Assembly (NCBI RefSeq): GCF_000024025.1
Contig: NC_013131.1
Span: forward strand, 6,076,001 to 6,140,000
DNA from: Catenulispora acidiphila DSM 44928
GTDB taxonomy: Bacteria > Actinomycetota > Actinomycetes > Streptomycetales > Catenulisporaceae
Reading direction: 5' to 3'
Length of the DNA: 64,000 nucleotides
Position numbers and translations under genes: made by a program. Under the pieces are notes generated by a model, which saw only the letters and a list, made by a program, of their open reading frames with translations, was not told the origin of the DNA and did not search any database. Of the stretch, positions 1 through 64,000 are shown piece after piece. The first letter of the stretch is position 1, and the number at the start of each line of letters is the position of its first letter.

Positions 1-46
1 CGGCGACCCGGTGTTCGGCACGGCGAAGGCGTGCTACGTGGAGTAG
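1..46 (+). CDS. 3' end of an unidentified gene (cut by window start)
   Basis: An open frame running in from the window edge reads GDPVFGTAKACYVE and stops at TAG 44-46. Only 14 residues are visible, so no family can be named. It lies on the same strand as the rhamnose transporter. A strong hairpin follows at 121-154, so it is probably the last gene of its own transcription unit. The frame choice rests only on the absence of stops and on the hairpin downstream. Confidence 0.4.
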   Translation, partial: GDPVFGTAKACYVE

Positions 47-51
47 CCAGC

Positions 52-65
52 ATGAATCGATTCAT
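52..65. promoter_or_regulatory. Perfect 14-bp palindrome resembling a LacI-family operator
   Basis: ATGAATCGATTCAT is its own reverse complement and has the central CG and TGAA/TTCA half-sites typical of LacI-family operators. It sits 6 bp after the upstream stop codon and about 260 bp before rhaT. The half-site TGAA/TTCA recurs at 266-277, nearer rhaT. Sugar ABC operons in actinomycetes are commonly controlled by LacI-family repressors (family knowledge). The regulator itself is not in the window. Confidence 0.4.
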
Positions 66-120
66 CGCCGATCCTCGTGCAACGCTCCAAGATCTTTGCG
101 GTGAACCTTAACACTCTGAC

Positions 121-154
121 ATTCACCAGCGATGAGCTGTCATCGCTGGTGAAT
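121..154 (+). terminator. Perfect 15-bp hairpin, likely terminator of the upstream gene
   Basis: The arms 121-135 and 140-154 are perfectly complementary around a GCTG loop. The sequence GGCCTTTTG follows, so there is only a short T-run, which is usual for high-GC actinomycetes. It separates the upstream gene from the rhamnose transporter operon. Confidence 0.7.
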
Positions 155-259
155 GGCCTTTTGCGGCGGCCGTCTCGCCGAGGAATCCGCTCCCTGACTC
201 CCCCACCGCCGCCTCACAACCCTTGACGCACCCCACCCCCGGAGCTAACCTCGCGGCAA

Positions 260-277
260 TTTCATTGAAACAATTCA
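260..277. promoter_or_regulatory. Interleaved inverted repeats upstream of rhaT
   Basis: TTTCA-T-TGAAA (260-270) is a perfect inverted repeat. It overlaps TGAA-ACAA-TTCA (266-277), a second LacI-like half-site pair about 46 bp upstream of the rhaT start. The position fits an operator overlapping the operon promoter. No convincing -35/-10 pair was identified. Confidence 0.35.
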
Positions 278-323
278 CTCGTCGCCCGACGGCAATGCCG
301 AGCCGCTTCAGGAGTGGAGTCTC

Positions 324-1850
324 ATGACGAACCCCGACCCGGAAGCCGCCGCTCCGGTCCTCGTACTGGAGGGGGTGAGCAAGTCCTTCGGTGCTGTCCG
401 TGCTCTGCGTTCGGTGTCGCTCTCGCTGTTCGCGGGCGAGGCACACGCGGTGGCCGGTGAGAACGGCGCCGGCAAGTCGACGCTGATCAAGGTGCTGGCC
501 GGCGTGCACCGGCCGGATGAGGGCTCTGTCCTGCTGGACGGGACGCCGGTCGAGTTCGGCGGACCGGCCGCCGCGCGCGACGCGGGCGTCGCTGTCATCT
601 ATCAGGAACCGACGCTGTTCCCCGACTTGAGCGTGGCGGAGAACATCTTCATGGGACGGCAGCCCACGCGCTCGTTCGGCCGGGTCGACCACCGTGCCGT
701 TCGTGAGGCGGTCGCGGCGTTATTCGCCAGGCTCGGGGTCGCGATGGATCCCGAGCGTCCCGCACGCGGGCTGTCGATCGCCGACCAGCAGCTGGTGGAG
801 ATCGCCAAGGCGCTGTCGTTCGACGCCCGGGTACTGATCATGGACGAGCCGACCGCGGCGCTCACCGGCAGCGAGGTGGCGCGGCTGTTCACGGTGGTGC
901 GGGCTTTGCGCGAGCAGGGCGCTGCGATTCTGTTCATCTCGCACCGGCTCTCGGAGGTATTCGAACTCTGTCAGCGGGTCACGACCCTGCGGGACGGCAC
1001 GCTCGTCGCCTCCGAACCGCTGGCCGGACTGACTGAGGCCGATCTGGTGCGGCGCATGGTCGGGCGCACGCTCGACGAGCTGTATCCCAAGCAGGAAGCC
1101 GAAGTCGGCGAGGTCGCCCTCGATGTCAGCAGGCTGACACGCGAGGGAGTCTTCACCGACGTCTCCTTCCAGGTGCGGACCGGGGAGATCGTGGGCCTGG
1201 CCGGGCTGGTCGGCGCCGGACGCAGCGAGGTGGCGCGCGCCGTGTTCGGCATCGACCGCTTCGACGCCGGGCACGTCGCCGTCGGCGGGCGCCGGCTGAA
1301 GCCGGGCTCGCCGAGCCTGGCGATGGCTGCGGGACTGGCGCTGGTCCCGGAGGACCGGCGCGCACAGGGCTTGATCATGCAGATGAGCGTCGAGCGCAAC
1401 ATCGGGTTGGCCGATCTGCGCGCGACGACCACCGCCGGGCTCGTCAGCCGGCGCGCCGAGCGGGACCGCGCGGTGGATTGGGCGGCGAAGCTCCAGGTGA
1501 AGTACGCGCGCCTGTCGGATCTGGTCGGCACGTTGTCCGGCGGCAACCAGCAGAAACTGGTGCTGGCCAAGTGGTTGGCGACCGGACCGCGGGTGCTGAT
1601 CGTCGACGAGCCGACGCGCGGGATCGATGTGGGCACCAAAGCCGAGGTGCACCGGCTGCTCTCGCAGCTGGCGGCGGACGGTGTCGCGGTGCTGATGATC
1701 TCCTCGGACCTGCCGGAGATCCTCGGTATGGCGGACCGCGTGCTGGTGATGCGCGAGGGGCGGATCAGCGCCGAGATATCCCGCGCGGACGCGACCGAGC
1801 AGACCGTGGTGGCGGCGGCCACCGGCGCGGCGGTCGGGGGTGCGCTGTGA
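324..1850 (+). CDS. rhaT: Rhamnose-type sugar ABC transporter, ATP-binding subunit
   Basis: A 508-residue duplicated ATPase of the CUT2 sugar-importer class that energises import through the two permeases encoded next. The first half has a canonical Walker A (GENGAGKST, residues 45-53) and Walker B (MDEPT, D174/E175). The second half has the degenerate P-loop (GLVGAGRSE) usual in this class, with signature LSGGN at 404-408. The string [20 protein letters not shown] is typical of rhamnose and AI-2 importer ATPases. The binding protein at 3905 decides for rhamnose. GGAG at 316-319 precedes the ATG. Codon 133 (720-722) is TTA, the rare leucine codon that depends on the bldA tRNA in Streptomyces. 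The next gene overlaps its stop. Confidence 0.88.
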
Positions 1851-2902
1851 CGGTCTCGACCACTGCCGCCGCCGAGCAGCCGCTGCTGTCCGCCGGCGCT
1901 CCGCGTGCCCTGTTGGACAGGGTGCTGCGCATGCGCGAGTTGGCGATCCTCGTCGTGTTGGCGGTGATGCTCCTCGCCACGCAGATCGACAACACCTCGT
2001 TCTTGTCGAAGCAGGGCATCAAGGATCTGCTGCTGAACGCGACGATCCTGGTGCTGGTGGCGGTCGGCGAGGCGGTCGTGGTGATCACCGGCAACGTCGA
2101 CCTGTCAGTCGGCTCGGTGCTGGGCGTCACGGCCTTCGCCGCCGGAGATCTGTTGCAGCACGGCGGCAATCCGGTGCTGGCCATCGGTCTGGCGGTGGTT
2201 CTCGGAGCGGGCTTCGGCGCCGTCAACGGAGTGCTCGTCGGTCTCGGGCAGGTGCCTTCGCTCGTGGTCACTCTCGGCACGCTCTATATCATTCGTGCGC
2301 TGGACTCGATCTGGGTCGGTTCACGGGAGGTCACTGCGAGCCGACTTCCCAGCGGATACAAGAGTTTCGGGCACAACGGTCTGTCGGCGATCCCCTATCT
2401 GGCGTTGCTGGCGACGGTCGTGCTGATCGCGGTCGGATACTTCCTGCGGAACTACCGCAGCGGTCGGGAGTGCTACGCGCTGGGCTCGCACGCTCAGGCG
2501 GCGGCGTTGGCGGGAGTGCCGGTGCGGCGGCGCGTGCTGGCGGCGTTCGTCCTGTGCGGTGCGCTCGCAGGGCTGGCCGGAGCCCTTTATCTGGCCCGTT
2601 TCGGCTATGCCGACGCCGGGACCGGCAGCGGTTATGAGTTGACCGTGGTCTCAGCGGTGGTGGTCGGCGGCGTCGGCTTCACCGGCGGTTCGGGCAGCGT
2701 CTACGGCGCGGCGCTCGGGGCGTTGCTGCTCACGTCCATCAACAGCGTCCTGCCGGCGATCGGCGTCAGCTCGGTGTGGGTCGAGGCGATCGACGGGGTT
2801 CTGCTGCTGCTGGCCATCTCCGTGGACCGGATCGTGGCACTGCGGATCGCCGGGCTGTTGCGCAGCCGGGCCCGACAGGCGAGGACCATCACCAATGACT
2901 GA
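1847..2902 (+). CDS. rhaP: Rhamnose-type ABC transporter permease 1
   Basis: A 351-residue inner-membrane permease of the BPD_transp_2 (CUT2) family with about 9-10 hydrophobic segments. It carries the hallmark [12 protein letters not shown] segment near residue 85 and [15 protein letters not shown] near residue 280. The start chosen is GTG 1847, whose last two bases overlap the rhaT stop (GTGA). The open frame extends far upstream inside rhaT, but that part is a shadow. Tight overlap on both sides implies translational coupling with rhaT and the second permease. Together they form the heterodimeric pore for the sugar delivered by the binding protein at 3905. Confidence 0.85.
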
Positions 2903-3908
2903 CACCACTGCCGCCGGTTCGCGCCGTCCGCCGCTGATCGGCGCTCTGCGCTGGGACACCGTCGTCGGGGCGCTGCTGGTGATCCTGCTCGCCGTCTCCT
3001 TCAGCACGGTCAACGGTTTCAGCAACGCCCTGAACATCAGCTTCCTGATCGGCAACACCCTTCCGGTGGCGGCCATCGCGCTGCCGATGACGATGCTGGT
3101 CGCCTCCGGCGAGATCGATCTGTCGGTGGGGTCCACGGTCGGTTTGTCGGGGGCGGTGATGGGCGCGTTGTGGAACCACGGCATGAACATCAACGCCATC
3201 ATCGTGATCTGCGCCGCGTTGGGCATCGTCTGCGGGCTTGTCAATGCTCTGTTGGTGACCAAGCTGGGCCTGCCGTCGCTGGCGGTCACGATCGGCACGC
3301 TGGCGCTGTACCGCGGCGTCGCCCAGATCGTGCTCGGTTCGAACTCGGTCACCGACTTCCCGCAGAACTACCTGAACTTCGGGTCCGGACGGCTGGGCGG
3401 CTCGTTCCTGCCGACCGCCGTCATCCCGTGGCTGGTCCTGGCCGTGCTGGCGGCCGTGGTCCTGCACGCCACCGGCTTCGGGCGCTCGGTGTTCGCCGTC
3501 GGCGCGTCGGCCGAAGCCGCCTGGTTCGCCGGGGTGCGGGTGAAGCGGGTCAAGCTGTCGCTGTTCGTGGCCACCGGGCTGGTCTCCTCGCTGACCGGCG
3601 TGTTCTGGGTGCTGCACTACGCCAGCGCCACGTACAGCAACGCCACCGGCTTGGAGCTCTCGGTCGTGGCCGCGGTGCTGCTCGGCGGCGTGGACTTCGA
3701 CGGCGGCCGCGGGACGCTCGGCGGCGCGATCGCCGGGGTGTTCCTGCTCGGCACGATGCAGAACGTGATGAGCCTGGCCGACGTCTCGGCGCAGTCCCAG
3801 ACGGTGGTCACCGGCGTCCTGCTGACCGTCTCCGTGCTCGGCCCGCGAGTAGCGCGGCAAGTGTTCGCCCGGCAAGCCCGACTCCAACCACTGAGGGGAA
3901 AGTCATGA
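2895..3908 (+). CDS. rhaQ: Rhamnose-type ABC transporter permease 2
   Basis: A 337-residue BPD_transp_2 family permease with roughly ten hydrophobic segments, the conserved SGEIDLSVGSTVG motif near residue 75 and LGGVDFDGGRGTLGGA near residue 256. ATG 2895 lies 8 bp inside the preceding permease gene, and its stop overlaps the next start (ATGA, 3905-3908). It is the second half of the importer pore. Assignment of P versus Q to the two permeases follows gene order in described rhamnose loci and is not proven by sequence alone. Confidence 0.84.
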   Translation: MTDTTAAGSRRPPLIGALRWDTVVGALLVILLAVSFSTVNGFSNALNISFLIGNTLPVAAIALPMTMLVASGEIDLSVGSTVGLSGAVMGALWNHGMNINAIIVICAALGIVCGLVNALLVTKLGLPSLAVTIGTLALYRGVAQIVLGSNSVTDFPQNYLNFGSGRLGGSFLPTAVIPWLVLAVLAAVVLHATGFGRSVFAVGASAEAAWFAGVRVKRVKLSLFVATGLVSSLTGVFWVLHYASATYSNATGLELSVVAAVLLGGVDFDGGRGTLGGAIAGVFLLGTMQNVMSLADVSAQSQTVVTGVLLTVSVLGPRVARQVFARQARLQPLRGKS

Positions 3909-5026
3909 GCACAGTCTTGAGGCGCGGCGCTCCGCGCTCGCGTCGGCGCCGTCCGCGCGTCGCCGTGGCCCTGGCCGCGAGCGGCCTGCTGGCGCTGAGC
4001 CTGAGCGCATGCGGCGGAGCGACCAAGAGCTCCACCGACAAGGCGGCGTCCAGCGCACCGGCAGCGGGACAAAGCGGATCGGCGAACCCGAGCGCGGCGG
4101 TCAAGAAGGGGCTGACGGTCGCCTTCCTGCCCAAGCAGGTCAACAACCCCTACTTCAACATCTCCGACGCCGGTGGCAACACCGCGCTGACCGCCCTCGG
4201 CGAGAGCTACAAAGAGGTCGGCACGACCAGCGCCACCGACACCGCGGGCCAGGTCTCGTACGTCAATACCCTGACGCAGCAGCACGTCTCGGCGATCGCC
4301 GTCTCCGCGCAGGACCCCGGCGCGTTGTGCACGGCGCTGAAGCAAGCGATGAGCGCGGGCATCAAGGTCGTCACCTACGACTCGGACACCGACCCCGGCT
4401 GCCGGCAGGCGTTCGTGTCCCAAGCCAGCTCCGAGGCGCTCGGCCGCAGCGAGGTGGACCTGCTCGGCAAGGAGCTGAACTACACCGGCCAGATCGCCAT
4501 CCTGTCGGCGGCCCAGACCGCGACCAACCAGAACGCCTGGATCGGCTACATGCAGGACGAGCTGAAGAAGCCGCAGTTCGCGAACATGAAGCTGGTGAAG
4601 ATCGCCTACGGCAACGACGACGCGCAGATGTCCTTCCAGCAGACGCAAGGACTCCTGCAGCAGTACCCGGACCTGAAGGGCATCATCTCCCCCACCACGG
4701 TCGGCATCAAAGCCGCCGCACAGTACCTGGACGGCTCGCAGTACAAGGGCAAGGTCCTGCTCACCGGCCTCGGCACACCGAACGACATGCGCTCCTACGT
4801 CCAAGACGGCACAGTGAAGGCCTTCGAGCTCTGGGACCCGGGCAAACTCGGCCAGCTCGCGGCCTACGCGGCAGTGGCACTGGCCTCCGGCCAGATCTCC
4901 GGCGCCCAAGGCCAAAGCTTCACCGCCGGCCCGATGGGGAACTTCACGCTCGGCGCACAGGGCGTCATCACGCTCGGGGCGCCGACGGTCTTCGACGCGT
5001 CGAACATCGGCCAGTTCAACTTCTAG
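3905..5026 (+). CDS. rhaS: Rhamnose-binding lipoprotein of the ABC importer
   Basis: A 373-residue periplasmic-binding protein of the Peripla_BP_4 type. The N-terminus has an Arg-rich n-region, a hydrophobic stretch and lipobox LSAC with C36 as the lipidated cysteine, so it should be tethered outside the membrane. The mature part starts VAFLPKQVNNPYF and contains ISPTTVGIKAAAQYL, LTGLGTPNDMRSYVQDG and KAFELWDPGKLG, strings I associate with the rhamnose-binding family (TIGR02637) more than with ribose or AI-2 binders. It starts at ATG 3905, overlapping the permease stop by 4 bp. The window also encodes apolipoprotein N-acyltransferase (55592), which acts on such lipoproteins. Confidence 0.87.
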   Translation: MSTVLRRGAPRSRRRRPRVAVALAASGLLALSLSACGGATKSSTDKAASSAPAAGQSGSANPSAAVKKGLTVAFLPKQVNNPYFNISDAGGNTALTALGESYKEVGTTSATDTAGQVSYVNTLTQQHVSAIAVSAQDPGALCTALKQAMSAGIKVVTYDSDTDPGCRQAFVSQASSEALGRSEVDLLGKELNYTGQIAILSAAQTATNQNAWIGYMQDELKKPQFANMKLVKIAYGNDDAQMSFQQTQGLLQQYPDLKGIISPTTVGIKAAAQYLDGSQYKGKVLLTGLGTPNDMRSYVQDGTVKAFELWDPGKLGQLAAYAAVALASGQISGAQGQSFTAGPMGNFTLGAQGVITLGAPTVFDASNIGQFNF

Positions 5027-5423
5027 GCGGCGGCGGAGGAGGTGGCGAAGGCGGCCCGCGCGACCTGGACCTCACCGGTCAGGGCGCGGGTCGCTTTTTC
5101 GCGGGTCGCGATTCGCCAGTCAAGCGGTTCGCGGTTCGCCAGCCAGGCGGGTCGCGGTTCGCCAGCCAGGCGGGTCGCGGTTCGCAGTTCGCCGTTCGGC
5201 GGCCAGGCGGCTCGCGGTCGCCGGCCAGGCGGGTGCGGCTCGCGGCGCGCCAGCCAGGCGGGGCGCGGCGCGCGGTTCGGAGGCCAGGCCGGGCGCGGCT
5301 CGCAGTTCGGAGGCCAGGCGGCTCGCGGCTCGCGGCTTGCCAGTCAGGCGGCTCGCGGCTCGCCAGCCGAGCAAGGCGCCGGTCGCCGGCCAGCCTGCTC
5401 GCGGTTGCCTGCGGCGCCGGAAG
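5027..5423. repeat. Gene-free stretch with degenerate ~23-bp tandem repeats
   Basis: About 270 bp (roughly 5112-5385) consist of variants of a 23-bp unit whose core is GGTTCGCCAGCCAGGC. Two adjacent copies at 5131-5153 and 5154-5176 are identical. Later copies drift (GGCCAGGCGGCTCGCGG and similar). The open frames across it on both strands give only Ala/Arg/Gly-rich repeats with no family resemblance, so I treat it as non-coding. It lies between convergent genes (rhaS + and the CPCC gene -). Confidence 0.7.
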
Positions 5424-5756
5424 TCAGTCGGCGAGCTGGCCCAGGTCGCGCAGGTGCTGCATGGCGGCTGTCCACCACAGGCCTGCGCCGCCCGCTGCCA
5501 CCGACGCCGGATCCGGCGTCTGCTGTGCGGCGATGTGCTGCGCGTATTGGTTGCGGGCTTCGGTCAGGCTCAGCCGGCCGTTCGACCCGCCCCAGACCTC
5601 GTCGGCGTTGGGGTCGTCCTGGCCGTCGTCCTCCCATCCGCACTCGTCGCAGATCTCCTGGTTGCACCGCGACTCCAGGGTCGCCAGGTGGCAGCAGGGA
5701 CATGCATACGGGCCGCCGCCCGGAGGACAAGCCGCGCGCGACTCTCGTGGCGTCAT
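5424..5756 (-). CDS. CPCC-type cysteine-rich small protein
   Basis: A 110-residue protein with the Cys_rich_CPCC arrangement: CPCC near residue 19, then ICDECGWEDDGQ, DP, GGSNGRLSLTEARNQYA. The four to six cysteines suggest a zinc-ribbon-like fold. The family is widespread in bacteria and has no established function. A GTG lies one codon upstream of the ATG used here. It follows the AfsR-like regulator on the same strand after 66 bp and could be co-transcribed with it. Confidence 0.75.
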   Translation of the reverse strand: MTPRESRAACPPGGGPYACPCCHLATLESRCNQEICDECGWEDDGQDDPNADEVWGGSNGRLSLTEARNQYAQHIAAQQTPDPASVAAGGAGLWWTAAMQHLRDLGQLAD

Positions 5757-5822
5757 CACACCAACAAGCGTGACACACCGTACTGGATCAGGACACTCCG
5801 ATGCTGTCTGGCCTGCGCGGGA

Positions 5823-7721
5823 TCAAGCCGTCCGAGCGTGCGGCAACCGCCACAGCGTCGCAGCAGCCTGATGCTGGTCGTCGGTCAGCACGCTGCGTGC
5901 CTTCTCGGCGGCGAACTCGCGGACAAGACCGTTCAGCAGGTACCGGCCGTGCTGCGGGGACTGGACCAGGTTCAGATCGACCAGCCGCTCCAGAATCTCC
6001 TCGGTCTGGCCGACCGGCCGGTTCAGCAGCGATGCCGCGACTGGAAGTCCCAGTTCTGCGCCGCTGCACAATCCCAGCAGGCACACCGCGGTCGCCGACG
6101 CGCTCCCGAGTGAGGCGAATCCGGCCTCGAAGCTCGCCCGCACGTCGTGGTCACCGAATCTGAACTCGTCCAGAAGCCCTGCGTCCGGAATCAGGCGGCT
6201 CGCGAAATCGGCGATCGTCCAGGTGGGTCGTGCGGCGATGCGTCCGCCGACGGCTCGGAGCGCCAACGGCAGCCCGGCGCAGGCGGTCAGGATCTCCTCG
6301 ACCGCCTCGGGTTCGGCAGCGATGCGATCGGCGCCGACTATCCGCGTGAGCAGCGTGCGCAACTCGTCCTGTGTCAGGGTGCTGAGCGACACGTGCAGCG
6401 CCCCCGCGACGCCGACCTGCCGATCCCGCGTGGTTGCCAGCACCGCGGATCCGGGCGATGCCGGAATGAGCGGCGCCATCTGCTTCGCGTCGCGCACGTC
6501 GTCGAGCACGACCAACACGCGGCGCTCTGCCAGGAAGCTGCGATACAGCCCGGCACGCTCCACACACGTCCCTGGCACCTCGTCCGGCGCGATACCGAGC
6601 AGCCGCAGAAACACGGCCAGCACAGCGTCCGGCTGAGCCGGATCCGCCGACGTGCCGAGCATGTCCGCGTAGAGCTGCCCGTCCGGGAACCGGTCCGCCA
6701 GCCGGTGGGCCGCGTGGATCGCCAGCGCGCTCTTGCCGACGCCGGCCATTCCGTCGATGACGACGGCGAACGCGCCGCCGCACCTGTCCGCGGACGCATC
6801 AGCGATGCGGTGCACCGCGTCCTCGCGACCGGTGAAATCGGCGGTGTCCCACGGCAGGGTATGCGGCGTGGGCCAGGCTGCGTATCCGGCGCTCGGCTCG
6901 CCCGCCGACTCCTCCGCCGGCTCCTCCCCCGCGACGCCGTCAGCACGGTCGTCCGCGGCATCGGCCAGCGCGGCGTCCATCGCCAGAATCCGCTGATGCA
7001 GTGCACGTAGCTCAGGGCTCGGCTCCATCCCCAAGTCCCGAACCAGCACCGTGCGCAGCAACCGGTACACCTGCAAGGCCTCCGGCCGCCGGTCAGCCGC
7101 CGCCAGCGCCGACATCAGCAGCGCGTAGGCGGGCTCCCGGTGCGGATGATCGGCCGCCAGGCGCCGCAGCGCCGCCGCCGCGTCGGCCGCCCGCCCCAGC
7201 GAGATGTCGGCCCGCGCGCGCAGCTCGATCGCCTCGACCCGCATCTCGGCCCAGGCGGCGGCCTCCTCCAGGTGCAGCAGTTCCGAGGGCACGTCGGCCA
7301 GCGGTTCGCCGCGCCACAGCGCGAGGGCCTCGGCGGCGAAGCGTGCCGCGGCGCGCCAGTCCCCGGCGTCCGCGGCCGCCTGGCCGGCCTGGTAGCGCGC
7401 CACGAAGATCTTCGTGTCCAGCTCGGTGGCCGGATCCAGCAGGATGCGGTAGCCCGGCGCCACGGTCTCCAGCCGGCCGGCCTCCGAGCCCAGACAGCGC
7501 CGCAGGCGCATGACATGGCTGCGCAGCGTCGTGACCGCTCCGTCGGGCGGATCGGCGCCCCAGACCGCGTCCACCAGACCGTCCACGCTGACCACCCGGT
7601 TGGCCTGGCACAGCAGTGCGGCCAGCAATGCCCTGGTCCGGGCGGACGGCAGCGGAACCGCCTCGCCGTCCAGCCTGATGTCCACCGGGCCCAGCAGCCC
7701 GAACCAAACGGTAGAGCCCAC
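5823..7721 (-). CDS. AfsR/SARP-like regulator with NB-ARC ATPase domain, no TPR tail
   Basis: A 632-residue cytoplasmic regulator. Residues ~8-95 form an OmpR-type winged helix (LLGPVDIRLDG...LRSHVMRLRRCLG). Residues ~100-245 are the bacterial transcriptional activation domain. An acidic linker precedes an NB-ARC-type NTPase with P-loop GMAGVGKS (K330) and VLVVLDDV Walker B. The chain ends soon after a winged-helix segment near residue 610. AfsR proteins are usually 900-1000 residues with C-terminal TPRs, which are missing here. The start is GTG 7719-7721 with a G-rich stretch upstream. It is divergent from the S53 peptidase gene. SARPs often activate nearby genes, but no target is evident. 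Confidence 0.82.
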   Translation of the reverse strand: MGSTVWFGLLGPVDIRLDGEAVPLPSARTRALLAALLCQANRVVSVDGLVDAVWGADPPDGAVTTLRSHVMRLRRCLGSEAGRLETVAPGYRILLDPATELDTKIFVARYQAGQAAADAGDWRAAARFAAEALALWRGEPLADVPSELLHLEEAAAWAEMRVEAIELRARADISLGRAADAAAALRRLAADHPHREPAYALLMSALAAADRRPEALQVYRLLRTVLVRDLGMEPSPELRALHQRILAMDAALADAADDRADGVAGEEPAEESAGEPSAGYAAWPTPHTLPWDTADFTGREDAVHRIADASADRCGGAFAVVIDGMAGVGKSALAIHAAHRLADRFPDGQLYADMLGTSADPAQPDAVLAVFLRLLGIAPDEVPGTCVERAGLYRSFLAERRVLVVLDDVRDAKQMAPLIPASPGSAVLATTRDRQVGVAGALHVSLSTLTQDELRTLLTRIVGADRIAAEPEAVEEILTACAGLPLALRAVGGRIAARPTWTIADFASRLIPDAGLLDEFRFGDHDVRASFEAGFASLGSASATAVCLLGLCSGAELGLPVAASLLNRPVGQTEEILERLVDLNLVQSPQHGRYLLNGLVREFAAEKARSVLTDDQHQAAATLWRLPHARTA

Positions 7722-8196
7722 CCCCGTCGCCCCTTCCCCAAACCCTTGTTCAACAGGTATTCAACACCAAACCGCGAAACTAGCGCGGTCATATGTCGAC
7801 GCGACTGCTTGACGCTCGCTGTTCGCGACACTCGGGGGAGGTGAGAGCGACGAAGACGGTCCTGGTGCGCGCGTGCCGCGCCACCGCATCGGATACCCGC
7901 CGATCACCGGCGCGCGCCGGCTGCCGCATCCTCGTCCGCCGCTCGCTCACCCGCGTCCGGCGCCTGCCGTCGGCAGCAGCATGACGGGGACGGCGACGGG
8001 GTGTGTCAGCCTGCTGACCCCGCGCGCGGCGCCGGTCTCGTCGGCCTCGTACCGGTGCTGGAGGTACGGACACCACGGTTCTCCTGTATCCGGCAACGGT
8101 TTCGCCCTCTACCGCGTCGGCGGGTGGGCCCAGGACTGAATCCTCACCCCTCTCGTCCAACGCAGTTCACTTCACTCGGGGAGTTGTCTCACCACC
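7722..8196. other. Divergent intergenic region between AfsR-like and S53 peptidase genes
   Basis: These 475 bp hold the promoters of two divergently read genes. Short open frames on both strands have no family resemblance and lack ribosome-binding sites, so no gene is called. I do not see clear direct heptamer repeats of the SARP-binding type. AT content rises around 7735-7800, where the regulator promoter is likely. Confidence 0.5.
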
Positions 8197-11127
8197 ATGT
8201 CCACCACCGCAAAGAAGCGTTCGAAGATACTGGCCGCCGGGTCGATACCGATGGCCACGGCCGTCATCGCCGCCGTCGGGATGTCCTCGGCCCAGGCCCA
8301 GAGCAACGACACGAACAACAACGGCCACACCGACTCCCTGGGGCGGGTCGCCGTCGCCGGGACGCAGCCGGCCTGGGCCACCCCGGCCACCGAGAAGGCC
8401 GCCGTTCCGGCCACCCAGACCATCAGCACCCGGGTCTACCTGGCCGGGCAGAACCAGGCGCAGATGTCGGCGCTGGCCCAGTCGGTCACCGACCCGGCCA
8501 GCCCGAACTACCACAAGTACCTGACCCCGGCGCAGGTCCAGTCCGAGTTCGGCTCGACCGCCTCGCAGGTCAAGACGGTCACCGACTGGGCGAAGGGCGC
8601 CGGGCTGCAGGTCAAGTCGGTCGGCGAGAGCTGGGTGGACCTGGAGGGTCCGGCCTCGGCGGTCCAGACGGCCTTCGGCACGACCCTGGCCAACTTCACC
8701 GCGCCGGACGGCCAGTCGCACTACGCGCCGGCCACCGCGGCCATGGTCCCGGGCAACGTCGCCAGCGCGATCGTCGGCGTCTCCGGGCTCTACGACGCGC
8801 CGAAGATCGAGACGCCCGGCGCCGTGACCCAGACCCCGTCGACGACCCCGGCCGCCGGACACCCGACCTCCACGACGTATGACACCTCCTGGTGCTCCAC
8901 CTCCTGGGGCAGCAAGAGCTACTACAACATCCCGGCGCCGATCTGCGGCTACGACTCCGCGCAGCTGCGCGGCGCCTACGGGGTGGGCAGCTCCGGCCTG
9001 ACCGGCAAGGGCGCGACCGTGGCGATCATCGACGCCTACGACAGCCCGACGATGGCCGCCGACGCCGCGAAGTACAACAGCCAGTTCGGCCAGCAGCAGT
9101 TCCGCGCCGGGCAGTACCGCGAGGTCACGAACACCGCCGCGTACAACAACCAGGCCGCCTGCGACCCCGACAAGTGGGGGCTGGAGCAGAGCCTGGACGT
9201 CGAGGCCGTGCACAACATGGCGCCGGACGCCAACGTGGTCTACGTCGGCGCCGCCTCGTGCGAGGACAACGACCTGATGGGGGCCTACGAGTACGTGGTG
9301 AACAACCACGCCGCCGACATCGTGTCGGTCTCGCTCGGCGGTCTGATGCACACCACCGGCTGGAACCAGGACGCGGCGACCACCGCCGCCTTCGACCGCA
9401 TCTTCATGAAGGGCGCCCTGGAGGGCATCGGCTTCAACTTCTCCACCGGCGACTGCGGCGACGACAACCCGGCGAACGCCAACACCGGCTTCAACTGCTC
9501 CCCGGACTCCGCCGGCAAGCAGACCGAGTACCCGGCCAGCTCGGCGTGGGTCACCGCGGTCGGCGGCACGGCGCTGAAGGTCGGCACGGGCAACAGCTAC
9601 CAGGGCGAGGAGCCCTGGGGCGACTACCAGACCCCGAAGGCCAACGTGCCCGGGAACTTCGCCAACGGCAGCTTCACCGGCGGTGCCGGCGGCGGGACGT
9701 CCACGGACATCACGCAGCCGTTCTACCAGCGCAGCGCGGTCCCGGCCGCGCTGTCGCAGACCGCCCCGAACGGCGCGCACCTGAAGACCCCGATGCGCAC
9801 CGTCCCGGACGTGGCGATGGACGCCGACCCGTACACCGGCATGGCGACCTTCCGCACCGCCGGCGGAAAGCCGGACTGGAACCCGATGGGCGGCACCTCG
9901 CTGGCCGCCCCGCTGTTCGCCGGCGAGGCCGCGCTGCAGATGCAGGCGCACGGCGGCGTGGCTCCGGGCTTCGAGAACCCGACCATCTACGCCAACGCGA
10001 ACAAGTTCCGCGACGTGACCGCCAACGGCGGGATGTACACCCTGATCCCCGAGGGCTGGAGCGGCAGCACGCTGACCCAGGCCCAGGAAGAGATCATGGG
10101 CGACGACTCCTCGCTCAAGGCCGGTCCCGGCTATGACGAGGCCACGGGCCTGGGCTCGCCGACCCTGGGCTACCTGCAGGCGCCGTACGACGCCAACCGC
10201 GTGGGCCGCCTCGCCGGCGGCGACCGCTACCAGACCGGCATCCAGATCTCCCAGCAGCAGTTCCCGGCGGCCGGCACGGCCAACAACGTGGTGCTGGCGA
10301 TCGGCACCAACTTCCCGGACGCGCTGGCCGGCGCCCCGCTGGCCAAGAAGGTCGGCGGCCCGCTGCTGCTGACCCCGGGCAACACGGTCGACGCCCAGGT
10401 GGTCAACGAGATCCACCGGGTCCTCAAGCCCGGCGGCAAGGTCTACGTCCTGGGCGGCACCGCGGCGATCACCCCGGCGGTGGTCAACGGCCTGAAGCTG
10501 CCGGCGGCGCAGATCACCCGCATCGGCGGCGTGGACCGCTACGACACCGCGATGCAGATCGCCAAGGCCATGGGCAACCCGAGCCACGTGGTCCTGGCCA
10601 CCGGCGCGGGCTTCGCCGACGCCCTGGCGGCCGGCCCGTACGCCTCCACGGTGTTCGCCGACAACGGCAACCCGGCGGCGATCCTGCTCACCAACGACAA
10701 GGTCATGAACCCGGCCGTGGCGGCGTACGCGCACGGCGCCAAGGCCGTCTCGGCCGTCGGCGCCCAGGCCGTCACCGCGGCGAAGAACGCGCACATCGCC
10801 AACCTGACCAGCTTCGCCGGCTTCGACCGCTACGACACCGCCGCGCAGGTCGCCAACACCTTCCACGGCGAGCACATCGCCGGCGTGGCGACCGGCCTGA
10901 ACTTCGCCGACGCCCTCACCGGCGCCGCGCAGCTCGGCGAGGCCGGCGGTCCCCTGGTCCTGACCAACGTCACCAACCTCCCCGCCTTCTCCGCCAACGC
11001 CCTCCACGGCATCGGCGCCTCCCTCGGCGGCGCGGGCCTGGTCGAGATCTTCGGCGGCCCGGTGGCCATCAACCAGGCCACCGAGTACGCCATCGCGGCC
11101 GCGGCCAACGCGATCGCGGAGGGGTGA
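8197..11127 (+). CDS. Secreted sedolisin (S53) peptidase with three cell-wall-binding repeats
   Basis: A 976-residue exported serine-carboxyl peptidase. A signal peptide (SKILAAGSIPMATAVIAAV) is followed by a pro-kumamolisin activation domain (~75-200) and an S53 catalytic domain (~245-660). The catalytic set is visible: E330 and D334 in LEQSLDVE, D419 in STGDCG, and S568 in GGTSLAAP. DEATGLGSP near 650 is the calcium-site region. From ~668 to the end there are three CWB2 (PF04122) repeats (GGDRYQTGIQIS, GGVDRYDTAMQIA, GFDRYDTAAQVA), implying non-covalent wall attachment after secretion. Sedolisins cut proteins at acidic pH (family knowledge). The gene stands alone, with a strong terminator behind it. 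Confidence 0.92.
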   Translation: MSTTAKKRSKILAAGSIPMATAVIAAVGMSSAQAQSNDTNNNGHTDSLGRVAVAGTQPAWATPATEKAAVPATQTISTRVYLAGQNQAQMSALAQSVTDPASPNYHKYLTPAQVQSEFGSTASQVKTVTDWAKGAGLQVKSVGESWVDLEGPASAVQTAFGTTLANFTAPDGQSHYAPATAAMVPGNVASAIVGVSGLYDAPKIETPGAVTQTPSTTPAAGHPTSTTYDTSWCSTSWGSKSYYNIPAPICGYDSAQLRGAYGVGSSGLTGKGATVAIIDAYDSPTMAADAAKYNSQFGQQQFRAGQYREVTNTAAYNNQAACDPDKWGLEQSLDVEAVHNMAPDANVVYVGAASCEDNDLMGAYEYVVNNHAADIVSVSLGGLMHTTGWNQDAATTAAFDRIFMKGALEGIGFNFSTGDCGDDNPANANTGFNCSPDSAGKQTEYPASSAWVTAVGGTALKVGTGNSYQGEEPWGDYQTPKANVPGNFANGSFTGGAGGGTSTDITQPFYQRSAVPAALSQTAPNGAHLKTPMRTVPDVAMDADPYTGMATFRTAGGKPDWNPMGGTSLAAPLFAGEAALQMQAHGGVAPGFENPTIYANANKFRDVTANGGMYTLIPEGWSGSTLTQAQEEIMGDDSSLKAGPGYDEATGLGSPTLGYLQAPYDANRVGRLAGGDRYQTGIQISQQQFPAAGTANNVVLAIGTNFPDALAGAPLAKKVGGPLLLTPGNTVDAQVVNEIHRVLKPGGKVYVLGGTAAITPAVVNGLKLPAAQITRIGGVDRYDTAMQIAKAMGNPSHVVLATGAGFADALAAGPYASTVFADNGNPAAILLTNDKVMNPAVAAYAHGAKAVSAVGAQAVTAAKNAHIANLTSFAGFDRYDTAAQVANTFHGEHIAGVATGLNFADALTGAAQLGEAGGPLVLTNVTNLPAFSANALHGIGASLGGAGLVEIFGGPVAINQATEYAIAAAANAIAEG

Positions 11128-11168
11128 TCGACGGGGTTTCGATCGAGGTCTGATCTCCTCGACCTGAG

Positions 11169-11206
11169 TCCGCGTCCCGCCCTTTTGGGCGGGGCGCGGG
11201 CTTTTT
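11169..11206 (+). terminator. Rho-independent terminator after the S53 peptidase gene
   Basis: Arms 11170-11182 and 11187-11199 pair over 13 bp with one G-U and a TTTT loop, followed by GCTTTTT. It lies 42 bp after the peptidase stop and isolates it from the P450 gene. Confidence 0.9.
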
Positions 11207-11299
11207 GGCACTCGGCCACCCAGCCCTGGCATGAAGCAGCGAAAGAGTGAGCACGTACCGGGTACCAGCTATCGCAGCACTCTGTCGAAGGAGCCGCGC

Positions 11300-12574
11300 A
11301 TGGAACCGGACGTCACCGCGCAGGACGGCTGTCCGAGGCATCGGCTGGACCCGTTGGGCGGCAGCCCGCATGAGCGCAACGCGCGCTGGCTCGCCGAGGG
11401 TCCGACGGTCCCGGTGCTGATGCCCGGCGACGTGCCGGGGGTGTTGATGCTGGGGCATGCGGCGTTGAAGGACTTTTTGGCCTCCCCCGACGTCTCCAAG
11501 GATCCGGCGAACTTCGCCGAGTACCAGCAGGGCCATGTCCCCGACGGCTGGCCGCTGTCCGGGTTCACCTTGCCGCGCACCATGCTCACCGCTGACGGCG
11601 CCGACCACCGGCGGTTGCGGGCGATCGTGGGGAACACCTTCACGCGGGGGCGTATCAAAGCCCTCAAACCGGCGGTCGAGGAGATGGTCGACCGGCTGCT
11701 GGAGGAGATGGCGCAGGCTGCCGAGGAATCCCCGGACGGGGTCGTCGATCTGCGGGCGCGGTTCGCGGCACCGCTGCCGCTGGAGGTGATCTGCGAACTG
11801 CTGGGCATCCCGGAGTCGGCGCGCGCACGGCTGCACGAAATCGCCTCGACAGTCATCAACACCGACGTCGAACCCGCGCAGTTCATCGCCGCCAGCCAGG
11901 AGATGGTGGCGCTGCTCACCGCGATCGTGGCGGCGCGCACGGAGCAGCCGGAGCAGGACCTGCTCAGCGAGATGATCGCGCGCGCCGACGACTCGTTGCA
12001 GCTGAGCACCGAGGAGGTCATCGCGACCCTGCGCAGCCTGTTCATCGCCGGCCACGAGACGACCATGGGTCTGCTGATGAACGCGGTGCGGGCCCTGTGC
12101 GCACATCGCGAAGCCCTCGAGGCGGTCAGGCAGGGCAAGGCGAGCTGGCTGGCGGTCGCCGAGGAGACCCTGCGCTGGGACGACCCGGTGAGCTACTTCC
12201 CGCTCCGCTACCCGACGCGGGACATGGATATCGCAGGGCACTGTATCGAGGCGGGTACGGCGGTCCTGGCGGGGTACTCGGCGGCCGGCAGGGATCCCGC
12301 GGCGTACGGACCCGACGCGGACCGCTTCGACGTGATGCGCGAGGAGCGTGTGGAACTGCTGGCGTTCGGCTACGGGCCGCACTACTGTCCCGGCGCGCCC
12401 TTGGCACGGTTGGAGGCTGAGATCGCGTTGGCGCGGCTCTTCGAGCGCTTCCCGGACCTGGACATGGCGGTGAGCGAGGACGAGCTGCAGTACTCGCACA
12501 CGTTCGTCGGGAACATCGTGGTCGCGCTGCCGGTGCGGCTGGGGGCCGATCGGGAGCGGCGGGAAAGCAGCTAG
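11300..12574 (+). CDS. Cytochrome P450
   Basis: A 424-residue soluble bacterial P450. It shows the I-helix oxygen-activation segment FIAGHETT, the ExxR motif in EETLRW and the haem loop FGYGPHYCPG with C363 as axial ligand. The substrate cannot be told from sequence. ATG 11300 was chosen because AAGGAG precedes it closely; an in-frame ATG 23 codons upstream would give an odd N-terminal extension. No ferredoxin or reductase gene adjoins it, so electrons must come from elsewhere. Confidence 0.93.
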   Translation: MEPDVTAQDGCPRHRLDPLGGSPHERNARWLAEGPTVPVLMPGDVPGVLMLGHAALKDFLASPDVSKDPANFAEYQQGHVPDGWPLSGFTLPRTMLTADGADHRRLRAIVGNTFTRGRIKALKPAVEEMVDRLLEEMAQAAEESPDGVVDLRARFAAPLPLEVICELLGIPESARARLHEIASTVINTDVEPAQFIAASQEMVALLTAIVAARTEQPEQDLLSEMIARADDSLQLSTEEVIATLRSLFIAGHETTMGLLMNAVRALCAHREALEAVRQGKASWLAVAEETLRWDDPVSYFPLRYPTRDMDIAGHCIEAGTAVLAGYSAAGRDPAAYGPDADRFDVMREERVELLAFGYGPHYCPGAPLARLEAEIALARLFERFPDLDMAVSEDELQYSHTFVGNIVVALPVRLGADRERRESS

Positions 12575-12691
12575 TGCCGTAGCAGGCAACGTTCGTCCCG
12601 TTCGACGGACGGACGACTGCCGGGCTCCGCGCCGTCACCCTCACGCGCTGGCTCGTTGGCGCTCAGCGCCGCGATCGTGTAGCTATCTGCC

Positions 12692-13114
12692 ATGGCAACG
12701 TCGACCGCAGCGTCCATCATCCTGGTCGGAGATGGGACGGCCCAGCTGAGCGAGCCCGTCGCCGCCCGCGACCTTTATGTCAGCCCACTGTTCGCCAGCC
12801 GGCGGGCCCAGGCTGAGGAGAGCGGTGTGCCGTGGTTCGTGGTCAGCGGTCGCTGGGGGCTGATCGACCCCGACGAGGTCATCGCGCCCTACTCCTTTTC
12901 CTTCACGCAGCAGTCGGTGAACTACCGGCGCGCTTGGGGACGCTTCGTCGCCGAGCAGCTGTGCCTGGTCGCCTCGGTCGGCCGTGACACTGTCGTGGAG
13001 ATCAACGCCGGCGGCGCCTACGCCGCCGCGCTCGTCAACCCGATCCAGTACCTCGGAGCCCAGGTGCGGCGGGCGACCGTGGATGCGAACGGCGCGGGAC
13101 ACGAGCCGCGGTAG
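12692..13114 (+). CDS. DUF6884-type protein
   Basis: A 140-residue soluble protein. The core YVSPLFASRRAQAEESG...WFVVSGRWGLIDPDEVIAPY matches what I know of DUF6884 proteins, in which a similar SxxxGLLxPDxxIxPY string is invariant. Function is not established. The family is scattered in actinomycetes and phages, often as a single domain. The C-terminus (VEINAGGAYAAALVNPI) resembles a small nucleotide-binding strand-loop, but this is speculation. It follows the P450 gene by 117 bp and may be an independent unit. Confidence 0.6.
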   Translation: MATSTAASIILVGDGTAQLSEPVAARDLYVSPLFASRRAQAEESGVPWFVVSGRWGLIDPDEVIAPYSFSFTQQSVNYRRAWGRFVAEQLCLVASVGRDTVVEINAGGAYAAALVNPIQYLGAQVRRATVDANGAGHEPR

Positions 13115-13141
13115 CGTGCGGCGGGACCCTTCGGCACAGCG

Positions 13142-13762
13142 CTAGGTAAGCGTCGCGGCTGCTTGCTGGAGCCAGTCGGTGAGGGCGGCTCTGGCCTGGC
13201 GGCCGTCCATGCCAGCGATCATCGCGCGGGTCTCGGGTGCTGTCAGGGTTCGGACGAGGCCGATCAGGGCGATGGCTTGCAGGCGCAGGGCGGGGGTCGG
13301 GGCGGTTCCGGCGCGTTCGGCCAGCACTGCTGTGACTTGGTCCTCGTAGCCGGCCCAGACGCGGGCCAGGCCGCCTTGCAGGGTTTCGGAGGCCGTGTAG
13401 CCGCGGTGGAAGCCCTCGATGCCCTCGACCGGGTCCTGGTCGTCGCGGTGGAGGAGGTCGATCAGGACGGCGGCGACCGCTTCGGCGGGGCGGGTGGTGG
13501 CGCTGTCCGGACCGGTCGCGCGCAGGGCAGCCAGGATCGCGTCGATCAGGCCCGTGTCGGCGAAGGCGAGGTCTTCCTTGGAGCGGAAGTAGACGAACAG
13601 GGTCTTCACTGAGACGTTGGCGGCGTCGGCGATCTCCTTGACGGTGACCTCGTCGAAGCCGCGCTGCTCGAACAGGCGTCCGGCCGCGTCCAGGATCGCT
13701 TGGCGGGTCAGGGCCTTCTTGCGCTCGCGCAGCGGCAGCGCGGTCAGGTCCTCGGAGTTCAT
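13142..13762 (-). CDS. TetR-family repressor of the adjacent efflux pump
   Basis: A 206-residue regulator with an N-terminal TetR helix-turn-helix (TRQAILDAAGRLFEQRGFDEVTVKEIADAANVS split over residues ~18-50; YFRSKEDL follows) and a variable ligand-binding half. ATG 13762 gives the usual length. A GTG at 13795 is in frame but lies within the probable operator. It is transcribed away from the DHA2 efflux gene, and GTGAGTGA-type repeats lie between them. This is the classic layout of a ligand-inducible repressor controlling itself and the pump. Confidence 0.88.
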   Translation of the reverse strand: MNSEDLTALPLRERKKALTRQAILDAAGRLFEQRGFDEVTVKEIADAANVSVKTLFVYFRSKEDLAFADTGLIDAILAALRATGPDSATTRPAEAVAAVLIDLLHRDDQDPVEGIEGFHRGYTASETLQGGLARVWAGYEDQVTAVLAERAGTAPTPALRLQAIALIGLVRTLTAPETRAMIAGMDGRQARAALTDWLQQAAATLT

Positions 13763-13787
13763 GCCGTCAGGGTAGCCGATGTGACCA

Positions 13788-13864
13788 TCACTCACCTTTT
13801 CGCCTCGGGGGGATTCTTGGGTTGCTTGAAATAGGTGAGTGACTTACTTTAGTGAGTGAGTTAC
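13788..13864. promoter_or_regulatory. Operator repeats between tetR and the efflux gene
   Basis: GTGAGTGACTTAC (13835-13847) and GTGAGTGAGTTAC (13852-13864) repeat with a 17-bp step. The first is a near-palindrome (GTGAGT-G-ACTTAC, one mismatch). The complementary ATCACTCACCT at 13788-13798 lies at the tetR start. Three copies in the divergent region fit TetR dimer sites shutting both promoters. Confidence 0.7.
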
Positions 13865-13895
13865 CCATGCGAGAGCGAGCTTCCGGAGGCCACCG

Positions 13896-15371
13896 ATGTC
13901 GACCACGTCCCGTTCACCAGCGCAGTACGCCACCTCTCCCGCCGAGACCGCACCGAAGCGCGGTCTGATGCTGGTGATGGTGCCGCTGATGCTGGTCCTG
14001 TTCATCTCCAACCTGGACGCCACCGTCGTCGCCACCGCGATCCCGACCATCGGCCGGGACCTCGGCGACGTCTCCGGCTCCTCCTGGATCGCCACCGCCT
14101 ACCTGCTGACCAGCGCGGTGACCACGCTGATCTTCGGCAAGCTCGGCGACATGTACGGCCGGAAGAAGATCTTCCAGTTCTCGATCGTGGTGTTCCTGGT
14201 CGGCTCCGCACTGTCCGGCGCGGCGGGGAGCATGGCGTTGCTCGTGCTGTTCCGCGCGCTGCAGGGCATCGGCGGAGGCGGCCTGAACTCCCTGGTCATG
14301 GCCATCACCGGCGACCTGATCCCGGCTCGGCAGCGCTCGAAGTACCAGGCGCTGGTCGGCATCGTGGCGACTCTGGCGCTGATCGCCGGACCGCTGCTCG
14401 GCGGCCTGTTCTCCGACCAGTTGTCCTGGCGCTGGATCTTCTACCTCAACATCCCCATCGGCGTGCTCGCGCTGGTCGCCGTCGCCACGCTGCTGCACCT
14501 GCCGCGCCGCACGTCCAGCGGACGGGTCGACGTCGCCGGGGGCGTGCTGGCCACGGTGTTCACCGCCGCGATCATGCTGTTCACGACCTGGGGCGGGACC
14601 GAGCGGCCGTGGGGTTCGCCGCTGATCCTGGGGCTGATCGCGCTGGCGGTGGTGAGCCTGATCGGCTATCTGCTGGTCGAGCGGCGGGCCGCGGAGCCGA
14701 TCACGCCGCTGCACTTGTTCCGGACCGGCGTCTTCAGCATCTCCTCGGCGCAGTTCCTGATCGCCACAATGGTGCTGTTCGTCGCGATGCTGTACACGCC
14801 GGCGTTTTTGCAGAGCGTGCAGCACAAGACCGCGTTCGTCGCCGGGCTGTACGTCATCCCGCTGCTGGTGGGGCTGGTCGTGGCGACGGCTGTCGCAGGG
14901 CCCGTCATCGCCAGGACCGGCCGGTACAAGATCTATCCGATCATCGGGGCGGTGCTGACCGGGGTGTCCATGTTCGCGCTCACCTCCGCCGACCAGCACA
15001 CGGCGACCTGGGCGCTGCTCGTCCCGCTGACCTTCGCCGGCGCCGGTATCGGACTGTTCGTGCAGGTCGCGCTGCTGGCCGGGCAGAACGCCGTCGACTA
15101 CAAGTACTTGGGTGTGGCGACCGGGGCGCTGAACTTCTTCAAGAGCATCGGCGGAGCCTTCGGCGCGGCGCTGTTCGGCGCGATCCTCACCGGCGGGCTC
15201 CGGGACGCGGTCGGCGAGGGCGCGAGCGCGCACGCGTTTCAGACCGTGTTCGCCTGGACCGTGCCGTTCATGGTGCTGTCGCTGGTCCTGGGGTTGGTCA
15301 TGAAGGAGAAGCCGCTGTCCGACGAGATGCGCGAGATCGCCGAGGGCAAGGCTGAGGCGCCGGAGTACTGA
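13896..15371 (+). CDS. DHA2-family (14-TM) drug efflux MFS transporter
   Basis: A 491-residue integral membrane protein of the EmrB/QacA class. The first helix carries LDATVVATAIPTIGRDL (DHA2 motif D1), followed by motif A GKLGDMYGRKK near residue 84 and motif C in GPLLGGLFSDQLSWRWIFYLNIPIG near residue 165. The hydrophobic profile fits 14 segments. It is a proton-driven exporter of amphiphilic compounds by family knowledge; the substrate is unknown. GGAGG at 13885-13889 fixes the ATG. It is probably repressed by the TetR protein at 13142. Confidence 0.9.
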   Translation: MSTTSRSPAQYATSPAETAPKRGLMLVMVPLMLVLFISNLDATVVATAIPTIGRDLGDVSGSSWIATAYLLTSAVTTLIFGKLGDMYGRKKIFQFSIVVFLVGSALSGAAGSMALLVLFRALQGIGGGGLNSLVMAITGDLIPARQRSKYQALVGIVATLALIAGPLLGGLFSDQLSWRWIFYLNIPIGVLALVAVATLLHLPRRTSSGRVDVAGGVLATVFTAAIMLFTTWGGTERPWGSPLILGLIALAVVSLIGYLLVERRAAEPITPLHLFRTGVFSISSAQFLIATMVLFVAMLYTPAFLQSVQHKTAFVAGLYVIPLLVGLVVATAVAGPVIARTGRYKIYPIIGAVLTGVSMFALTSADQHTATWALLVPLTFAGAGIGLFVQVALLAGQNAVDYKYLGVATGALNFFKSIGGAFGAALFGAILTGGLRDAVGEGASAHAFQTVFAWTVPFMVLSLVLGLVMKEKPLSDEMREIAEGKAEAPEY

Positions 15372-15412
15372 GCGGCGCTCGGTGCTGGCTGAGCTGTGCC
15401 GGCGGCTGGCGG

Positions 15413-16366
15413 CTACGTCATCAGACGGACCGGGCTGCCCGCGCGGAATGCGGCGATGTCGGCCACGGCGTCGCCGTAGAACGTCTCGTAGAGGTCGCGG
15501 GAGACGTAGCCGATGTGCGGGGTGAGCAGCGCGTTCGGCAGGGCTCTGAGAGGGTGGTCGGCCGGGAGCGGTTCGGTGTCGTAGACGTCGATCGCGGCCT
15601 TGCCGATCTGCCGCGCGCGCAGGGCCTCGACCAGAGCGTCCTCCTCGACGATCGGGCCGCGCGAGGTGTTGACCAGGATCGCGGTGTCCTTCATCGCGGC
15701 GAGTTCGGCGGCGCCGACCAGCGCGCGGGTGCGCTGGCTGAGCACGAGGTGGATGCTGAGCACGTCGCTGTCGGCGAACAGCTCGCCCTTGCTCACGGCC
15801 CGCACCCCGTGCTCCGCCGCCTTCTCCGCGGTCAGGTTCTGGCTCCACGCGATGGTCTTCATGCCGAACGCCTGGCCGATCCCCGCCACCGCCGACCCGA
15901 TCCGGCCCAAGCCGAGCAGCCCGAGGGTCTTGCCGTGCAAGCCAGTGCCCAGCGACAGCTGCCAGCCACCCGCGCGCACCGAGGCCGCCTCCTCCGGCAG
16001 ATTCCGAACCGCGGCCAGAATCAGCGCCCAGGTGAGCTCGATCGTCGGCGACGCGGAGTAGCCCGTCCCGCACACCGTGACACCCAGCCGCCGCGCCGCG
16101 TCCAGATCGATGGCGGCGTTACGCGGACCGGTACTCACCAGCAGCCGCAGGTCGGGCAACTGCTCGAGCACCTCGGGCGGAAACCGGGTCCGCTCACGCA
16201 TCGCGACGACCACGTCGAAGCCCGCCAGCGCACGCACAGCACCGGCGGCGTCAGCGAAGGGCTCGGTGAACACCGTGGTCTCAGCGTCCAGCGCCTCCCA
16301 GTCGGCCAGACTCAGGGCGACGTTCTGGTAGTCGTCGAGGATCGCGATCTTCATGCGGGTAGCCAC
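15413..16366 (-). CDS. D-isomer-specific 2-hydroxyacid dehydrogenase
   Basis: A 317-residue NAD(P)-dependent dehydrogenase. The Rossmann fingerprint GLGRIG lies near residue 153. The catalytic triad of the family is visible as the Arg in NTSRGPIV, the Glu in DVYDTEP and the His in TPHIGY. GTG 16366 was chosen because AGAAGG precedes it; an ATG four codons downstream has no such site. The subgroup is close to phosphoglycerate-dehydrogenase-like proteins, but the substrate is open. It converges on the efflux gene. Confidence 0.9.
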   Translation of the reverse strand: MATRMKIAILDDYQNVALSLADWEALDAETTVFTEPFADAAGAVRALAGFDVVVAMRERTRFPPEVLEQLPDLRLLVSTGPRNAAIDLDAARRLGVTVCGTGYSASPTIELTWALILAAVRNLPEEAASVRAGGWQLSLGTGLHGKTLGLLGLGRIGSAVAGIGQAFGMKTIAWSQNLTAEKAAEHGVRAVSKGELFADSDVLSIHLVLSQRTRALVGAAELAAMKDTAILVNTSRGPIVEEDALVEALRARQIGKAAIDVYDTEPLPADHPLRALPNALLTPHIGYVSRDLYETFYGDAVADIAAFRAGSPVRLMT

Positions 16367-16405
16367 GTCAGAACCTTCTCATGCCGGACTCGGTTCCCGG
16401 GCCCT

Positions 16406-16972
16406 TCAGCGCAGCGCCGCGAGCGGTGCCGCCTGCTGCTGTTCGCCCGCGGTGAGGCGCATGGCGTGGAGGCCGGCGTAAAGGACGGCGTTCGGGGTGG
16501 AGGGGCGGCGGGCGTGGTCGGCGGGCCAGGTGGTGAGGGTGTCGAGGCGGCGGCGGTGGTCCCGGTGTTTGCGGCCCTTCAGGTGGGGGTGGGCTCGGCC
16601 GATTTCGTGGGCCAGGATGACGTAGGCCAGGTCCCGGTCGTGGGGGTGCTGGGGGGTGTCGAGGATGCGCAGGAGGCGGTCGACGGCGCGTTCCAGCGGC
16701 CAGCGGTCGGCGATGCGGATGCGCGTGTGGCCGAAGTAGCCGTCGCGGCGGACGCTGACGTCGAGGATGCCCTCGTGCTTGGCGGCGTCGATGTAGCGGT
16801 CCAGGCGGCTGGGCGCGCGGACGCGCAGGTAGTCGGACATCGAGTCCGGTGCCGGGCGGCCGCGCCGTGTCTTGTCCAGGAGGTCGGCCAGGACGAGCGC
16901 GGGCGCGAGCGCGGCGGTGAAATGGGTCCGTCCGTCGCGATCGGGATCGACGGCGAGTAGGAGGAGCTGCAT
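16406..16972 (-). CDS. GOLPH3/VPS74 (GPP34)-like protein
   Basis: A 188-residue, mostly helical protein. It starts MQLLLLAVDPDRDGRTHF and has an all-alpha layout with EGILDVSVRRDGYFGHTRIRIADRWPLE in the middle. This matches the actinobacterial GPP34 family, distant relatives of the eukaryotic phosphoinositide-binding GOLPH3. The bacterial role is not established. ATG 16972 has GGAG 10 bp upstream; a TTG further up would add 31 poorly conserved residues. It lies 39 bp upstream of the dehydrogenase on the same strand. Confidence 0.55.
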   Translation of the reverse strand: MQLLLLAVDPDRDGRTHFTAALAPALVLADLLDKTRRGRPAPDSMSDYLRVRAPSRLDRYIDAAKHEGILDVSVRRDGYFGHTRIRIADRWPLERAVDRLLRILDTPQHPHDRDLAYVILAHEIGRAHPHLKGRKHRDHRRRLDTLTTWPADHARRPSTPNAVLYAGLHAMRLTAGEQQQAAPLAALR

Positions 16973-17142
16973 CCCGTTCTCCACGCTAAAGAAAATAGGG
17001 AGTCCGGCGGAGAATGTCAGCCCTCGAACAGCGTCTTGGGGCAACTGTCCGCCCCTGGTAACCAAGAGGATTCCAGCGCTTCAACTCACGGACCGACTTC
17101 GCGCAGATCCCCGATCCCCGATCCCCCGCGAGAGACCGCGCC

Positions 17143-18093
17143 TTAATCCGACGTAGGCGCCCGGTCCTGCGCCGCCATCGCCGAATCCCACGCCTTCCGG
17201 TCGCCTTCGGTGGTCGGCGGCGGGAACAGGCTGCGCGGCCACAGCTTGTGCGAGCGGACCACGTCGACCTCGACGGCGTACAGGGTCACGCGGGCTTGGA
17301 GGTACAGCCAGGCGATGAGTCCGAGCACCAGTCCGAAGGTCCCGTACAGCGTCGAGGCGTGGCGGAGCTGGTGGGTGATGTAGTAGCCGCCGATGCCCTG
17401 CAGGAACTGCCAGCCCACGGCTCCGATCACGGCGCCGGTCCACAGGTCCCGCCCGGCCACCTCGCCGGCGATCGCCAGGCGCAGGGCGAGCCAGTAGGCC
17501 AGGGTTCCGATCACCACCGCTCCGGACAGGGCTGCCACCCGGACCGCGATCGACAGCGGTCCGCTGCCGATGCCGAAGGAGAGGTCGGCCACCAGGGTGG
17601 TCGCCGCCATGCCGATGCCGACGACGGCGATGAAGGCGTAGCTGCGCAGCCAGGACCACGGGAAGCCCGGGCGGCGGTTGTAGGGCACGGCCCACAGGCG
17701 GTTCAGGACGTTCTGCGCGGCGTTGGCCAGCCCGCGCGCGCCGAGCAGCGAGCCGACGAGCCCGATCACCAGCCCGGTCGCGCCGCGGCCGAGGGCGTGG
17801 ACGTTGCCCCGCAGCTGGTCGCCGAGCACCGGGAAGTCCGCCAGCGCCGATCTCAGGACCCAGTCCTGCAGCGCCGGGTCGTGCCGCAGCGCGATGCCGA
17901 GCACGGTCACCAGCAGCAGCAACAGCGGGAACAGGGAGACGAAGGCGTAGAAGGTGAGCAGCCCGGTGAGGTTGCCGGCCTGGTCGTCGGAGAGCTTGCG
18001 CCAGACCGCCGCGGGGAACGCCAGCCAGGGGTGCCGCTGCTGGAAAGCGTCGATGCGGCGTGTCAGATCTCTTATACGGTCGCCGAGGTTCAT
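17143..18093 (-). CDS. YihY/BrkB-family integral membrane protein
   Basis: A 316-residue membrane protein with six hydrophobic segments. Family marks are GLLTFYAFVSLFPLLLLL (~45), LGARGLANAAQNVLNRLW (~118), GTFGLVLGLIAWLYLQA (~250) and the AVEVDVV motif near the end. The family (PF03631) includes BrkB and YihY, once mis-assigned as RNase BN. Its transport or structural role is unresolved. The ATG is at 18091-18093, and it is divergent from the glycosyltransferase gene. Confidence 0.9.
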   Translation of the reverse strand: MNLGDRIRDLTRRIDAFQQRHPWLAFPAAVWRKLSDDQAGNLTGLLTFYAFVSLFPLLLLLVTVLGIALRHDPALQDWVLRSALADFPVLGDQLRGNVHALGRGATGLVIGLVGSLLGARGLANAAQNVLNRLWAVPYNRRPGFPWSWLRSYAFIAVVGIGMAATTLVADLSFGIGSGPLSIAVRVAALSGAVVIGTLAYWLALRLAIAGEVAGRDLWTGAVIGAVGWQFLQGIGGYYITHQLRHASTLYGTFGLVLGLIAWLYLQARVTLYAVEVDVVRSHKLWPRSLFPPPTTEGDRKAWDSAMAAQDRAPTSD

Positions 18094-18268
18094 GGGCGTC
18101 GTGTCTCGCCTCCCTCGTAGCCGGCTTGGAGTCCTCCGCTATGTCCCTCCGGTCGCCGTTCAAACCGTTTACATCGTGCAACGGTGGACATCCGCTCGCC
18201 GGTCGCATCCGGCGGTCCTGTGAGGGGGACGACGCCTCGGCGGCCCTCTTCGCAGAAAGGCATGAGCC

Positions 18269-19501
18269 GTGATCACCGTTGGAATGCTCAGCACCTACCC
18301 GCCCACGCAATGCGGCATCGCGACGTTCAACGCCGCCTTGGTGCGCCACCTGAACGGCGACGGCGCGCGGTCCTCGGCCGCCGTCGTGCGCGTGGGCGGC
18401 GACACGCCCTCGGAACCGGAGGCGCCGGAAGTGGTGGCCGAGTTGCCAGGCGGCGACCCGGCTGCCGCGGCGGCGGCCGCGGCTGCGCTGAACCGCTTCG
18501 ACGTGGCCCTCGTGCAGCACGAGTACGGCATCTACGACGGTCCCGACGGCGACGAAGTGCTGGACGTGCTCAACCGGGTGCGCGTGCCGATCATCGTGGT
18601 GCTGCACACGGTGCTGGCCAGACCGACCGCCGGGCAACACAGCGTCCTGAGTCGCATATGCCGGCTCTGCGACGGCATCGTGGTGCTGTCCCAGACCGCG
18701 GCGTCCCGGCTGCTGGAGGTCTACGGCGTCGACAGCCGCAAGGTCACCGTGATCCCGCACGGCGCCGAGACCGACGAGTGGCAGGCGCCGGGTCTGCTGC
18801 CGGTCACCGGCCGGCACGACGGCGAGCGCTACCACCCGCTGCTGCTCACCTGGGGACTCATCGGGCCGGGCAAGGGCATCGAGTGGGTGATCGACGCGCT
18901 GGCGGAGGTTCAGGACCTGCCGACCACGCCGCGCTACCTGGTCGCCGGGGAGACCCATCCCAAGGTGCTGCAGCACTACGGCGAGGCCTACCGCGACTCG
19001 CTGCGGGAGCGCGCGGCCGCACGCGGCGTGGCACACCTCGTGGAGTTCGACGCCGAATACCGCAGCCGCCAGGACCTGGCCGCGCTGGCCGCCTCGGCCG
19101 ACGCCGTGGTCCTGCCCTACGAGTCCACCGAACAGGTCGCCTCCGGCGTGCTGATCGAAGCCGTCGCGGCCCGGCGCCCCATCATCGCCAGCCGCTTCCC
19201 GCACGCCGCCGAACTGCTCGCCGACGGCGCCGGGCTCCTGGTCCCGCACCGTGACGCCCGGGCGCTCGGCGTGGCGATCCGCAGGCTCCTGACAGAGCCC
19301 GGGCTGGCCGAGTCGATGGAGCGGCGCTCCGCGCAGATCGCGCCGACGCTGGACTGGGCGGCCGTCACCGACCGCTACCGGCTGCTGGCCACGGGCTTGG
19401 CGGCACATCACGCGCCGCTCACCGAACAGCACGGATCGGTGGCGCACGGACGGCTGCGCGCCGGACGGCGCACGCCGGTCGGATCGACCGTCGAACCCTG
19501 A
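18269..19501 (+). CDS. GT4-family glycosyltransferase
   Basis: A 410-residue GT-B fold enzyme. The N-half begins with STYPPTQCGIATF and VALVQHEYGIYDG. The C-half has LTWGLIGPGKG, YLVAGETHP and the donor-site strand LPYESTEQVASGVLIEAVA, where the Glu pair contacts the nucleotide sugar. This subgroup of actinomycete GT4 enzymes often sits near trehalose- or glycogen-like genes, but none are present here. The start is GTG 18269, preceded by AGAAAGG. The last ~45 residues are Arg/Gly-rich and probably disordered. Acceptor and donor are unknown. Confidence 0.85.
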   Translation: MITVGMLSTYPPTQCGIATFNAALVRHLNGDGARSSAAVVRVGGDTPSEPEAPEVVAELPGGDPAAAAAAAAALNRFDVALVQHEYGIYDGPDGDEVLDVLNRVRVPIIVVLHTVLARPTAGQHSVLSRICRLCDGIVVLSQTAASRLLEVYGVDSRKVTVIPHGAETDEWQAPGLLPVTGRHDGERYHPLLLTWGLIGPGKGIEWVIDALAEVQDLPTTPRYLVAGETHPKVLQHYGEAYRDSLRERAAARGVAHLVEFDAEYRSRQDLAALAASADAVVLPYESTEQVASGVLIEAVAARRPIIASRFPHAAELLADGAGLLVPHRDARALGVAIRRLLTEPGLAESMERRSAQIAPTLDWAAVTDRYRLLATGLAAHHAPLTEQHGSVAHGRLRAGRRTPVGSTVEP

Positions 19502-19619
19502 TACCCGACGCGCCGTCACCATGGTCGGCGCACGGAGCGCACAGAGCTGATCCGCCGCTCGCCCACTCCCGGCGGCGGCAATCCTCTGCTACCGTTCGAC
19601 TGTAGAATTAAGCATGAAA

Positions 19620-19638
19620 TACGGATCAGGTATCCGTA
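19620..19638. promoter_or_regulatory. Inverted repeat TACGGAT-N5-ATCCGTA
   Basis: A perfect 7-bp inverted repeat with a 5-bp spacer in the region between the glycosyltransferase and the small gene at 19720. Size and symmetry suit a dimeric regulator site. It is AT-richer than its surroundings, consistent with promoter DNA. Confidence 0.4.
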
Positions 19639-19719
19639 GGTCGAACGAGTCCCCCGCCGGCGGCCACCGGCTGTGCCGCGTGGCCGCGGGCGCGTGCTCC
19701 AGCCCTGCAGGAGAACGCC

Positions 19720-20040
19720 GTGTTTGACAGCTCGCACGACTCCACGTCCATCGAGCAGGACCTCCTGACCCGGCTCATCGCCGCTGCCCTGGTCAACGAA
19801 ACAGTGGCCTGGCTGGAGGCGGCGAGCCAGGCCGAGCACGAGGTGGCGTCCTTGTGGGGCCGCCGCACCCCGGCCGAGCAGCGGCTGCCGGTCAAGGTGA
19901 CGACCGAGGTGCTGGTGCAGCTCGCCGCGGCGGCCGACACCGCGGTCAGCGCCCGGCACGCCACCGGGTCCGCCTGGACCGTGCAGGTCGGACTGGACCT
20001 GGTCGAGATCCGCAAACTCATCGGGGCGTCAGGCTGCTGA
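19720..20040 (+). CDS. Small conserved-looking hypothetical protein
   Basis: A 106-residue acidic, predominantly helical protein (LTRLIAAALVNETVAWLEAASQAEHEVASLW and a C-terminal DLVEIRKLIGASG). I recognise no family. GTG 19720 has AGGAG 8 bp upstream and the frame has strong third-position GC, so I regard it as real. No membrane segment or signal peptide is visible. Neighbours are small regulators. Confidence 0.6.
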   Translation: MFDSSHDSTSIEQDLLTRLIAAALVNETVAWLEAASQAEHEVASLWGRRTPAEQRLPVKVTTEVLVQLAAAADTAVSARHATGSAWTVQVGLDLVEIRKLIGASGC

Positions 20041-20134
20041 GAGCCGCCGGGCGCGGCGCGGGGAGGCGGACGCGGCGTGAAAGACCTGTTTGAGAATGCA
20101 GGAAAAATCTCTCACCTTTTGCTCCGCGTTGCGT

Positions 20135-20140
20135 TATGAT
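20135..20140 (+). promoter_or_regulatory. TATGAT -10 element of a probable leaderless gene
   Basis: TATGAT lies 6 bp before GTG 20147, which has no ribosome-binding site. The spacing places the transcription start at or next to the start codon, as for leaderless actinobacterial mRNAs. No good -35 hexamer is visible 17-18 bp upstream. Confidence 0.5.
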
Positions 20141-20146
20141 CGCGAC

Positions 20147-20476
20147 GTGGCAGCTACAGCGGGCAAGCGTGACGCGTGGACGCTGTTGACCTCCCACGGG
20201 CATGTCCTGGTCGAGATCGCCCGCAATCCGCAGGCCCGCATCAGGGAGCTGAGTGTCGCCGCGGGCATCACCGAGCGGGCCACCGCGGCGATCATCTCCG
20301 ACCTCGTCAAAGCCGGCTATGTGGCCCGCAGCCGGGTCGGGCGCCGCAATCACTACTCGGTGAACCTGGATCTCGGTTTCCGGCACGCAGCGCAGCGCGA
20401 TCTGCGGGTCGGACCGTTCCTGGCGCTGCTGGCCGAACAGCCGTTAGAGGGCGCGGACGCCGAGCAGAGCGAGTAG
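20147..20476 (+). CDS. Winged-helix (MarR-like) small regulator
   Basis: A 109-residue DNA-binding protein. WTLLTSHGHVLVEIARNPQARIRELSVAAGI leads into the recognition helix TERATAAIISDL, then the wing AGYVARSRVGRRNHYSV. Actinomycetes encode many such single-domain winged helices with this WTxLTxHxxVL opening; targets are unknown. GTG 20147 follows a TATGAT box directly. Codon 100 is TTA (20444-20446), so translation may depend on a bldA-like tRNA. The adjacent STAS gene suggests a regulatory mini-cluster. Confidence 0.75.
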   Translation: MAATAGKRDAWTLLTSHGHVLVEIARNPQARIRELSVAAGITERATAAIISDLVKAGYVARSRVGRRNHYSVNLDLGFRHAAQRDLRVGPFLALLAEQPLEGADAEQSE

Positions 20477-20536
20477 CAGGGCGAGTAGCTGTTCGAGTAC
20501 CTCTCCACAGAAAGCGTCGAGTCCGAGGAGAAGGCC

Positions 20537-20884
20537 ATGGAGTTTTCCTGTACCGCGAGGCGCGCCGCGGGCCGCGTGGTGCTCACCGTCGCCGGCGATG
20601 TGGACCTCGCCGCGTACGCCCGGTTCGAGGCCGGTCTCGAGCAGTCCTGGGACGGCACGACGGACCTGGTCATCGACTGCTCCGCGGTCACCTTCCTGGA
20701 CTCGATGGGTCTTCGTGTCCTGGTCCGCAGCCGGCGGCGCGCGGCCGATCACGGCCGGGAGGTCATGCTCGCCTCGCCCTCGCGGCCGGTGCGCAGAGCG
20801 CTGGAGCTGGCCGGCGTCACGAGCCTGTTCCCCGTGGCGGAGCCGGTCTCGGGCGCGGAGCACGGTCCGAATCCCGCGTCTTGA
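20537..20884 (+). CDS. STAS-domain anti-sigma-factor antagonist
   Basis: A 115-residue single STAS domain. VLTVAGDVDLAAYARFEAGL is followed by DLVIDCSAVTFLDSMGLRVLV. The Ser in LDSMGL is the position phosphorylated by RsbW-type kinases in SpoIIAA/RsbV proteins. Such proteins release sigma factors by binding the anti-sigma kinase when unphosphorylated (family knowledge). No anti-sigma gene adjoins it; the SpoIIE-type phosphatase at 44226 is of the class that acts on such proteins. GAGGAGAAGG precedes the ATG. Confidence 0.88.
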   Translation: MEFSCTARRAAGRVVLTVAGDVDLAAYARFEAGLEQSWDGTTDLVIDCSAVTFLDSMGLRVLVRSRRRAADHGREVMLASPSRPVRRALELAGVTSLFPVAEPVSGAEHGPNPAS

Positions 20885-21037
20885 GCGACAGGGGTCTTGT
20901 CGGCAAGACCAGCTCAGCGGCGGGGAGCTACCCCACATGGCAGCAGTGCGTACGCCGCTCACCCCGGTGCGTACATAGCGTTGCCACTTGGTCGCCGAAT
21001 TAGCGACCTCCCACTGGCATCAGCCAAGGAGGCAGTC

Positions 21038-21511
21038 ATGACCAAGTCGAAGAAGCAGTTCGCCGCCGAGCAGCAGCCCCAGGCGCCGCAGAACCAGCAG
21101 AACCAGCAGCGGCAGCAGCAGCGGAACCAGCAGAACCAGAACCAGCAGCAGAACCAGAACCAGGGCCAGCAGCAGCGGAAGCCCAAGGCCACGAACGAGG
21201 AGTTCGGCCGCACGGTCGAGCTCGCCTTCGTCGACCACCCGTGGCCGGCCAGCCGCGGAGAGCTGCTCGAGCACGCGAGCCGGCAGGGCACGTTTGCCAA
21301 GCCGGAACTGGCGCGGTTGAAACAGATTCCGCACCGCGAATACCACAGCATCGCGGATCTGGTGGAGGCCACCCGCCAGGCGGACTCGATGATGATGGCG
21401 CAGGCTCCCGGCCCGGTCGCGACCGCCGAGCACAACCGCCGCGCCATGGGCGAGATGCCGGAGAACGCTCCCATGCACGCGGGGAGCCAGTTCGACGAGC
21501 GGACTCATTAA
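21038..21511 (+). CDS. DUF2795 protein with Gln/Asn-rich N-terminus
   Basis: A 157-residue protein. Residues ~9-55 are almost wholly Gln/Asn/Arg (QNQQNQQRQQQRNQQ and so on), then a DUF2795-type helical domain (HPWPASRGELLEHA, LKQIPHREYHSIADLVEA) at ~70-120. DUF2795 has no firm function. The low-complexity segment resembles prion-like or condensate-forming sequences. GGAGG 10 bp before ATG 21038 decides the start over an open frame that begins upstream. Confidence 0.78.
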   Translation: MTKSKKQFAAEQQPQAPQNQQNQQRQQQRNQQNQNQQQNQNQGQQQRKPKATNEEFGRTVELAFVDHPWPASRGELLEHASRQGTFAKPELARLKQIPHREYHSIADLVEATRQADSMMMAQAPGPVATAEHNRRAMGEMPENAPMHAGSQFDERTH

Positions 21512-21980
21512 TCCGCTGGGCACCTCGGATCAGCTTGGCTTCGCGGATCCGCTGGGTCTTTCGACCCGCTGATTCACTGATCCACTGATCGATCGGAAGT
21601 ACGCTGGGCTGTCGGTGCGCCGCGAGGCGCCGCCGGCAGCCCGGTTTGGTACGATGCGTCATCGGAACGACGACAAGTGGTGGTGTCGCCGAAGGGGTGA
21701 CGTCGATGAAGCAGGCGCCGGACCGCCTGCCCGCCGGATCAGGCGCGGGCGGGTTCGATACCGGCGGGTCGCGGGGGCGTGACGACGGCGCGGACCTTTT
21801 GGCGCCGTCGGCGAAGTGCCGCAGATTGTCCGCCGCCGCGTCTGCGGCTGTTCCTGTGGCTGCCCCTATGGCTGTCTGTGTGGCTGCCCCTGTGGCTGTT
21901 CCGCCGCCCGAAGTCTGAGACCATCATCGAACTCTGATTCTCACCTTTTCAGCACGCTGATTCCGAAAGGAGCCCTGTTC
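21512..21980. other. Gene-free stretch upstream of htpG
   Basis: These 469 bp hold the htpG promoter region. About 21835-21905 contains a short imperfect tandem repeat of a ~30-bp unit built on CTGTGGCTGCCCC and GGCTGT. A 90-codon open frame crosses it (21646-21918), but it is Ala/Val-rich with no ribosome-binding site or family resemblance. No CIRCE or HAIR heat-shock element was recognised. Confidence 0.5.
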
Positions 21981-23891
21981 GTGGGCAGCCCCGTCGAGAC
22001 CCTGGAGTTCCAGGCCGAGACCCGCCAGTTGTTGCAGCTGGTGATCCATTCGATCTACTCGAACAAAGACATCTTCCTGCGCGAACTGATCTCGAACTCC
22101 TCCGACGCCCTGGACAAGCTGCGCCTGGAATCGCTGGTCGACTCCGACCTCGAGGCCGACACCTCCGACCCGCACATCGTGCTGGGCGTCGACCGGGACG
22201 CGCGCACCCTGACCGTCACCGACAACGGGATCGGCATGACGCGCGCCGAGGTGGTGGACCTCATCGGCACGATCGCCAAGTCCGGGACGGCGGGTCTGCT
22301 GGAGCGGATCAAGCAGGCCAAGGATGCCGAGGCAGCGCAGAGTCTGATCGGGCAGTTCGGTGTCGGGTTCTATTCGGCGTTCATGGTCGCGGACAAGGTG
22401 AGCCTGCGTACGCGCCGCGCCGGCACGACGGAGGGCACCCTGTGGGAGTCCGACGGCGAGGGCAGCTATGAGATCTCCAGCGTCGATGACTTGCCGGTCG
22501 GGACTACGGTCACGCTGCACCTCAAGCCCGCCGACGGCGAGGACGGGCTGGCGGACTACCTGGCCGACTGGAAGATCCGCTCGATTGTGAAGCAGTACTC
22601 GGACTTCATCCGCTGGCCCATCCGCATGGCGGTGGAGCGCGGCGAGTCCGACGGCGTCGCCGTCACCGAGATGGAGACGCTGAACTCGATGAAGGCGCTG
22701 TGGGCGCGGCCGCGCAGCGAGGTCACCGAGGCGGAGTATCACGAGTTCTACAAGCAGATCAGCCACGACTGGACCGATCCGGCCGAGATCATCCACATGC
22801 GGTCGGAGGGGACGTTCGCCTACGACGCGCTGCTGTTCATCCCGTCCGCGGCGCCGTTCGACCTGTTCTCGCAGCAGACGAAGCGGGGCGTGCAGCTGTA
22901 CGTCAAGCGGGTGTTCATCATGGACGACTGCGAGGCGCTGGTCCCGAACTACCTGCGCTTCGTCAAGGGCGTCGTGGACGCCCACGACCTGTCGTTGAAC
23001 ATCTCCCGCGAGATTCTGCAGCACGACCGGCACATCCGCGGCGTGCGCCGTCGGCTGGTCAAGAAGGTCCTGACCGCGATCAAGGACATGCAGACCGGCA
23101 ACGCCGAGCAGTACGCGAAGCTGTGGGACCAGTTCGGCCGGGTGTTGAAGGAAGGCCTGATCGAGGACACCGACAACACCGAAGCGCTGCTGGATCTGAT
23201 CTCGGCCGACTCCACCCACGACGCGGAGAAGACCACGACGCTGCGCGAGTACGTGGAGCGGATGAAGGACGGCCAGGACGCGATCTACTACCTCACCGGC
23301 GCCACGCGCGCCGCGGTCGAGAACTCCCCGCACATGGAGGCGTTCACCGCCAAGGGATACGAGGTCCTGATCCTGACCGACCCGGTCGACGAGGTCTGGG
23401 TCGACCAGGTACCGGACTTCGACGGCCACCGCTTCCAGTCGATCGCCAAGGGCCAGGTCGACCTGGACTCCGACTCCGACGAGAACGCCGACGAGGAGAA
23501 GTCCAAGCGCGAAGCCGACTTCGCCGCCCTGCTCCCCTGGCTGGCCGGCACGCTGTCAGACCACGTCAAGGCAGCCCGCCTCTCCTCCCGTCTGACCACC
23601 TCAGCCGCATGCGTCGTCGGCGACGCCCAAGACATGACCCCGATGCTGGAGAAGATGTACCGGGCCATGGGCCAGCAGATCCCGCCAGTCAAACGCATCC
23701 TGGAGATCAACCCGGCGCACCCCCTGATCACCGCCCTCCGCGACGCCCACGCCAAGAACGCCGAGGACACGGCACTACCCGACCTCGCCGAGATCATCCT
23801 CGGCACGGCGCTCCTCGCCGAAGGCGGCGACCTGAGCGACCCGGCACGCTTCGCGCGGCTGCTGACCGAACGGCTGGCTCGGACGCTGTAG
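21981..23891 (+). CDS. htpG: Molecular chaperone HtpG (Hsp90)
   Basis: A 636-residue ATP-dependent chaperone, full length for the family. The GHKL ATPase domain shows ELISNSSDALDKL (~33-45), DNGIGM (~82) and GQFGVGFYSAF (~128). The middle domain contains LYVKRVFIMDDCE and NISREILQ, and the C-terminal dimerisation domain ends in ILGTALLAEGG. GTG 21981 has GAAAGGAG upstream and yields the conserved opening ETLEFQAETRQLLQLVIHSIYSN. It acts in the cytoplasm on client proteins under stress. Confidence 0.97.
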   Translation: MGSPVETLEFQAETRQLLQLVIHSIYSNKDIFLRELISNSSDALDKLRLESLVDSDLEADTSDPHIVLGVDRDARTLTVTDNGIGMTRAEVVDLIGTIAKSGTAGLLERIKQAKDAEAAQSLIGQFGVGFYSAFMVADKVSLRTRRAGTTEGTLWESDGEGSYEISSVDDLPVGTTVTLHLKPADGEDGLADYLADWKIRSIVKQYSDFIRWPIRMAVERGESDGVAVTEMETLNSMKALWARPRSEVTEAEYHEFYKQISHDWTDPAEIIHMRSEGTFAYDALLFIPSAAPFDLFSQQTKRGVQLYVKRVFIMDDCEALVPNYLRFVKGVVDAHDLSLNISREILQHDRHIRGVRRRLVKKVLTAIKDMQTGNAEQYAKLWDQFGRVLKEGLIEDTDNTEALLDLISADSTHDAEKTTTLREYVERMKDGQDAIYYLTGATRAAVENSPHMEAFTAKGYEVLILTDPVDEVWVDQVPDFDGHRFQSIAKGQVDLDSDSDENADEEKSKREADFAALLPWLAGTLSDHVKAARLSSRLTTSAACVVGDAQDMTPMLEKMYRAMGQQIPPVKRILEINPAHPLITALRDAHAKNAEDTALPDLAEIILGTALLAEGGDLSDPARFARLLTERLARTL

Positions 23892-23993
23892 GCGATGCCG
23901 GTGGGGTGGGAGTTGTAGGTGCTGTGGGTGGGGTGCGGCTCGTCGTCGGCCGCGTCCCTGCCGCGGCAACCAACTTGACTCCCACCCCTAATT

Positions 23994-24024
23994 GTTCGAC
24001 CATCTAATCATGAGTGAGTCGAAC
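23994..24024. promoter_or_regulatory. GTTCGAC...GTCGAAC inverted repeat at the marR start
   Basis: Two perfectly complementary 7-mers at 23994-24000 and 24018-24024 flank the ATG at 24010. MarR proteins commonly bind such sites overlapping their own start, giving autoregulation. The site would also control the ABC exporter if the two genes are co-transcribed. Confidence 0.45.
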
Positions 24025-24513
24025 CAACTATCCGGGCTGCCCGCGGAGCGGGTGGTCGACGCCGTCCAGGTGCTGGTGCGCCTGCGGCGGTCGTTGGAGC
24101 GGGTGGAGACCGGCTTGAGCCTGCCGCAGTACCAGTTGCTGTCGATGGTGCGGGAGGGCGGCGAGCGGTCGGCGCGGTTGGCGGACCGGCTCGCCGTGCG
24201 CAAGCCGACGCTGACCGCCGCCGCCGATGCGCTGGTGGCTGCCGGGCTGTTGGAGCGCGAGGCTGACCCTGGAGACCGCCGCGTCGTGCGGGTACGGATT
24301 ACCGAGGCCGGATTGGCTGCTGTACGGAGTGCCGAGGAACAGCTGGCCGCCGCGTTGGCGCCGCTGTTCGGGGAGGCGGCCTCGCAGCTGACCGGCGGTG
24401 GCGAGGCACTGCTGGACTGCTTCGACGCACTGGGCGGAGCCCTCGACCGGCGATTCGCCGAGCACCGGGCCCGCCACATGGCCGCGCAGGCAGAGGCGGC
24501 CCGCGACGAGTAG
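24010..24513 (+). CDS. MarR-family regulator preceding the ABC exporter
   Basis: A 167-residue regulator. LSLPQYQLLSMVREGGERSARLADRLAVRKPTLTAAADAL is the MarR winged-helix core, split here over residues ~35-75, and the wing is ADPGDRRVVRVRITEAG. ATG 24010 opens MSESNQLSG; an upstream in-frame ATG lies in the operator. It ends 24 bp before the exporter gene on the same strand, so it probably controls the exporter together with itself. The inducer is unknown. Confidence 0.88.
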   Translation: MSESNQLSGLPAERVVDAVQVLVRLRRSLERVETGLSLPQYQLLSMVREGGERSARLADRLAVRKPTLTAAADALVAAGLLEREADPGDRRVVRVRITEAGLAAVRSAEEQLAAALAPLFGEAASQLTGGGEALLDCFDALGGALDRRFAEHRARHMAAQAEAARDE

Positions 24514-24537
24514 CAAGCACGACGACAAGGGGTGGAT

Positions 24538-27500
24538 GTGACGAACGCCGAGCGCCGCGACGCGCGCGAGAGCAGGACCGGCGATGGCGCCGGTGAGACG
24601 ACGAGCGATATAGGCACGATTAAGAGCACGAACGGTACTAACGGCGCGAAGAACACGACGAGCGCCGAGGACTTCACGACGACCAGCAGTGGCGCCGGCG
24701 ATGGCGCGAACCCTGGCACGGTAGGTGGCGCCTACAAGACCACCGACACCGCAGGCTCCTTGAGCGCCGACGAGAACGGCGACATCGCGGACGCGAACCA
24801 GGCACGTAGCGCCGGCAAGAACGGCACCGTTGCGGATGCTGGCCATGCACATGGCGCCGACGAGAACGGCGACACCGCGGACGCGAACCGGGCACGTAGC
24901 GCCGACAAGAACGGCACCGCTACGGACGCCGGTCAGGCACGCGGCGCCGACAAGACCACCGACGTCGCTGGCTCCTTGAGCGCCGGCAAGAACGGCACCG
25001 CTGCGGACGCTAGCCAGGCACACGGCGCCGACGAGAACGGCGACACCGCCGACTCTCTGAGCGCCGGCAAGAACGGCACTGTTGCGGACCCCGGTCAGGC
25101 ACGCGGCGCCGCCAAGACCACCGACCCCGCCGACTCCCCCCGCCCCGACAGCACCGGCAAGGGTGACGCGCCCTCCAGTTCCTGGATGCGGCGGCTGGCG
25201 GCGGCGAGTTGGGTGTACCGGCGGAGTGTGCTGGTTGCGTTGGGTGGGTCGTTGATGGCGATGCTGGCTACTGCGGCTATGCCGTTGGTTCAGCGGCACA
25301 TTATTGATGATGTCGTCATTTCGCGGCGGTCGGCTTTGGCGCCTTGGGCGGCTGTGGCGTTGGTGTTGGCGGTGGTGAACTTCGGTGGGACGCGGTTGCG
25401 GCGGTATGTCGGTGGCAAGTTGTCGCTGGATGTGCAGTATGACTTGCGGAATCGGATTTTTGGGGCGCTTTCGCGGTTGGATGGGGCTCGGCAGGATGAG
25501 CTGGCTACTGGGCAGCTGATTTCGCGGGCTACGTCTGATGTCACCATGGTGCAGGGTTTGCTGGGCATGTTGCCGATGTTGATCGGGAACGCGTTGTTGT
25601 TCGTGGTCGCGTTGACGGTGATGGCGTTTCTGTCGCCGCTTTTGACGCTGGTGGCGTTGGCTACCGGGCCGGGGTTGTGGTTCGTGGCGGTGGCGGCTCG
25701 GCGGCGGCTTTATCCGGCGACGTGGGAGGCGCAGCAGCAGGCTTCGGCGTTGGCCGGGGTGGTGGATGCCGCGGTCGGCGGTGTGCGGGTGGTGAAGGGG
25801 TTCGGGCAGGAGGAGCAGGAGCTCGGCAAGTTGGAGGCGGCCGGGGAGCGGTTGTTCGCCTCGCGGCTGCGGGCGGTGCGGTTCTCGGCGCGGTACAACC
25901 CGGCGATCATGGCGATTCCGGCGCTGGGGCAGGTCGGGGTGTTGTTCCTCGGCGGGTGGCTGGCGCTTCGGGGGATGATCACGCTGGGGACGTTCCTGGC
26001 GTTCTCCACGTACCTGGCGCAGATGCTCGGTCCGGTGCGGATGCTGTCCTCGCTGGTGACCATCGGGCAGCAGGCGCGGGCCAGTGTGGAGCGGATCTTC
26101 GAGATCATCGACTCCCAGCCGAAGGTCACCGAGAAGCCGGACGCCGCGGTGCTGCCGCGCGAGACCTCCGGGGTGGAGTTCGACGGCGCGGTGTTCGGCT
26201 ACGTCGCCTCCCGGCCGGTGCTGCGCGGCCTGGATTTGAAGGTGCGTCCCGGGGAGACCGTGGCGCTGGTGGGGACCTCCGGCTCCGGCAAGTCCACGGT
26301 GTCGATGCTGCTCCCCCGCTTCTACGACGTGCAGGGCGGTTCGGTGCGGGTCGGCGGCGCCGACGTGCGCGAGGTGACCCTGGAGTCGCTGCGCGCGGCG
26401 ATCGGGCTGGTGATGGAGGACAGCTTCCTGTTCTCCGACTCGGTGCGCGCCAACATCGCCTACGGGCGTCCCGACGCCACCGACGAGCAGGTGCGCGCCG
26501 CGGCGCGGATGGCCGAGGCCGACGAGTTCGTCGAGCAGCTGCCGGCCGGCTACGACACCGTGGTCGGCGAACAGGGCCTGACCCTGTCCGGCGGCCAGCG
26601 CCAGCGCATAGCCCTGGCCCGGGCCCTGATCACCGATCCCCGGGTCCTGATCCTGGACGACGCCACCTCCGCGGTGGACGCCCGCGTGGAGGCGGAGATC
26701 CACGACACGCTGCGCCGGGTGATGGCCGGGCGCACCACGCTGCTGATCGCGCACCGGCGCTCCACGCTGGCGCTGGCCGACCGGATCGCGGTGCTGGACC
26801 GCGGCCGCGTCGTCGACATCGGCACGCACGAGGAGCTCACCGAGCGCTGCCCGCTGTACCGGCTGCTGCTGTCCGGGCCCGGCGAGGACGCCGAGGGCAT
26901 CGACGCCGGCGACCTGACCACGGCGGCGACAGCGCGTGCGAAGGCTGCGAACGGCAGCCCGGCGGTCGCACTCCACGGCAGCGCGAACGGCACTGCCAGC
27001 AACGGCCACGCCCCCGGCACCGACCGCACCGACGCCACCAGCACCATCGAAGCCCAGGTCGACGGCATCACTCCGAGCCTGTGGCCCTCCGTCGAAGGCG
27101 ACGACGGCCCGGCCGGCGCCAAGGGCTCCGGTACCGGGGCGCTGCCCGGCATGGGTGGCGGAGGCGGCGCAGGACGCGGCGTCGGCGGCGGAGGGGGCGG
27201 CGGTTTCGGCGGCTTCCTGGCCTCGATGCCCCCGACCCCGGAACTGCTGGCGAAGGTCGCGGCGCTGCCGCCGGCGACCGACGAGCCCAAGGTCGGCCAG
27301 GCCGAGGCCCGTGCTTCGGACCCCGACTTCTCCCTGCGCAAACTGCTGCGCCCCTTCCGGCTGGCGCTGCTGCTCGGGCTGCTGCTGGTCGCCGCGGACA
27401 CCGCGGCCGGGCTGGCGCTGCCGGCGCTGATCCGCGGCGGCGTGGACCGGGGCATCCTGGCGCACTCGCTGTCGGCGATCGTCGGGGTGTCGGTGGCGGC

Positions 27501-29106
27501 GCTGCTGGTGACGCTCACCGACAGCGCGATCAACGTCTGCCAGTACCTGGTCACCGGACGCACCGGCGAGCGCCTGCTGTACGCGTTGCGGGTGAAGGTG
27601 TTCGCGCAGTTGCAGCGCCTGGGTCTGGACTACTACGAGCGCGAGCTGTCCGGGCGCATCATGACCCGCATGACCACCGACGTGGACGCGCTGTCCACGT
27701 TCCTGCAGACCGGTCTTCAGCAGGCGGTCGTCAGCGTCCTGTCGTTCGTCGGCATCGTGGTGGCGCTGGTGGTGATCGACTGGCGGATGGCGCTGATCGC
27801 GCTGAGCGTCCTGCCGCCGCTGCTGATCGCGACCGCGGTGTTCCGCGCCAAGTCCAGCAAGGCCTACACCGAGGCGCGCGAGAAGGTCGCGGCGGTCAAC
27901 GCCGACCTGCAGGAGAACGTCGCCGGCATGCGCGTGACGCAGGCGTTCCGGCGTGAGGGGACCAACGCGACGCGGTTCGCCGGGCTGTCGGACGAGTTCC
28001 GCGTCTCGCGGCTGCGCGCGCAGAAGTACATCGCGACGTACTTCCCGTTCGTGCAGCTGCTGGCCGACGTCGCCGGGCTGCTGGTGCTGGCCGCCGGCGC
28101 CTCCCGGGTGCACTCCGGGGAGCTGACCGCCGGCGCGCTGATCGCCTACCTGCTCTACATCGACATGGTGTTCTCGCCGGTGCAGCAGCTCTCGCAGGTG
28201 TTCGACGGCTACCAGCAGGCCGCGGTCGGGCTGCGCCGGATCGGCGACCTGCTGCGCACCGCGCCGTCCACGCCGGAGCCGGCGCGGCCGGTACCGGTCC
28301 CGACGGGGCTCGGCGAGATCGTGTTCGACGACGTCACCTTCGCCTACGGTCCGGACACCCGGCCGGCGCTGGAGAGTGTCAGCGTGCGCATTCCCGCCGG
28401 GCAGACGGTGGCGCTGGTCGGGCAGACCGGCGCGGGCAAGTCGACCTTCGTGAAGATGGTCGCGCGCTTCTACGACCCGACCGGCGGCGCGGTCACCGCC
28501 GGCGGCCGCGATCTGCGCGAGTTCGCGCTGCCGGACTGGCGGCACCGGCTCGGCGTGGTCCCGCAGGAGGCGTACCTGTTCGACGGGACCGTCGCCGAGG
28601 CCATCGCCTACGCGCGCCCGGACGCCCCGCCCCGGGAGATCGAGGCGGCGGCCCGCGCGGTCGGCGCCGAGGAGATGATCGCGGGGCTGCCCGAGGGGTT
28701 CCACTCCCGGGTGGCCGAGCGCGGCCGGAACCTGTCGGCCGGACAGCGCCAGCTGCTCGCGCTGGCCCGCGCGGAGCTGGCGGATCCGGACGTGCTGATC
28801 CTGGACGAGGCGACCTCCTCGCTGGACCTGGCCACCGAGGCCGCGGTCACGCACGCCGAGCTGGCGCGCTCCGCCGACCACGGCGCGGCCGGGCGGACCC
28901 GCACCACGCTGGTGGTGGCGCACCGGCTGACCACGGCGGCGCGCGCCGACCGGATCCTGGTGCTGGACGGCGGGCGGATCGTGGAGGACGGGACGCACAC
29001 GGAGTTGGTCGAGCGCGGCGGGACGTACTCCGCGCTGTGGGAGGCGTTCGCCGCCGGGCATGAGGACGGCGAGCGGGAGACCGAGACTGCGGGAGTGGCT
29101 ATATAG
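24538..29106 (+). CDS. Fused four-domain ABC exporter (TMD-NBD-TMD-NBD) with repetitive N-terminus
   Basis: A 1522-residue protein joining two type IV ABC half-exporters that are usually separate genes. Residues 1-215 are low-complexity; four 27-30-residue repeats begin with SAGKNGT or SADKNGT at residues 91, 121, 148 and 175. TMD1 (~225-520) and NBD1 follow, with Walker A GTSGSGKST (K585), LSGGQ and Walker B LDDATS (D707, D708). A Gly-rich linker leads to TMD2 (~935-1235) and NBD2, with K1301, signature LSAGQ and LDEATS (E1424). Asp in place of the catalytic Glu in NBD1 makes one ATP site degenerate, as in heterodimeric exporters. GTG 24538 has AAGGGG before it; a GTG two codons earlier is possible. 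Confidence 0.9.
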   Translation: MTNAERRDARESRTGDGAGETTSDIGTIKSTNGTNGAKNTTSAEDFTTTSSGAGDGANPGTVGGAYKTTDTAGSLSADENGDIADANQARSAGKNGTVADAGHAHGADENGDTADANRARSADKNGTATDAGQARGADKTTDVAGSLSAGKNGTAADASQAHGADENGDTADSLSAGKNGTVADPGQARGAAKTTDPADSPRPDSTGKGDAPSSSWMRRLAAASWVYRRSVLVALGGSLMAMLATAAMPLVQRHIIDDVVISRRSALAPWAAVALVLAVVNFGGTRLRRYVGGKLSLDVQYDLRNRIFGALSRLDGARQDELATGQLISRATSDVTMVQGLLGMLPMLIGNALLFVVALTVMAFLSPLLTLVALATGPGLWFVAVAARRRLYPATWEAQQQASALAGVVDAAVGGVRVVKGFGQEEQELGKLEAAGERLFASRLRAVRFSARYNPAIMAIPALGQVGVLFLGGWLALRGMITLGTFLAFSTYLAQMLGPVRMLSSLVTIGQQARASVERIFEIIDSQPKVTEKPDAAVLPRETSGVEFDGAVFGYVASRPVLRGLDLKVRPGETVALVGTSGSGKSTVSMLLPRFYDVQGGSVRVGGADVREVTLESLRAAIGLVMEDSFLFSDSVRANIAYGRPDATDEQVRAAARMAEADEFVEQLPAGYDTVVGEQGLTLSGGQRQRIALARALITDPRVLILDDATSAVDARVEAEIHDTLRRVMAGRTTLLIAHRRSTLALADRIAVLDRGRVVDIGTHEELTERCPLYRLLLSGPGEDAEGIDAGDLTTAATARAKAANGSPAVALHGSANGTASNGHAPGTDRTDATSTIEAQVDGITPSLWPSVEGDDGPAGAKGSGTGALPGMGGGGGAGRGVGGGGGGGFGGFLASMPPTPELLAKVAALPPATDEPKVGQAEARASDPDFSLRKLLRPFRLALLLGLLLVAADTAAGLALPALIRGGVDRGILAHSLSAIVGVSVAALLVTLTDSAINVCQYLVTGRTGERLLYALRVKVFAQLQRLGLDYYERELSGRIMTRMTTDVDALSTFLQTGLQQAVVSVLSFVGIVVALVVIDWRMALIALSVLPPLLIATAVFRAKSSKAYTEAREKVAAVNADLQENVAGMRVTQAFRREGTNATRFAGLSDEFRVSRLRAQKYIATYFPFVQLLADVAGLLVLAAGASRVHSGELTAGALIAYLLYIDMVFSPVQQLSQVFDGYQQAAVGLRRIGDLLRTAPSTPEPARPVPVPTGLGEIVFDDVTFAYGPDTRPALESVSVRIPAGQTVALVGQTGAGKSTFVKMVARFYDPTGGAVTAGGRDLREFALPDWRHRLGVVPQEAYLFDGTVAEAIAYARPDAPPREIEAAARAVGAEEMIAGLPEGFHSRVAERGRNLSAGQRQLLALARAELADPDVLILDEATSSLDLATEAAVTHAELARSADHGAAGRTRTTLVVAHRLTTAARADRILVLDGGRIVEDGTHTELVERGGTYSALWEAFAAGHEDGERETETAGVAI

Positions 29107-29150
29107 GAGTCCCTATATTAGGTACCGCTATATAGGAGCGGGTATATAAG
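29098..29150 (+). repeat. Four TATATA-containing repeats after the ABC exporter
   Basis: GCTATATAGGAG, CCTATATTAGG, GCTATATAGGAG and GGTATATAAGGAG follow one another within about 53 bp, the first containing the exporter stop codon. AT-rich TATATA blocks are striking in DNA of this composition. They sit directly before a bidirectional terminator. Each also resembles a -10 box next to a GGAG. Confidence 0.7.
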
Positions 29151-29187
29151 GAGTCGGCCCGGCGGAGGACATCCGCCGGGCCGACTC
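29151..29187. terminator. Perfect 16-bp hairpin between the exporter and ung
   Basis: Arms 29151-29166 and 29172-29187 pair perfectly over 16 bp around GGACA. It lies between convergent genes and can serve both strands. Confidence 0.88.
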
Positions 29188-29214
29188 TGTACGCAAACGC
29201 TATAGCGAGAACTC

Positions 29215-29892
29215 TTAGACGGTCTCGGGAAGCTTCCAGTCGATCGGCTCCTGCCCGAAGCCGGCCAGCGCCTCGTTCACCGCCGAGAACGGCTTGGAGC
29301 CGAAGAACAGCTTCGCCGACAGCGGCGAGGGGTGCGCGCCCTGGACGATCGCGTGCCGGGAGGCGTCGATCAGCTTCGCCTTCTTCTTGGCGTGCGCGCC
29401 CCAGAGCACGAACACCACCGGCTTCTCGCGTGCCGAGACGTCCTTGATGACGGCGTCGGTGAACTTCTCCCAGCCGCGGTCCTTGTGCGAGGCGGGCTCG
29501 TGCGCCCGCACGGTGAGCACCGTGTTGAGCAGCAGCACGCCCTGGTCGGCCCAGGCCTTCAGGTAGCCGTGCTTGACCGGCGCGACGCCCAGGTCCGTGT
29601 CCAGCTCCTTGTACATGTTCCGCAGCGAGGGCGGAATCCGCACGCCGGGGCGCACCGAGAAGCACATGCCGTGGGCCTGGCCGTCGTCGTGGTACGGGTC
29701 CTGCCCGATCAGCACCACCTTGACGTCCTCGTACGGCGTCGCCTCCAACGCCGCGAACACCTCGTCCTCAGGCGGGAACACCTGGTGCTCGGCACGCTCG
29801 GTCTTAAGGAAAGCCTCCAGGTCGGCGAAGTACGGCTGCTCGGTCTCGGCAGCCAGCACCGGCGCCCAGGAGGCGGGGATGAGTTCACGCAT
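29215..29892 (-). CDS. ung: Uracil-DNA glycosylase, family 1
   Basis: A 225-residue base-excision repair enzyme that removes uracil from DNA. The water-activating motif GQDPYHDDGQAHG lies near residue 62, the uracil-binding LLLNTVLTVR near 120 and the minor-groove loop HPSPLS near 185. Length and motif spacing match family 1 UDGs. The ATG is at 29890-29892. It converges on the ABC exporter and diverges from the subtilase-sigma-CHAT cassette. Confidence 0.96.
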   Translation of the reverse strand: MRELIPASWAPVLAAETEQPYFADLEAFLKTERAEHQVFPPEDEVFAALEATPYEDVKVVLIGQDPYHDDGQAHGMCFSVRPGVRIPPSLRNMYKELDTDLGVAPVKHGYLKAWADQGVLLLNTVLTVRAHEPASHKDRGWEKFTDAVIKDVSAREKPVVFVLWGAHAKKKAKLIDASRHAIVQGAHPSPLSAKLFFGSKPFSAVNEALAGFGQEPIDWKLPETV

Positions 29893-30406
29893 AAGAGGAA
29901 CCTATCCGCAGGCTGTGACAGCTCTGAGGGAGAGCGGAAAAACTTCCCAGAAAAAAGTTCCGCCTCGATGTATCAGGGGGCGTTCGGGGTGCTCTTGTAA
30001 GTGAGCGGGTCGGGGGGCCCGCGGGCGTGGTCCAGTCGGTGTGTGTCTCTAGGGGGGACGCGCCGCCGGCCAGGCCGGGTGAAGAGGGTGGTGTGCCGTG
30101 ACGCCGGGGGGTGGGTGCGGCACACCACCCGCCGGCCAGGCAGGACCGCGCCAGCAAGGGAGAAAGAGGGGGACCTCGGGGGGGATTTCGAGGTGGCAGG
30201 GCTGGGGGGAACACCACGGGGACCACGGGGGAAACCGGGGAGCTGGGGGGAACACCGGGGGGAAGTAAGACCGGCGGCAGTGATCTGTGGGGGACGCAGC
30301 CGCCTGGGGGGACCGAAGGCGGGACTGGGACGGGGGTCCAGTTCCGCCTACGGTGTTTGGACAATGCAGCATAGGTGCTGACTACGTTGTTTACAGGGAG
30401 GGCACG
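29893..30406. other. G-tract-rich leader upstream of the subtilase cassette
   Basis: About 500 bp without a supported gene. From 30150 to 30335 the + strand carries more than a dozen runs of four to six G separated by short A/C-containing spacers. This composition can fold into G-quadruplexes on the non-template strand. Short open frames here are Gly/Thr-rich on + and Pro-rich on -, and look like by-products of the tracts. Around 30355-30400 the DNA becomes AT-richer, and AGGGAGG at 30395-30401 serves the next gene. Confidence 0.65.
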
Positions 30407-31591
30407 ATGACGGACCACGCAGCGCGGATGGCTCGGATCCTCGAGACGCACCAGGATGTCGTCCACGTCGGCGGCTCCACCGAGGCGCTGATCAAGCGCG
30501 ACGAGCTGCTGGTGCTCGGTGCGCACGCGGACGCGGTGCACGAGCAGGCGCGGCAGTGGGTGGACTCCCGGGAGGACTTCGCCGAGCTGGGGGTCAGCCG
30601 CCTGCGGCTGCGGGCCGGCGCCGGGGTGGACGCCGCGGATCTGACGCACAGCCTGCGGGGCGGCGCGGGGGCGCACCGGCGGACGAGCGTCACGCCCAAC
30701 CACGTCATGAGCGGGGCGCCGAACTGGACCGGCGGTCCCTTCGGCGCGCCGACGCCCGCCGCAGACCTGCCCGCCCCGGTCGACGCCGAAGGCGGCGGCC
30801 GGCGGGCCACGATCGGGATCCTGGACACCGGGATCGACCCGCACCCGTGGTTCGCCGAGGCGGACTGGTACCAGGCCTGCACCGAGACAGAGCACGAAGA
30901 CCTGGACCCGGCGTCCGAGGACGACCTGGAGTCCGACTCCGGCCACGGCACGTTCATCGCCGGCGTGATCCTGCAGCACGCTCCGGGAACCTATCTGCGG
31001 GTGCAGCGGGTCCTGGGCACCGACGGCGTCACCGACGAGCTGGAACTGCTGCACGGTCTGAGGCGGCTGCACGCCCGGGCGGCCGCCGAGAGCAACCGTC
31101 TGGACGTCCTGAACCTGTCACTGGGCTGCTTCACCTTCGACGACCGGCCCTCCCCGGTCCTGGCCGACGCCTTCGCGCGGGTCGCCCGGCACTCGGTGAT
31201 CGTCGCCGCCGCCGGGAACCACTCCTCGGACCGTCCCTACTGGCCCGCCGCCCTCAAGGACGTCGTCGCCGTCGCGGCTCTGGCCCAGGCGGACACCGAC
31301 GGCCCGGAGCGCGCGTCCTTCTCCAACTACGGCTGGTGGGTGGACGCCTCGGCGCCGGGCGAGAAGGTCTCCAGCAGCTTCCTGACCCACGGCCGGGAGA
31401 ACGGGGAAGACTTCCACGGCTTCGCGACCTGGAGCGGCACCAGCTTCGCCGCCCCGTACGTGGCCGGTAAGATCGCCGCTTTGATGTCCGCCAAGGACAT
31501 GACGGCGCGCGACGCCCTCAGCGAGCTGCTCGACCCGGCCAACACCCGCATCCCCGACCTGGGGGTGGTGGTGGCCTCGGACGGCCGCTGA
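30407..31591 (+). CDS. Intracellular S8 (subtilisin-like) protease
   Basis: A 394-residue serine protease with the triad D140 (GILDTGID), H180 (SGHGTFIAG) and S346 (WSGTSFAAPYVAG), and oxyanion Asn in AAAGNHSS. No signal peptide or membrane segment is seen, so it should act inside the cell. Residues 1-125 form a non-classical N-terminal region (LETHQDVVHVGGSTEALIKRDELLV) that may be a propeptide or sensing domain. ATG 30407 has AGGGAGG just upstream. It heads a same-strand group with a sigma factor, a 155-residue protein and a TPR-CHAT protein. Confidence 0.9.
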   Translation: MTDHAARMARILETHQDVVHVGGSTEALIKRDELLVLGAHADAVHEQARQWVDSREDFAELGVSRLRLRAGAGVDAADLTHSLRGGAGAHRRTSVTPNHVMSGAPNWTGGPFGAPTPAADLPAPVDAEGGGRRATIGILDTGIDPHPWFAEADWYQACTETEHEDLDPASEDDLESDSGHGTFIAGVILQHAPGTYLRVQRVLGTDGVTDELELLHGLRRLHARAAAESNRLDVLNLSLGCFTFDDRPSPVLADAFARVARHSVIVAAAGNHSSDRPYWPAALKDVVAVAALAQADTDGPERASFSNYGWWVDASAPGEKVSSSFLTHGRENGEDFHGFATWSGTSFAAPYVAGKIAALMSAKDMTARDALSELLDPANTRIPDLGVVVASDGR

Positions 31592-31637
31592 CGGGTCCGC
31601 CGGAGACCTCCGCCCCCCGATGAGTGAGAAGGCACAC

Positions 31638-32222
31638 ATGGACCGCTCCCCCGCGCTGCTGCTGAAAGCGGCAGCGGCCGGTGACGCCGAGGCATGGCAC
31701 CGGATCGTCGACGACTACAGCCGCCTGGTGTGGTCGGTGGCCAGAGGGTTCCGGCTCTCGCTGGCCGACGCGGCCGACGTCAGCCAGACCACCTGGCTGC
31801 GGCTGGTGGAGAACCTGGACCGGATCCAGAACCCGGACCAGCTCGCGGGGTGGCTGGCCACGACGGCCCGCCGGGAGTCCTTGAAGCTGCTCCGCAAGGC
31901 GCAGCGCGAGGTCCCCGACTCGGAGGAGGCCGAGGAGAACGTCTCCTTCTTCGGGGATCTGGACAACGACGGCGACCCGGAGGCCGCGCTGGTCGCCGAG
32001 CAGGACCGCAGCGACCTGTGGCAGGCGTTCGCCACGCTGTCGGAGCGCTGCCGGAACCTGCTGCGGGTGGTCGCGGTGACGCCGCTGGAAAGCTACGCGG
32101 CCGTCGCCGAGGCCCTGGGCATGCGGGTGGGGTCGATCGGGCCGACCCGCTCGCGGTGCCTGGAGCACCTCAAACGGGCGTTGAAGGCGCTGAGCACCCT
32201 GCCGGAGACGACCAGGCCGTGA
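31638..32222 (+). CDS. Sigma-70 family (ECF-like) RNA polymerase sigma factor
   Basis: A 194-residue sigma factor. Region 2 is FRLSLADAADVSQTTWLRLVENLDRIQNPDQLAGWLATTARRE (residues ~40-85), and region 4 is LWQAFATLSERCRNLLRVV followed by SYAAVAEALGMRVGSIGPTRSRCLEHL. An acidic linker joins them. ATG 31638 follows GAAGG by 7 bp; an ATG six codons earlier is also possible. The subtilase gene ends 46 bp upstream. No anti-sigma gene with membrane segments is beside it, which suggests that control may run through the cassette's proteases (inference). Confidence 0.9.
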   Translation: MDRSPALLLKAAAAGDAEAWHRIVDDYSRLVWSVARGFRLSLADAADVSQTTWLRLVENLDRIQNPDQLAGWLATTARRESLKLLRKAQREVPDSEEAEENVSFFGDLDNDGDPEAALVAEQDRSDLWQAFATLSERCRNLLRVVAVTPLESYAAVAEALGMRVGSIGPTRSRCLEHLKRALKALSTLPETTRP

Positions 32223-32291
32223 CACACGACGCGGCGGACCGATGCCATCAGTACCCGAACACACCATGAAGAACCTGATACAGGGGGAGCG

Positions 32292-32759
32292 ATGCCGAAG
32301 TTGACGAACGGGGCCTCAGCGGAGGACATCGGACTCCTGTCCGCCCTCGGCGGGATGTTCGACGAGATCGACCCGGTGCCGCCGGAGGTGGTGACGGCGG
32401 GCTACGCCGCCTTCACCTGGCGGACCATCGACGCCGAACTGGCCGAACTGGCCGAAGACTCGATGCTCGCCGGAGCCGGCTCCACGCGCGGCAGCGACAC
32501 CAGGCTGCTGACCTTCGAGGCGCCCAGCGTCTCGGTGGTCGTGGAGGTCACCGAGATCGGCGACCGGCGCAAACTGGTCGGACAGCTGATCCCGGCGTGT
32601 TCGGACACCTTGCGGATCGAGCACCCGGCGGGGGCGACCACCGTGACGGTGGACGGCCAAGGGCTGTTCAGCGCCGACTCGCTGCCGGCGGGACCGGCGC
32701 GGGTGGCGCTGACCGTACCCGGCGGCGGCGCCGTGGTGACCAGCTGGGTGACCGTCTAG
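32292..32759 (+). CDS. Conserved small protein of the subtilase-sigma-CHAT cassette
   Basis: A 155-residue protein. The N-half is helical and acidic (LGGMFDEIDPVPPEVVTAGYAAFTWRTIDAELAELAEDS). The C-half is rich in beta strands (LLTFEAPSVSVVVEV, LVGQLIPACSDTLRIEH, VTSWVTV) like a small Ig or carboxypeptidase-regulatory fold. I know similar proteins only from actinomycetes next to a sigma factor and CHAT gene. The WRTID...LAEL helix resembles the short sigma-binding region of anti-sigma factors, so it is a candidate regulator of the sigma factor (inference). Confidence 0.65.
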   Translation: MPKLTNGASAEDIGLLSALGGMFDEIDPVPPEVVTAGYAAFTWRTIDAELAELAEDSMLAGAGSTRGSDTRLLTFEAPSVSVVVEVTEIGDRRKLVGQLIPACSDTLRIEHPAGATTVTVDGQGLFSADSLPAGPARVALTVPGGGAVVTSWVTV

Positions 32760-32887
32760 ACCCGGTCGGCGACCGCGCTTCCCCCGCGGCCGCCGCCGAC
32801 TCTTGTCGCCGCCGCGCGTCATCGCTCGGCGGCGATGAGTCACGCCCGCGGTGGAAGAAGGTACCGGACCTTTGAGACAGTGTCCGC

Positions 32888-35581
32888 ATGCCATCTTCTG
32901 CCACGGACCGGCTCGCGCTTGCTCTGAGCGCTCTGGATCAGGTGCTGGCCCAGCCCGCCGCGGGCAGAGCCGAGGCCGAGGCGGTGCTGGCCGGCGGGGA
33001 CGATGACGAGGCGGCGGCGATAGCCCTGCGCGCGATCGGCTTGTCGTGGAAGGAGAACGGCGACCTGGCGCGCGCGGCCAAAGCCCTGCGACGCGGCGTC
33101 GCCGTCGCGGAGAAGGGCGGGCTGGCCTATCGGGCCGCCGAGGCCCGGATGTCGCTGGTGGTGATCCTGGCCGACCGCGGCAACACCGAGGGCGCGCTGG
33201 CCGAGGCGGCGCTGGCCGACAGCATCCTGACCGGTCTGGACCGGGCTCGGCTGCGCGTGAACCTCGCGCTGGTCCTGGGCCGGATCGGGCGGACCGCCGA
33301 GGCGCTGGACGCCCTGGACTCCAGCCAGCCGGTGCTGGCCTCCTACGGCGATGCCCGGTGGGAGGCGATCGCGTTGAATCTGCGCGGGATCATCCAGGTC
33401 TACCGGGGCGCCGGGCAGCCGGCTCAGTCCGACCTGCTGCGCGCCGCGCGGCTGACCGAGGACGGCGGCTACCGGCTGCTGAACGCGATCGTGTTGGGCA
33501 ACCTGGGCTTCGCCGCGCATCGCGCCGGCGACCTGCCCTCGGCGCTGTACTGGTTCGACGCCGCCGTCGAGCGGTTCGCCGAACACGACAAGCCGGTGGC
33601 GCCGATGCTCGTGGACCGCGCCGAGGCGCTGCTCACGGCCGGACTGAGCACCGAGGCGCACACCACGCTGCGCCAAGCGATCGCCGAGCAGGAGCGCAGC
33701 GGCTTCGGCTACGACCGCGCCGAGTACCACCTGATCTGGGCCCGAGCCGCACTGGCCGACGGCGACCCGACCGCGGCCGAGGACGCCGCGCGCACCGCCC
33801 GCGGCATGTTCGGGCGGCAGCGCCGGGCGGCCTGGGCGGACCTGGCGCGGCACGTCGAGGCCTCGGCCCGGTTCGCGACCGGCGAGCGCAGCCCGGCGCT
33901 GTTGAAGACGGCGGTGGAACTGGCCGATCGGATGGCCGCGGCGAAATGGCCGGTGACGCCGCTGGAGGCCCGGCTGCTGGCCGGCCGGATCGCCTTCGCC
34001 CTCGATCGCCGCGAGCAGGCGCTGGCGTTGTTCGAGCAGGTGGCGCGGCATCGGAACCGGCGGGAGGCCGAGGTCAGGATCCTGGCTTGGCACGCGCACG
34101 CGCTGCACGCGCTCACCGCCGGACGCGCCTCGGCTGCCGAACGGGCTTTGCACGCGGGGTTGCGCGTGCATCAGGAGAACAACGCTGTCCTGGGCGCCAC
34201 CGATCTGCGCGCGCACGCCGCCGCGCGGGGCGAGGAGTTGGCGAAGCTCGGACTGCAGCTGGCTTTGAAGCGCGGCGATGCCCGCGCGGTCCTGCGCTGG
34301 GCCGAGACCTGGCGTGCGGCGTCGTTGCGGCGGCGGCCGGTGCGCCCGCCGGACGACGAGCAGCTCGCCGCTGACTTGGCGGAGCTGCGGCGGGTGGTGG
34401 CGGAGCTGGCGGCGGTGGAGGCGCCGACAGCGCGCGGGTCGGCGCGGACGGAGGTGTCGCGGCTCAATGGCGAGCGCTTGCGGTTGGAAGCGGCGATTCG
34501 GGATCGGTCGCGGTATGCGCGCGGGACCTATGCGCCGGAGCCGCCCTTCTCCCCTGCCACGTTGGCCGGGGCGCTGGGGACGCGCGTGCTGGTGGAGTTC
34601 ATGCGGTTGGACGACGACCTGCACGCGGTGACGGTGCGGGACGGGGTGGTGCGGCGGCATCGGCTGGGGTCGTACGCGGCGGTGCTGCGGCAGTTGGACG
34701 TGGTGCGGTTCGCGATGAACCGGATGTCGCGGCGGTTCGGGTCGGCGGCGATGCAGGACGCGGCGGTGGAGGCCTACGACCACAGCCGGCGGGAGCTCGA
34801 CGCGTTGCTGTTCGGGCCGGTGCGGGGGTCTTTGGACGGAGTCGGCGGTGTCGCCGACCGGCCGTTGATCGTCGTGCCGACCGGGTCGCTGCACGCGTTG
34901 CCGTGGACGGCGCTGCCGACGTGTGCCGGGCGCGCGGTGAGCGTCACGCCGTCGGCACGGCTGTGGCTGGCGGCGGCCAACGCCGCCGGTGCTGCGGAGA
35001 GCGCCGCCAGCGCTGCCGGGTCCGAAGCCCTGGCCACGTCGTCGACCGGCGTCGGGACGGTGTTGATGGCCGGACCCGGCCTGGCGCACGCCGAGCCGGA
35101 GATCGCCGCGTTGGCGGCGCGCTATCCGGACGCTGTCGTGCTGTCCGGAGCCGAGGCCACCGCCGCCAACACCGCGCACGCCCTGGACGGCGCCGCGCTG
35201 GCGCACGTCGCCACGCACGGCCGCTTCCGGGCCGATCATCCGCTCTTCTCCAGCCTGGACGCCTTCGACGGCCCGCTGTACGTCTATGACCTGGAACGGC
35301 TCGGCGCCACGCCGCAGACGCTGGTGCTCTCGGCGTGCGAATCGGCGCTGTCCGGCGTGCGGCCGGGAGACGAGCTGATGGGACTCGCTTCGGCGGTCTT
35401 CGCCCTCGGCACCCGCACGCTGATCGCCAGCGTCACGCCGGTCGACGACCGGGACACCCGCACGCTGATGCTCGCGCTGCACGCCGAGCTGGCCTCCGGA
35501 CACCCGGCCGCGGCGGCGCTCGCCGAGGCGTCGGAGGCGACCGGGATCGGCGGATTCGTGTGCTTCGGGTTCGGCGGCTGA
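32888..35581 (+). CDS. TPR-CHAT caspase-like protease
   Basis: An 897-residue cytoplasmic protein. Residues ~40-500 form repeated helical hairpins of TPR type (for example ALRAIGLSWKENGDLARAAKALRRG). Residues ~600-895 are a CHAT domain with catalytic H777 (HVATHGRF) and C817 (LSACESALSG). CHAT peptidases are caspase-related; TPR-CHAT proteins include the Csx29 protease of type III-E CRISPR (established). The target is unknown. The start is ATG 32888 with a weak ribosome-binding site. The region 34350-34800 has unusually many G-ending codons. It is the last gene of the cassette, before a bidirectional hairpin. Confidence 0.9.
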   Translation: MPSSATDRLALALSALDQVLAQPAAGRAEAEAVLAGGDDDEAAAIALRAIGLSWKENGDLARAAKALRRGVAVAEKGGLAYRAAEARMSLVVILADRGNTEGALAEAALADSILTGLDRARLRVNLALVLGRIGRTAEALDALDSSQPVLASYGDARWEAIALNLRGIIQVYRGAGQPAQSDLLRAARLTEDGGYRLLNAIVLGNLGFAAHRAGDLPSALYWFDAAVERFAEHDKPVAPMLVDRAEALLTAGLSTEAHTTLRQAIAEQERSGFGYDRAEYHLIWARAALADGDPTAAEDAARTARGMFGRQRRAAWADLARHVEASARFATGERSPALLKTAVELADRMAAAKWPVTPLEARLLAGRIAFALDRREQALALFEQVARHRNRREAEVRILAWHAHALHALTAGRASAAERALHAGLRVHQENNAVLGATDLRAHAAARGEELAKLGLQLALKRGDARAVLRWAETWRAASLRRRPVRPPDDEQLAADLAELRRVVAELAAVEAPTARGSARTEVSRLNGERLRLEAAIRDRSRYARGTYAPEPPFSPATLAGALGTRVLVEFMRLDDDLHAVTVRDGVVRRHRLGSYAAVLRQLDVVRFAMNRMSRRFGSAAMQDAAVEAYDHSRRELDALLFGPVRGSLDGVGGVADRPLIVVPTGSLHALPWTALPTCAGRAVSVTPSARLWLAAANAAGAAESAASAAGSEALATSSTGVGTVLMAGPGLAHAEPEIAALAARYPDAVVLSGAEATAANTAHALDGAALAHVATHGRFRADHPLFSSLDAFDGPLYVYDLERLGATPQTLVLSACESALSGVRPGDELMGLASAVFALGTRTLIASVTPVDDRDTRTLMLALHAELASGHPAAAALAEASEATGIGGFVCFGFGG

Positions 35582-35595
35582 GCGACTACGACAAA

Positions 35596-35637
35596 GGCGC
35601 GGGCGCCGGCCGACCATCGTCGGCGGGCACCCGCGCC
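35596..35637. terminator. 19-bp hairpin between convergent genes
   Basis: Arms 35596-35614 and 35619-35637 pair with two mismatches around a CATC loop, 15 bp after the CHAT stop and 26 bp before the VOC gene end. It can terminate both strands. Confidence 0.8.
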
Positions 35638-35662
35638 TGAAGAACGCGAAGCGGGAAAAGTC

Positions 35663-36307
35663 CTAGTCGATCCGCACGCTGCCCGCGGCGCAGCGGAAGT
35701 GCACCGCCAGCACGCCGGGCTCCTCGGCGTCGATCCAGTCGACCTTCACTTCCTCCAGCGGGTCGTGGTCCGGCGAGCCGCCGATCCAGGACAGCACCTG
35801 CGTGCGGTCGCCGCTGATCTCCAGCCGCTCGAAGGCCGGGACGCCGTTCACCGCGCCGGCGCCGGGGCGCTGGTCGGCGGAGATCTCCCAGGCCAGGAAG
35901 TAGGGCAGCTGCGGGTCGGCCATCAGGTCGAGCACGCCGAGCTGCTTCCAGCGCAGGTCGAAGCCGTCCGGGCGGACCCGGTGGCCGGCCGCGGCGGGAC
36001 GGCCGAGGCGCTGCTCCCAGGGGGTGATGTCGTCGACGCCCACGACCCAGCCGAGCCAGCCGCCGCCGTCCTCGGCGCGGGCCTTGACGGCTTTGCCGAA
36101 CGGCGCGGCGTCGGTGGCGGGGTGGTCCAGCGGGGCCACGACCTCCACATACGAGCCGCCGGCCAGCGGCAGGACGAAGTTGCGGGTGCCGAAGCGCGGG
36201 TGGACGCCGCCGTCGCGGAAGGTCGCGCCGAGCAGCGTACCGAGCCGGTTCACCGTGGAGCCGAGCTCGGAGTTGGACACAGCATAGGAAACGTGATCGA
36301 GACGCAC
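35663..36307 (-). CDS. VOC-superfamily (glyoxalase-like) protein
   Basis: A 214-residue protein. The opening RLDHVSYAVSNSELGSTVNRLGTLLGATF and the strand-rich core with FVLPLAGGSYVEVVAPLDH fit the Glyoxalase_3-like (PF13468) VOC group. A second half (QLPYFLAWEISADQRPG) repeats the fold. His and Glu residues suitable for a metal site are present (DHV, YVEVV), but the reaction is not predictable. The ATG is at 36305-36307. It appears to be a single-gene unit. Confidence 0.8.
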   Translation of the reverse strand: MRLDHVSYAVSNSELGSTVNRLGTLLGATFRDGGVHPRFGTRNFVLPLAGGSYVEVVAPLDHPATDAAPFGKAVKARAEDGGGWLGWVVGVDDITPWEQRLGRPAAAGHRVRPDGFDLRWKQLGVLDLMADPQLPYFLAWEISADQRPGAGAVNGVPAFERLEISGDRTQVLSWIGGSPDHDPLEEVKVDWIDAEEPGVLAVHFRCAAGSVRID

Positions 36308-36436
36308 GGTTCATACTCTGCCCTGCGGATGCCTCGATAACCCAATCGGGGCCGTCCGGGCGCCCCTTACCGCGCATCTCGGTACGGTCCGCGTCCACAT
36401 CATCACTTCGAGTGACGACACATGGTCAGATGGTCA

Positions 36437-37231
36437 TCACTTCCGCTTCCACCGCGCCTCGCGCTTCTCGGCGAAGGCCCGCGGACCCTCCTTGGCGTCC
36501 TCGGTGGCGAACACCGGCCAGCCGATCTCCAGCTCTCTGACCAGGCCGTCCGCCTCGCTCATCCCGGAGGTCTCCCGCACCGAGCGCTTCACCGCCTCCA
36601 CCGACAGCGGCGCGGCGGCGTTGATCAGCGCGGCGATCTCCAAGGCCTTGTCCAGGGCCTTGCCGTCGTCGACCAGGTGTCCGACCAGCCCGATCTCGCG
36701 CGCCTCGGCGGCGGTGTAAGGGCGGCCGGTGAGCAGCATCTCCATGGCGTGGCTGTAGGGGATCTGCCGCGGCAGCCGCACCGTGGAGCCGGCGACCGGG
36801 AACAGCCCGCGCCGCACCTCGAACAGCCCGAAGGTGGCCGAGGCCGCCGCGACCCGGATGTCGCAGGCCTGGATCAGCTCGGTCCCGCCGGCCACCGCGT
36901 AGCCCTCGACCGCGCCGATGAGCGGCTTGCGCGGGCTGTAGTGCCGCAGCAGCGCCTTCCAGTGCAGGTCGGGGTCGGTTTTGAGGCGCTCGGCGTACTG
37001 CGAGCCCTGGGACATGTTCATCGCCTTGAGGTCCATGCCCGCGCAGAACGCTCCCCCGGCGCCGGTGAGCACGATCGAGCGGACGTCGTCGTCGGCGTCC
37101 GCCTCGACCCAGGCGTCGGCCATGCCGACCAGCATCGGCAGCGACAACGCGTTCTTGGCCTCGGGCCGGTTCATCGTGACGACCAGCGTGTGGCCGTCGC
37201 GCTCGACGGTGCAGTGCTCGCTGCCGCCCAT
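36437..37231 (-). CDS. Enoyl-CoA hydratase/isomerase (crotonase) family protein
   Basis: A 264-residue crotonase-fold enzyme. The two oxyanion-hole segments are FCAGMDLKAM (~62) and GAVEGYAVAGGTELIQACDI (~110), the latter carrying one catalytic Glu. FEVRRGLFPVAGS supplies the second acidic position (E in FEVR). It probably hydrates or isomerises acyl-CoA in fatty-acid or steroid breakdown. A perfect TnnAACnnGTTnnA site lies 44 bp upstream, the motif bound by KstR, which controls lipid catabolism in mycobacteria. The ATG is at 37229-37231. Confidence 0.9.
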   Translation of the reverse strand: MGGSEHCTVERDGHTLVVTMNRPEAKNALSLPMLVGMADAWVEADADDDVRSIVLTGAGGAFCAGMDLKAMNMSQGSQYAERLKTDPDLHWKALLRHYSPRKPLIGAVEGYAVAGGTELIQACDIRVAAASATFGLFEVRRGLFPVAGSTVRLPRQIPYSHAMEMLLTGRPYTAAEAREIGLVGHLVDDGKALDKALEIAALINAAAPLSVEAVKRSVRETSGMSEADGLVRELEIGWPVFATEDAKEGPRAFAEKREARWKRK

Positions 37232-37274
37232 GGGTGTCCCCTCGTTGCCGTCCGGCTGGTGCGTCGCGCGAAAC

Positions 37275-37288
37275 TAGAACAGGTTCTA
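37275..37288. promoter_or_regulatory. KstR-like operator upstream of the crotonase gene
   Basis: TAGAACAGGTTCTA is a 14-bp element with perfect 6-bp arms that matches TnnAACnnGTTnnA, the consensus of the TetR-family regulator KstR (established in mycobacteria and rhodococci). It sits 44 bp upstream of the crotonase start. No kstR gene is in the window. Confidence 0.55.
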
Positions 37289-37349
37289 CCAACGGGCGGG
37301 GCAGAGGGCAAGAGGCGGCGGACGCGAGGGCCGTGTGACGAGGCGGGTA

Positions 37350-38126
37350 TCAGGACCCGTCGGCGCGGTGCACGCCCTCGACGTCCGGGACCGCGATGAA
37401 CCCGGCCTCCGGGCTGAACCGGGTGTGCATCGCCTCGGCCAGGCCGGTCAGCGCCGCCGCGCCGTCGCCGCGGAAGCTGGAGCCGTGCATCACCGCGAGC
37501 GTCGTCGGTCGCAGCGCGGCCAGCGAGCGCAGGGCGGCGACCGTCGCGGTGAGGCAGGAGGTGGCGCGGAACAGCGCCTCGGCCTCGACCGCGGGATCGA
37601 CGAGGTCGTCCTCGGTGACCGCCGGGCCGTTGCCGACGTGGGTGAACAGGTCGCCGCAGAACAGGGTGCCGGTGGTCTCCTCGTACAACACGCGCGCCTC
37701 CCAGCCGTGCGGGACGTGCGGGGTGTCGATGCTGCGCACCCGCTTGCCGCCGAGGTCGATCACCTCCCCGTCGGCCATCGGCCGCGGCGGGCGGTCCGCC
37801 AGGTCGTCGAGCGAGACCTGGCAGCCGAGCGCGGGATGGGCGACCTGCGCATGCGGCGCGGCGGCGAGGAACTCGTTCATCGCGCCGCACTCGTCGGCCT
37901 CGACGTGCCCGAAGGTGATCCAGCGCAGCGTATCCACCGGCAGGATGCGGTTCACCTCGGCGGCGACCGCGGGGAACAGGTGGCGCATGCCGGTGTGGAA
38001 CATCAGGGGTTCCTCGGCGGCCACCAGGAACTGGTTGAACGTGAACCCCGCCGGCGGGGCGATCTCCGGTACATGGGTCGAGATCCGGTAGATGCCCTCT
38101 GCGATCTCATCGGTGCGCGTCTCCAT
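37350..38126 (-). CDS. MBL-fold metallo-hydrolase / flavodiiron-type oxidoreductase domain
   Basis: A 258-residue metallo-beta-lactamase-fold protein. The motif HVEADECG (H-x-E-x-D-E-x-G) is that of the ODP/flavodiiron subgroup and not the HxHxDH of hydrolases. GDLFTHVG and VMHGSSF give the later ligands. There is no flavodoxin domain, so it is a stand-alone MBL domain, possibly with a di-iron site. The start chosen is the ATG at 38126 (METRTDEI); an upstream in-frame start would add an unlikely Trp/Gly-rich leader. Confidence 0.8.
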   Translation of the reverse strand: METRTDEIAEGIYRISTHVPEIAPPAGFTFNQFLVAAEEPLMFHTGMRHLFPAVAAEVNRILPVDTLRWITFGHVEADECGAMNEFLAAAPHAQVAHPALGCQVSLDDLADRPPRPMADGEVIDLGGKRVRSIDTPHVPHGWEARVLYEETTGTLFCGDLFTHVGNGPAVTEDDLVDPAVEAEALFRATSCLTATVAALRSLAALRPTTLAVMHGSSFRGDGAAALTGLAEAMHTRFSPEAGFIAVPDVEGVHRADGS

Positions 38127-38224
38127 GGCCTGGCAGTTACCCCCGGCCAGCGCCCCGACTCCATCGCGCCACACCCACCACCCGTTCGCCCCCGCAGCGA
38201 TTCCCACCGCGATAGCGTGAACGC

Positions 38225-38737
38225 ATGACAGGTCAAGATCTCCTCGTCGACGCCTTCGGGCGGGTCCACGAGAGCGTCCACGCCGCCGTCGCCGGACTGA
38301 CTCTGGAACAACTGCACCGCCGCCTCGACGGCGACGCGAACCCGGTCGGCTGGCTCATCTGGCACCTGGCCCGGGTCCAGGACGACCACGTCGCCGACGT
38401 CGCAGGGCTGGAACAGGCGTGGACCTCGCAAGGGTTCGACGCCAAGTTCGGCTCGCCGTACCCGGCGGCCGACGTCGGGTACGGACAGTCCTCCGGCGAG
38501 GTCGGCAAGCTGAACGTGCCCTCCATCGAAGTGCTGACCGCCTACCACGACGCCGTGCACGAGCTGACCGTCGGCTACGTCGCAGGCCTGACGGACGACG
38601 ACTTCGACCGCGTCGTCGACACCCGCTGGGACCCGCCGGTGACGCTGGGCGTGCGGCTGATCAGCGTCGTGAGCGACACCATGCAGCACGTCGGGCAGGC
38701 CGCCTACGTGCGCGGGATCCTGCTGCGCGACCAGTAG
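38225..38737 (+). CDS. DinB-family protein (DUF664, mycothiol-transferase type)
   Basis: A 170-residue four-helix-bundle protein. Helix 1 is DAFGRVHESVHAAVAGL. The metal-binding His residues are in NPVGWLIWHLARVQDDHV and MQHVGQAAYVRG. Actinobacterial DUF664/DinB proteins include mycothiol-dependent enzymes and thiol transferases for detoxification (family knowledge). The specific role here is unknown. It is divergent from the MBL gene and followed by an AraC regulator. Confidence 0.85.
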   Translation: MTGQDLLVDAFGRVHESVHAAVAGLTLEQLHRRLDGDANPVGWLIWHLARVQDDHVADVAGLEQAWTSQGFDAKFGSPYPAADVGYGQSSGEVGKLNVPSIEVLTAYHDAVHELTVGYVAGLTDDDFDRVVDTRWDPPVTLGVRLISVVSDTMQHVGQAAYVRGILLRDQ

Positions 38738-38814
38738 CGGGCAGAAGCGGGCAGAAGCGGAGTTGCCTCCGGCGGTACGGCGAACGCCTGCCGCCGGGGG
38801 TAGCGTCGGGGGTG

Positions 38815-39549
38815 ATGAGCTCGGTGTATGCGGAGCGGCGGTCGCGGCGGGTGCCGGGGCGGTTTGTGGTGTGCGCGTGGACTCGGGTGAATCTGGGGGA
38901 TGGGGAGCATCGGCAGTTGGTGGTGCCCGATGGGTGCTCGGATTTGACGTGGCAGGGCGGCGTTGTGCGGCTCGTCGGGCCGGATCGGGGGGCTTGGCGG
39001 GCGGGGTTGGCTGCGGGGGCGGCGGTCGCGGGGGTGCGGTTGCGGGCGGGGGCGGCGCGGTTGCTGCTCGGGCGGATGCCGGTTGACGAGGTCCGGGATG
39101 CGCAGGTGCCGTTGGAGTCGCTGACCGGGGGCGTGGGCGAGCTGACCGAGCGGTTGGCGGCGACCGATTCTCCGTGGGCGGCGGCACGGGTGCTGGAGGA
39201 CTTCGTTGCGGCGCTCACGCCGCGCTATGAGCCCGATGGCGCGGTCGAGCAGGTGGTCAGGATGCTGCGGCCCGGCGAGACGCCGCAGGTTCCGGCGCTC
39301 GCCGACGCGGTGGGTCTGTCCGAGCGGCAGCTGCGGCGGCGGTTCACCGAGGCGGTCGGCTACGGGCCGAAGACGCTGCACGGCATCCTACGTTTCCAGC
39401 ACGCGCTGGACCTGGGCCGCCGCGCCGAGCCGTACGGACTGGCCGCGATCGCGCACGAAGCCGGCTACGCCGACCAGGCGCACTTCACCCGCGAGGTCCG
39501 GCGGCTGGCCGGGATGACGCCGACCGAGCTGCTCGGCTCCGGCGGGTAG
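38815..39549 (+). CDS. AraC-family regulator
   Basis: A 244-residue regulator. The N-terminal ~130 residues (VVPDGCSDLTWQGG) resemble the DUF6597 sensory domain common in actinomycete AraC proteins. The C-terminal double helix-turn-helix contains ALADAVGLSERQLRRRFTEAVGYGPKTLH and AIAHEAGYADQAHFTREVRR, split over residues ~160-235. ATG 38815 follows a G-rich stretch. Its 3' end lies inside a 43-bp tandem duplication that repeats the last codons. It is convergent with the gene at 39710. Confidence 0.85.
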   Translation: MSSVYAERRSRRVPGRFVVCAWTRVNLGDGEHRQLVVPDGCSDLTWQGGVVRLVGPDRGAWRAGLAAGAAVAGVRLRAGAARLLLGRMPVDEVRDAQVPLESLTGGVGELTERLAATDSPWAAARVLEDFVAALTPRYEPDGAVEQVVRMLRPGETPQVPALADAVGLSERQLRRRFTEAVGYGPKTLHGILRFQHALDLGRRAEPYGLAAIAHEAGYADQAHFTREVRRLAGMTPTELLGSGG

Positions 39550-39612
39550 GGCTGAGCCCTGGCGAGGGCAGCTGCTCGGCTCCGGCAGCTAGCGCTGAGC
39601 CCTGGCGAGGGC
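39527..39612 (+). repeat. 43-bp tandem duplication across the AraC stop codon
   Basis: AGCTGCTCGGCTCCGGC at 39527-39543 recurs at 39570-39586, and GCTGAGCCCTGGCGAGGGC at 39551-39569 recurs at 39594-39612. Both are displaced by exactly 43 bp. The second copy lies outside the gene, so the protein is unaffected. Confidence 0.85.
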
Positions 39613-39709
39613 GGCCGTTTGTGGGCCAGCCCGATTTTTCGCGGCGGTGCGGCTCAGCGGAATGGATCGCATCGCAAAGCCCTGCTTCGAGATGCCAAAA
39701 GGCCAGCCT

Positions 39710-40609
39710 TCACAGCCTCCCGTAAGCCCGCAGCACCCGCAGCGCCTTCACCGTCACGATCGGCCGCGCCTCCATCTCGGTGGTCGGGGACCACTTCGCC
39801 CAATTGATCGGCCAGCCGCCGTCCGGGTGCTGCGATGCGGCCAGGTGGTCCAGGCTGCGCCGCATCTCCTCGTCGGTGAACCAGGAGCGGGCCAGGCTGT
39901 CGGGTTGCGGGGCGTAGTCGTGCGGCAGGTGGTGCTCTCCCTCGGCGTAGCCCGGCGCGATCACGGCGTCCTCGGGGTGGGCCGGGTCCAGTAGGACTGT
40001 GCGCTGCTCGCGCAGCAGCTTGCCGATGCGGTCGGCCTGTTCGGCGGCCCAGGTTCGGTCCGGTGCGGCCTGCAGGAAGATCAGTGCCGACTCCACTCCA
40101 TAGGGATGGGTCTGCTCCATCGTCTCGACCTCGCGGCGGGCGAAGGCCAGGGCGGGCGCGATCCAGGGGTGCGCGATGCCGCTGCGCAGGACCGGGCCAA
40201 GGATCTGGCCGGTGGTGAGCAGGTCGGCGGCGGGGTCGGCGGTGATCGGGAGCCATGGCGGGCGCGGGTAGGCGGCCAGGGTCGGCAGTACCGCGGCGAC
40301 GCCGCCCTCGGCGGTGGTGACCGTGGTCAGCCAGTCCAGGATCGGGATCACGGAGGCGGCGTCGAGGCGGTCGGCGTCCTGGAGCACGGCCAGGGCGGTG
40401 GCGGCGGTCAGCGGCTGGGGCGCCGGGCCGCGGACGTCGGGTTCGAGTCCGTAGGCGTATCCGCCGTCGGCGGTCCGGTACGCCGCGAGCGCCGCGGCCA
40501 GTGCCGAGCCGTCGGGCGCGCCGCCGAACAGGACCTCGAAGCGCCGCTGTTCCAGGACGCGGCCGGAAGCCCACACGAACGCCGCCGCTCGGGAGATGAT
40601 CTCGTTCAT
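39710..40609 (-). CDS. Prenyltransferase/squalene-cyclase-like alpha-toroid protein
   Basis: A 299-residue soluble protein with repeats of the terpenoid-cyclase toroid (AALAAYRTADGGYAYGLEPDVRG near 40; LDHLAASQHPDGGWPINWAKW near 262). The DGG-Y/W motifs are typical QW-like repeats. The catalytic DxDD of cyclases and the prenyltransferase zinc ligands are not evident, so enzymatic activity is uncertain. The ATG is at 40607-40609. It is divergent from the F420 gene across a 168-bp region. Confidence 0.65.
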   Translation of the reverse strand: MNEIISRAAAFVWASGRVLEQRRFEVLFGGAPDGSALAAALAAYRTADGGYAYGLEPDVRGPAPQPLTAATALAVLQDADRLDAASVIPILDWLTTVTTAEGGVAAVLPTLAAYPRPPWLPITADPAADLLTTGQILGPVLRSGIAHPWIAPALAFARREVETMEQTHPYGVESALIFLQAAPDRTWAAEQADRIGKLLREQRTVLLDPAHPEDAVIAPGYAEGEHHLPHDYAPQPDSLARSWFTDEEMRRSLDHLAASQHPDGGWPINWAKWSPTTEMEARPIVTVKALRVLRAYGRL

Positions 40610-40740
40610 GCCTCGACGCTAGCCGGGCGGCAGGGCACGGTCTTGAACGTTCCGGCCACCGCCGCGCACCGTGCCGAAGGCCACAGCGCTCCCACAGGAC
40701 ACGTACAGGGTCCTGCTCTAAGGTCGGCTATGACGTAGCA

Positions 40741-40754
40741 GTGAACATGTTCCA
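40741..40754. promoter_or_regulatory. Palindrome GAACATGTTC upstream of the F420 gene
   Basis: The 10-bp palindrome at 40743-40752 lies within GnnAACnnGTTnnA, one base off the KstR-like motif seen at 37275. It is 25 bp before the F420-dependent gene start, where repressor binding would block transcription. Confidence 0.35.
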
Positions 40755-40777
40755 GTTTTCGTTGGGAGCCCATAGTC

Positions 40778-41767
40778 GTGAGCGCAGCGCATATCGGTTA
40801 CGCCGCCATGTTGGAGCAGTTCGGTCCGATCGAGGTCACCGAATACTCGGCGCTGGCCGAGCAGCACGGCTTCACCGGGACCATGGCCGCCGACCACTTC
40901 CAGCCGTGGGTGCCGCAGCAGGGGAACGCGCCGTTCGTCTGGAACGTGCTGACCGCCATCGGCGAGCGCACCGGGACCGACCTCGGGCCCGGCGTGACAT
41001 GCCCCTCGTTCCGGATGCACCCGGCGATGGTGGCGCAGGCCTCGGCGACGCTGGCGGCGATGTATCCCGACCGGCACTGGCTGGGCCTGGGCTCCGGGGA
41101 GGCGTTGAACGAGCACATCGTCGGCGGGTACTGGCCCGAGGCGCCGACCCGGGTCGCGATGATGTTCGAGGCCATCGAGGTGATCAACAAGCTGTTCACC
41201 GGCAAGGACGTCAAGCACGCCGGCAAGTACTTCACGCTGGAGACCACCCGGCTGTGGACGGTGCCGGCCACGCCGCCGCCGATCTACATCGCCGCCGCCG
41301 GCCCGTACACCTCGCGCAAGACCGGCGAGCTGGCCGACGGGATCATCACCCCCGGCGCGGCGCACTCCAAGGTCTCCGGGGTGTTCGAGAACTTCGCCGC
41401 CGGCGCGCGCAAGGCCGGCAAGGACCCGGACACCATGCCGAAGATCCTCCAGCTGCACCTGTCCTGGGCGCCGACCGACGAGGAGGCGCTGGCCAACGCG
41501 GTGACCGAGTGGCCCAACGGCGGCATGAAGTTCCCCAAGCAGGACATCCGCTCGCCCTTCGACTTCGAGCAGATGGCCAAGCTGGTGCGGCCGGAGGACT
41601 TCGAGGGCCGGATGGTCATCTCCTCGGACCCCGACGTGCACCGCGCCTCCATCCAGGCCTTCCTGGACCTCGGCGTGGACCGGGTGTACCTGCACAACGT
41701 GGGGCGCAACCAGGCCGAGTGGATCGAGGTGTTCGGGCGCGAGGTGCTGCCGAAGCTGACACGGTAG
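40778..41767 (+). CDS. F420-dependent LLM-class oxidoreductase (FGD-like)
   Basis: A 329-residue (beta/alpha)8 luciferase-like enzyme using cofactor F420. IGYAAMLEQFGP at the start, MAADHFQPWVPQQGNAPFVWN (~38-58), LGLGSGEALNEHIVGGYWPE (~108) and PPIYIAAAGP follow the pattern of F420-dependent glucose-6-phosphate dehydrogenase and the TIGR03557 group. This includes the DHFQPW and GSGEALNE strings. The substrate may be a sugar phosphate or another hydroxy compound. GTG 40778 follows GGGAG. It is a single gene. Confidence 0.9.
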   Translation: MSAAHIGYAAMLEQFGPIEVTEYSALAEQHGFTGTMAADHFQPWVPQQGNAPFVWNVLTAIGERTGTDLGPGVTCPSFRMHPAMVAQASATLAAMYPDRHWLGLGSGEALNEHIVGGYWPEAPTRVAMMFEAIEVINKLFTGKDVKHAGKYFTLETTRLWTVPATPPPIYIAAAGPYTSRKTGELADGIITPGAAHSKVSGVFENFAAGARKAGKDPDTMPKILQLHLSWAPTDEEALANAVTEWPNGGMKFPKQDIRSPFDFEQMAKLVRPEDFEGRMVISSDPDVHRASIQAFLDLGVDRVYLHNVGRNQAEWIEVFGREVLPKLTR

Positions 41768-41924
41768 GCGCCGGCGCCGGTGTGATGGTGTTCCGACTGG
41801 TCCGGATGGCTGGCATCCGGGCCGCCGGAGCGCCGCGTGCCGCAACCCGCGGCGCGGACGGTCGTTGTCGGTCTTCGAAGGGGCGGGTGATCGTCCCGGT
41901 CTCGTCGACTCCCCGAGGACATCC

Positions 41925-42497
41925 ATGCACGGGTTCGTGAAGAAGGGTCTGCTGCTGTCGCTGGCCGCGGGCTCGATGATGGTCGCCGGCGCCGGTGCGG
42001 CCGCCGCGGCCGACTCGGCGGCCACCGACGGCGCCGCCGCCGACAGCCCCGGCCTGGCCTCCGGCAACGTGGCGCAGGGTGCGGCCGACGTGCCGGTGCA
42101 GGTGTGCGGCGACGCCGGGGCGGCGGGCGCGGCGTTGATCGACGCTCTGGAGAACCGCTGCACGACCTGGGACAACCGCTCCTCGGTGCGCGGCGTGGCC
42201 GCGAACAGCCCCGGCGCGGTGTCCGGGGACGTCGTCGGCGGCGCGCTGAACGCCCCGGTGCAGGGCTGCGGCCTGAGCGGGACGGTCGCCGGCGCGCAGT
42301 CCGACGCCGCCGGGAACAGCTGCGACGACGTGCGCACCGCGGCGAGCGCGGTCGGCGCCACCTCGAACGACCCGGGCGCGGTGTCCGGGGACGTGGTTCA
42401 GGCCTCTGTCAACACCCCGATCCAGGTGTGCGGCGACGCGGTATCGGTCGGCAGCTTCAACACCGGCGCCGAGGACAACCACTGCGTGAACAGCTGA
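41925..42497 (+). CDS. Chaplin-like secreted protein with three repeat domains
   Basis: A 190-residue exported protein. A signal peptide (KKGLLLSLAAGSMMVAGAGAAAA) precedes three chaplin-like repeats at ~38-80, ~91-133 and ~145-188. Each has the pattern SPG-xxSG(N/D)V-x9-PVQ-CG...N-x-C with two cysteines. Chaplins coat aerial hyphae of streptomycetes with an amyloid, hydrophobic layer (established). No LPxTG-type sortase signal or second membrane segment is present, so it should be released and not anchored. ATG 41925 has GAGGA upstream. It implies a life cycle with aerial growth. Confidence 0.85.
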   Translation: MHGFVKKGLLLSLAAGSMMVAGAGAAAAADSAATDGAAADSPGLASGNVAQGAADVPVQVCGDAGAAGAALIDALENRCTTWDNRSSVRGVAANSPGAVSGDVVGGALNAPVQGCGLSGTVAGAQSDAAGNSCDDVRTAASAVGATSNDPGAVSGDVVQASVNTPIQVCGDAVSVGSFNTGAEDNHCVNS

Positions 42498-42542
42498 CGT
42501 GTGCTGACGTGCGTTGACCTGCACTGATCTGCACTGAAGTTC
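42493..42542 (+). repeat. 10-bp-period tandem repeat behind the chaplin gene
   Basis: Five consecutive 10-mers (GCTGACGTGT, GCTGACGTGC, GTTGACCTGC, ACTGATCTGC, ACTGAAGTTC) start at the stop codon. The period equals about one helical turn. No hairpin terminator is seen here. Confidence 0.75.
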
Positions 42543-42755
42543 ACCGAACAGCCGTAAGACAGCTCTCCCCACCTCCCAGGTCCGGTCTTCGCGGGCGGCG
42601 CATGCGACGGCCGGACCCGGACTTTCCGGGGTCTTTTGATCGCTCTTTCGGGGGAACGGGGGGTTCGCGCGCCGCGCACTCCCCGCACTTGGCAGCACAC
42701 TGACCGTCAGGTCCGCAGCCCAGGAGGGCGCGGCACGAATGGGGAGGTGGCGCGC

Positions 42756-43445
42756 GTGGCGACCCGGCACAGGAAACCCGGCCCGATACGCAAGACCGCT
42801 GAGACGCTGCTGGGCGGCGCCGCGGGCATCGGGGCGGTGACCGCCGTGGCCACCGTGCTGCACACCGGGGCGGGCGCGCCCGCCGCGGCCGGCACGTCCG
42901 CGCAGAGCGCCCCGGCCCGACCCGGCGCGTCGTCCTCCGAAGGCGCCAACCCGGCGGTCGCCGTGGTCGGCGACACCGCGCCGACGACCGCCCTGACGCC
43001 CGCCCCGGCGGCACCGAGCGCGACCGGCTCGCTGACACCGTCGGACGTCCCGGGCGGCGACACCCGCATCCAGTACGAACCCACGCACGCCGCGTCGTCG
43101 TCCTCGGCGGTCGCCTTCACGGCGAACAGCCCGGCGCCGACGCAGGGGTCCACCGCTCCCCCGCCGGTGCTGCGCTCCCGGCCGCCAGCCCCGCCGACCG
43201 GCTCGCCGAGCCCGCCGAGCCAGCCCGCCCCGCCGACGCAGCCGCCGACGCAGCCGCCGACGCGAGGCCCGGTCAGCTCCCCGGCGCCGCCGAGCGCACC
43301 GCCGTCCCACGCACCCTCCCCGCCCGGCGGCGGGAACGGAGGCGGCAACGGCGGCGGGGGCGGCGGTCTGGGCGGCCTGCTGGACGGGGTGCTCGGCACG
43401 CTCGGAACGGTGACCGGGATCCTCGGCGGGCTCGGACGGCACTGA
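42756..43445 (+). CDS. Pro-rich exported or membrane-anchored protein next to the chaplin gene
   Basis: A 229-residue protein. ATRHRKPGPIRKTAETLLGGAAG leads into a hydrophobic segment (IGAVTAVATVLHTGAG) that may be a signal peptide or anchor. The middle is Pro/Ser/Thr/Ala-rich (~60-205), typical of wall-spanning stalks. The end has a Gly-rich turn and a hydrophobic LGGLLDGVLGTLGTVTGILGGLG. No family is recognised. GTG 42756 has GGGGAGG 8 bp upstream. Proximity to the chaplin gene suggests a surface role (inference). Confidence 0.6.
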   Translation: MATRHRKPGPIRKTAETLLGGAAGIGAVTAVATVLHTGAGAPAAAGTSAQSAPARPGASSSEGANPAVAVVGDTAPTTALTPAPAAPSATGSLTPSDVPGGDTRIQYEPTHAASSSSAVAFTANSPAPTQGSTAPPPVLRSRPPAPPTGSPSPPSQPAPPTQPPTQPPTRGPVSSPAPPSAPPSHAPSPPGGGNGGGNGGGGGGLGGLLDGVLGTLGTVTGILGGLGRH

Positions 43446-44225
43446 GAAAACTGAGGAACCAAGAGCGCTGAGGGCACTGAAAACGCCGAGGGCGCTGAGA
43501 ACCTCCAGGACGTCGAAAACACTGAGAACGCCGAGGGCGCCGAGCACAGAGCGCTTCAGAGCACTGGCAGCCACGTCGGCGCCGTCCACTCGGACGGCGC
43601 CGACGGCGGCGAAAACACCCTGTCGGACCCCGCCAACCGCCGCAGCCCCTTCCTTGTCAGTGGTTTGACATCGGACCAGGCTGCGGAATCATTGTCCTGG
43701 CACCGCGTTCACGAGCTGCGTTTCCCACGGTCGCCAGGGCACCGGCGAGGACCGGCTGTCCGGCCGGTGCGGGTGATCGTCACGTCGGCACGATAGCCCT
43801 CGCCCCCATGACTGGTTACCTTGAACTGCACGAGTGCGGAGGCTGAGACGGGAGCGGAGGATGGTGCGGCAGGCGTCAGGAGTGTGGAGACGAGCGGAGT
43901 GCGGCCGCGGCCCGGTTTCGCTCGCTAGCACAATCTGCGCGCGCGTCCATCCCCCCGTCGGCTTCCGTCATCAGGGCAATGCCACGATCCGTAGGCACAT
44001 TTCCCAGATCTGTGCCCGACGATCGCACGATCGGGGGCACAAGCTATCGCCGAGGCCGGTCCGGGGCACAACCTCCGTGGCCGGGCCGCAGGTGAGACGG
44101 CCACTCGACCGGGCGGAGGCGCCGCGCCGGATGGGGCAAACGACGGCGCGCGGTGAGGATGTGTCGGCATGATTGTGTCTGGGCCCCCGCCGGGGTCCGC
44201 ACGGACCACCCACAGGACGGCGGGA
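43446..44225. other. Gene-free stretch with 9-bp periodic repeat
   Basis: From about 43441 to 43555 the sequence repeats with a 9-bp period (GCGCTGAGG, GCACTGAAA, ACGCCGAGG, GCGCTGAGA and so on), starting at the end of the preceding gene. The remaining ~600 bp show no supported gene. Open frames on both strands lack ribosome-binding sites and family resemblance. AT content rises at 43970-44050, where the promoter of the SpoIIE-type gene may lie. Confidence 0.55.
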
Positions 44226-47084
44226 ATGGCGTCGGCGTTCGACCTCTCCGGTTTCTCGGTCACCGACATGGTCGTCGCCTCCGGCGAGCTCCGGGCCGTC
44301 ACCGCCGGAGCCGCCTCCATGGAGGAGGGCTCGGCGGCGATCGTCGAGTGGCTGCGGCACGCCTTCACCGACCCGGCGACCGGCCGCCCGGCCTTCGCGC
44401 TGGCCCGGATGTTCCACACTGTCACCTGGGACCGGCTGACCCCGGACCTGCGCTCCTATGTCGGCACCCGGGATCCGGCGGCGGCCGCGAACGACGACGG
44501 CCTGCCGTATCTGACGCTGCTGGCCACCTCCGGGGACCATCCGCACTGGTCGGACCGCCGCAACAGCCGCGACCACCAGGCGATCCCGCTGTCCGCCTCG
44601 GACGTGGTGCGGCGCGCGCCGCTCGCGCTTGCGCTGCTGGACCGGCTGCTGGGCTTGCAGCCCTCGCCGGAGCCGGTGCCGGCGCGGCCGCACGGCGGCG
44701 AGTCGCCGGCCGCCTCGGCGCGGCTGCGGGACCGGTTCGACGTCTTCCACGTGCCCGAAGCCCTCGGCAGCCCGTATGTGCCGACCCCTGAGTTCGTCCG
44801 CGACTATCAGATCCGCTCGGCGATCGCGCTGGGCGCGGTGCTGGACTCCGGCGGGCCGGACCACCCGGACCTGCCCGGGGTGCGGAACACCTCGCTGTAC
44901 ACGGCGCTGCTGTATTCGCGCGTCCGCATCCCGGCCGAGACCGCGACGCACTTCCGGACGCTGGCCGCGGCGATCCGGCTGGCGCTGACCCCGCTGCTGG
45001 CCGTGCCCTTGTTCGCGCCCTCGTCCCCGGCGGCGGGGCACCAGGTGTTCGGCGCCCGCAACGGGAACGGCTCGGGGACCGGCCTCGGCAACGGCGTGGC
45101 CGGGGCGCCGACCGGGAACGGCGCGCCGCCGGCCGCCGGCTCCGCGCCCGCGGGGAACGGCGCGGCCGGCAACGGCGCCGCCGGGAACGGGCACCGGCCG
45201 TCGGTGAACCTGGTCCCGCAGCAGGCCTCGGCGCCGCCTCCGTCGTCCTCCTCGGTCCCGGCCGCCGCCGGCGACGGCAACGCTGCGGCGCTGGCCGCCG
45301 AAGCCGAGCTGCGCGCCTCGCAGCGGCGGCTGACGCAGGAGACCCGGATCGTCGAGACGCTCTACATGATCGGGCAGTCTCTGCACCGGGAGCTGGACAC
45401 CCGCAAGATCGCCAAGCTCGCCACGGACGCCGCGACCACCGCGATCGACGCCGAGTTCGGGTCCTGCTTCTACACCCTGACCTCCGCCAACGGCCAGGCG
45501 CAGACCCGGTTCGCGCTGGCCGGGACGGTCCCGGCGGAGCGCTTCGAGAACCTGCCGATGCCGCGGCCGACCTCGCTGGTGGGCGCGGCGTTCCCCGGGA
45601 CCGCGCCGATCCGCTCCGGCGACGTCACCGCCGACCCGCGCTACGGCCAGCGCGCGCCGTTCCACGGCCTGCCGCCGGGACACCCGCCGGTGAAGTCCTT
45701 CCTGGCGCTGCCGATCACCACGATCGGCGGCACGGTGCTGGGCTCGATGTACTTCGGCCACTCCGAACCGAACCGGTTCACCGAGCGCGACGAGCAGATC
45801 GTTAAGGGCATCGCCGGGCAGGCGGCCTCGGCGATGGACAACGCGCGGCTGTACCGGCTGGAGCGCGAGACCGCGGTGGAGCTGCAGAACTCGCTGCTGC
45901 CGGCGTCCCCGCCGCAGCTGGCGGAGCTGGAGATCGCCTTCACCTACCTGGCCGGCGCGCAGGGCACGCAGGTCGGCGGCGACTGGTTCGACGTGATCCC
46001 GCTGTCCGGCGGCCGGGTGGCGCTGGTCATCGGGGACGTGATGGGGCGCGGGATCCGGGCCGCGGCGATCATGGGGCAGCTGCGGACGGCGGTGCGCGCG
46101 TACGCGGTGATGGACCTGCCGCCGGGGCAGATCATGCATCTGCTGAACCGGCTGGTGTGCACCATGCCGGCCTCGGCGGCGAGCAGCTCGGTGGCGGTGA
46201 CCACGCTGAGCGCCTCCGGGACGTACCCGGTCGGCACCGGGGCGCTGGGACCGGCCGACGACGGCGTCGCCGAGCAGATCGCGACGTGCGTGTACGCCGT
46301 CTACGACCCGGCGGAGGAGGTCCTGACCTGGGCCAGCGCCGGGCACATGCCGCCGGCGCTGATCACCCCGGAGGGCACGGCGCACCTGCTGGAGGACGAC
46401 CTCGGGATGCCGCTGGGCATCGAGGAGGCGGTGTTCGACGAGAAGGTGCAGACCCTGGCCGGCGGCAGCAGGCTGCTGCTGTACACCGACGGCCTGGTGG
46501 AGTGCCACGACGCGCCGCTGACCGAGCGGCTGAACCGGCTCTCCACGGAGCTGGTCCGCTCCGACGACGGACCGCTGGGTTCCTCCGGACCGCTGAGCTC
46601 GGAGAGCGTGCAGCGCACCTGCGACCGCCTGCTGCACGCGATGCTCTCCGGCGACGAGCACGACGACGTGGCGCTGCTGATGGTGCGGACCCGCCCGACC
46701 CGCATCCGCAAGGCGGCGCTGGACCTGGACCCGGACCCGATGGCGGCGCGCGCCGCGCGGCGGTTCGTCACCGCGACGCTGAGCGAGTGGGACCTGGACC
46801 ACCTGACCGACGACGTGCTCTCGGTGGTCACCGAGCTGGTCACCAACGCCACCCAGCACGCCGCGACGACCAGCCAGCTGGCGCTGCGCTCGCATCCGGG
46901 GCGGCTGATGGTCGAGGTCGCCGACTGCGACGGCCGCATCCCGCGCCCGGCGGTGACGCAGCACATGGACGAGCGGCATCGCGGCCTGCTGATAGTCGCG
47001 CAGCTGTCGCAGCGGTGGGGCGTGCGGCCGACGGACCGCGGGAAGATCGTGTGGGCCGAGATGGGCGAGTCCGCTGGGGAGTAG
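44226..47084 (+). CDS. GAF-SpoIIE phosphatase-HATPase switch protein
   Basis: A 952-residue cytoplasmic signalling protein. Residues 1-~270 form an unassigned N-terminal domain opening with FDLSGFSVTDMVVASGEL. A Gly/Asn/Ala-rich linker follows, then a GAF domain (~360-540), a PP2C/SpoIIE Ser phosphatase (GGDWFDVIPL, VIGDVMGRG, YTDGLVE, DDVALLMV; ~560-805) and a C-terminal GHKL kinase of RsbW type (VVTELVTNATQHA; ~810-950). It probably both phosphorylates and dephosphorylates STAS proteins such as the one at 20537. An in-frame ATG at 44169 would add 19 residues; 44226 is preferred because it directly precedes the conserved opening. Confidence 0.88.
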   Translation: MASAFDLSGFSVTDMVVASGELRAVTAGAASMEEGSAAIVEWLRHAFTDPATGRPAFALARMFHTVTWDRLTPDLRSYVGTRDPAAAANDDGLPYLTLLATSGDHPHWSDRRNSRDHQAIPLSASDVVRRAPLALALLDRLLGLQPSPEPVPARPHGGESPAASARLRDRFDVFHVPEALGSPYVPTPEFVRDYQIRSAIALGAVLDSGGPDHPDLPGVRNTSLYTALLYSRVRIPAETATHFRTLAAAIRLALTPLLAVPLFAPSSPAAGHQVFGARNGNGSGTGLGNGVAGAPTGNGAPPAAGSAPAGNGAAGNGAAGNGHRPSVNLVPQQASAPPPSSSSVPAAAGDGNAAALAAEAELRASQRRLTQETRIVETLYMIGQSLHRELDTRKIAKLATDAATTAIDAEFGSCFYTLTSANGQAQTRFALAGTVPAERFENLPMPRPTSLVGAAFPGTAPIRSGDVTADPRYGQRAPFHGLPPGHPPVKSFLALPITTIGGTVLGSMYFGHSEPNRFTERDEQIVKGIAGQAASAMDNARLYRLERETAVELQNSLLPASPPQLAELEIAFTYLAGAQGTQVGGDWFDVIPLSGGRVALVIGDVMGRGIRAAAIMGQLRTAVRAYAVMDLPPGQIMHLLNRLVCTMPASAASSSVAVTTLSASGTYPVGTGALGPADDGVAEQIATCVYAVYDPAEEVLTWASAGHMPPALITPEGTAHLLEDDLGMPLGIEEAVFDEKVQTLAGGSRLLLYTDGLVECHDAPLTERLNRLSTELVRSDDGPLGSSGPLSSESVQRTCDRLLHAMLSGDEHDDVALLMVRTRPTRIRKAALDLDPDPMAARAARRFVTATLSEWDLDHLTDDVLSVVTELVTNATQHAATTSQLALRSHPGRLMVEVADCDGRIPRPAVTQHMDERHRGLLIVAQLSQRWGVRPTDRGKIVWAEMGESAGE

Positions 47085-47427
47085 GGCTGCGGGAGGGCGA
47101 GGGATGGCTTCGGCGGTGCCGGCGGTGTCGGCGACAGCGGTGACATAGGTGGCGGCGACGGTATCGGCAGCAGCGGCGGTATCGGCGACAGCGGCGGTAT
47201 CGGCGACAGCGGCAGCGGCAGCAGCGGCGGTGCCGGTGACATCGGCGACAGCGGCGGCGGAGGTGCCGACGGCGGCGGAGGAGGCGGAGGAGGCGGCGGA
47301 GGTGGCGGCGGAGGCGGCGGAGGTGGCGGCGGAGGAGGTGGCGGCGGCGGAGGAGGTGGCGGCCGCGGCGGCGAAGGTGCCAGTGGCGGTGGCGGTATCG
47401 GTGACATCGGCGATGCCGGCGCTTTCG
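47085..47427. repeat. GC-rich microsatellite upstream of the Cas3-like gene
   Basis: An 18-bp unit (GGCGGTATCGGCGACAGC and variants) at 47105-47265 passes into an uninterrupted GGC/GGA trinucleotide tract at ~47270-47365. The downstream frame is open through it, giving an Ala/Glu-rich run from a GTG near 47149. The other + frame gives poly-Gly and the complementary strand poly-Pro. It is better read as repeat DNA than as protein, but in-frame translation cannot be excluded. Confidence 0.7.
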
Positions 47428-49113
47428 GTGACATCGGTGTTCGAGGATTTCGTGCGTGTCGCCACCGGTCACCAGCCGTCTGCTGCTCAGATGAGGCTCG
47501 CTGCGGATGGGTTGCCGGAGGTCGTCGAGATCGCCGCGGGCACTGCCGGCGAGGAGCGGGTCGAGACCGCCGTGTTGCCGTGGCTCCATCGGCGGATGGT
47601 CTCGGCGCCGGAAGCCACGCCGAGGCGGCTGGTCTACGTCGTGCCGATGCATGGTCCCGTCGAGGAGGTGTTCGCGCGGATCGGTGAGTGGCTGGCGCGG
47701 CTTGGGCTCGCCGAGGACGTCGGTCTGCATCTGGTCGCTGGCGCGGCTCCGGGCAGCGGGTGGCAGCGTCGGCCGGAGGAGTCCGCGATTCTGGTCGGGA
47801 CGCCGGACCTGTTGCTGAGCAAGGCGCTCATGCGCGGGTTCGGCGACTCGGCGCAGAACGCTCCGGTGTCGTTCGGGCTGCTGAACAACGGTGTGCAGTG
47901 GGTCTTCGAGGACGCGCGGCGGCTCGGTCCCGGGTTGGCGACGAGCGTCGAGCTGCAACGGCTGCGTGATCTGCTGGGGACGGCGGCGCCTGCTCGCAGC
48001 ACCTGGTTGTCCGATGCCCCGCATCTGCTTGAGACGGCCGGCGCGACTGTCCCGAGGTTGGATCGGGACGCTCTGCGCACGCTGTTCGACACCACCGTCG
48101 AGCCGAGCGGTGTCGGCGTTGCGCGCCTGGTCTGCGACCAGGCCGACTGGACCGTGCAGATCGCGCGGCGCAACTGGGAGTCCACGCCGTCCGAGGAGGA
48201 GCCCCGTCTACGCGGGGACGAGCTCCGCCGTGTGCCGCTCGCCGACGTGCGGCAGATGCTCGGCGCGGGGATGTGGTTCTGGATCCGGGACCGGCTGGAC
48301 GGTGCGTGGCGGCACGCGGTCGCCGAGGACCTCACGCCCGGCGTCACACTGGTGCGGCACGACCCCGAGGCCGGACCGGCGCAGGACGCCGCGCCGTGGG
48401 CGTTCGCCTGCACCGCGTGGGTCAGTCTCGACCAGCACCTGATGGAGACCGAGGAGGAGGCGCGCGACCTCCTGGACTCGCTGCCCGGACTGCTGGCGGA
48501 CCAGCAGGAGGCTGTCAGGCTGGCGGCGCGCTATCACGATCTCGGCAAGTGCCACGACGTATTCCAGGAGATGTTGCGAGGTGGTGGCGGCGATCCGCCC
48601 GACTACCTGCTGGCCAAGTCGAAGGCGCCATTCAGCACCGGTCAGAGGAGAAGGGCGTACTTCCGGCATGAACTCGTCAGCGCGCTGATCTTGATGGAGG
48701 GCGGCCATCCCTGGCTGACGACCTACCTCGTCGCCGCGCACCACGGGCACGTGCGCGTCTCGGTGCGGCCGGGGCGGGACGAGGCACCGCTCATCCTGGG
48801 TGTCCTCGACGGGGATCAGATTCCGCCGATCGAGTTGTCGACCGGTGAGCGCTTCCCCGCGCAGCGCCTTCAGACCACGGACATCGAGCCTGGCGGAGGG
48901 TGGACGGAGCGAGTGCTGGCGCTGGTGGACCGCGAAGATCTCGGACCCTTCAGGCTCGCCTACCTCGAGACGCTGGTCCGCGTATCCGACTGGCGGTCCA
49001 GCGCGCGCCATGACGGTCCGGTCGAAGCGCTCGCGCCCGCGCTGCCCGCGACCCCGGCCGCGCTCAGTCCCGAGGCTGCTTCTTCTCCGTCGGCAGCGGC
49101 GCTCCCCCGCTGA
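47428..49113 (+). CDS. Orphan Cas3-like protein: helicase-dead, HD nuclease retained (type I-G related)
   Basis: A 561-residue protein aligning in order with Cas3 of type I-G (I-U) CRISPR systems, whose HD domain is C-terminal. The opening FEDFVRVATGHQP, then SAILVGTPDLLLSKALMRGF and FGLLNNGVQWVFED match RecA1. The ATPase residues are gone: Walker A reads AAGTAGEE (36-43), the DEVQ-type box reads EDAR (161-164) and SAT reads SDA (195-197). RecA2 is missing: the text jumps at ~197-208 to the post-helicase linker (LRTLFDTTVEPSG). The HD set is kept: H337, H370-D371 (HDLGK), H414 (RHE), H438-H439 (AHHG), D521. The start is GTG 47428 with no clear RBS. No cas genes adjoin it. Confidence 0.72.
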   Translation: MTSVFEDFVRVATGHQPSAAQMRLAADGLPEVVEIAAGTAGEERVETAVLPWLHRRMVSAPEATPRRLVYVVPMHGPVEEVFARIGEWLARLGLAEDVGLHLVAGAAPGSGWQRRPEESAILVGTPDLLLSKALMRGFGDSAQNAPVSFGLLNNGVQWVFEDARRLGPGLATSVELQRLRDLLGTAAPARSTWLSDAPHLLETAGATVPRLDRDALRTLFDTTVEPSGVGVARLVCDQADWTVQIARRNWESTPSEEEPRLRGDELRRVPLADVRQMLGAGMWFWIRDRLDGAWRHAVAEDLTPGVTLVRHDPEAGPAQDAAPWAFACTAWVSLDQHLMETEEEARDLLDSLPGLLADQQEAVRLAARYHDLGKCHDVFQEMLRGGGGDPPDYLLAKSKAPFSTGQRRRAYFRHELVSALILMEGGHPWLTTYLVAAHHGHVRVSVRPGRDEAPLILGVLDGDQIPPIELSTGERFPAQRLQTTDIEPGGGWTERVLALVDREDLGPFRLAYLETLVRVSDWRSSARHDGPVEALAPALPATPAALSPEAASSPSAAALPR

Positions 49114-49228
49114 TCCCGGTCGCGATCGACACGGTCGAGGCGGCCTGGGCCACTGTCGATCCCAGATCCGTGTACAGCGGCGCCTTGGCGGCGCGCAGGG
49201 CTCGACGAAGCCTGGTGATGAACTCCAT
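49064..49228 (-). CDS. Putative 54-residue protein antisense to the Cas3-like 3' end
   Basis: An ATG frame at 49226-49228 reads MEFITRLRRALRAAKAPLYTD, then LGSTVAQAASTVSIATGISGG and a basic tail, ending at 49064 inside the Cas3-like gene on the other strand. The amphipathic basic N-terminus followed by a mildly hydrophobic stretch looks like a small membrane-active or secreted peptide. Codon third positions are GC-rich. It has no strong ribosome-binding site and no recognised family, so it is tentative. Confidence 0.35.
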   Translation of the reverse strand: MEFITRLRRALRAAKAPLYTDLGSTVAQAASTVSIATGISGGAPLPTEKKQPRD

Positions 49229-49304
49229 ACCCGGCAGGCTAGCCGAGGCGGCGGCGCTGCGCGGACCGACGGCTGCGTGGACCGACGCAGGCGGCTGATG
49301 CCGC

Positions 49305-51245
49305 CTACAGCAGCGGCCGCAGCGCCTCGCGGACGCGCCGCTCGACCACGGCGAGCGCCAGGTTCGCGTCCTCGCGGGCGAACGGCGAGCCCTCGCGGTC
49401 CACGAGCGGGCCGCGCGCGCCGGAGCCGGCGGCGACGCCGAGTTCGCGCAGCGAGGTGCGGGCGCCGTCGGCGGCCGGGAGTCCGCCGGCGGCGGCGCGG
49501 TCCAGGACGGCGCGGCGATGGCGCCAGCGCCAGGGGTCCGCGGCGGCGCTCGCGGCGGAGCGCGGGGCGGCGAACAGCAGGCGCGGGACGGTCGCGGCGG
49601 CGTGCCAGCCCTCGACGAGCGCTGCCGGGACGCCCAGGCCCGGCAGGCGGTCCACGCCGCGGTAGGCGGCGGCGACCGGCTCCAGGACCAGGCCGTGGAT
49701 CTCGATCAAGGCCAAGCCCGGGGCGGCGGAGGCGGACAGGTAGACGGTCACCACGGTCTCGGCCGGGTCGGCCAGGATGCGGAAGCGGCGGAAGACGCGG
49801 GGCGCGGCGGCGTTGCGGGGCGAGGGCAGCAGGCGCAGGGAGGCATCCGTGGTCTGGCCGACGGCCAGGACCGGGCCGGTGGCGACCACGAAGTCGTCCC
49901 ACGCCACCTTGTCGAGCAGACCCTCCGGGCCCAGGCCGGGGACGCCCGCGGCCAGCGCGTCGGTCACGCGCTCGATGAGGTCCTCGACGTCCAGGCGGAT
50001 CGGGCCGGTCTCCAGAAGCCAGCGGCGGCGCAGGACCTGGCGGCCGGCGCCGGCGAAGGGGCGTGCGGGGTCGGCGAGGACCTGGCGGTCGGAGGCGACG
50101 CGCGCGGCGAGTTCGGCCAGGGCGCGGCGGGCCCAGACGGTCTCGGTGGTGATCCAGCGGTGTGTGCCGAAGCGGTCCCGGCGCAGCTTGTCCACCAGCA
50201 CATGCCGGGCTGCGAGGCGTTCGGCCAGGACGATGAGCCACGCCGTGAGCACGCCGGCCAGCGGGACGAACAGCCACGCCATCCACGGCGAGCCGGGTCC
50301 GGCGTCGTGGAAGCGGTCGGGGACGCCGAGGCCGAAGGGGTGCGCCAGTCCGGCGGCGGCGGCGATCGCACCGGCGCCCGCGACGCCCCACACGAGCGCC
50401 ACGAAGCGCGCCAGCGGGGCGAAGGACGCCGACGGCTGCTGCCCGTGCGCGGGGCTGGTCGGGGGCGGTCGCAGGCCGTCTCGGGGTCCTGCGACGGCCC
50501 AGTCGTCGGCGCCGCCGGAGTTCGCGCCCTGAGCGCCGCGGCCGGAACCGGAGCCGGTCACCAGCAGCCAGAGTCCGGCGCCCCACACCAGCCACGCCGC
50601 CACAGTCCACACCGACACCAGGAGCGCGACGACGGTCAGCGCCACGAGGGCGACGTCGCGGTGGAGCCGCCGGGTCCGGGCGGCGAGCGCGTGCCGGAGC
50701 ACCAGGACCTCGTCGACGCCGGTGGTCGGCGCCGGGGCGCGGCCTTCGTCGAAGACGAACTCCTTCAGGGCACGGCGGGTGAAGGCGGCGTCGAGGTGGG
50801 TCGCGGCGCACAGGTAGCGGGTCGCTTCGTCACCGGGAGCCGGGTCGGACCAGGTGGGGGTCACTGCCGGGCGGGGCCGTGGGGCGGCGCTGGGGACGGG
50901 CGCTTTCGCTGCGGATGAGGAGGAAGAGGCAGAGGCTGAGGCGGAGGGAGAGGCAGCGGTGGAGGCGGCAGCGGCGTAGTGGCTGACGCTCGGCGCGGGG
51001 TCGGCTTCGGGCGGCTGGCGAGTCTCGGCGGACTTGGCGCGTCCCGCTCCCCCGCCGAACAACACCTCACCGAGGATGTCGGAGGCGCGGCGTAACCGTC
51101 CGGCCTCGCCGGAGCGCGTTTCGGTCTCGCCGGGATCGGGCTCGCCGGACTGTTCCTCGCCGCCTTGAGCCCGGGCGGCCTGGAGATCGGCGTCCTCGTC
51201 CCCCGCAGACCCAGCATCGTCCGCCGCCCGGCCTGCCGCCTTCAA
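49305..51245 (-). CDS. Large membrane protein of unknown function
   Basis: A 646-residue protein. Residues 1-~130 are acidic and Ser/Ala-rich (probably disordered). A conserved-looking block TWSDPAPGDEATRYLCAATH at ~131-150 follows, then two or three hydrophobic segments near 200-235 and 290-350 (VALVALTVVALLVSVWTVAAW; WLFVPLAGVLTAWLIVLAE). A ~280-residue C-terminal soluble region (YLSASAAPGLALIEIHGLVLEP) ends the chain. No family is recognised. TTG 51243-51245 has GGGGAG 8 bp upstream; GTG 50864 would remove the acidic part. It is divergent from the GDPD gene. Confidence 0.65.
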   Translation of the reverse strand: MKAAGRAADDAGSAGDEDADLQAARAQGGEEQSGEPDPGETETRSGEAGRLRRASDILGEVLFGGGAGRAKSAETRQPPEADPAPSVSHYAAAASTAASPSASASASSSSSAAKAPVPSAAPRPRPAVTPTWSDPAPGDEATRYLCAATHLDAAFTRRALKEFVFDEGRAPAPTTGVDEVLVLRHALAARTRRLHRDVALVALTVVALLVSVWTVAAWLVWGAGLWLLVTGSGSGRGAQGANSGGADDWAVAGPRDGLRPPPTSPAHGQQPSASFAPLARFVALVWGVAGAGAIAAAAGLAHPFGLGVPDRFHDAGPGSPWMAWLFVPLAGVLTAWLIVLAERLAARHVLVDKLRRDRFGTHRWITTETVWARRALAELAARVASDRQVLADPARPFAGAGRQVLRRRWLLETGPIRLDVEDLIERVTDALAAGVPGLGPEGLLDKVAWDDFVVATGPVLAVGQTTDASLRLLPSPRNAAAPRVFRRFRILADPAETVVTVYLSASAAPGLALIEIHGLVLEPVAAAYRGVDRLPGLGVPAALVEGWHAAATVPRLLFAAPRSAASAAADPWRWRHRRAVLDRAAAGGLPAADGARTSLRELGVAAGSGARGPLVDREGSPFAREDANLALAVVERRVREALRPLL

Positions 51246-51409
51246 CCCGCACTCCCCACGCTCGCTCGCCCCATCGCGTCCTCAGCAAACCATGAACCGC
51301 GCTCCCCCAGGGCTGCGATCGCATCAGCGTATGGACTGCGGAGCGGGCGCGCACCCCGCCACGCCTAGTTTGATGAAGTTGTGACCCGGAGCTTGGGATA
51401 CTTGCGCCC

Positions 51410-52204
51410 ATGTCCGCCAGCACCGCCCGCCACGCGTTCCTCGACCATCCCGGACCCATCCCGTTCGCCCACCGGGGCGGCGCGGACGGCCCGGCCGGGG
51501 AGAACACGCTGTCCGCGTTCAAGATCGCCGCCGACACCGGCTACCGGTATCTGGAGACGGACGTGCACGCCACCTCCGACGGCGTCCTGCTCGCCTTCCA
51601 CGACCGGCGGCTGCAACGCGTCACCGACGCCAAGGGGCGCATCAAGACGCTCACCGCCGCCGAGGCCGCCATCGCCCGCATCGGCGACGACCCGATCCCG
51701 ACGATGGCCGAACTGCTGGAGGCCTTCCCCGACGCGCGCTTCAACATCGACGTCAAGGAGCCGAACGCGATCGAGCCGCTGACCGCGCTGCTGCGGCGCA
51801 CCGACGCGGTCGAGCGGGTCTGCATCAGCTCCTTCTCCGACACCCGGCTGAACGCGATGCGCGCGGCGTTCGGACCCGAGCTGTGCACCAGCGCCGGTCC
51901 GCGCGAGGCGTTCCGCATCTGGCGTGCCTCGCGCAGACTGAAGCTCGGCGAGACGCCGGATCCGGCCGCGCTGCCCCACGTCGCGGCGGCGTGTCTCCAG
52001 GTCCCGCCGGCTCTGGGACGCATCGTCGTGGTCGACGACCGGCTGCTCGCCGCCGCCCACGCCGCCGGACTGCCGGTGCACGTGTGGACCGTCAACGAGG
52101 CCTCTGACATGGAACGGTTGCTGGACCTGGGCGCGGACGGCATCATGACCGACCGGCTGGACACGCTCAAAACCGTGCTGACGAAACGGGGGACCTGGTC
52201 CTGA
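51410..52204 (+). CDS. Glycerophosphodiester phosphodiesterase
   Basis: A 264-residue TIM-barrel enzyme that hydrolyses glycerophosphodiesters. Catalytic and metal residues lie in FAHRGGADGPAGENT (residues ~19-33), YLETDVHATSDGVLLAFHD (~48-66) and FNIDVKEP; WTVNEASDMERLLDLGADGIMTD closes the barrel. No signal peptide is seen, so it acts in the cytoplasm. GATACT at 51397-51402 lies 7 bp before the ATG, and no ribosome-binding site is visible, so the mRNA may be leaderless. The transporter start overlaps the stop by one base. Confidence 0.92.
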   Translation: MSASTARHAFLDHPGPIPFAHRGGADGPAGENTLSAFKIAADTGYRYLETDVHATSDGVLLAFHDRRLQRVTDAKGRIKTLTAAEAAIARIGDDPIPTMAELLEAFPDARFNIDVKEPNAIEPLTALLRRTDAVERVCISSFSDTRLNAMRAAFGPELCTSAGPREAFRIWRASRRLKLGETPDPAALPHVAAACLQVPPALGRIVVVDDRLLAAAHAAGLPVHVWTVNEASDMERLLDLGADGIMTDRLDTLKTVLTKRGTWS

Positions 52205-53922
52205 TGCCGATCGACGACACCGCCGCCGCGTTCACCGCCGACGGCGCCGACTCCGGCACCGGCGCGGCCGCCGCACTCGCCGGGTTGGGGGCGCACCCCG
52301 CGCAGCCGCCGACAGGGATCGGCATACCCTTCGCCGATCCGGCAGCGCATGGTTCGCAAGGTATCGCCGCGCAGCCGCTGAGCATCGCCGATCCAGCCGG
52401 CACCGCGACACCGTTCGCCGGGCAGGCGTCCTTCACGCGCTCTCCGTCCGCCGAAGAGACCGCCGACTTCGGCACACCGCTCGCCGACCCTGCCGCACTC
52501 GCCTCATCGCCCGCCGCCGGACCCGACGCGCCCGACATCCCCACCCCCACCACTGACCCGGCCCAGCTCTCCCGCCGCACCGGCTGGTACCGCTACGCCT
52601 GGGGCGCCCACGCCTTCCCCACCACCGTCACCGCGGTCTTCCTCGGTCCCTACCTCACCGACATCGCGCGCAACGCCGCCGGCGGGACCGACCACTACCT
52701 GCACCTGGCGGGCCTGAGCATCCGGGCCGAGTCCTTCTACCCCTTCGCCGTCACCGCCGCCGCGCTCGTGCAGGCCGCGGTGCTGCCGTTGGTCGGCGCG
52801 GTCGCCGACCGCAGCGGGCGCACGCGCGGGCTGCTGACCGCGGCGATGACCCTCGGTGTCGTGGCGACGCTGCTCTTCTACACCGTCACCGGCGGCGCGT
52901 ACCTGTGGGGCGGCGCGCTGTTCCTGACCGCCTCGCTGAGCTACTCCACCGCCAACGTGCTGGCCAACGGCTATCTGCCGACGCTGGCCGCGCCGGACGA
53001 GCGCGACGCGATCAGCTCCAAGGGCTGGGCTGTCGGCTATCTCGGCGGCGCCGTGCTGCTCACCGTCAACCTGGTCGTCTACACGGCGCACAGCTCTCTG
53101 GGACTAAGCGAGGCGCACGCCGCCCGGGTCGCGCTGGCCTCGGCGGGTCTGTGGTGGCTGGTGTTCGGCACGGCCGGCGTGCGCAGGCTGACCGCGGGGA
53201 CCTCCCGGCTGCCGGAGTCCGAGCTGTCGAAGTCTGGGCTGCCTAAGTCTGAGCTGTCGAAGTCCGAGCGTCCGGAGTCCGGGACCGGCTACCGCCGACT
53301 CGGCCGAACTCTGGCCGCGCTGTCGCGCAACCGCAACGCTTTGCTGTTCCTACTCGCCTACATGGCCTACAACGAGGGCGTGCAAACGGTCATCTCTTTC
53401 GCCTCGACCTACGGCACCAAACAGCTGGATCTGGGCCAGTCGGTGATGGCCAGCGCGATCCTGGTGGTGCAGTTCGTGGCGTTCGGCGGCTCGCTGTGGA
53501 TGGGGCGGCTGGCCGCGCGGCACGGCACGCGGCGGACCATCAGCGGCTCGCTGGTGGCGTGGATCGTGCTGCTGGCGGCGGCGTTCGCGATGACCAAGCA
53601 CGCCGCCTGGCAGTTCTACCTGCTGGGCTGCGCGATCGGCCTGGTGCTGGGCGGGACGCAGGCGCTGTCGCGCTCGCTGTTCGCGCAGATCATCCCGGCC
53701 GGGCAGGAGAGCGAGTATTTCGGGCTCTACGAGGTCAGCCAGAACGGCGTGGCCTGGATCGGCTCGCTCACCGTGGCGCTGGCGATCCAGTTCACCGGCT
53801 CCTACCGGCTGGCGATCGTCTCACTGGTGGTGTTCTTCGTCCTGGGGTTGGCGCTGCTGGCGCGCACCGATCTGCGCGCCGCGATCCGGGCCGCGGGCAA
53901 TCCCGTGCCCGAGCGCTTGTAA
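52204..53922 (+). CDS. UMF1/Atg22-family MFS transporter with long N-terminal extension
   Basis: A 572-residue membrane protein. Residues 1-~120 are low-complexity (Ala/Pro/Asp). The transporter core then opens with TGWYRYAWGAHAFPTTVTAVFLGPYLTDI and continues for about 12 segments. TANVLANGYLPTLAAPDERDAIS and GTQALSRSLFAQIIPAGQESEYFGLYE are marks of the Atg22-like family (PF11700). A central loop carries a short SELSKSGLPKSELSKS repeat. Translational coupling with the phosphodiesterase (TGATG, 52202-52206) suggests a shared role such as lipid-breakdown-product transport (inference). Confidence 0.85.
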   Translation: MPIDDTAAAFTADGADSGTGAAAALAGLGAHPAQPPTGIGIPFADPAAHGSQGIAAQPLSIADPAGTATPFAGQASFTRSPSAEETADFGTPLADPAALASSPAAGPDAPDIPTPTTDPAQLSRRTGWYRYAWGAHAFPTTVTAVFLGPYLTDIARNAAGGTDHYLHLAGLSIRAESFYPFAVTAAALVQAAVLPLVGAVADRSGRTRGLLTAAMTLGVVATLLFYTVTGGAYLWGGALFLTASLSYSTANVLANGYLPTLAAPDERDAISSKGWAVGYLGGAVLLTVNLVVYTAHSSLGLSEAHAARVALASAGLWWLVFGTAGVRRLTAGTSRLPESELSKSGLPKSELSKSERPESGTGYRRLGRTLAALSRNRNALLFLLAYMAYNEGVQTVISFASTYGTKQLDLGQSVMASAILVVQFVAFGGSLWMGRLAARHGTRRTISGSLVAWIVLLAAAFAMTKHAAWQFYLLGCAIGLVLGGTQALSRSLFAQIIPAGQESEYFGLYEVSQNGVAWIGSLTVALAIQFTGSYRLAIVSLVVFFVLGLALLARTDLRAAIRAAGNPVPERL

Positions 53923-54065
53923 CCCTGTGTGACGAATCCCACTTCGCTCTCCTCCTATGAGCTGACTAAAGACGTTTGCCCGTTTTTGCCCGGTGGAACC
54001 CATCCGTGGGAGGCTCTGGCTGCACACACGCCCGCGGGCGACCGCCACGCCAACCGGTCCGGCCC

Positions 54066-54093
54066 GGAACAAAACGTGCGCCGCGACGCGTTG
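54066..54093 (+). promoter_or_regulatory. SigR-type promoter of rbpA
   Basis: GGAAC (54066-54070) and GTTG (54090-54093) are separated by 19 bp, matching the GGAA(T/C)-N18-19-GTT consensus of SigR/SigH oxidative-stress sigma factors. rbpA is a known SigR-dependent gene in Streptomyces coelicolor (established). The spacing gives a short leader before ATG 54126. Confidence 0.65.
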
Positions 54094-54125
54094 TGAGCGG
54101 GTGAGACGATCTGGAGGGAACACCA

Positions 54126-54635
54126 ATGAGCGAGCGGGCACTGCGCGGGACGCGCCTCGGCGCGACCAGCTATGAAAGCGACGCGGGGATCGACTTCGCC
54201 CCGCGCCAGGACATCGAGTACGTGTGCCCGAACGAGCACCGCTTCGTGATGCCGTTCTCCGTGGAGGCCGACGTGCCGTCGACGTGGGAGTGCAAGGTCT
54301 GCGGGGCCACCGCCCTGCTGGTCGACGGCGCCCCGCCGGAGGAGAAGGCGGGCAAGCCGGCCCGCACCCACTGGGACATGCTGCTGGAGCGGCGCACCAT
54401 GGCCGACCTGGAGGAGGTCCTGGCCGAGCGGCTGGCCGTCCTGCGCGACGGCGGCATCTCTCGCAGCGACGTCGTCCGCCCCGCCCCGGCCCGCACCATG
54501 GCCGGGCGCGCCAAGAAGTCGGCCGCCGCCGCCAAGGCGTCCTCGGTGAAGGCTCCGGCCGCCCCGGCGGGCAAGCCGAAGACGACCGCGGCCCGCTCCG
54601 GCGCGCGCAAGGCCGCGGCGCACTCGTCCGACTGA
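54126..54635 (+). CDS. rbpA: RNA polymerase-binding protein RbpA
   Basis: A 169-residue actinobacterial transcription factor that binds the principal sigma factor and RNA polymerase and stabilises open complexes. MSERALRGTRLGATSYESDAG is the conserved N-terminal tail. The core has the cysteine pattern EYVCPNEHRF...WECKVCGATA. THWDMLLERRTMADLEEVLAERL is the sigma-interaction domain. Residues ~120-169 form a Lys/Ala-rich tail longer than in mycobacteria. GGAGGGAACACC precedes the ATG. A SigR-type promoter lies upstream and a strong terminator downstream. Confidence 0.97.
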   Translation: MSERALRGTRLGATSYESDAGIDFAPRQDIEYVCPNEHRFVMPFSVEADVPSTWECKVCGATALLVDGAPPEEKAGKPARTHWDMLLERRTMADLEEVLAERLAVLRDGGISRSDVVRPAPARTMAGRAKKSAAAAKASSVKAPAAPAGKPKTTAARSGARKAAAHSSD

Positions 54636-54763
54636 GGCACACGTCCGACTGAGTCCGGCGGGAACTACGGCCGACGCGATGATGATCCGCGCACAGAACC
54701 CATCGATACGACTACAGTAGGAAGAGCGCAGCCACCCCGTTGCCGGGAGGCGCGCCCACAATC

Positions 54764-54808
54764 CCCGAGCCGCACTGCATCCCCCCGACAGTGCGGCTCG
54801 GGCCTTTT
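54764..54808. terminator. Perfect 14-bp hairpin after rbpA
   Basis: Arms 54764-54777 and 54789-54802 pair perfectly, followed by CCTTTTC. It lies between the convergent rbpA and ppm1-like genes. Confidence 0.88.
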
Positions 54809-54854
54809 CACGTTCAGGTGTCCACCGGTCCTGACATCGAGGCCGGCAGCCGTT

Positions 54855-55595
54855 TCAGCGGCGGCCCAGCAAGCGCTTCATCCGGTACTGCATCCCCCAC
54901 ACGGTGGTCCGCCACAGCGCTTCGGCGACGATGTTCGTGCTCATCTTCGACGCCCCGAGTTCGCGTTCGACGAAGGTGATCGGGACCTCGACGACCTTCA
55001 GTCCGGCGCGCACCGTCCGCCATGCCAGGTCCACCTGAAAGGTGTAGCCGGCACTGGCGACCGTGGAAAGCTCTATACGCTCCAGCGTCTCGCGACGGAA
55101 GAGCCGGTAGCCGCCGGTGGCGTCCGCGAGCTTCATGCCGGTGACCAGCCGGACCCAGGTGTTGCCGCCCTTGGACAGGATCTCGCGGTGCTTGGGCCAG
55201 CCGACCGTCTTGCCGCCGCGCACATAGCGCGAGCCCAGGACCAGATCCGCGTTCTGCTCCACCAACGCCTTGAGCAGCGCCGGGAAGTCCTCGGGGCGGT
55301 GCGAGCCGTCGGCGTCCATCTCGCAGATGACGTCGTATTCGTGCTCGATCCCCCAGGCGAACCCGGCCAGGTAGGCCTTGCCCAGTCCCTCCTTGCCGGC
55401 CCGGTGCAGAACCTTGACCCGCTCATCGGAGTCGGCGAGTTCGTCCGCGAGCTTGCCCGTGCCGTCCGGGGAGTTGTCGTCGGCCACGAGTACGTGCACG
55501 TCCGGGTTCGCGGCGTGGACGCGCGCGACGATCGTCGGCAGGTTCTCCGCCTCGTTGTAGGTCGGGATGATCACCAGGACGCGCGGGTTCGTCAC
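54855..55595 (-). CDS. ppm1: Polyprenol monophosphomannose synthase (GT2)
   Basis: A 246-residue GT2 enzyme that transfers mannose from GDP-mannose to polyprenyl phosphate, the donor for actinobacterial O-mannosylation. RVLVIIPTYNEAENL opens the fold. ADDNSPDGT and CEMDADGSHRPED (the DAD metal site) follow, then LGSRYVRGG and the acceptor region LFRRETLE. There is no C-terminal membrane anchor; in mycobacteria this catalytic domain is fused to Lnt, whereas here lnt is the separate upstream gene. GTG 55595 overlaps the lnt stop by 4 bp, so the two proteins are probably made together. Confidence 0.93.
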   Translation of the reverse strand: MTNPRVLVIIPTYNEAENLPTIVARVHAANPDVHVLVADDNSPDGTGKLADELADSDERVKVLHRAGKEGLGKAYLAGFAWGIEHEYDVICEMDADGSHRPEDFPALLKALVEQNADLVLGSRYVRGGKTVGWPKHREILSKGGNTWVRLVTGMKLADATGGYRLFRRETLERIELSTVASAGYTFQVDLAWRTVRAGLKVVEVPITFVERELGASKMSTNIVAEALWRTTVWGMQYRMKRLLGRR

Positions 55596-57301
55596 CGGGC
55601 TCGGCCTTTCGCAGCGGTCTGGAGGTCGGCGTCGTCAGCGGGCCCGCTCGGAGCCCGGTCGCCGTCCGGGGCACCCGGCAGGGTATCTGCCGGAGTTCTG
55701 AATGCCGGAATCAAGGCCCGAGTACGCCGGAGTGTCGTGGCGGCGCCGCCCAGACCGATCGCGGCCAGCAGCCCGAGCAGTGCGAGCACGTACTCCGGCC
55801 AGGCGCCGACCCGGTCGGCCAGGGTGATCGCGGTGTTGCGGCGCACCTGCGTGTCCAGGTAGCGCGCCTGGTACTCGCCGGTCTGCGCGAGGATCTTGCC
55901 GTGCGGGTCGATGACCGCCGACACCCCCGAGGTCGCGGCCTCCATGGTCCAGCGGCCGTGCTCGACGGCGCGGAAGCGGGCGATCGCCAGCTGCTGGTAG
56001 GTCTGGCCGGTGCCCATGTAGGAGGCGTTGTTGCTGGGGACCAGCAGGACCTGGCCGCCGCCCTTGACCGCGTTGCGGACCACGTCGTCGTAGGCGACCT
56101 CGAAGCAGATGACGGCGGCGACGGTGACCCCGCCGAGGGTCAGCACGCCCTTGCCGTGGCCGGGGACGAAGTCGCGCGGGATCATGTTGAAGCGCTTGAT
56201 CATCTTGGTCAGGATGTCGCGGAAGGGCAGGTACTCGCCGAACGGCACCAGGTGGGTCTTGTCGTAGGTGGCGCCCATCCCGCCGTCCGCGCCCGGCGTC
56301 CAGACGATCAGCCGGTTCAGCACGTTGGTCCCCGCGGCGTTGGCGTTGATGACCGCGCCGACCAGCACCGGCACGCCCACGTCGTCGACCGCCTGCTGGA
56401 TCTGGTCCGCGACGCCGGGATCGGAGTAGGGGTCCATGTCCGAGCCGTTCTCCGGCCAGACCACCAGGTCGGGCTTGACCGCCTTGCCCGAGCGGATGTC
56501 GGCGGCCAGGACCTCGGTCTCCTTGACATGGTTGTCCAGGACCGCGGCCTCCTGCTCGTCGCGGCCGAAGCCGACGCGCGGCACGTTGCCCTGGATCAGC
56601 GCGATGCGCACCGGCGTGCCGGAATCCGGGTTCTGCAACGGCACGGCGAAGCCGAGGGCGGGGACCACCAGCGCCCCGGCGACGAGCGCGGCGACCCATC
56701 TGAGCCCGTCGCGCCGGTCGCGCCGCAGCACCACCACCGCGCGCCACAGCAGCGCGCCGGACAGCGCCACCGCGAAGGTCACCAGCGGCGCGCCGCCGAC
56801 GGCCGCGAGCGGCGTGAACGGCGAGTCCGGCTGGGAGAACGCCAGCCGTCCCCAGGAGAAGCCGCCGAAGGGCCAGCGCGAGCGGCCGTACTCCTCGGTG
56901 ACCCACAGGCACGCCTGCCACAGCGGCGCGAAGCGCGTCAGCGACACCCGCGCCATGCCCCACCCGAACGGGATGAAGTACAGCGACTCGACGAGGCCGA
57001 CCGCTTCCTGGGCGCCGGGCCCGAAGACGCGCAGCCACTGGAACATGACCCAGCAGAAGCCGGTCCCGAACCAGAAGCCGATGAGCATCCCGCGCCGTCC
57101 GGTCCGGCCGGAGACCATGGCCGAGAACGCCGCGACCGCGATCGGGGCGACCGGCCACCAGCCGACGGGGGCGAACGCCAGGTTCAGCGCCGCCCCGGCC
57201 AGCAGCGCCAGCGCCGCCAGCCGCACCGCCTCGGCGCTCGGCCGGCCGGGCCGCCGGAACCACCGCCGCCGGCGGGTACCGGCCTCATCCACGTTCGCCA
57301 C
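55592..57301 (-). CDS. lnt: Apolipoprotein N-acyltransferase
   Basis: A 569-residue membrane enzyme that N-acylates the lipidated cysteine of lipoproteins. About six N-terminal hydrophobic segments (LALLAGAALNLAFAPVGWWPV) precede an extracytoplasmic nitrilase domain with VVWPENGSD (catalytic Glu), YDKTHLVPFGEYLP (Lys and Glu) and AVICFEVAYDD (nucleophile Cys). One more membrane segment lies near the end. GTG 57301 was chosen; a GTG at 57349 would add 16 Arg-rich residues and cannot be excluded. It is the first gene of the lnt-ppm1 pair. Confidence 0.9.
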   Translation of the reverse strand: MANVDEAGTRRRRWFRRPGRPSAEAVRLAALALLAGAALNLAFAPVGWWPVAPIAVAAFSAMVSGRTGRRGMLIGFWFGTGFCWVMFQWLRVFGPGAQEAVGLVESLYFIPFGWGMARVSLTRFAPLWQACLWVTEEYGRSRWPFGGFSWGRLAFSQPDSPFTPLAAVGGAPLVTFAVALSGALLWRAVVVLRRDRRDGLRWVAALVAGALVVPALGFAVPLQNPDSGTPVRIALIQGNVPRVGFGRDEQEAAVLDNHVKETEVLAADIRSGKAVKPDLVVWPENGSDMDPYSDPGVADQIQQAVDDVGVPVLVGAVINANAAGTNVLNRLIVWTPGADGGMGATYDKTHLVPFGEYLPFRDILTKMIKRFNMIPRDFVPGHGKGVLTLGGVTVAAVICFEVAYDDVVRNAVKGGGQVLLVPSNNASYMGTGQTYQQLAIARFRAVEHGRWTMEAATSGVSAVIDPHGKILAQTGEYQARYLDTQVRRNTAITLADRVGAWPEYVLALLGLLAAIGLGGAATTLRRTRALIPAFRTPADTLPGAPDGDRAPSGPADDADLQTAAKGRAR

Positions 57302-58084
57302 CTGCGGGACCCACCCTAGAAAAGATCTGCGGACACACGTTGACCGCACCCTATACGAGCAGGGTCTGAATCCCAGGGTCTCAAGATTGGGGCGCTCGGG
57401 AAACAGTCTTCACCTGGCGGAAAGCCGGAAGACACCTTCGGCGGTGAGCATGAGGACGGTCGAGAACAGCTTCACCAGCGGGAACGCCTGCGGCGCAAGC
57501 TGGGGGACGCGCTCGCGGTACGCGCTGACGTGCGCGGGTGCCCCGGTCGCACGCGAAAACCCGGCGGCACCCTTCGGACCGGCTGCGGACCCGTTGGTTG
57601 CGAGTCCCGCACGCCGTTGTCTACTGGATCCGCCGGGTTCCCGGTGAAGACCCACCATCTTTCGCCGCATCCGCCGCCATGCCCCCGTCCAGACGCTCCG
57701 GCGCCGGATCGCACCGCGGCGAGACAGGACCACCGTGCGACGCGTGCGGCCGGTGGACGTGGTCACCGACGCTACCCGGACTGCAGGGACTCCTGTCAAC
57801 CAGTGATCCGACCAGTCGTGGCCTGCGCGAACGCGACAAAGGCGCAGGTCAGGATGGCGTCCCGGAAAGCGGGCGACGCGGACGACGATCACTCGGAAGG
57901 GCGCGGGGGATATTTGTGACCGAACCGTGCTCAAGCGCGGGGCGGGCGGCGGCGGGCGGCCGGCGGCGGCGCCTCAACACCTCAACATCGCGTGCCGTGC
58001 TCAGCGGCATCGCACGGGCACTTCACCCGCGCCGCGCCGACGTTTTCCGGCGCTCCGCCCGCCTCGCGCCCTGTCCTCTCGCGC
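57302..58084. other. Intergenic region upstream of lnt
   Basis: About 780 bp that should contain the lnt promoter. The only candidate gene is a short minus-strand frame at 57410-57658, listed separately. Open frames on the + strand are Pro/Arg-rich and look spurious. From 57930 to 57975 the sequence is an almost pure GC run (GGCGGCGG). Confidence 0.45.
57410..57658 (-). CDS. Possible small membrane protein upstream of lnt
   Basis: An 82-residue frame from an ATG at 57658. The last ~45 residues (HVSAYRERVPQLAPQAFPLV and KLFSTVLMLTAEGVFRLSAR) have coding-like third-position GC and could form one amphipathic or transmembrane helix. The first half has weaker codon bias and no clear ribosome-binding site. 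No family is recognised. It would be co-directional with lnt. Confidence 0.25.
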   Translation of the reverse strand: MVGLHREPGGSSRQRRAGLATNGSAAGPKGAAGFSRATGAPAHVSAYRERVPQLAPQAFPLVKLFSTVLMLTAEGVFRLSAR

Positions 58085-59746
58085 CTACCCCTCCGCGAGC
58101 CGCCCCGAGTCGAACACCGTCCGCCCCCGCACCACCGTGCGCGCCGCGGTCGGCAGCGGACGCCCCGGCGTCAGGTCCGGGAGTCCCGGCACGCCCGAGC
58201 GCGGGTCGGTGGACCACGCCGAGAGCCGCTCGTCGGCCGCCTGCACCACCACGTCCTGCGGCGCGACGTCCCACACCGCGAACGTCGCCGGCTCGCCGAC
58301 CCGCAGCACGCCGGTCGCGGTCGCCGCCGCGCCGAGCGCGCGCCAGCCGCCGCGGGTGTGCGCGGCGAACGCCGCCCGGACCGAGATGCGGTGCTCGGGG
58401 GTCTGGTGGAACGCCGCGGCGCGTACCGTGCCCCAGGGGTCCAGCGGCGTCACCGGGGCGTCCGAGCCGAACGCCAGCGGCACGCCGGCCTTCTGCAGCG
58501 CCGCGAAGGGGTTCATCGCCTGCGCGCGCTGCGCGCCGAGGCGCTCCACGTACATGCCGTCCGGGCCGCCCCACGCCGCGTCGAACGCCGGCTGCACGCT
58601 CGCCACGATGCCGAAGTCGAGCAGCCGCTGGATGCCGCCGTCCGGGATCATCTCGGCGTGCTCCACGCGGTGTCCGATCCGGTACAGCGCGTCGCGCCCG
58701 ACCTTCGCGGCGGCCGCGTCGAAGCCGTCCAGGAGCGCGGACATCGCCGCGTCGCCGATCGCGTGGAAGCCCGCCTGCATCCCGGCCTGCGTGCATTCGA
58801 CCACGTGCGCCGCCACCTCCTCAGCGCTCGCATACGCGGCGCCGAGGGTGTCCTTGTCGGCGTAGGCGTGGGCCAGGCAGGCGGTGTGCGAGCCGATCGC
58901 GCCGTCCAGGAACAGGTCCCCGCCGGCGCCGACCGCGCCGAGGAACGCCGCCTTCTCCGCTCCGCCGAACTCGCCCCAGTAGCCGAAGACCTCGGGCCCG
59001 ATTCCCGCCAGCCCGGAGGCCAGCACCTGCAGGAAGTCCGCCTCGCCGCCGATGTCCGGGCCGCCGCACTCGTGCAGCGCGCCGATCCCCAGTTCCGCCG
59101 CCCGGCGCAGCGCAGCCGCCTGCAACTCGCCGCGCACGGTCGGGCTCAGCATGCTGAAGGCCGCCTTGCGCACCAGGTGGTGTGCCTGCTGGCGCAGCTG
59201 CCCGGACTCGTCGAAGCCGACCGCGCCGCGCACGTCCGGGACCGCGGCGATCAGCGCCGAGGACGCCAGCGCGCTGTGCACGTCGGCGCGCGACAGATAC
59301 GCCGGCCGACCGCCGACCGCGCGGTCCAGTTCGGCGAGGGAGGGCGCGCGGCGCTCGGGCCAGCGCGATTCGTCCCATCCCTGGCCGATCACCGTCTCGC
59401 CGGCCGGGACGGTCGCGGCGAAGGCGGCGATGCGGTCCAGGGCGGCGGTCAGCGAGGGCGTGTCGTGCAGGTCCAGCCCGGCCACCGCGAGGCCGGTGGA
59501 GGTCAGGTGCACGTGGGCGTCGACGAACGCCGGGGTCACCAGCGCGCCGCGCAGCTCGACGATCTCGTCGACGGAGTCGGCGTGCGCCACGTCCGCCGCG
59601 CTGTCCGAGCCGAGCCAGGCCACCGCGCCGTCCTCGACCAGCATCGCCGTGGCGAACGGCTCCTCCGGCGAGTGAATGGTCCCACCGCGCAGCAGGACGC
59701 GGGCCGGGGTCGGACGGTCGGGGTCGGGCAGGGCGGTGTTCGTCAT
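58085..59746 (-). CDS. YtcJ-like metal-dependent amidohydrolase
   Basis: A 553-residue Amidohydro_3 enzyme. The first metal ligands are in FVDAHVHLTSTG (~74). Later ones are in GFHAIGDAAM, GHRVEHAEM and the catalytic Asp in AFGSDAPVTPLDP. The domain order and length match YtcJ/N-substituted formamide deformylase-like proteins; the natural substrate is unknown. The ATG is at 59744-59746. It lies 55 bp downstream of an Lrp-type regulator on the same strand, which may control it. Confidence 0.88.
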   Translation of the reverse strand: MTNTALPDPDRPTPARVLLRGGTIHSPEEPFATAMLVEDGAVAWLGSDSAADVAHADSVDEIVELRGALVTPAFVDAHVHLTSTGLAVAGLDLHDTPSLTAALDRIAAFAATVPAGETVIGQGWDESRWPERRAPSLAELDRAVGGRPAYLSRADVHSALASSALIAAVPDVRGAVGFDESGQLRQQAHHLVRKAAFSMLSPTVRGELQAAALRRAAELGIGALHECGGPDIGGEADFLQVLASGLAGIGPEVFGYWGEFGGAEKAAFLGAVGAGGDLFLDGAIGSHTACLAHAYADKDTLGAAYASAEEVAAHVVECTQAGMQAGFHAIGDAAMSALLDGFDAAAAKVGRDALYRIGHRVEHAEMIPDGGIQRLLDFGIVASVQPAFDAAWGGPDGMYVERLGAQRAQAMNPFAALQKAGVPLAFGSDAPVTPLDPWGTVRAAAFHQTPEHRISVRAAFAAHTRGGWRALGAAATATGVLRVGEPATFAVWDVAPQDVVVQAADERLSAWSTDPRSGVPGLPDLTPGRPLPTAARTVVRGRTVFDSGRLAEG

Positions 59747-59801
59747 ACCGGACAGTGTCTCGTATGCGGACGGGTGTCGAGGTGCGGCTCGAGCCCGCCG
59801 C

Positions 59802-60251
59802 TCAGGCCGGCGTCGTCCCGCGCATCCGGGCCTCGAACGGCGTGGACAGGACGACCGTGGTCCGGGTGGACACCTCGGCCGCGGTGCGGATCCGGGACAG
59901 CAGGGACTCCAGCTGGCCCGGCGTGCCGACGCGCACCTTGAGGATGTAGTTCTCGTCCCCGGCGACGCTGTAGCAGTCCTCGACCTCTTCCAGACCCTTG
60001 AGCCGGTCCGGCACGTCGTCCGGCGCCGCCGGGTCGATGGGCTTGACCGAGATGAACGCCGTCAGGCTCAAGCCCAGCGCCTCGGGGTCCACCACGGCCC
60101 GGAATCCCCGCAGCACGCCGCGCTCCTCCAGCTTCTGCACCCGCTGGTGCACCGCCGAGGTCGACAACCCGATCAGCTTGCCGAGGTCGGTGTAGCTCAT
60201 CCGGCCGTCGGCGACCAGGGCCGCCACGATGTGCCTGTCGATATCGTCCAC
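59802..60251 (-). CDS. Lrp/AsnC-family regulator
   Basis: A 149-residue regulator with an N-terminal helix-turn-helix (DIDRHIVAALVADGRMSYTDL, then LIGLSTSAVHQRVQKLEERGVLRGF) and a C-terminal RAM ligand-binding domain (EEVEDCYSVAGDENYILKVRV). GTG 60251 is the start. Such proteins form octamers and respond to amino acids. Its position before the amidohydrolase suggests local control of an amine- or amide-degrading step (inference). Confidence 0.92.
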   Translation of the reverse strand: MDDIDRHIVAALVADGRMSYTDLGKLIGLSTSAVHQRVQKLEERGVLRGFRAVVDPEALGLSLTAFISVKPIDPAAPDDVPDRLKGLEEVEDCYSVAGDENYILKVRVGTPGQLESLLSRIRTAAEVSTRTTVVLSTPFEARMRGTTPA

Positions 60252-60378
60252 GCGCCCACGGTAAATCCTGCGGTGCCCGGCCGCCTACACGGCATAGCCT
60301 GCCGGTCGTCGCGATCTACTCGGCCATTTCCGGATTCGGCTTGAGTCTCCATCTACGGGAGGCCGGAAGGTACCTGTC

Positions 60379-61341
60379 ATGAGCGAAGCCCTCTACACCA
60401 TCGGCGACTTGGCGCGGCGCACCGGACTGCCGGTGAAGACCATCCGCTTCTACGCCGACGAGGGCATCGTCCCCGAAACCGGCCGCACCCCGGCCGGCTA
60501 CCGCGTCTACGACATCGGCGCCATAGCCCGCCTGGACCTGGTCCGCACCCTGCGCGAGCTCGGCGTGGACCTCCCGACCGTCCGGCGCGTGCTGGCGCGC
60601 GAGACGACACTGGCCGAGGTCGCAGCCGCGCACGCGGAGGCACTGGACGTCCAGCTTCGCACACTGCGACTCCGGCGCGCGGTGCTCGGCGCGGTAGCCG
60701 CCCGGGGTGCCACCCACCAGGAGATGGACCTGATGCACAGAATCGCCCGCATGTCCGACCTCGAACGCAAGCGCGTCATCGAGGACTTCATCGAGGACAC
60801 CTTCAGCGGCATCGACGCGAACCCAGAGCTCGTCGAACTGGTCCGCGCCGCCACCCCCGACCTCCCCGACGACGCCACCCCCGAGCAGGTCGAAGCCTGG
60901 ATCGAACTCGCCGAACTGACCCAGGACCCAGACTTCCGCACCAGCGTCCGCGCGATGGCCCAGTACCAAGCCGCCGAACGCGCCGAAGGCGACACGACAG
61001 GCCTGCACCACGAACTGACAGCCCTGGTCCGCGAACGCATCACCCAAGCCATCACCGACGGCATCGACCCGCAATCCCCCGCCGCCGACCCCATCATCGC
61101 CGAGCTCGGAGCCCAATACGCCACCACCTTCGGCAAGCCAGACGACCCGGCCCTGCGCGCATGGCTATGGCGCCGCCTGGAGGTAGCAGCCGACCCCCGC
61201 GTGGAACGCTACTGGCGCCTCCTCGCAGCGGTGAACCGATGGCCGGAGCCGGAGACCCTCGGCCCGGTGTTCGAGTGGTTCCAGCGCGCTCTCCGGGTCC
61301 GGATGGGGCACTTGGAGCGGGACGGGGCAGGCGGGGAGTAG
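60379..61341 (+). CDS. MerR-family regulator with long helical C-terminus
   Basis: A 320-residue regulator. The winged helix is YTIGDLARRTGLPVKTIRFYADEG and the rest of the MerR_1 motif runs to residue ~75. The C-terminal ~200 residues are helical and Glu/Ala-rich without metal-binding cysteines, as in drug-sensing MerR proteins of actinomycetes. AAGG precedes ATG 60379. It is divergent from the Lrp gene. The ligand is unknown. Confidence 0.88.
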   Translation: MSEALYTIGDLARRTGLPVKTIRFYADEGIVPETGRTPAGYRVYDIGAIARLDLVRTLRELGVDLPTVRRVLARETTLAEVAAAHAEALDVQLRTLRLRRAVLGAVAARGATHQEMDLMHRIARMSDLERKRVIEDFIEDTFSGIDANPELVELVRAATPDLPDDATPEQVEAWIELAELTQDPDFRTSVRAMAQYQAAERAEGDTTGLHHELTALVRERITQAITDGIDPQSPAADPIIAELGAQYATTFGKPDDPALRAWLWRRLEVAADPRVERYWRLLAAVNRWPEPETLGPVFEWFQRALRVRMGHLERDGAGGE

Positions 61342-61474
61342 CCGGCTCGGTCGCAAGGCGCGCGGAGGCGGTAAGCGCGAGGCTCAGGATGTTGCAGAAT
61401 GTCGCAGGGCAGCGGCTTGGTGCGGGGCGCATTGGCAAGCAGGCGGCCGGCTCGCGGGCAGCCATGTGCTCGGC

Positions 61475-62023
61475 TCACGATGCGGCAGGGCGGCGTTCAT
61501 CGGCATCGTCGTCCTGTGCATCGCCCTCGCCGCCGCCGGTGCTGTCTCCGTCCCCCTCGCCATCAGCCTCAGCCTCGGCCTCGCCTCGCAGCCAGCGGCG
61601 GAGTGTCTCGAAGTCGGCGGTGGTCAGTCCGAGGAGGGCGCGGACGTGGTGGACCAGGGCGCGGCCGGGGTGGTGTTGGGCGATCCAGTCTTGGTCGGCG
61701 GTGGTGACTTCGTCGTCGGCCCAGGCGAAGTCGCGGCCTCGGGCCCATTGGACGATTTGGCGGGTCTTCCAGTGGAGGTCGAAGTGGGCGTCGAGGGCGA
61801 GTTCGGCGGTGGTCGGGTCGTGCCACTCCACGACGGGGAGTCGGGGGAGGCCGATGCGGGGGGCGATCTCGATGTTGGCGCTGTGTTCCCAGGCTGTGGC
61901 CCATACGAGGTCGGCTGGGAGGGCGGACAGGGTGCGGCCCAGGTCGTCGCGGAGGTCGTCGGGTTCGGCGCCGAGGGGGAGGACGACCCCGTCGACGTCG
62001 AGGAACAGCAGCGGCGCGCTCAT
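61475..62023 (-). CDS. HAD-superfamily protein of the Swiss-army-knife RNA-repair type
   Basis: A 182-residue HAD protein. LLFLDVDGVVLPLG supplies the nucleophile Asp and DVD motif. LVWATAWEHSANIEIAPRIGLP is characteristic of the HAD_SAK_2 group (PF18143), and FAWADDEVT carries the acidic motif IV. The C-terminal ~30 residues are an acidic tail. Members are found alone or fused to RNA ligases; activity for the stand-alone form is not established. ATG 62023 is preferred to a GTG three codons upstream. Confidence 0.75.
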   Translation of the reverse strand: MSAPLLFLDVDGVVLPLGAEPDDLRDDLGRTLSALPADLVWATAWEHSANIEIAPRIGLPRLPVVEWHDPTTAELALDAHFDLHWKTRQIVQWARGRDFAWADDEVTTADQDWIAQHHPGRALVHHVRALLGLTTADFETLRRWLRGEAEAEADGEGDGDSTGGGEGDAQDDDADERRPAAS

Positions 62024-62184
62024 ACCGACCACGGTATGTCAGTGTCCTCAGAATGCCAGGGGGTGCGGGGGATCACGCCACCGTACGCCCTCGTACGCCA
62101 CGGCAGTCAGACCCCTGCTCTAGCGTGGGGTACGTCCCGGCGGGTGGCTCGCGGAGTAGCCTGAGGGCCAGTTATCTATCGCCG

Positions 62185-62211
62185 TCAGTCAGCTCAGTCA
62201 GCTCAGTCAGC
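62185..62211 (+). repeat. Three exact 9-bp repeats (TCAGTCAGC) before the integrase-like gene
   Basis: The units at 62185-62193, 62194-62202 and 62203-62211 are identical and end 8 bp before GAGAGGA, the likely ribosome-binding site of the next gene. They may lie in the 5' leader. Confidence 0.85.
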
Positions 62212-62230
62212 TTCACGAGAGGAACGTCGC

Positions 62231-63235
62231 GTGCCGCAGAAGGCGAAGCCGGCGGGTGCGGAGGGCGCCTCGATCGAGGCGTGGACCGAGCGCGTCATCA
62301 CCGAGCGGGAGGTCAGCAAGGCGCGGGCGCGGCAGCTGCGCTGGGTCGCCGGGGAGCTGGCGCTGGTGCGCAACCACGAGGAGTTCCCGTTCCGGGACGC
62401 CTCGAGCGCCGCCGATCTGCTGCAGCCCGGGGCGATAAGCGCCTACCTCGATCTCGCCGCGCGCGGTGAGCTGCGGCGGCGGGCCAAGGCCGGCGACGCC
62501 CGCGCGACCAACGCCTCCATGCGCATCCGGGCCGACTGCCTGAAGATCCTCGGCGAGCACGCCGGGGTGCTGGTCGCCGTCGCCGACCGGCCCGGGCTGC
62601 CGGAGCTGCGCGAGACCGTGGACGGACCGTCGCGCTCCCAGTTGCGCGACTTCCTCGCCAGCCGCGCCGAGCACGTCGGCGCCCCGGCGGCGCGGGTCCG
62701 GCTGTTCGCGCTGATCGGCGTGGAGCTGGACACCGGCGCACGCGTGGGGGAACTCGCGGCGCTGACCCTGGCCGACCTCGCCGACGATCTCAGCACCCTG
62801 CGCATCGTCCGCCGCCCGCAGGCCCGCACCGTCAGCGAAGCGGTGCACGACACCGTCAAGCTCTCCGACGGCAGCCGCGCGGCCCTGCGAGCCTGGCTCG
62901 AGGTACGCGAGACGCTCGTCGAGCCGCTGCACGGAAACGCCAAGGCCCTGTGGGTCTCGGTCATGCCCAACCACGCCGGGCGCCTCAACGTCGAGGGCGA
63001 GGCGATCCGCCGCCCCCCGGGCATGCCCCTGATGCCGCGCGGCATGCAGCGCGCCTACACCCGCGCGGTCGTGGAGGCGAACATGAACCTGGCCGGCTCC
63101 CCCGGCTGGATCCCGCTGCCGGTCCGCTTCGAGCAGCTGCGGCGGGCGGTCACCGAACGCCAGCGGCGCGACCAGGATCAGGACCACCAGACCGGGGACA
63201 CCGACCGCACCGACACCACCGACATCGCAGGCTGA
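62231..63235 (+). CDS. Degenerate tyrosine-recombinase-like (integrase-fold) protein
   Basis: A 334-residue protein. The N-half is a SAM-like helical domain. DTGARVGELAALTL holds the box I Arg (R171), and TVKLSDGSRAAL resembles the beta-hairpin Lys region. Where active recombinases have HxLRH, this reads EQLRR (E301, R304, R305). The chain then ends in a charged tail without the expected nucleophilic Tyr. It is therefore probably a DNA-binding protein without strand-exchange activity. GTG 62231 follows GAGAGGA. No attachment sites or phage genes surround it. Confidence 0.65.
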   Translation: MPQKAKPAGAEGASIEAWTERVITEREVSKARARQLRWVAGELALVRNHEEFPFRDASSAADLLQPGAISAYLDLAARGELRRRAKAGDARATNASMRIRADCLKILGEHAGVLVAVADRPGLPELRETVDGPSRSQLRDFLASRAEHVGAPAARVRLFALIGVELDTGARVGELAALTLADLADDLSTLRIVRRPQARTVSEAVHDTVKLSDGSRAALRAWLEVRETLVEPLHGNAKALWVSVMPNHAGRLNVEGEAIRRPPGMPLMPRGMQRAYTRAVVEANMNLAGSPGWIPLPVRFEQLRRAVTERQRRDQDQDHQTGDTDRTDTTDIAG

Positions 63236-63256
63236 CAACCTCCCACCCACAAAACT

Positions 63257-63290
63257 GCGGCGGCCCGTGGAGAAATCCACGGACCGCCGC
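63257..63290 (+). terminator. Hairpin terminator after the integrase-like gene
   Basis: Arms 63257-63271 and 63276-63290 pair over 15 bp with one mismatch around a GAAA loop. It lies 21 bp after the stop codon and between convergent genes. Confidence 0.8.
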
Positions 63291-63365
63291 TCCCCTATGT
63301 ACTAACGCATGTCCTAACGCAGGATTCAGCAGCCGCTGCTGAAGGTACCCCGTGCGCTGATGACG

Positions 63366-64000
63366 TTACTGCTGCGGCGGCTGCTGGCCGGGCATGTAAC
63401 CGGGCTGCACGGCCTGCGTCGGCTGGTTGGCCGCCGGGTCGTTGTAGCCGCCCCACTGCTGGCCGCCCTGCTGGGGCGGCTGCGGGTTGCCCCACTGCTG
63501 CTGCCCCGGCTGCTGGTCCTGGGCCCGCGGCGGCTGCTGCTGGCCCTGCTGCCCCTGCTGCTGGCCCCAGCCGGCCTGCTGGCCCTGCTGCGGCTGGCCG
63601 TAGCCCTGCTGCCCCGGCTGGCCGTAGCCGGCCTGCTGGCCGTAGCCCGGCTGCTGGTAGCCGCCCTGGCCGAAGCCCGCGGCCGAGCCCGCGGCGGTGG
63701 CGCCGGCCTGGTTGATCGACAGCTGCGCCAGGACCGCGAACACCACCGCGATCAGCGCGGCGGCCAGCGCGACGTACGCGCCGATGCCCAGGCCGATCGA
63801 GTACTTGGTGCCGGGCGGCAGGCCCTCGTTCAGGATCTGCTTCTTGGCGTCGGAGGCCTTGCCGTTGAAGTACAGCGCGCCGATGACGGCGAACACGAAC
63901 GCCCCGCCGCTGCCGCCGACCGCGATCCAGCCGGACAGCGGGGTCTTCATCGTGAACACCATGACCACGCCGGCGATCGCCACGACCGCGGCGATCAGCA
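63366..64000 (-). CDS. Membrane protein with Gln/Gly/Pro/Tyr-rich tail (5' end beyond window)
   Basis: The frame is open to the window end, so the N-terminus is missing; at least 211 residues are visible. Hydrophobic segments (IAAVVAIAGVVMVF; GWIAVGGSGGAFVFAVIGALYF; IGAYVALAAALIAVVFAVLA) are followed by a ~110-residue tail made almost entirely of Q, G, P, Y and W (GYGQPGQQGYGQPQQGQQ and similar). The tail resembles low-complexity sequences that self-associate. No family is recognised. The three visible membrane segments imply at least one more upstream. Confidence 0.7.
   Translation of the reverse strand, partial: LIAAVVAIAGVVMVFTMKTPLSGWIAVGGSGGAFVFAVIGALYFNGKASDAKKQILNEGLPPGTKYSIGLGIGAYVALAAALIAVVFAVLAQLSINQAGATAAGSAAGFGQGGYQQPGYGQQAGYGQPGQQGYGQPQQGQQAGWGQQQGQQGQQQPPRAQDQQPGQQQWGNPQPPQQGGQQWGGYNDPAANQPTQAVQPGYMPGQQPPQQ

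Follow-up and report, generated by a model that had tools for sequence, protein, structure and literature searches.

A solitary type I-G cas3-like gene of Catenulispora acidiphila with a complete HD site and an erased helicase half

The gene and its remaining domains

Positions refer to the window, the whole stretch of 64,000 nucleotides of Catenulispora acidiphila DNA that was analyzed. It contains a cas3g-like gene, most of which lies in an inserted segment, between two flanking genes that are conserved at a site where this segment is absent (the empty site). The features of the locus, with the evidence on which their placement is based, are as follows:

44169..47084, forward strand: left flank, gene of a GAF-SpoIIE-HATPase phosphatase, conserved at the empty site
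47093..49059, forward strand: inserted segment, whose flanks lie 4 bases apart in Catenulispora G009, with no gene there
47097..47435, forward strand: GC-rich tract of tandem 9/18-bp repeats ahead of the gene start, within the inserted segment and absent from the empty site
47428..49113, forward strand: solitary cas3g-like gene, open frame of 561 codons (561 aa), GTG start, TGA stop
47440..48015, forward strand: RecA1 relic without ATPase motifs, residues ~5-196
47533..47556, forward strand: erased Walker A, AAGTAGEE, residues 36-43 (alignment with relatives and motif table)
47908..47919, forward strand: erased DExH box, EDAR, residues 161-164 (alignment with relatives and motif table)
48010..48018, forward strand: erased motif III, SDA, residues 195-197 (alignment with relatives and motif table)
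48016..48063, forward strand: junction at which all of RecA2 is absent (alignment with intact relatives of the range P0006-P0016)
48073..48405, forward strand: middle (linker) region conserved in Cas3g, starting LRTLFD (alignment with relatives)
48406..49020, forward strand: C-terminal HD domain, residues 327-531 (Pfam and NCBIfam matches, alignment and motif table)
49047..49113, forward strand: last ~20 codons of the frame, apparently native flank, also present in genomes without the gene
49305..51245, reverse strand: right flank, convergent gene with no Pfam match, conserved at the empty site

The start codon is supported by the relatives P0003-P0005, which begin at the same place (MTVGFEDFV or MTVGFEEFV). 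The protein matched the NCBIfam model of type I-G Cas3g (TIGR02621) in three stretches with an E-value of 4.8e-95, its 320.1 bits being below the cut-off of 400, and the PADLOC Cas3g model PDLC01770 with an E-value of 2.1e-128. Its HD part scored above the cut-offs of Pfam Cas3_HD (PF18019; residues 327-525 of 561, 34.3 against 23.1) and of the NCBIfam Cas3'' HD model TIGR01596 (49.9 against 43.45), and it also matched general HD and HDIG models below their cut-offs. The initial annotation, made from the letters alone, had described a continuous 561-codon frame that is collinear with type I-G Cas3 and carries the HD domain at its C-terminus; the TIGR02621, PADLOC and Pfam Cas3_HD matches agree with this.

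A protein search resulted in 688 relatives at an E-value of 1e-5 or better among 8000 scored candidates, and the best 120 of the 688 are the proteins named here with P numbers. When compared with the sequences of solved structures, the window protein (P0001) alone had no match at an E-value of 1, and the family profile matched Cas3 chains, 7tr8 best, through the helicase part, of which much is missing in P0001. In phylogenetic trees the window protein lies inside a clade of solitary genes that is nested among Cas3g proteins of CRISPR operons (root L038, L048, L074). A failure of structure comparison to place the protein with Cas3 had been named as an outcome that would speak against the first reading; at the level of sequence the placement holds. 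On these sequence comparisons the window gene is a type I-G Cas3 by descent, and its identity and anatomy as reported here are regarded as nearly certain.

Compared with Cas3g of type I-G (formerly I-U), RecA1, the middle region and the C-terminal HD domain are collinear. The HD site of the window protein is complete, with eight residues present (H337, H370, D371, K374, H414, H438, H439 and D521), and in the motif table those checked, including H438/H439 and D521, equal the residues of operon Cas3g. All of them except K374 had already been listed as kept in the initial annotation. Six HD residue groups were complete in 66 of the 67 proteins of the solitary clade, the exception being P0060, a truncated row.

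The differences from Cas3g concern the helicase half. Walker A reads PTGAGKT in intact relatives and AAGTAGEE in the window protein, in which the lysine and the threonine are thus replaced; the DExx-type box is EDAR, and motif III has changed from SAT or SST to SDA. RecA2, including motifs IV, V and VI, is missing between residues ~197 and 212. In the motif table (149 rows; P proteins shorter than 470 aa and 8 that duplicate loci were left out), Walker A, DExx, SAT and motif VI of a functional Cas3 helicase-nuclease are all missing in the window protein. The three replacements and the loss of the entire second helicase domain had been noticed before, and comparison with intact relatives confirmed them. 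Cas3'' proteins, the family modelled by TIGR01596, are HD nucleases whose polypeptide, like the window protein, carries no functional helicase. Cas3'' acts beside a separate Cas3' helicase and Cascade. The window protein, in contrast, retains a RecA1 relic, and no Cas8g was found in its host.

A clade of solitary genes and recurrent loss of the helicase

One scan of GTDB genomes, with the best 80 of 133 kept, resulted in 79 loci. Five queries for Csx17 (Cas8g), Csb1 and Csb2 were taken from two operons; the four that were compared with NCBIfam were confirmed, the fifth being the Csx17 of L074. None of the three genes could be identified in the fetched flanks of the 13 nearest loci (L018-L030), flanks which are unequal in length (only 589 bases upstream at L022, ~1.9 kb downstream at L020). 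In contrast, csx17 lies within the fetched stretch of 65 of the 66 more distant Cas3g loci (L031-L096), mostly directly downstream; the stretch of the remaining one, L037, stops at a contig edge. A genome-wide search for Cas8g gave matches in all four operon controls and in 0 of 22 genomes, the window genome among the latter. Of the 22, several of which are drafts, 14 carry a solitary gene and 8 are Catenulispora congeners, one of these (G005) with a remnant; 10 of them are Catenulispora (including the window genome G000 and G008) and 12 are the hosts of solitary loci other than L022. Csb1 had no match in the window genome in a search that had no positive control.

Within the window, no homologs of Csx17, Csb1 or Csb2 were found by tblastn, no CRISPR-like array by a crude scan and no Rfam match, and the earlier statement that cas partner genes and repeats are missing from the window could be upheld. 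The same scan identified no array in the 13 solitary loci, and of 7 operon loci it detected arrays in 4. The window gene thus differs from Cas3g of type I-G also in having no nearby cas8g, csb1, csb2 or array.

The solitary genes form one clade of 59 proteins with a long stem in the full-length tree of 82 rows (SH-aLRT 100). Eight further solitary proteins were left out of this tree, so that 8 of the 67 clade members are placed by similarity only. A tree of the HD columns alone, built from 56 chosen rows, agrees and contains 48 of the solitary proteins in a clade with support of 100/100. The surroundings in the genome were seen for 14 of the 59 members, including the window gene, and a solitary state is assumed for the rest. 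The window gene thus very probably belongs to a clade of solitary Cas3g genes in Actinobacteria.

Walker A, the DE pair and motif VI are all intact in 48 of the 67 clade members. The intact solitary loci of Kitasatospora, Streptomyces, Catellatospora and Virgisporangium (L018-L021, L023, L024, L026-L030) belong to the same clade and also have no partners in their fetched flanks, but they keep the helicase motifs that were checked, except for the Walker B glutamate of L030, whereas the window gene does not. In L030 (9995-12142, Virgisporangium), Walker A and motif VI are kept and the Walker B box reads DG instead of DE, possibly an early step of helicase loss.

Sixteen proteins of the clade, the window protein included, are helicase-dead; two of them (P0057 and P0114) are incomplete. 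P0002, which is 93% identical to the window protein, and P0003-P0005 (66-68%) have the same architecture without RecA2, and the deletion is therefore not restricted to this genome. P0009, P0011, P0012 (Catenulispora subtropica), P0015, P0022, P0023, P0057 and L022 (a C. pinisilvae protein, apparently also that of G008) lack Walker A, the DE pair and motif VI and keep part of RecA2; in P0057 (C. yoronensis) the N terminus is missing and Walker A is not assessable. A separate Streptacidiphilus group (P0055, which is L025, with P0058 and P0114) lacks Walker A and keeps the DE pair, and its motif VI is degraded; P0114 has no N terminus on which Walker A could be assessed, and motif VI of P0058 still passed a looser pattern. 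A second search, started from P0055, added no row without the DEAD-helicase Pfam among the best 120 of 233. The recurrence of the same motif losses in homologs had been proposed as a check of the first reading, and motif losses do recur among these relatives.

In the full-length tree, the 13 dead proteins of the Catenulispora group fall in one clade (96) and the three of the Streptacidiphilus group lie elsewhere. The HD-only tree implies three losses; a single origin was not rejected, either for all 16 (AU p 0.233) or for the 13 of the Catenulispora group (AU p 0.424). The trees are thus consistent with one to three origins of helicase loss. By the trees, departure from the CRISPR operon therefore preceded helicase loss, which took place inside the clade. 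This order, the recurrence of the losses, the solitary state of a whole clade and the single-gene insertion described below were beyond what the initial annotation had seen.

The host genome has a separate type I-E locus with Cas1e, Cas6e, Cas5e, Cas7e, Cse2, Cse1, a Cas3 of its own and an array-like repeat. That the window protein works in trans with such another CRISPR system of the cell, as an extra nuclease, would fit this locus and its repeat and the Cas1 match that was found in 6 of the 14 solitary-gene hosts. However, the other 8 hosts had no Cas1 match, a weak argument because the type I-G operon control G072 had none either, and the type I-E locus has its own Cas3, whose HD domain is on the N-terminal side and not C-terminal as in the window protein. 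Cooperation in trans is considered very unlikely. The type I-E locus lies at L098:4420-13655, and its Cas3 and Cse1 are found in one uninterrupted frame of 1650 codons, which is either a fusion or two genes.

Insertion and relocation of the gene

In Catenulispora G009, the sequence ending at 47092 and the sequence starting at 49060 are separated by 4 bases; by eye, the right edge of the inserted segment could be a few bases further left, near 49047. The inserted unit, consisting of the repeat tract and the gene, begins 8 bases past the stop codon of the GAF-SpoIIE phosphatase gene. In G005 both flanks of the window site are present 138 bases apart without the gene, in G006 both are present and diverged, and the contigs of G007 and G003 reach the right flank only. 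On these alignments, the window site is explained more simply by insertion than by loss, and the repeat tract, as judged from the empty site, is a part that arrived with, or after, the insertion. The tract is open in frame with cas3g from 47149 on. At a second site, the flanks of the Catellatospora locus L023 lie 55 bases apart in G063, whose own copy sits elsewhere; the insertion proposed for this site is read from this one empty genome.

When the 11 pairs of solitary loci that are more than 77% alike were compared, homology covered the gene, 2.07-2.35 kb, and almost nothing else, extending in some pairs ~70 bases upstream of the start. At the same limits, the operon pairs (n=2) shared 9.9 and 16.3 kb. 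The pair L026/L028 is an exception in which one further gene also matches. Furthermore, the gene or a remnant of it is found in unrelated flanks in three Catenulispora genomes (G000, G008 and G005). From these alignments, solitary Cas3g is a precise, relocating single-gene insertion, which is also how the window gene differs from Cas3g of type I-G operons.

In 8 of the 14 solitary loci (L020, L021, L023, L026-L030) the start codon is preceded, at a distance of 6-7 bases, by a TANNNT box, compared to 10 of 181 other called genes; the window gene does not have it. Such a box at this position is typical of leaderless actinobacterial genes, and it is probable that the box is a leaderless promoter that is carried along with the gene. 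By eye, neither terminal repeats nor a target-site duplication were obvious at the two pairs of filled and empty sites. Integration at tRNA genes was considered and rejected: the 13 loci hold 3 tRNA genes, and a single one, in L023 at 12431, is close to the solitary gene.

Three incomplete copies were also observed. A decayed remnant with two internal stops lies at a different site in Catenulispora G005 (G005:C47:46509-46760; L005, L100). In Kitasatospora aureofaciens, a second 5' copy that comprises the leader and the gene start (L026:4267-4339, by eye from ~4230) forms a broken duplicate ~5.7 kb from the full gene. In G062, a 5' cas3g fragment (G062:C47:9149-9375; L171) is 92-96% identical to Catellatospora copies, and a full copy is present elsewhere in the genome.

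It could be imagined that solitary Cas3g is a one-gene mobile unit derived from CRISPR, a cassette of ~2 kb that relocates between intergenic sites, perhaps by means of its own HD nuclease opening the target, that often carries its own promoter and that repeatedly sheds its helicase after the loss of Cascade. This extended reading is regarded as improbable.

The gene itself aside, no neighbor is conserved in more than 3 of the 14 solitary loci, and no Pfam family occurs in more than 4 of 88 neighbor proteins. Among the same 88 of the 123 called neighbor proteins, no PADLOC family was present in more than 2 (mad2 and mad3 in 2 each, mad6 and the PD-T4-6 models in 1), in a scan in which the loci were not told apart and 25 of 38 families were shown. 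No relative was confirmed in IMG/VR contigs and none was found in phage records; among plasmids, one match was obtained, on an Embleya megaplasmid, with 37.8% identity. The viral, phage and plasmid searches bear on the possibility that the protein is a Cas3 mimic that blocks or weakens the type I-G Cascade of others to the benefit of a mobile element. A helicase-dead Cas3g could conceivably occupy the Cas3 site and merely nick, and the gene does move between sites. However, the search of the 14 hosts turned up no Cas8g, and for viruses, phages and plasmids there is the single plasmid match with 37.8% identity. Such an interference factor is held to be highly improbable.

The gene is sporadic, with any match in 5 of 60 genomes, two of which are operon Cas3g. 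As it is absent from most relatives and decayed in G005, it is dispensable.

Selection and proposed function

The gene could be a decaying remnant, a laterally acquired Cas3g that has lost its partners and drifts, with a frame kept open as a survival artefact of high GC. Its sporadic presence, the loss of motif after motif, the decayed copy in G005 and the truncated 5' copies in L026 and G062 would agree with this, and the divergence of the relic can be used to examine it. In the dead groups the RecA1 distance was 1.17 (10 pairs), 1.09 (21 pairs) and 1.17 (1 pair) times the HD distance, and over 1128 intact pairs this ratio was 1.06, pairs being not independent in either set; P0056, P0057, P0060, P0061 and P0114 were left out as incomplete. 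When sorted by HD distance, intact pairs had a ratio of 1.26 at 0.1-0.2 and 1.18 at 0.2-0.3, compared to dead-group medians of 1.06, 1.12 and 1.17 and of 1.21 and 1.08, respectively. One close dead pair, P0012/P0015, reaches 2.45 and thereby exceeds the interquartile range of intact pairs (1.26-1.84), which would favor decay. On the other hand, the 93% identical proteins P0001 and P0002 differ by changes that are evenly spread (0.049 in RecA1 and 0.052 in HD).

The dN/dS ratios, obtained by simple counting over 5 pairs with partly saturated synonymous sites, were 0.49 for the relic, 0.48 for the middle region and 0.24 for HD between the window gene and C. pinisilvae, and 0.22-0.32 for RecA1, 0.37-0.98 for the middle region and 0.11-0.30 for HD in four intact pairs. 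The values of the window gene, 0.24-0.49, are below 1, as the first reading would predict. The raised ratio of the relic, which is in line with decay, indicates relaxation at some stage between the lineages of the window gene and C. pinisilvae. By these estimates, RecA1 and HD are under purifying selection, which is weak on the middle region, and on the whole a RecA1 without ATPase motifs appears to be held about as tightly as a working RecA1.

Against mere decay it also speaks that in the Catenulispora group all 13 dead proteins have frames of 539-695 codons and none has lost an HD residue group among those checked, and that relic and HD diverge within dead groups overall about as in intact ones. 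The retained HD residues may, however, reflect folding, because the HD mutant D625A of the T. sulfidiphilus Cas3 aggregates; passages on this mutant describe a loss of protection together with aggregation of the protein (PMC10482374). The initial annotation had left the choice between an orphan remnant and a neofunctionalised nuclease. Of these two, the neofunctionalised nuclease is better supported, by the recurrent losses, by dN/dS and by a RecA1 that keeps pace with HD, and a mere remnant is unlikely. That the window gene retains a function is considered probable on this sequence evidence.

What this function is can be stated with less confidence. The reading preferred here, given a chance that approaches but does not exceed an even one, is that of a stand-alone, CRISPR-independent and ATP-independent HD nuclease that would be kept by selection, most likely for accessory defence. 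The HD domain would be a metal-dependent, ATP-independent enzyme that cuts or nicks DNA, with single-stranded or branched molecules as the preferred substrate, and the RecA1 relic and the middle region would form a scaffold for DNA binding or folding. Without its motor, a processive shredder would become a local nickase, which may be tolerable because in type I-G it is the HD cut that matters most. The usual role would be accessory defence against phages or plasmids; this last step is proposed because the gene is patchy and mobile, and is founded on these two properties. Several observations count against the preferred reading: the gene is dispensable, the window copy does not have the promoter box, the neighbor proteins scanned have no defence family in common, and the viral and phage collections gave no confirmed relative.

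The closest experimental counterparts are the helicase mutants K39A and D164A of T. sulfidiphilus type I-G Cas3, which according to passages of two reports continue to bind their target DNA and to nick it (PMC9638904) and remain protective against phage P1 and, at full induction, against plasmid (PMC10482374). Like the window protein, they combine a dead ATPase with an intact HD site; unlike it, they are point mutants that act with Cascade, whereas the window protein has no RecA2 and no Cascade was found. The protection described there depends on Cascade (PMC10482374), and no Cas8g was found in the solitary-gene hosts searched. A Cas3g that only nicks is thus useful where it is brought to DNA by Cascade, which shows a route by which the helicase could become expendable. 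A passage of a review furthermore states that purified Cas3 anneals RNA into plasmid DNA in a reaction that needs the HD domain and not ATPase activity (PMC7074321).

HD domains are not confined to nucleases, and the superfamily fold is also found in nucleotide and cyclic-nucleotide phosphohydrolases. A conversion of the HD domain to such an enzyme, instead of a DNA nuclease, would be compatible with this and with the matches to general HD and HDIG models, which are below their cut-offs. However, the models that match the HD domain best are specific to Cas3, and those of its residues that were checked are as in operon Cas3g; little credence is given to a phosphohydrolase.

Among the open-access papers listed by the literature searches, none dealt with the solitary Cas3g clade. 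The term "orphan Cas3" concerns a mycobacterial false positive in the passage in which it occurs (PMC10333696), and solitary Cas3g is not described in the passages seen of papers on rare CRISPR variants and classification (PMC10910872, PMC12669027). A solitary, relocating Cas3g clade is therefore apparently undescribed. A clade outside the operon, with moves of single genes and with members that keep nothing but the nuclease site, provides a natural experiment on which half of the enzyme is needed by selection, and it makes testable whether a CRISPR-derived HD nuclease acts, and selects the DNA it acts on, in the absence of a guide complex. A new role is thereby suggested for an enzyme that normally shreds virus DNA in CRISPR immunity. 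For annotation, the clade carries a warning: many of these proteins are named in databases "CRISPR-associated endonuclease Cas3''" or "type I-G CRISPR-associated helicase/endonuclease Cas3g", yet their hosts, as far as searched, have no Cas8g.
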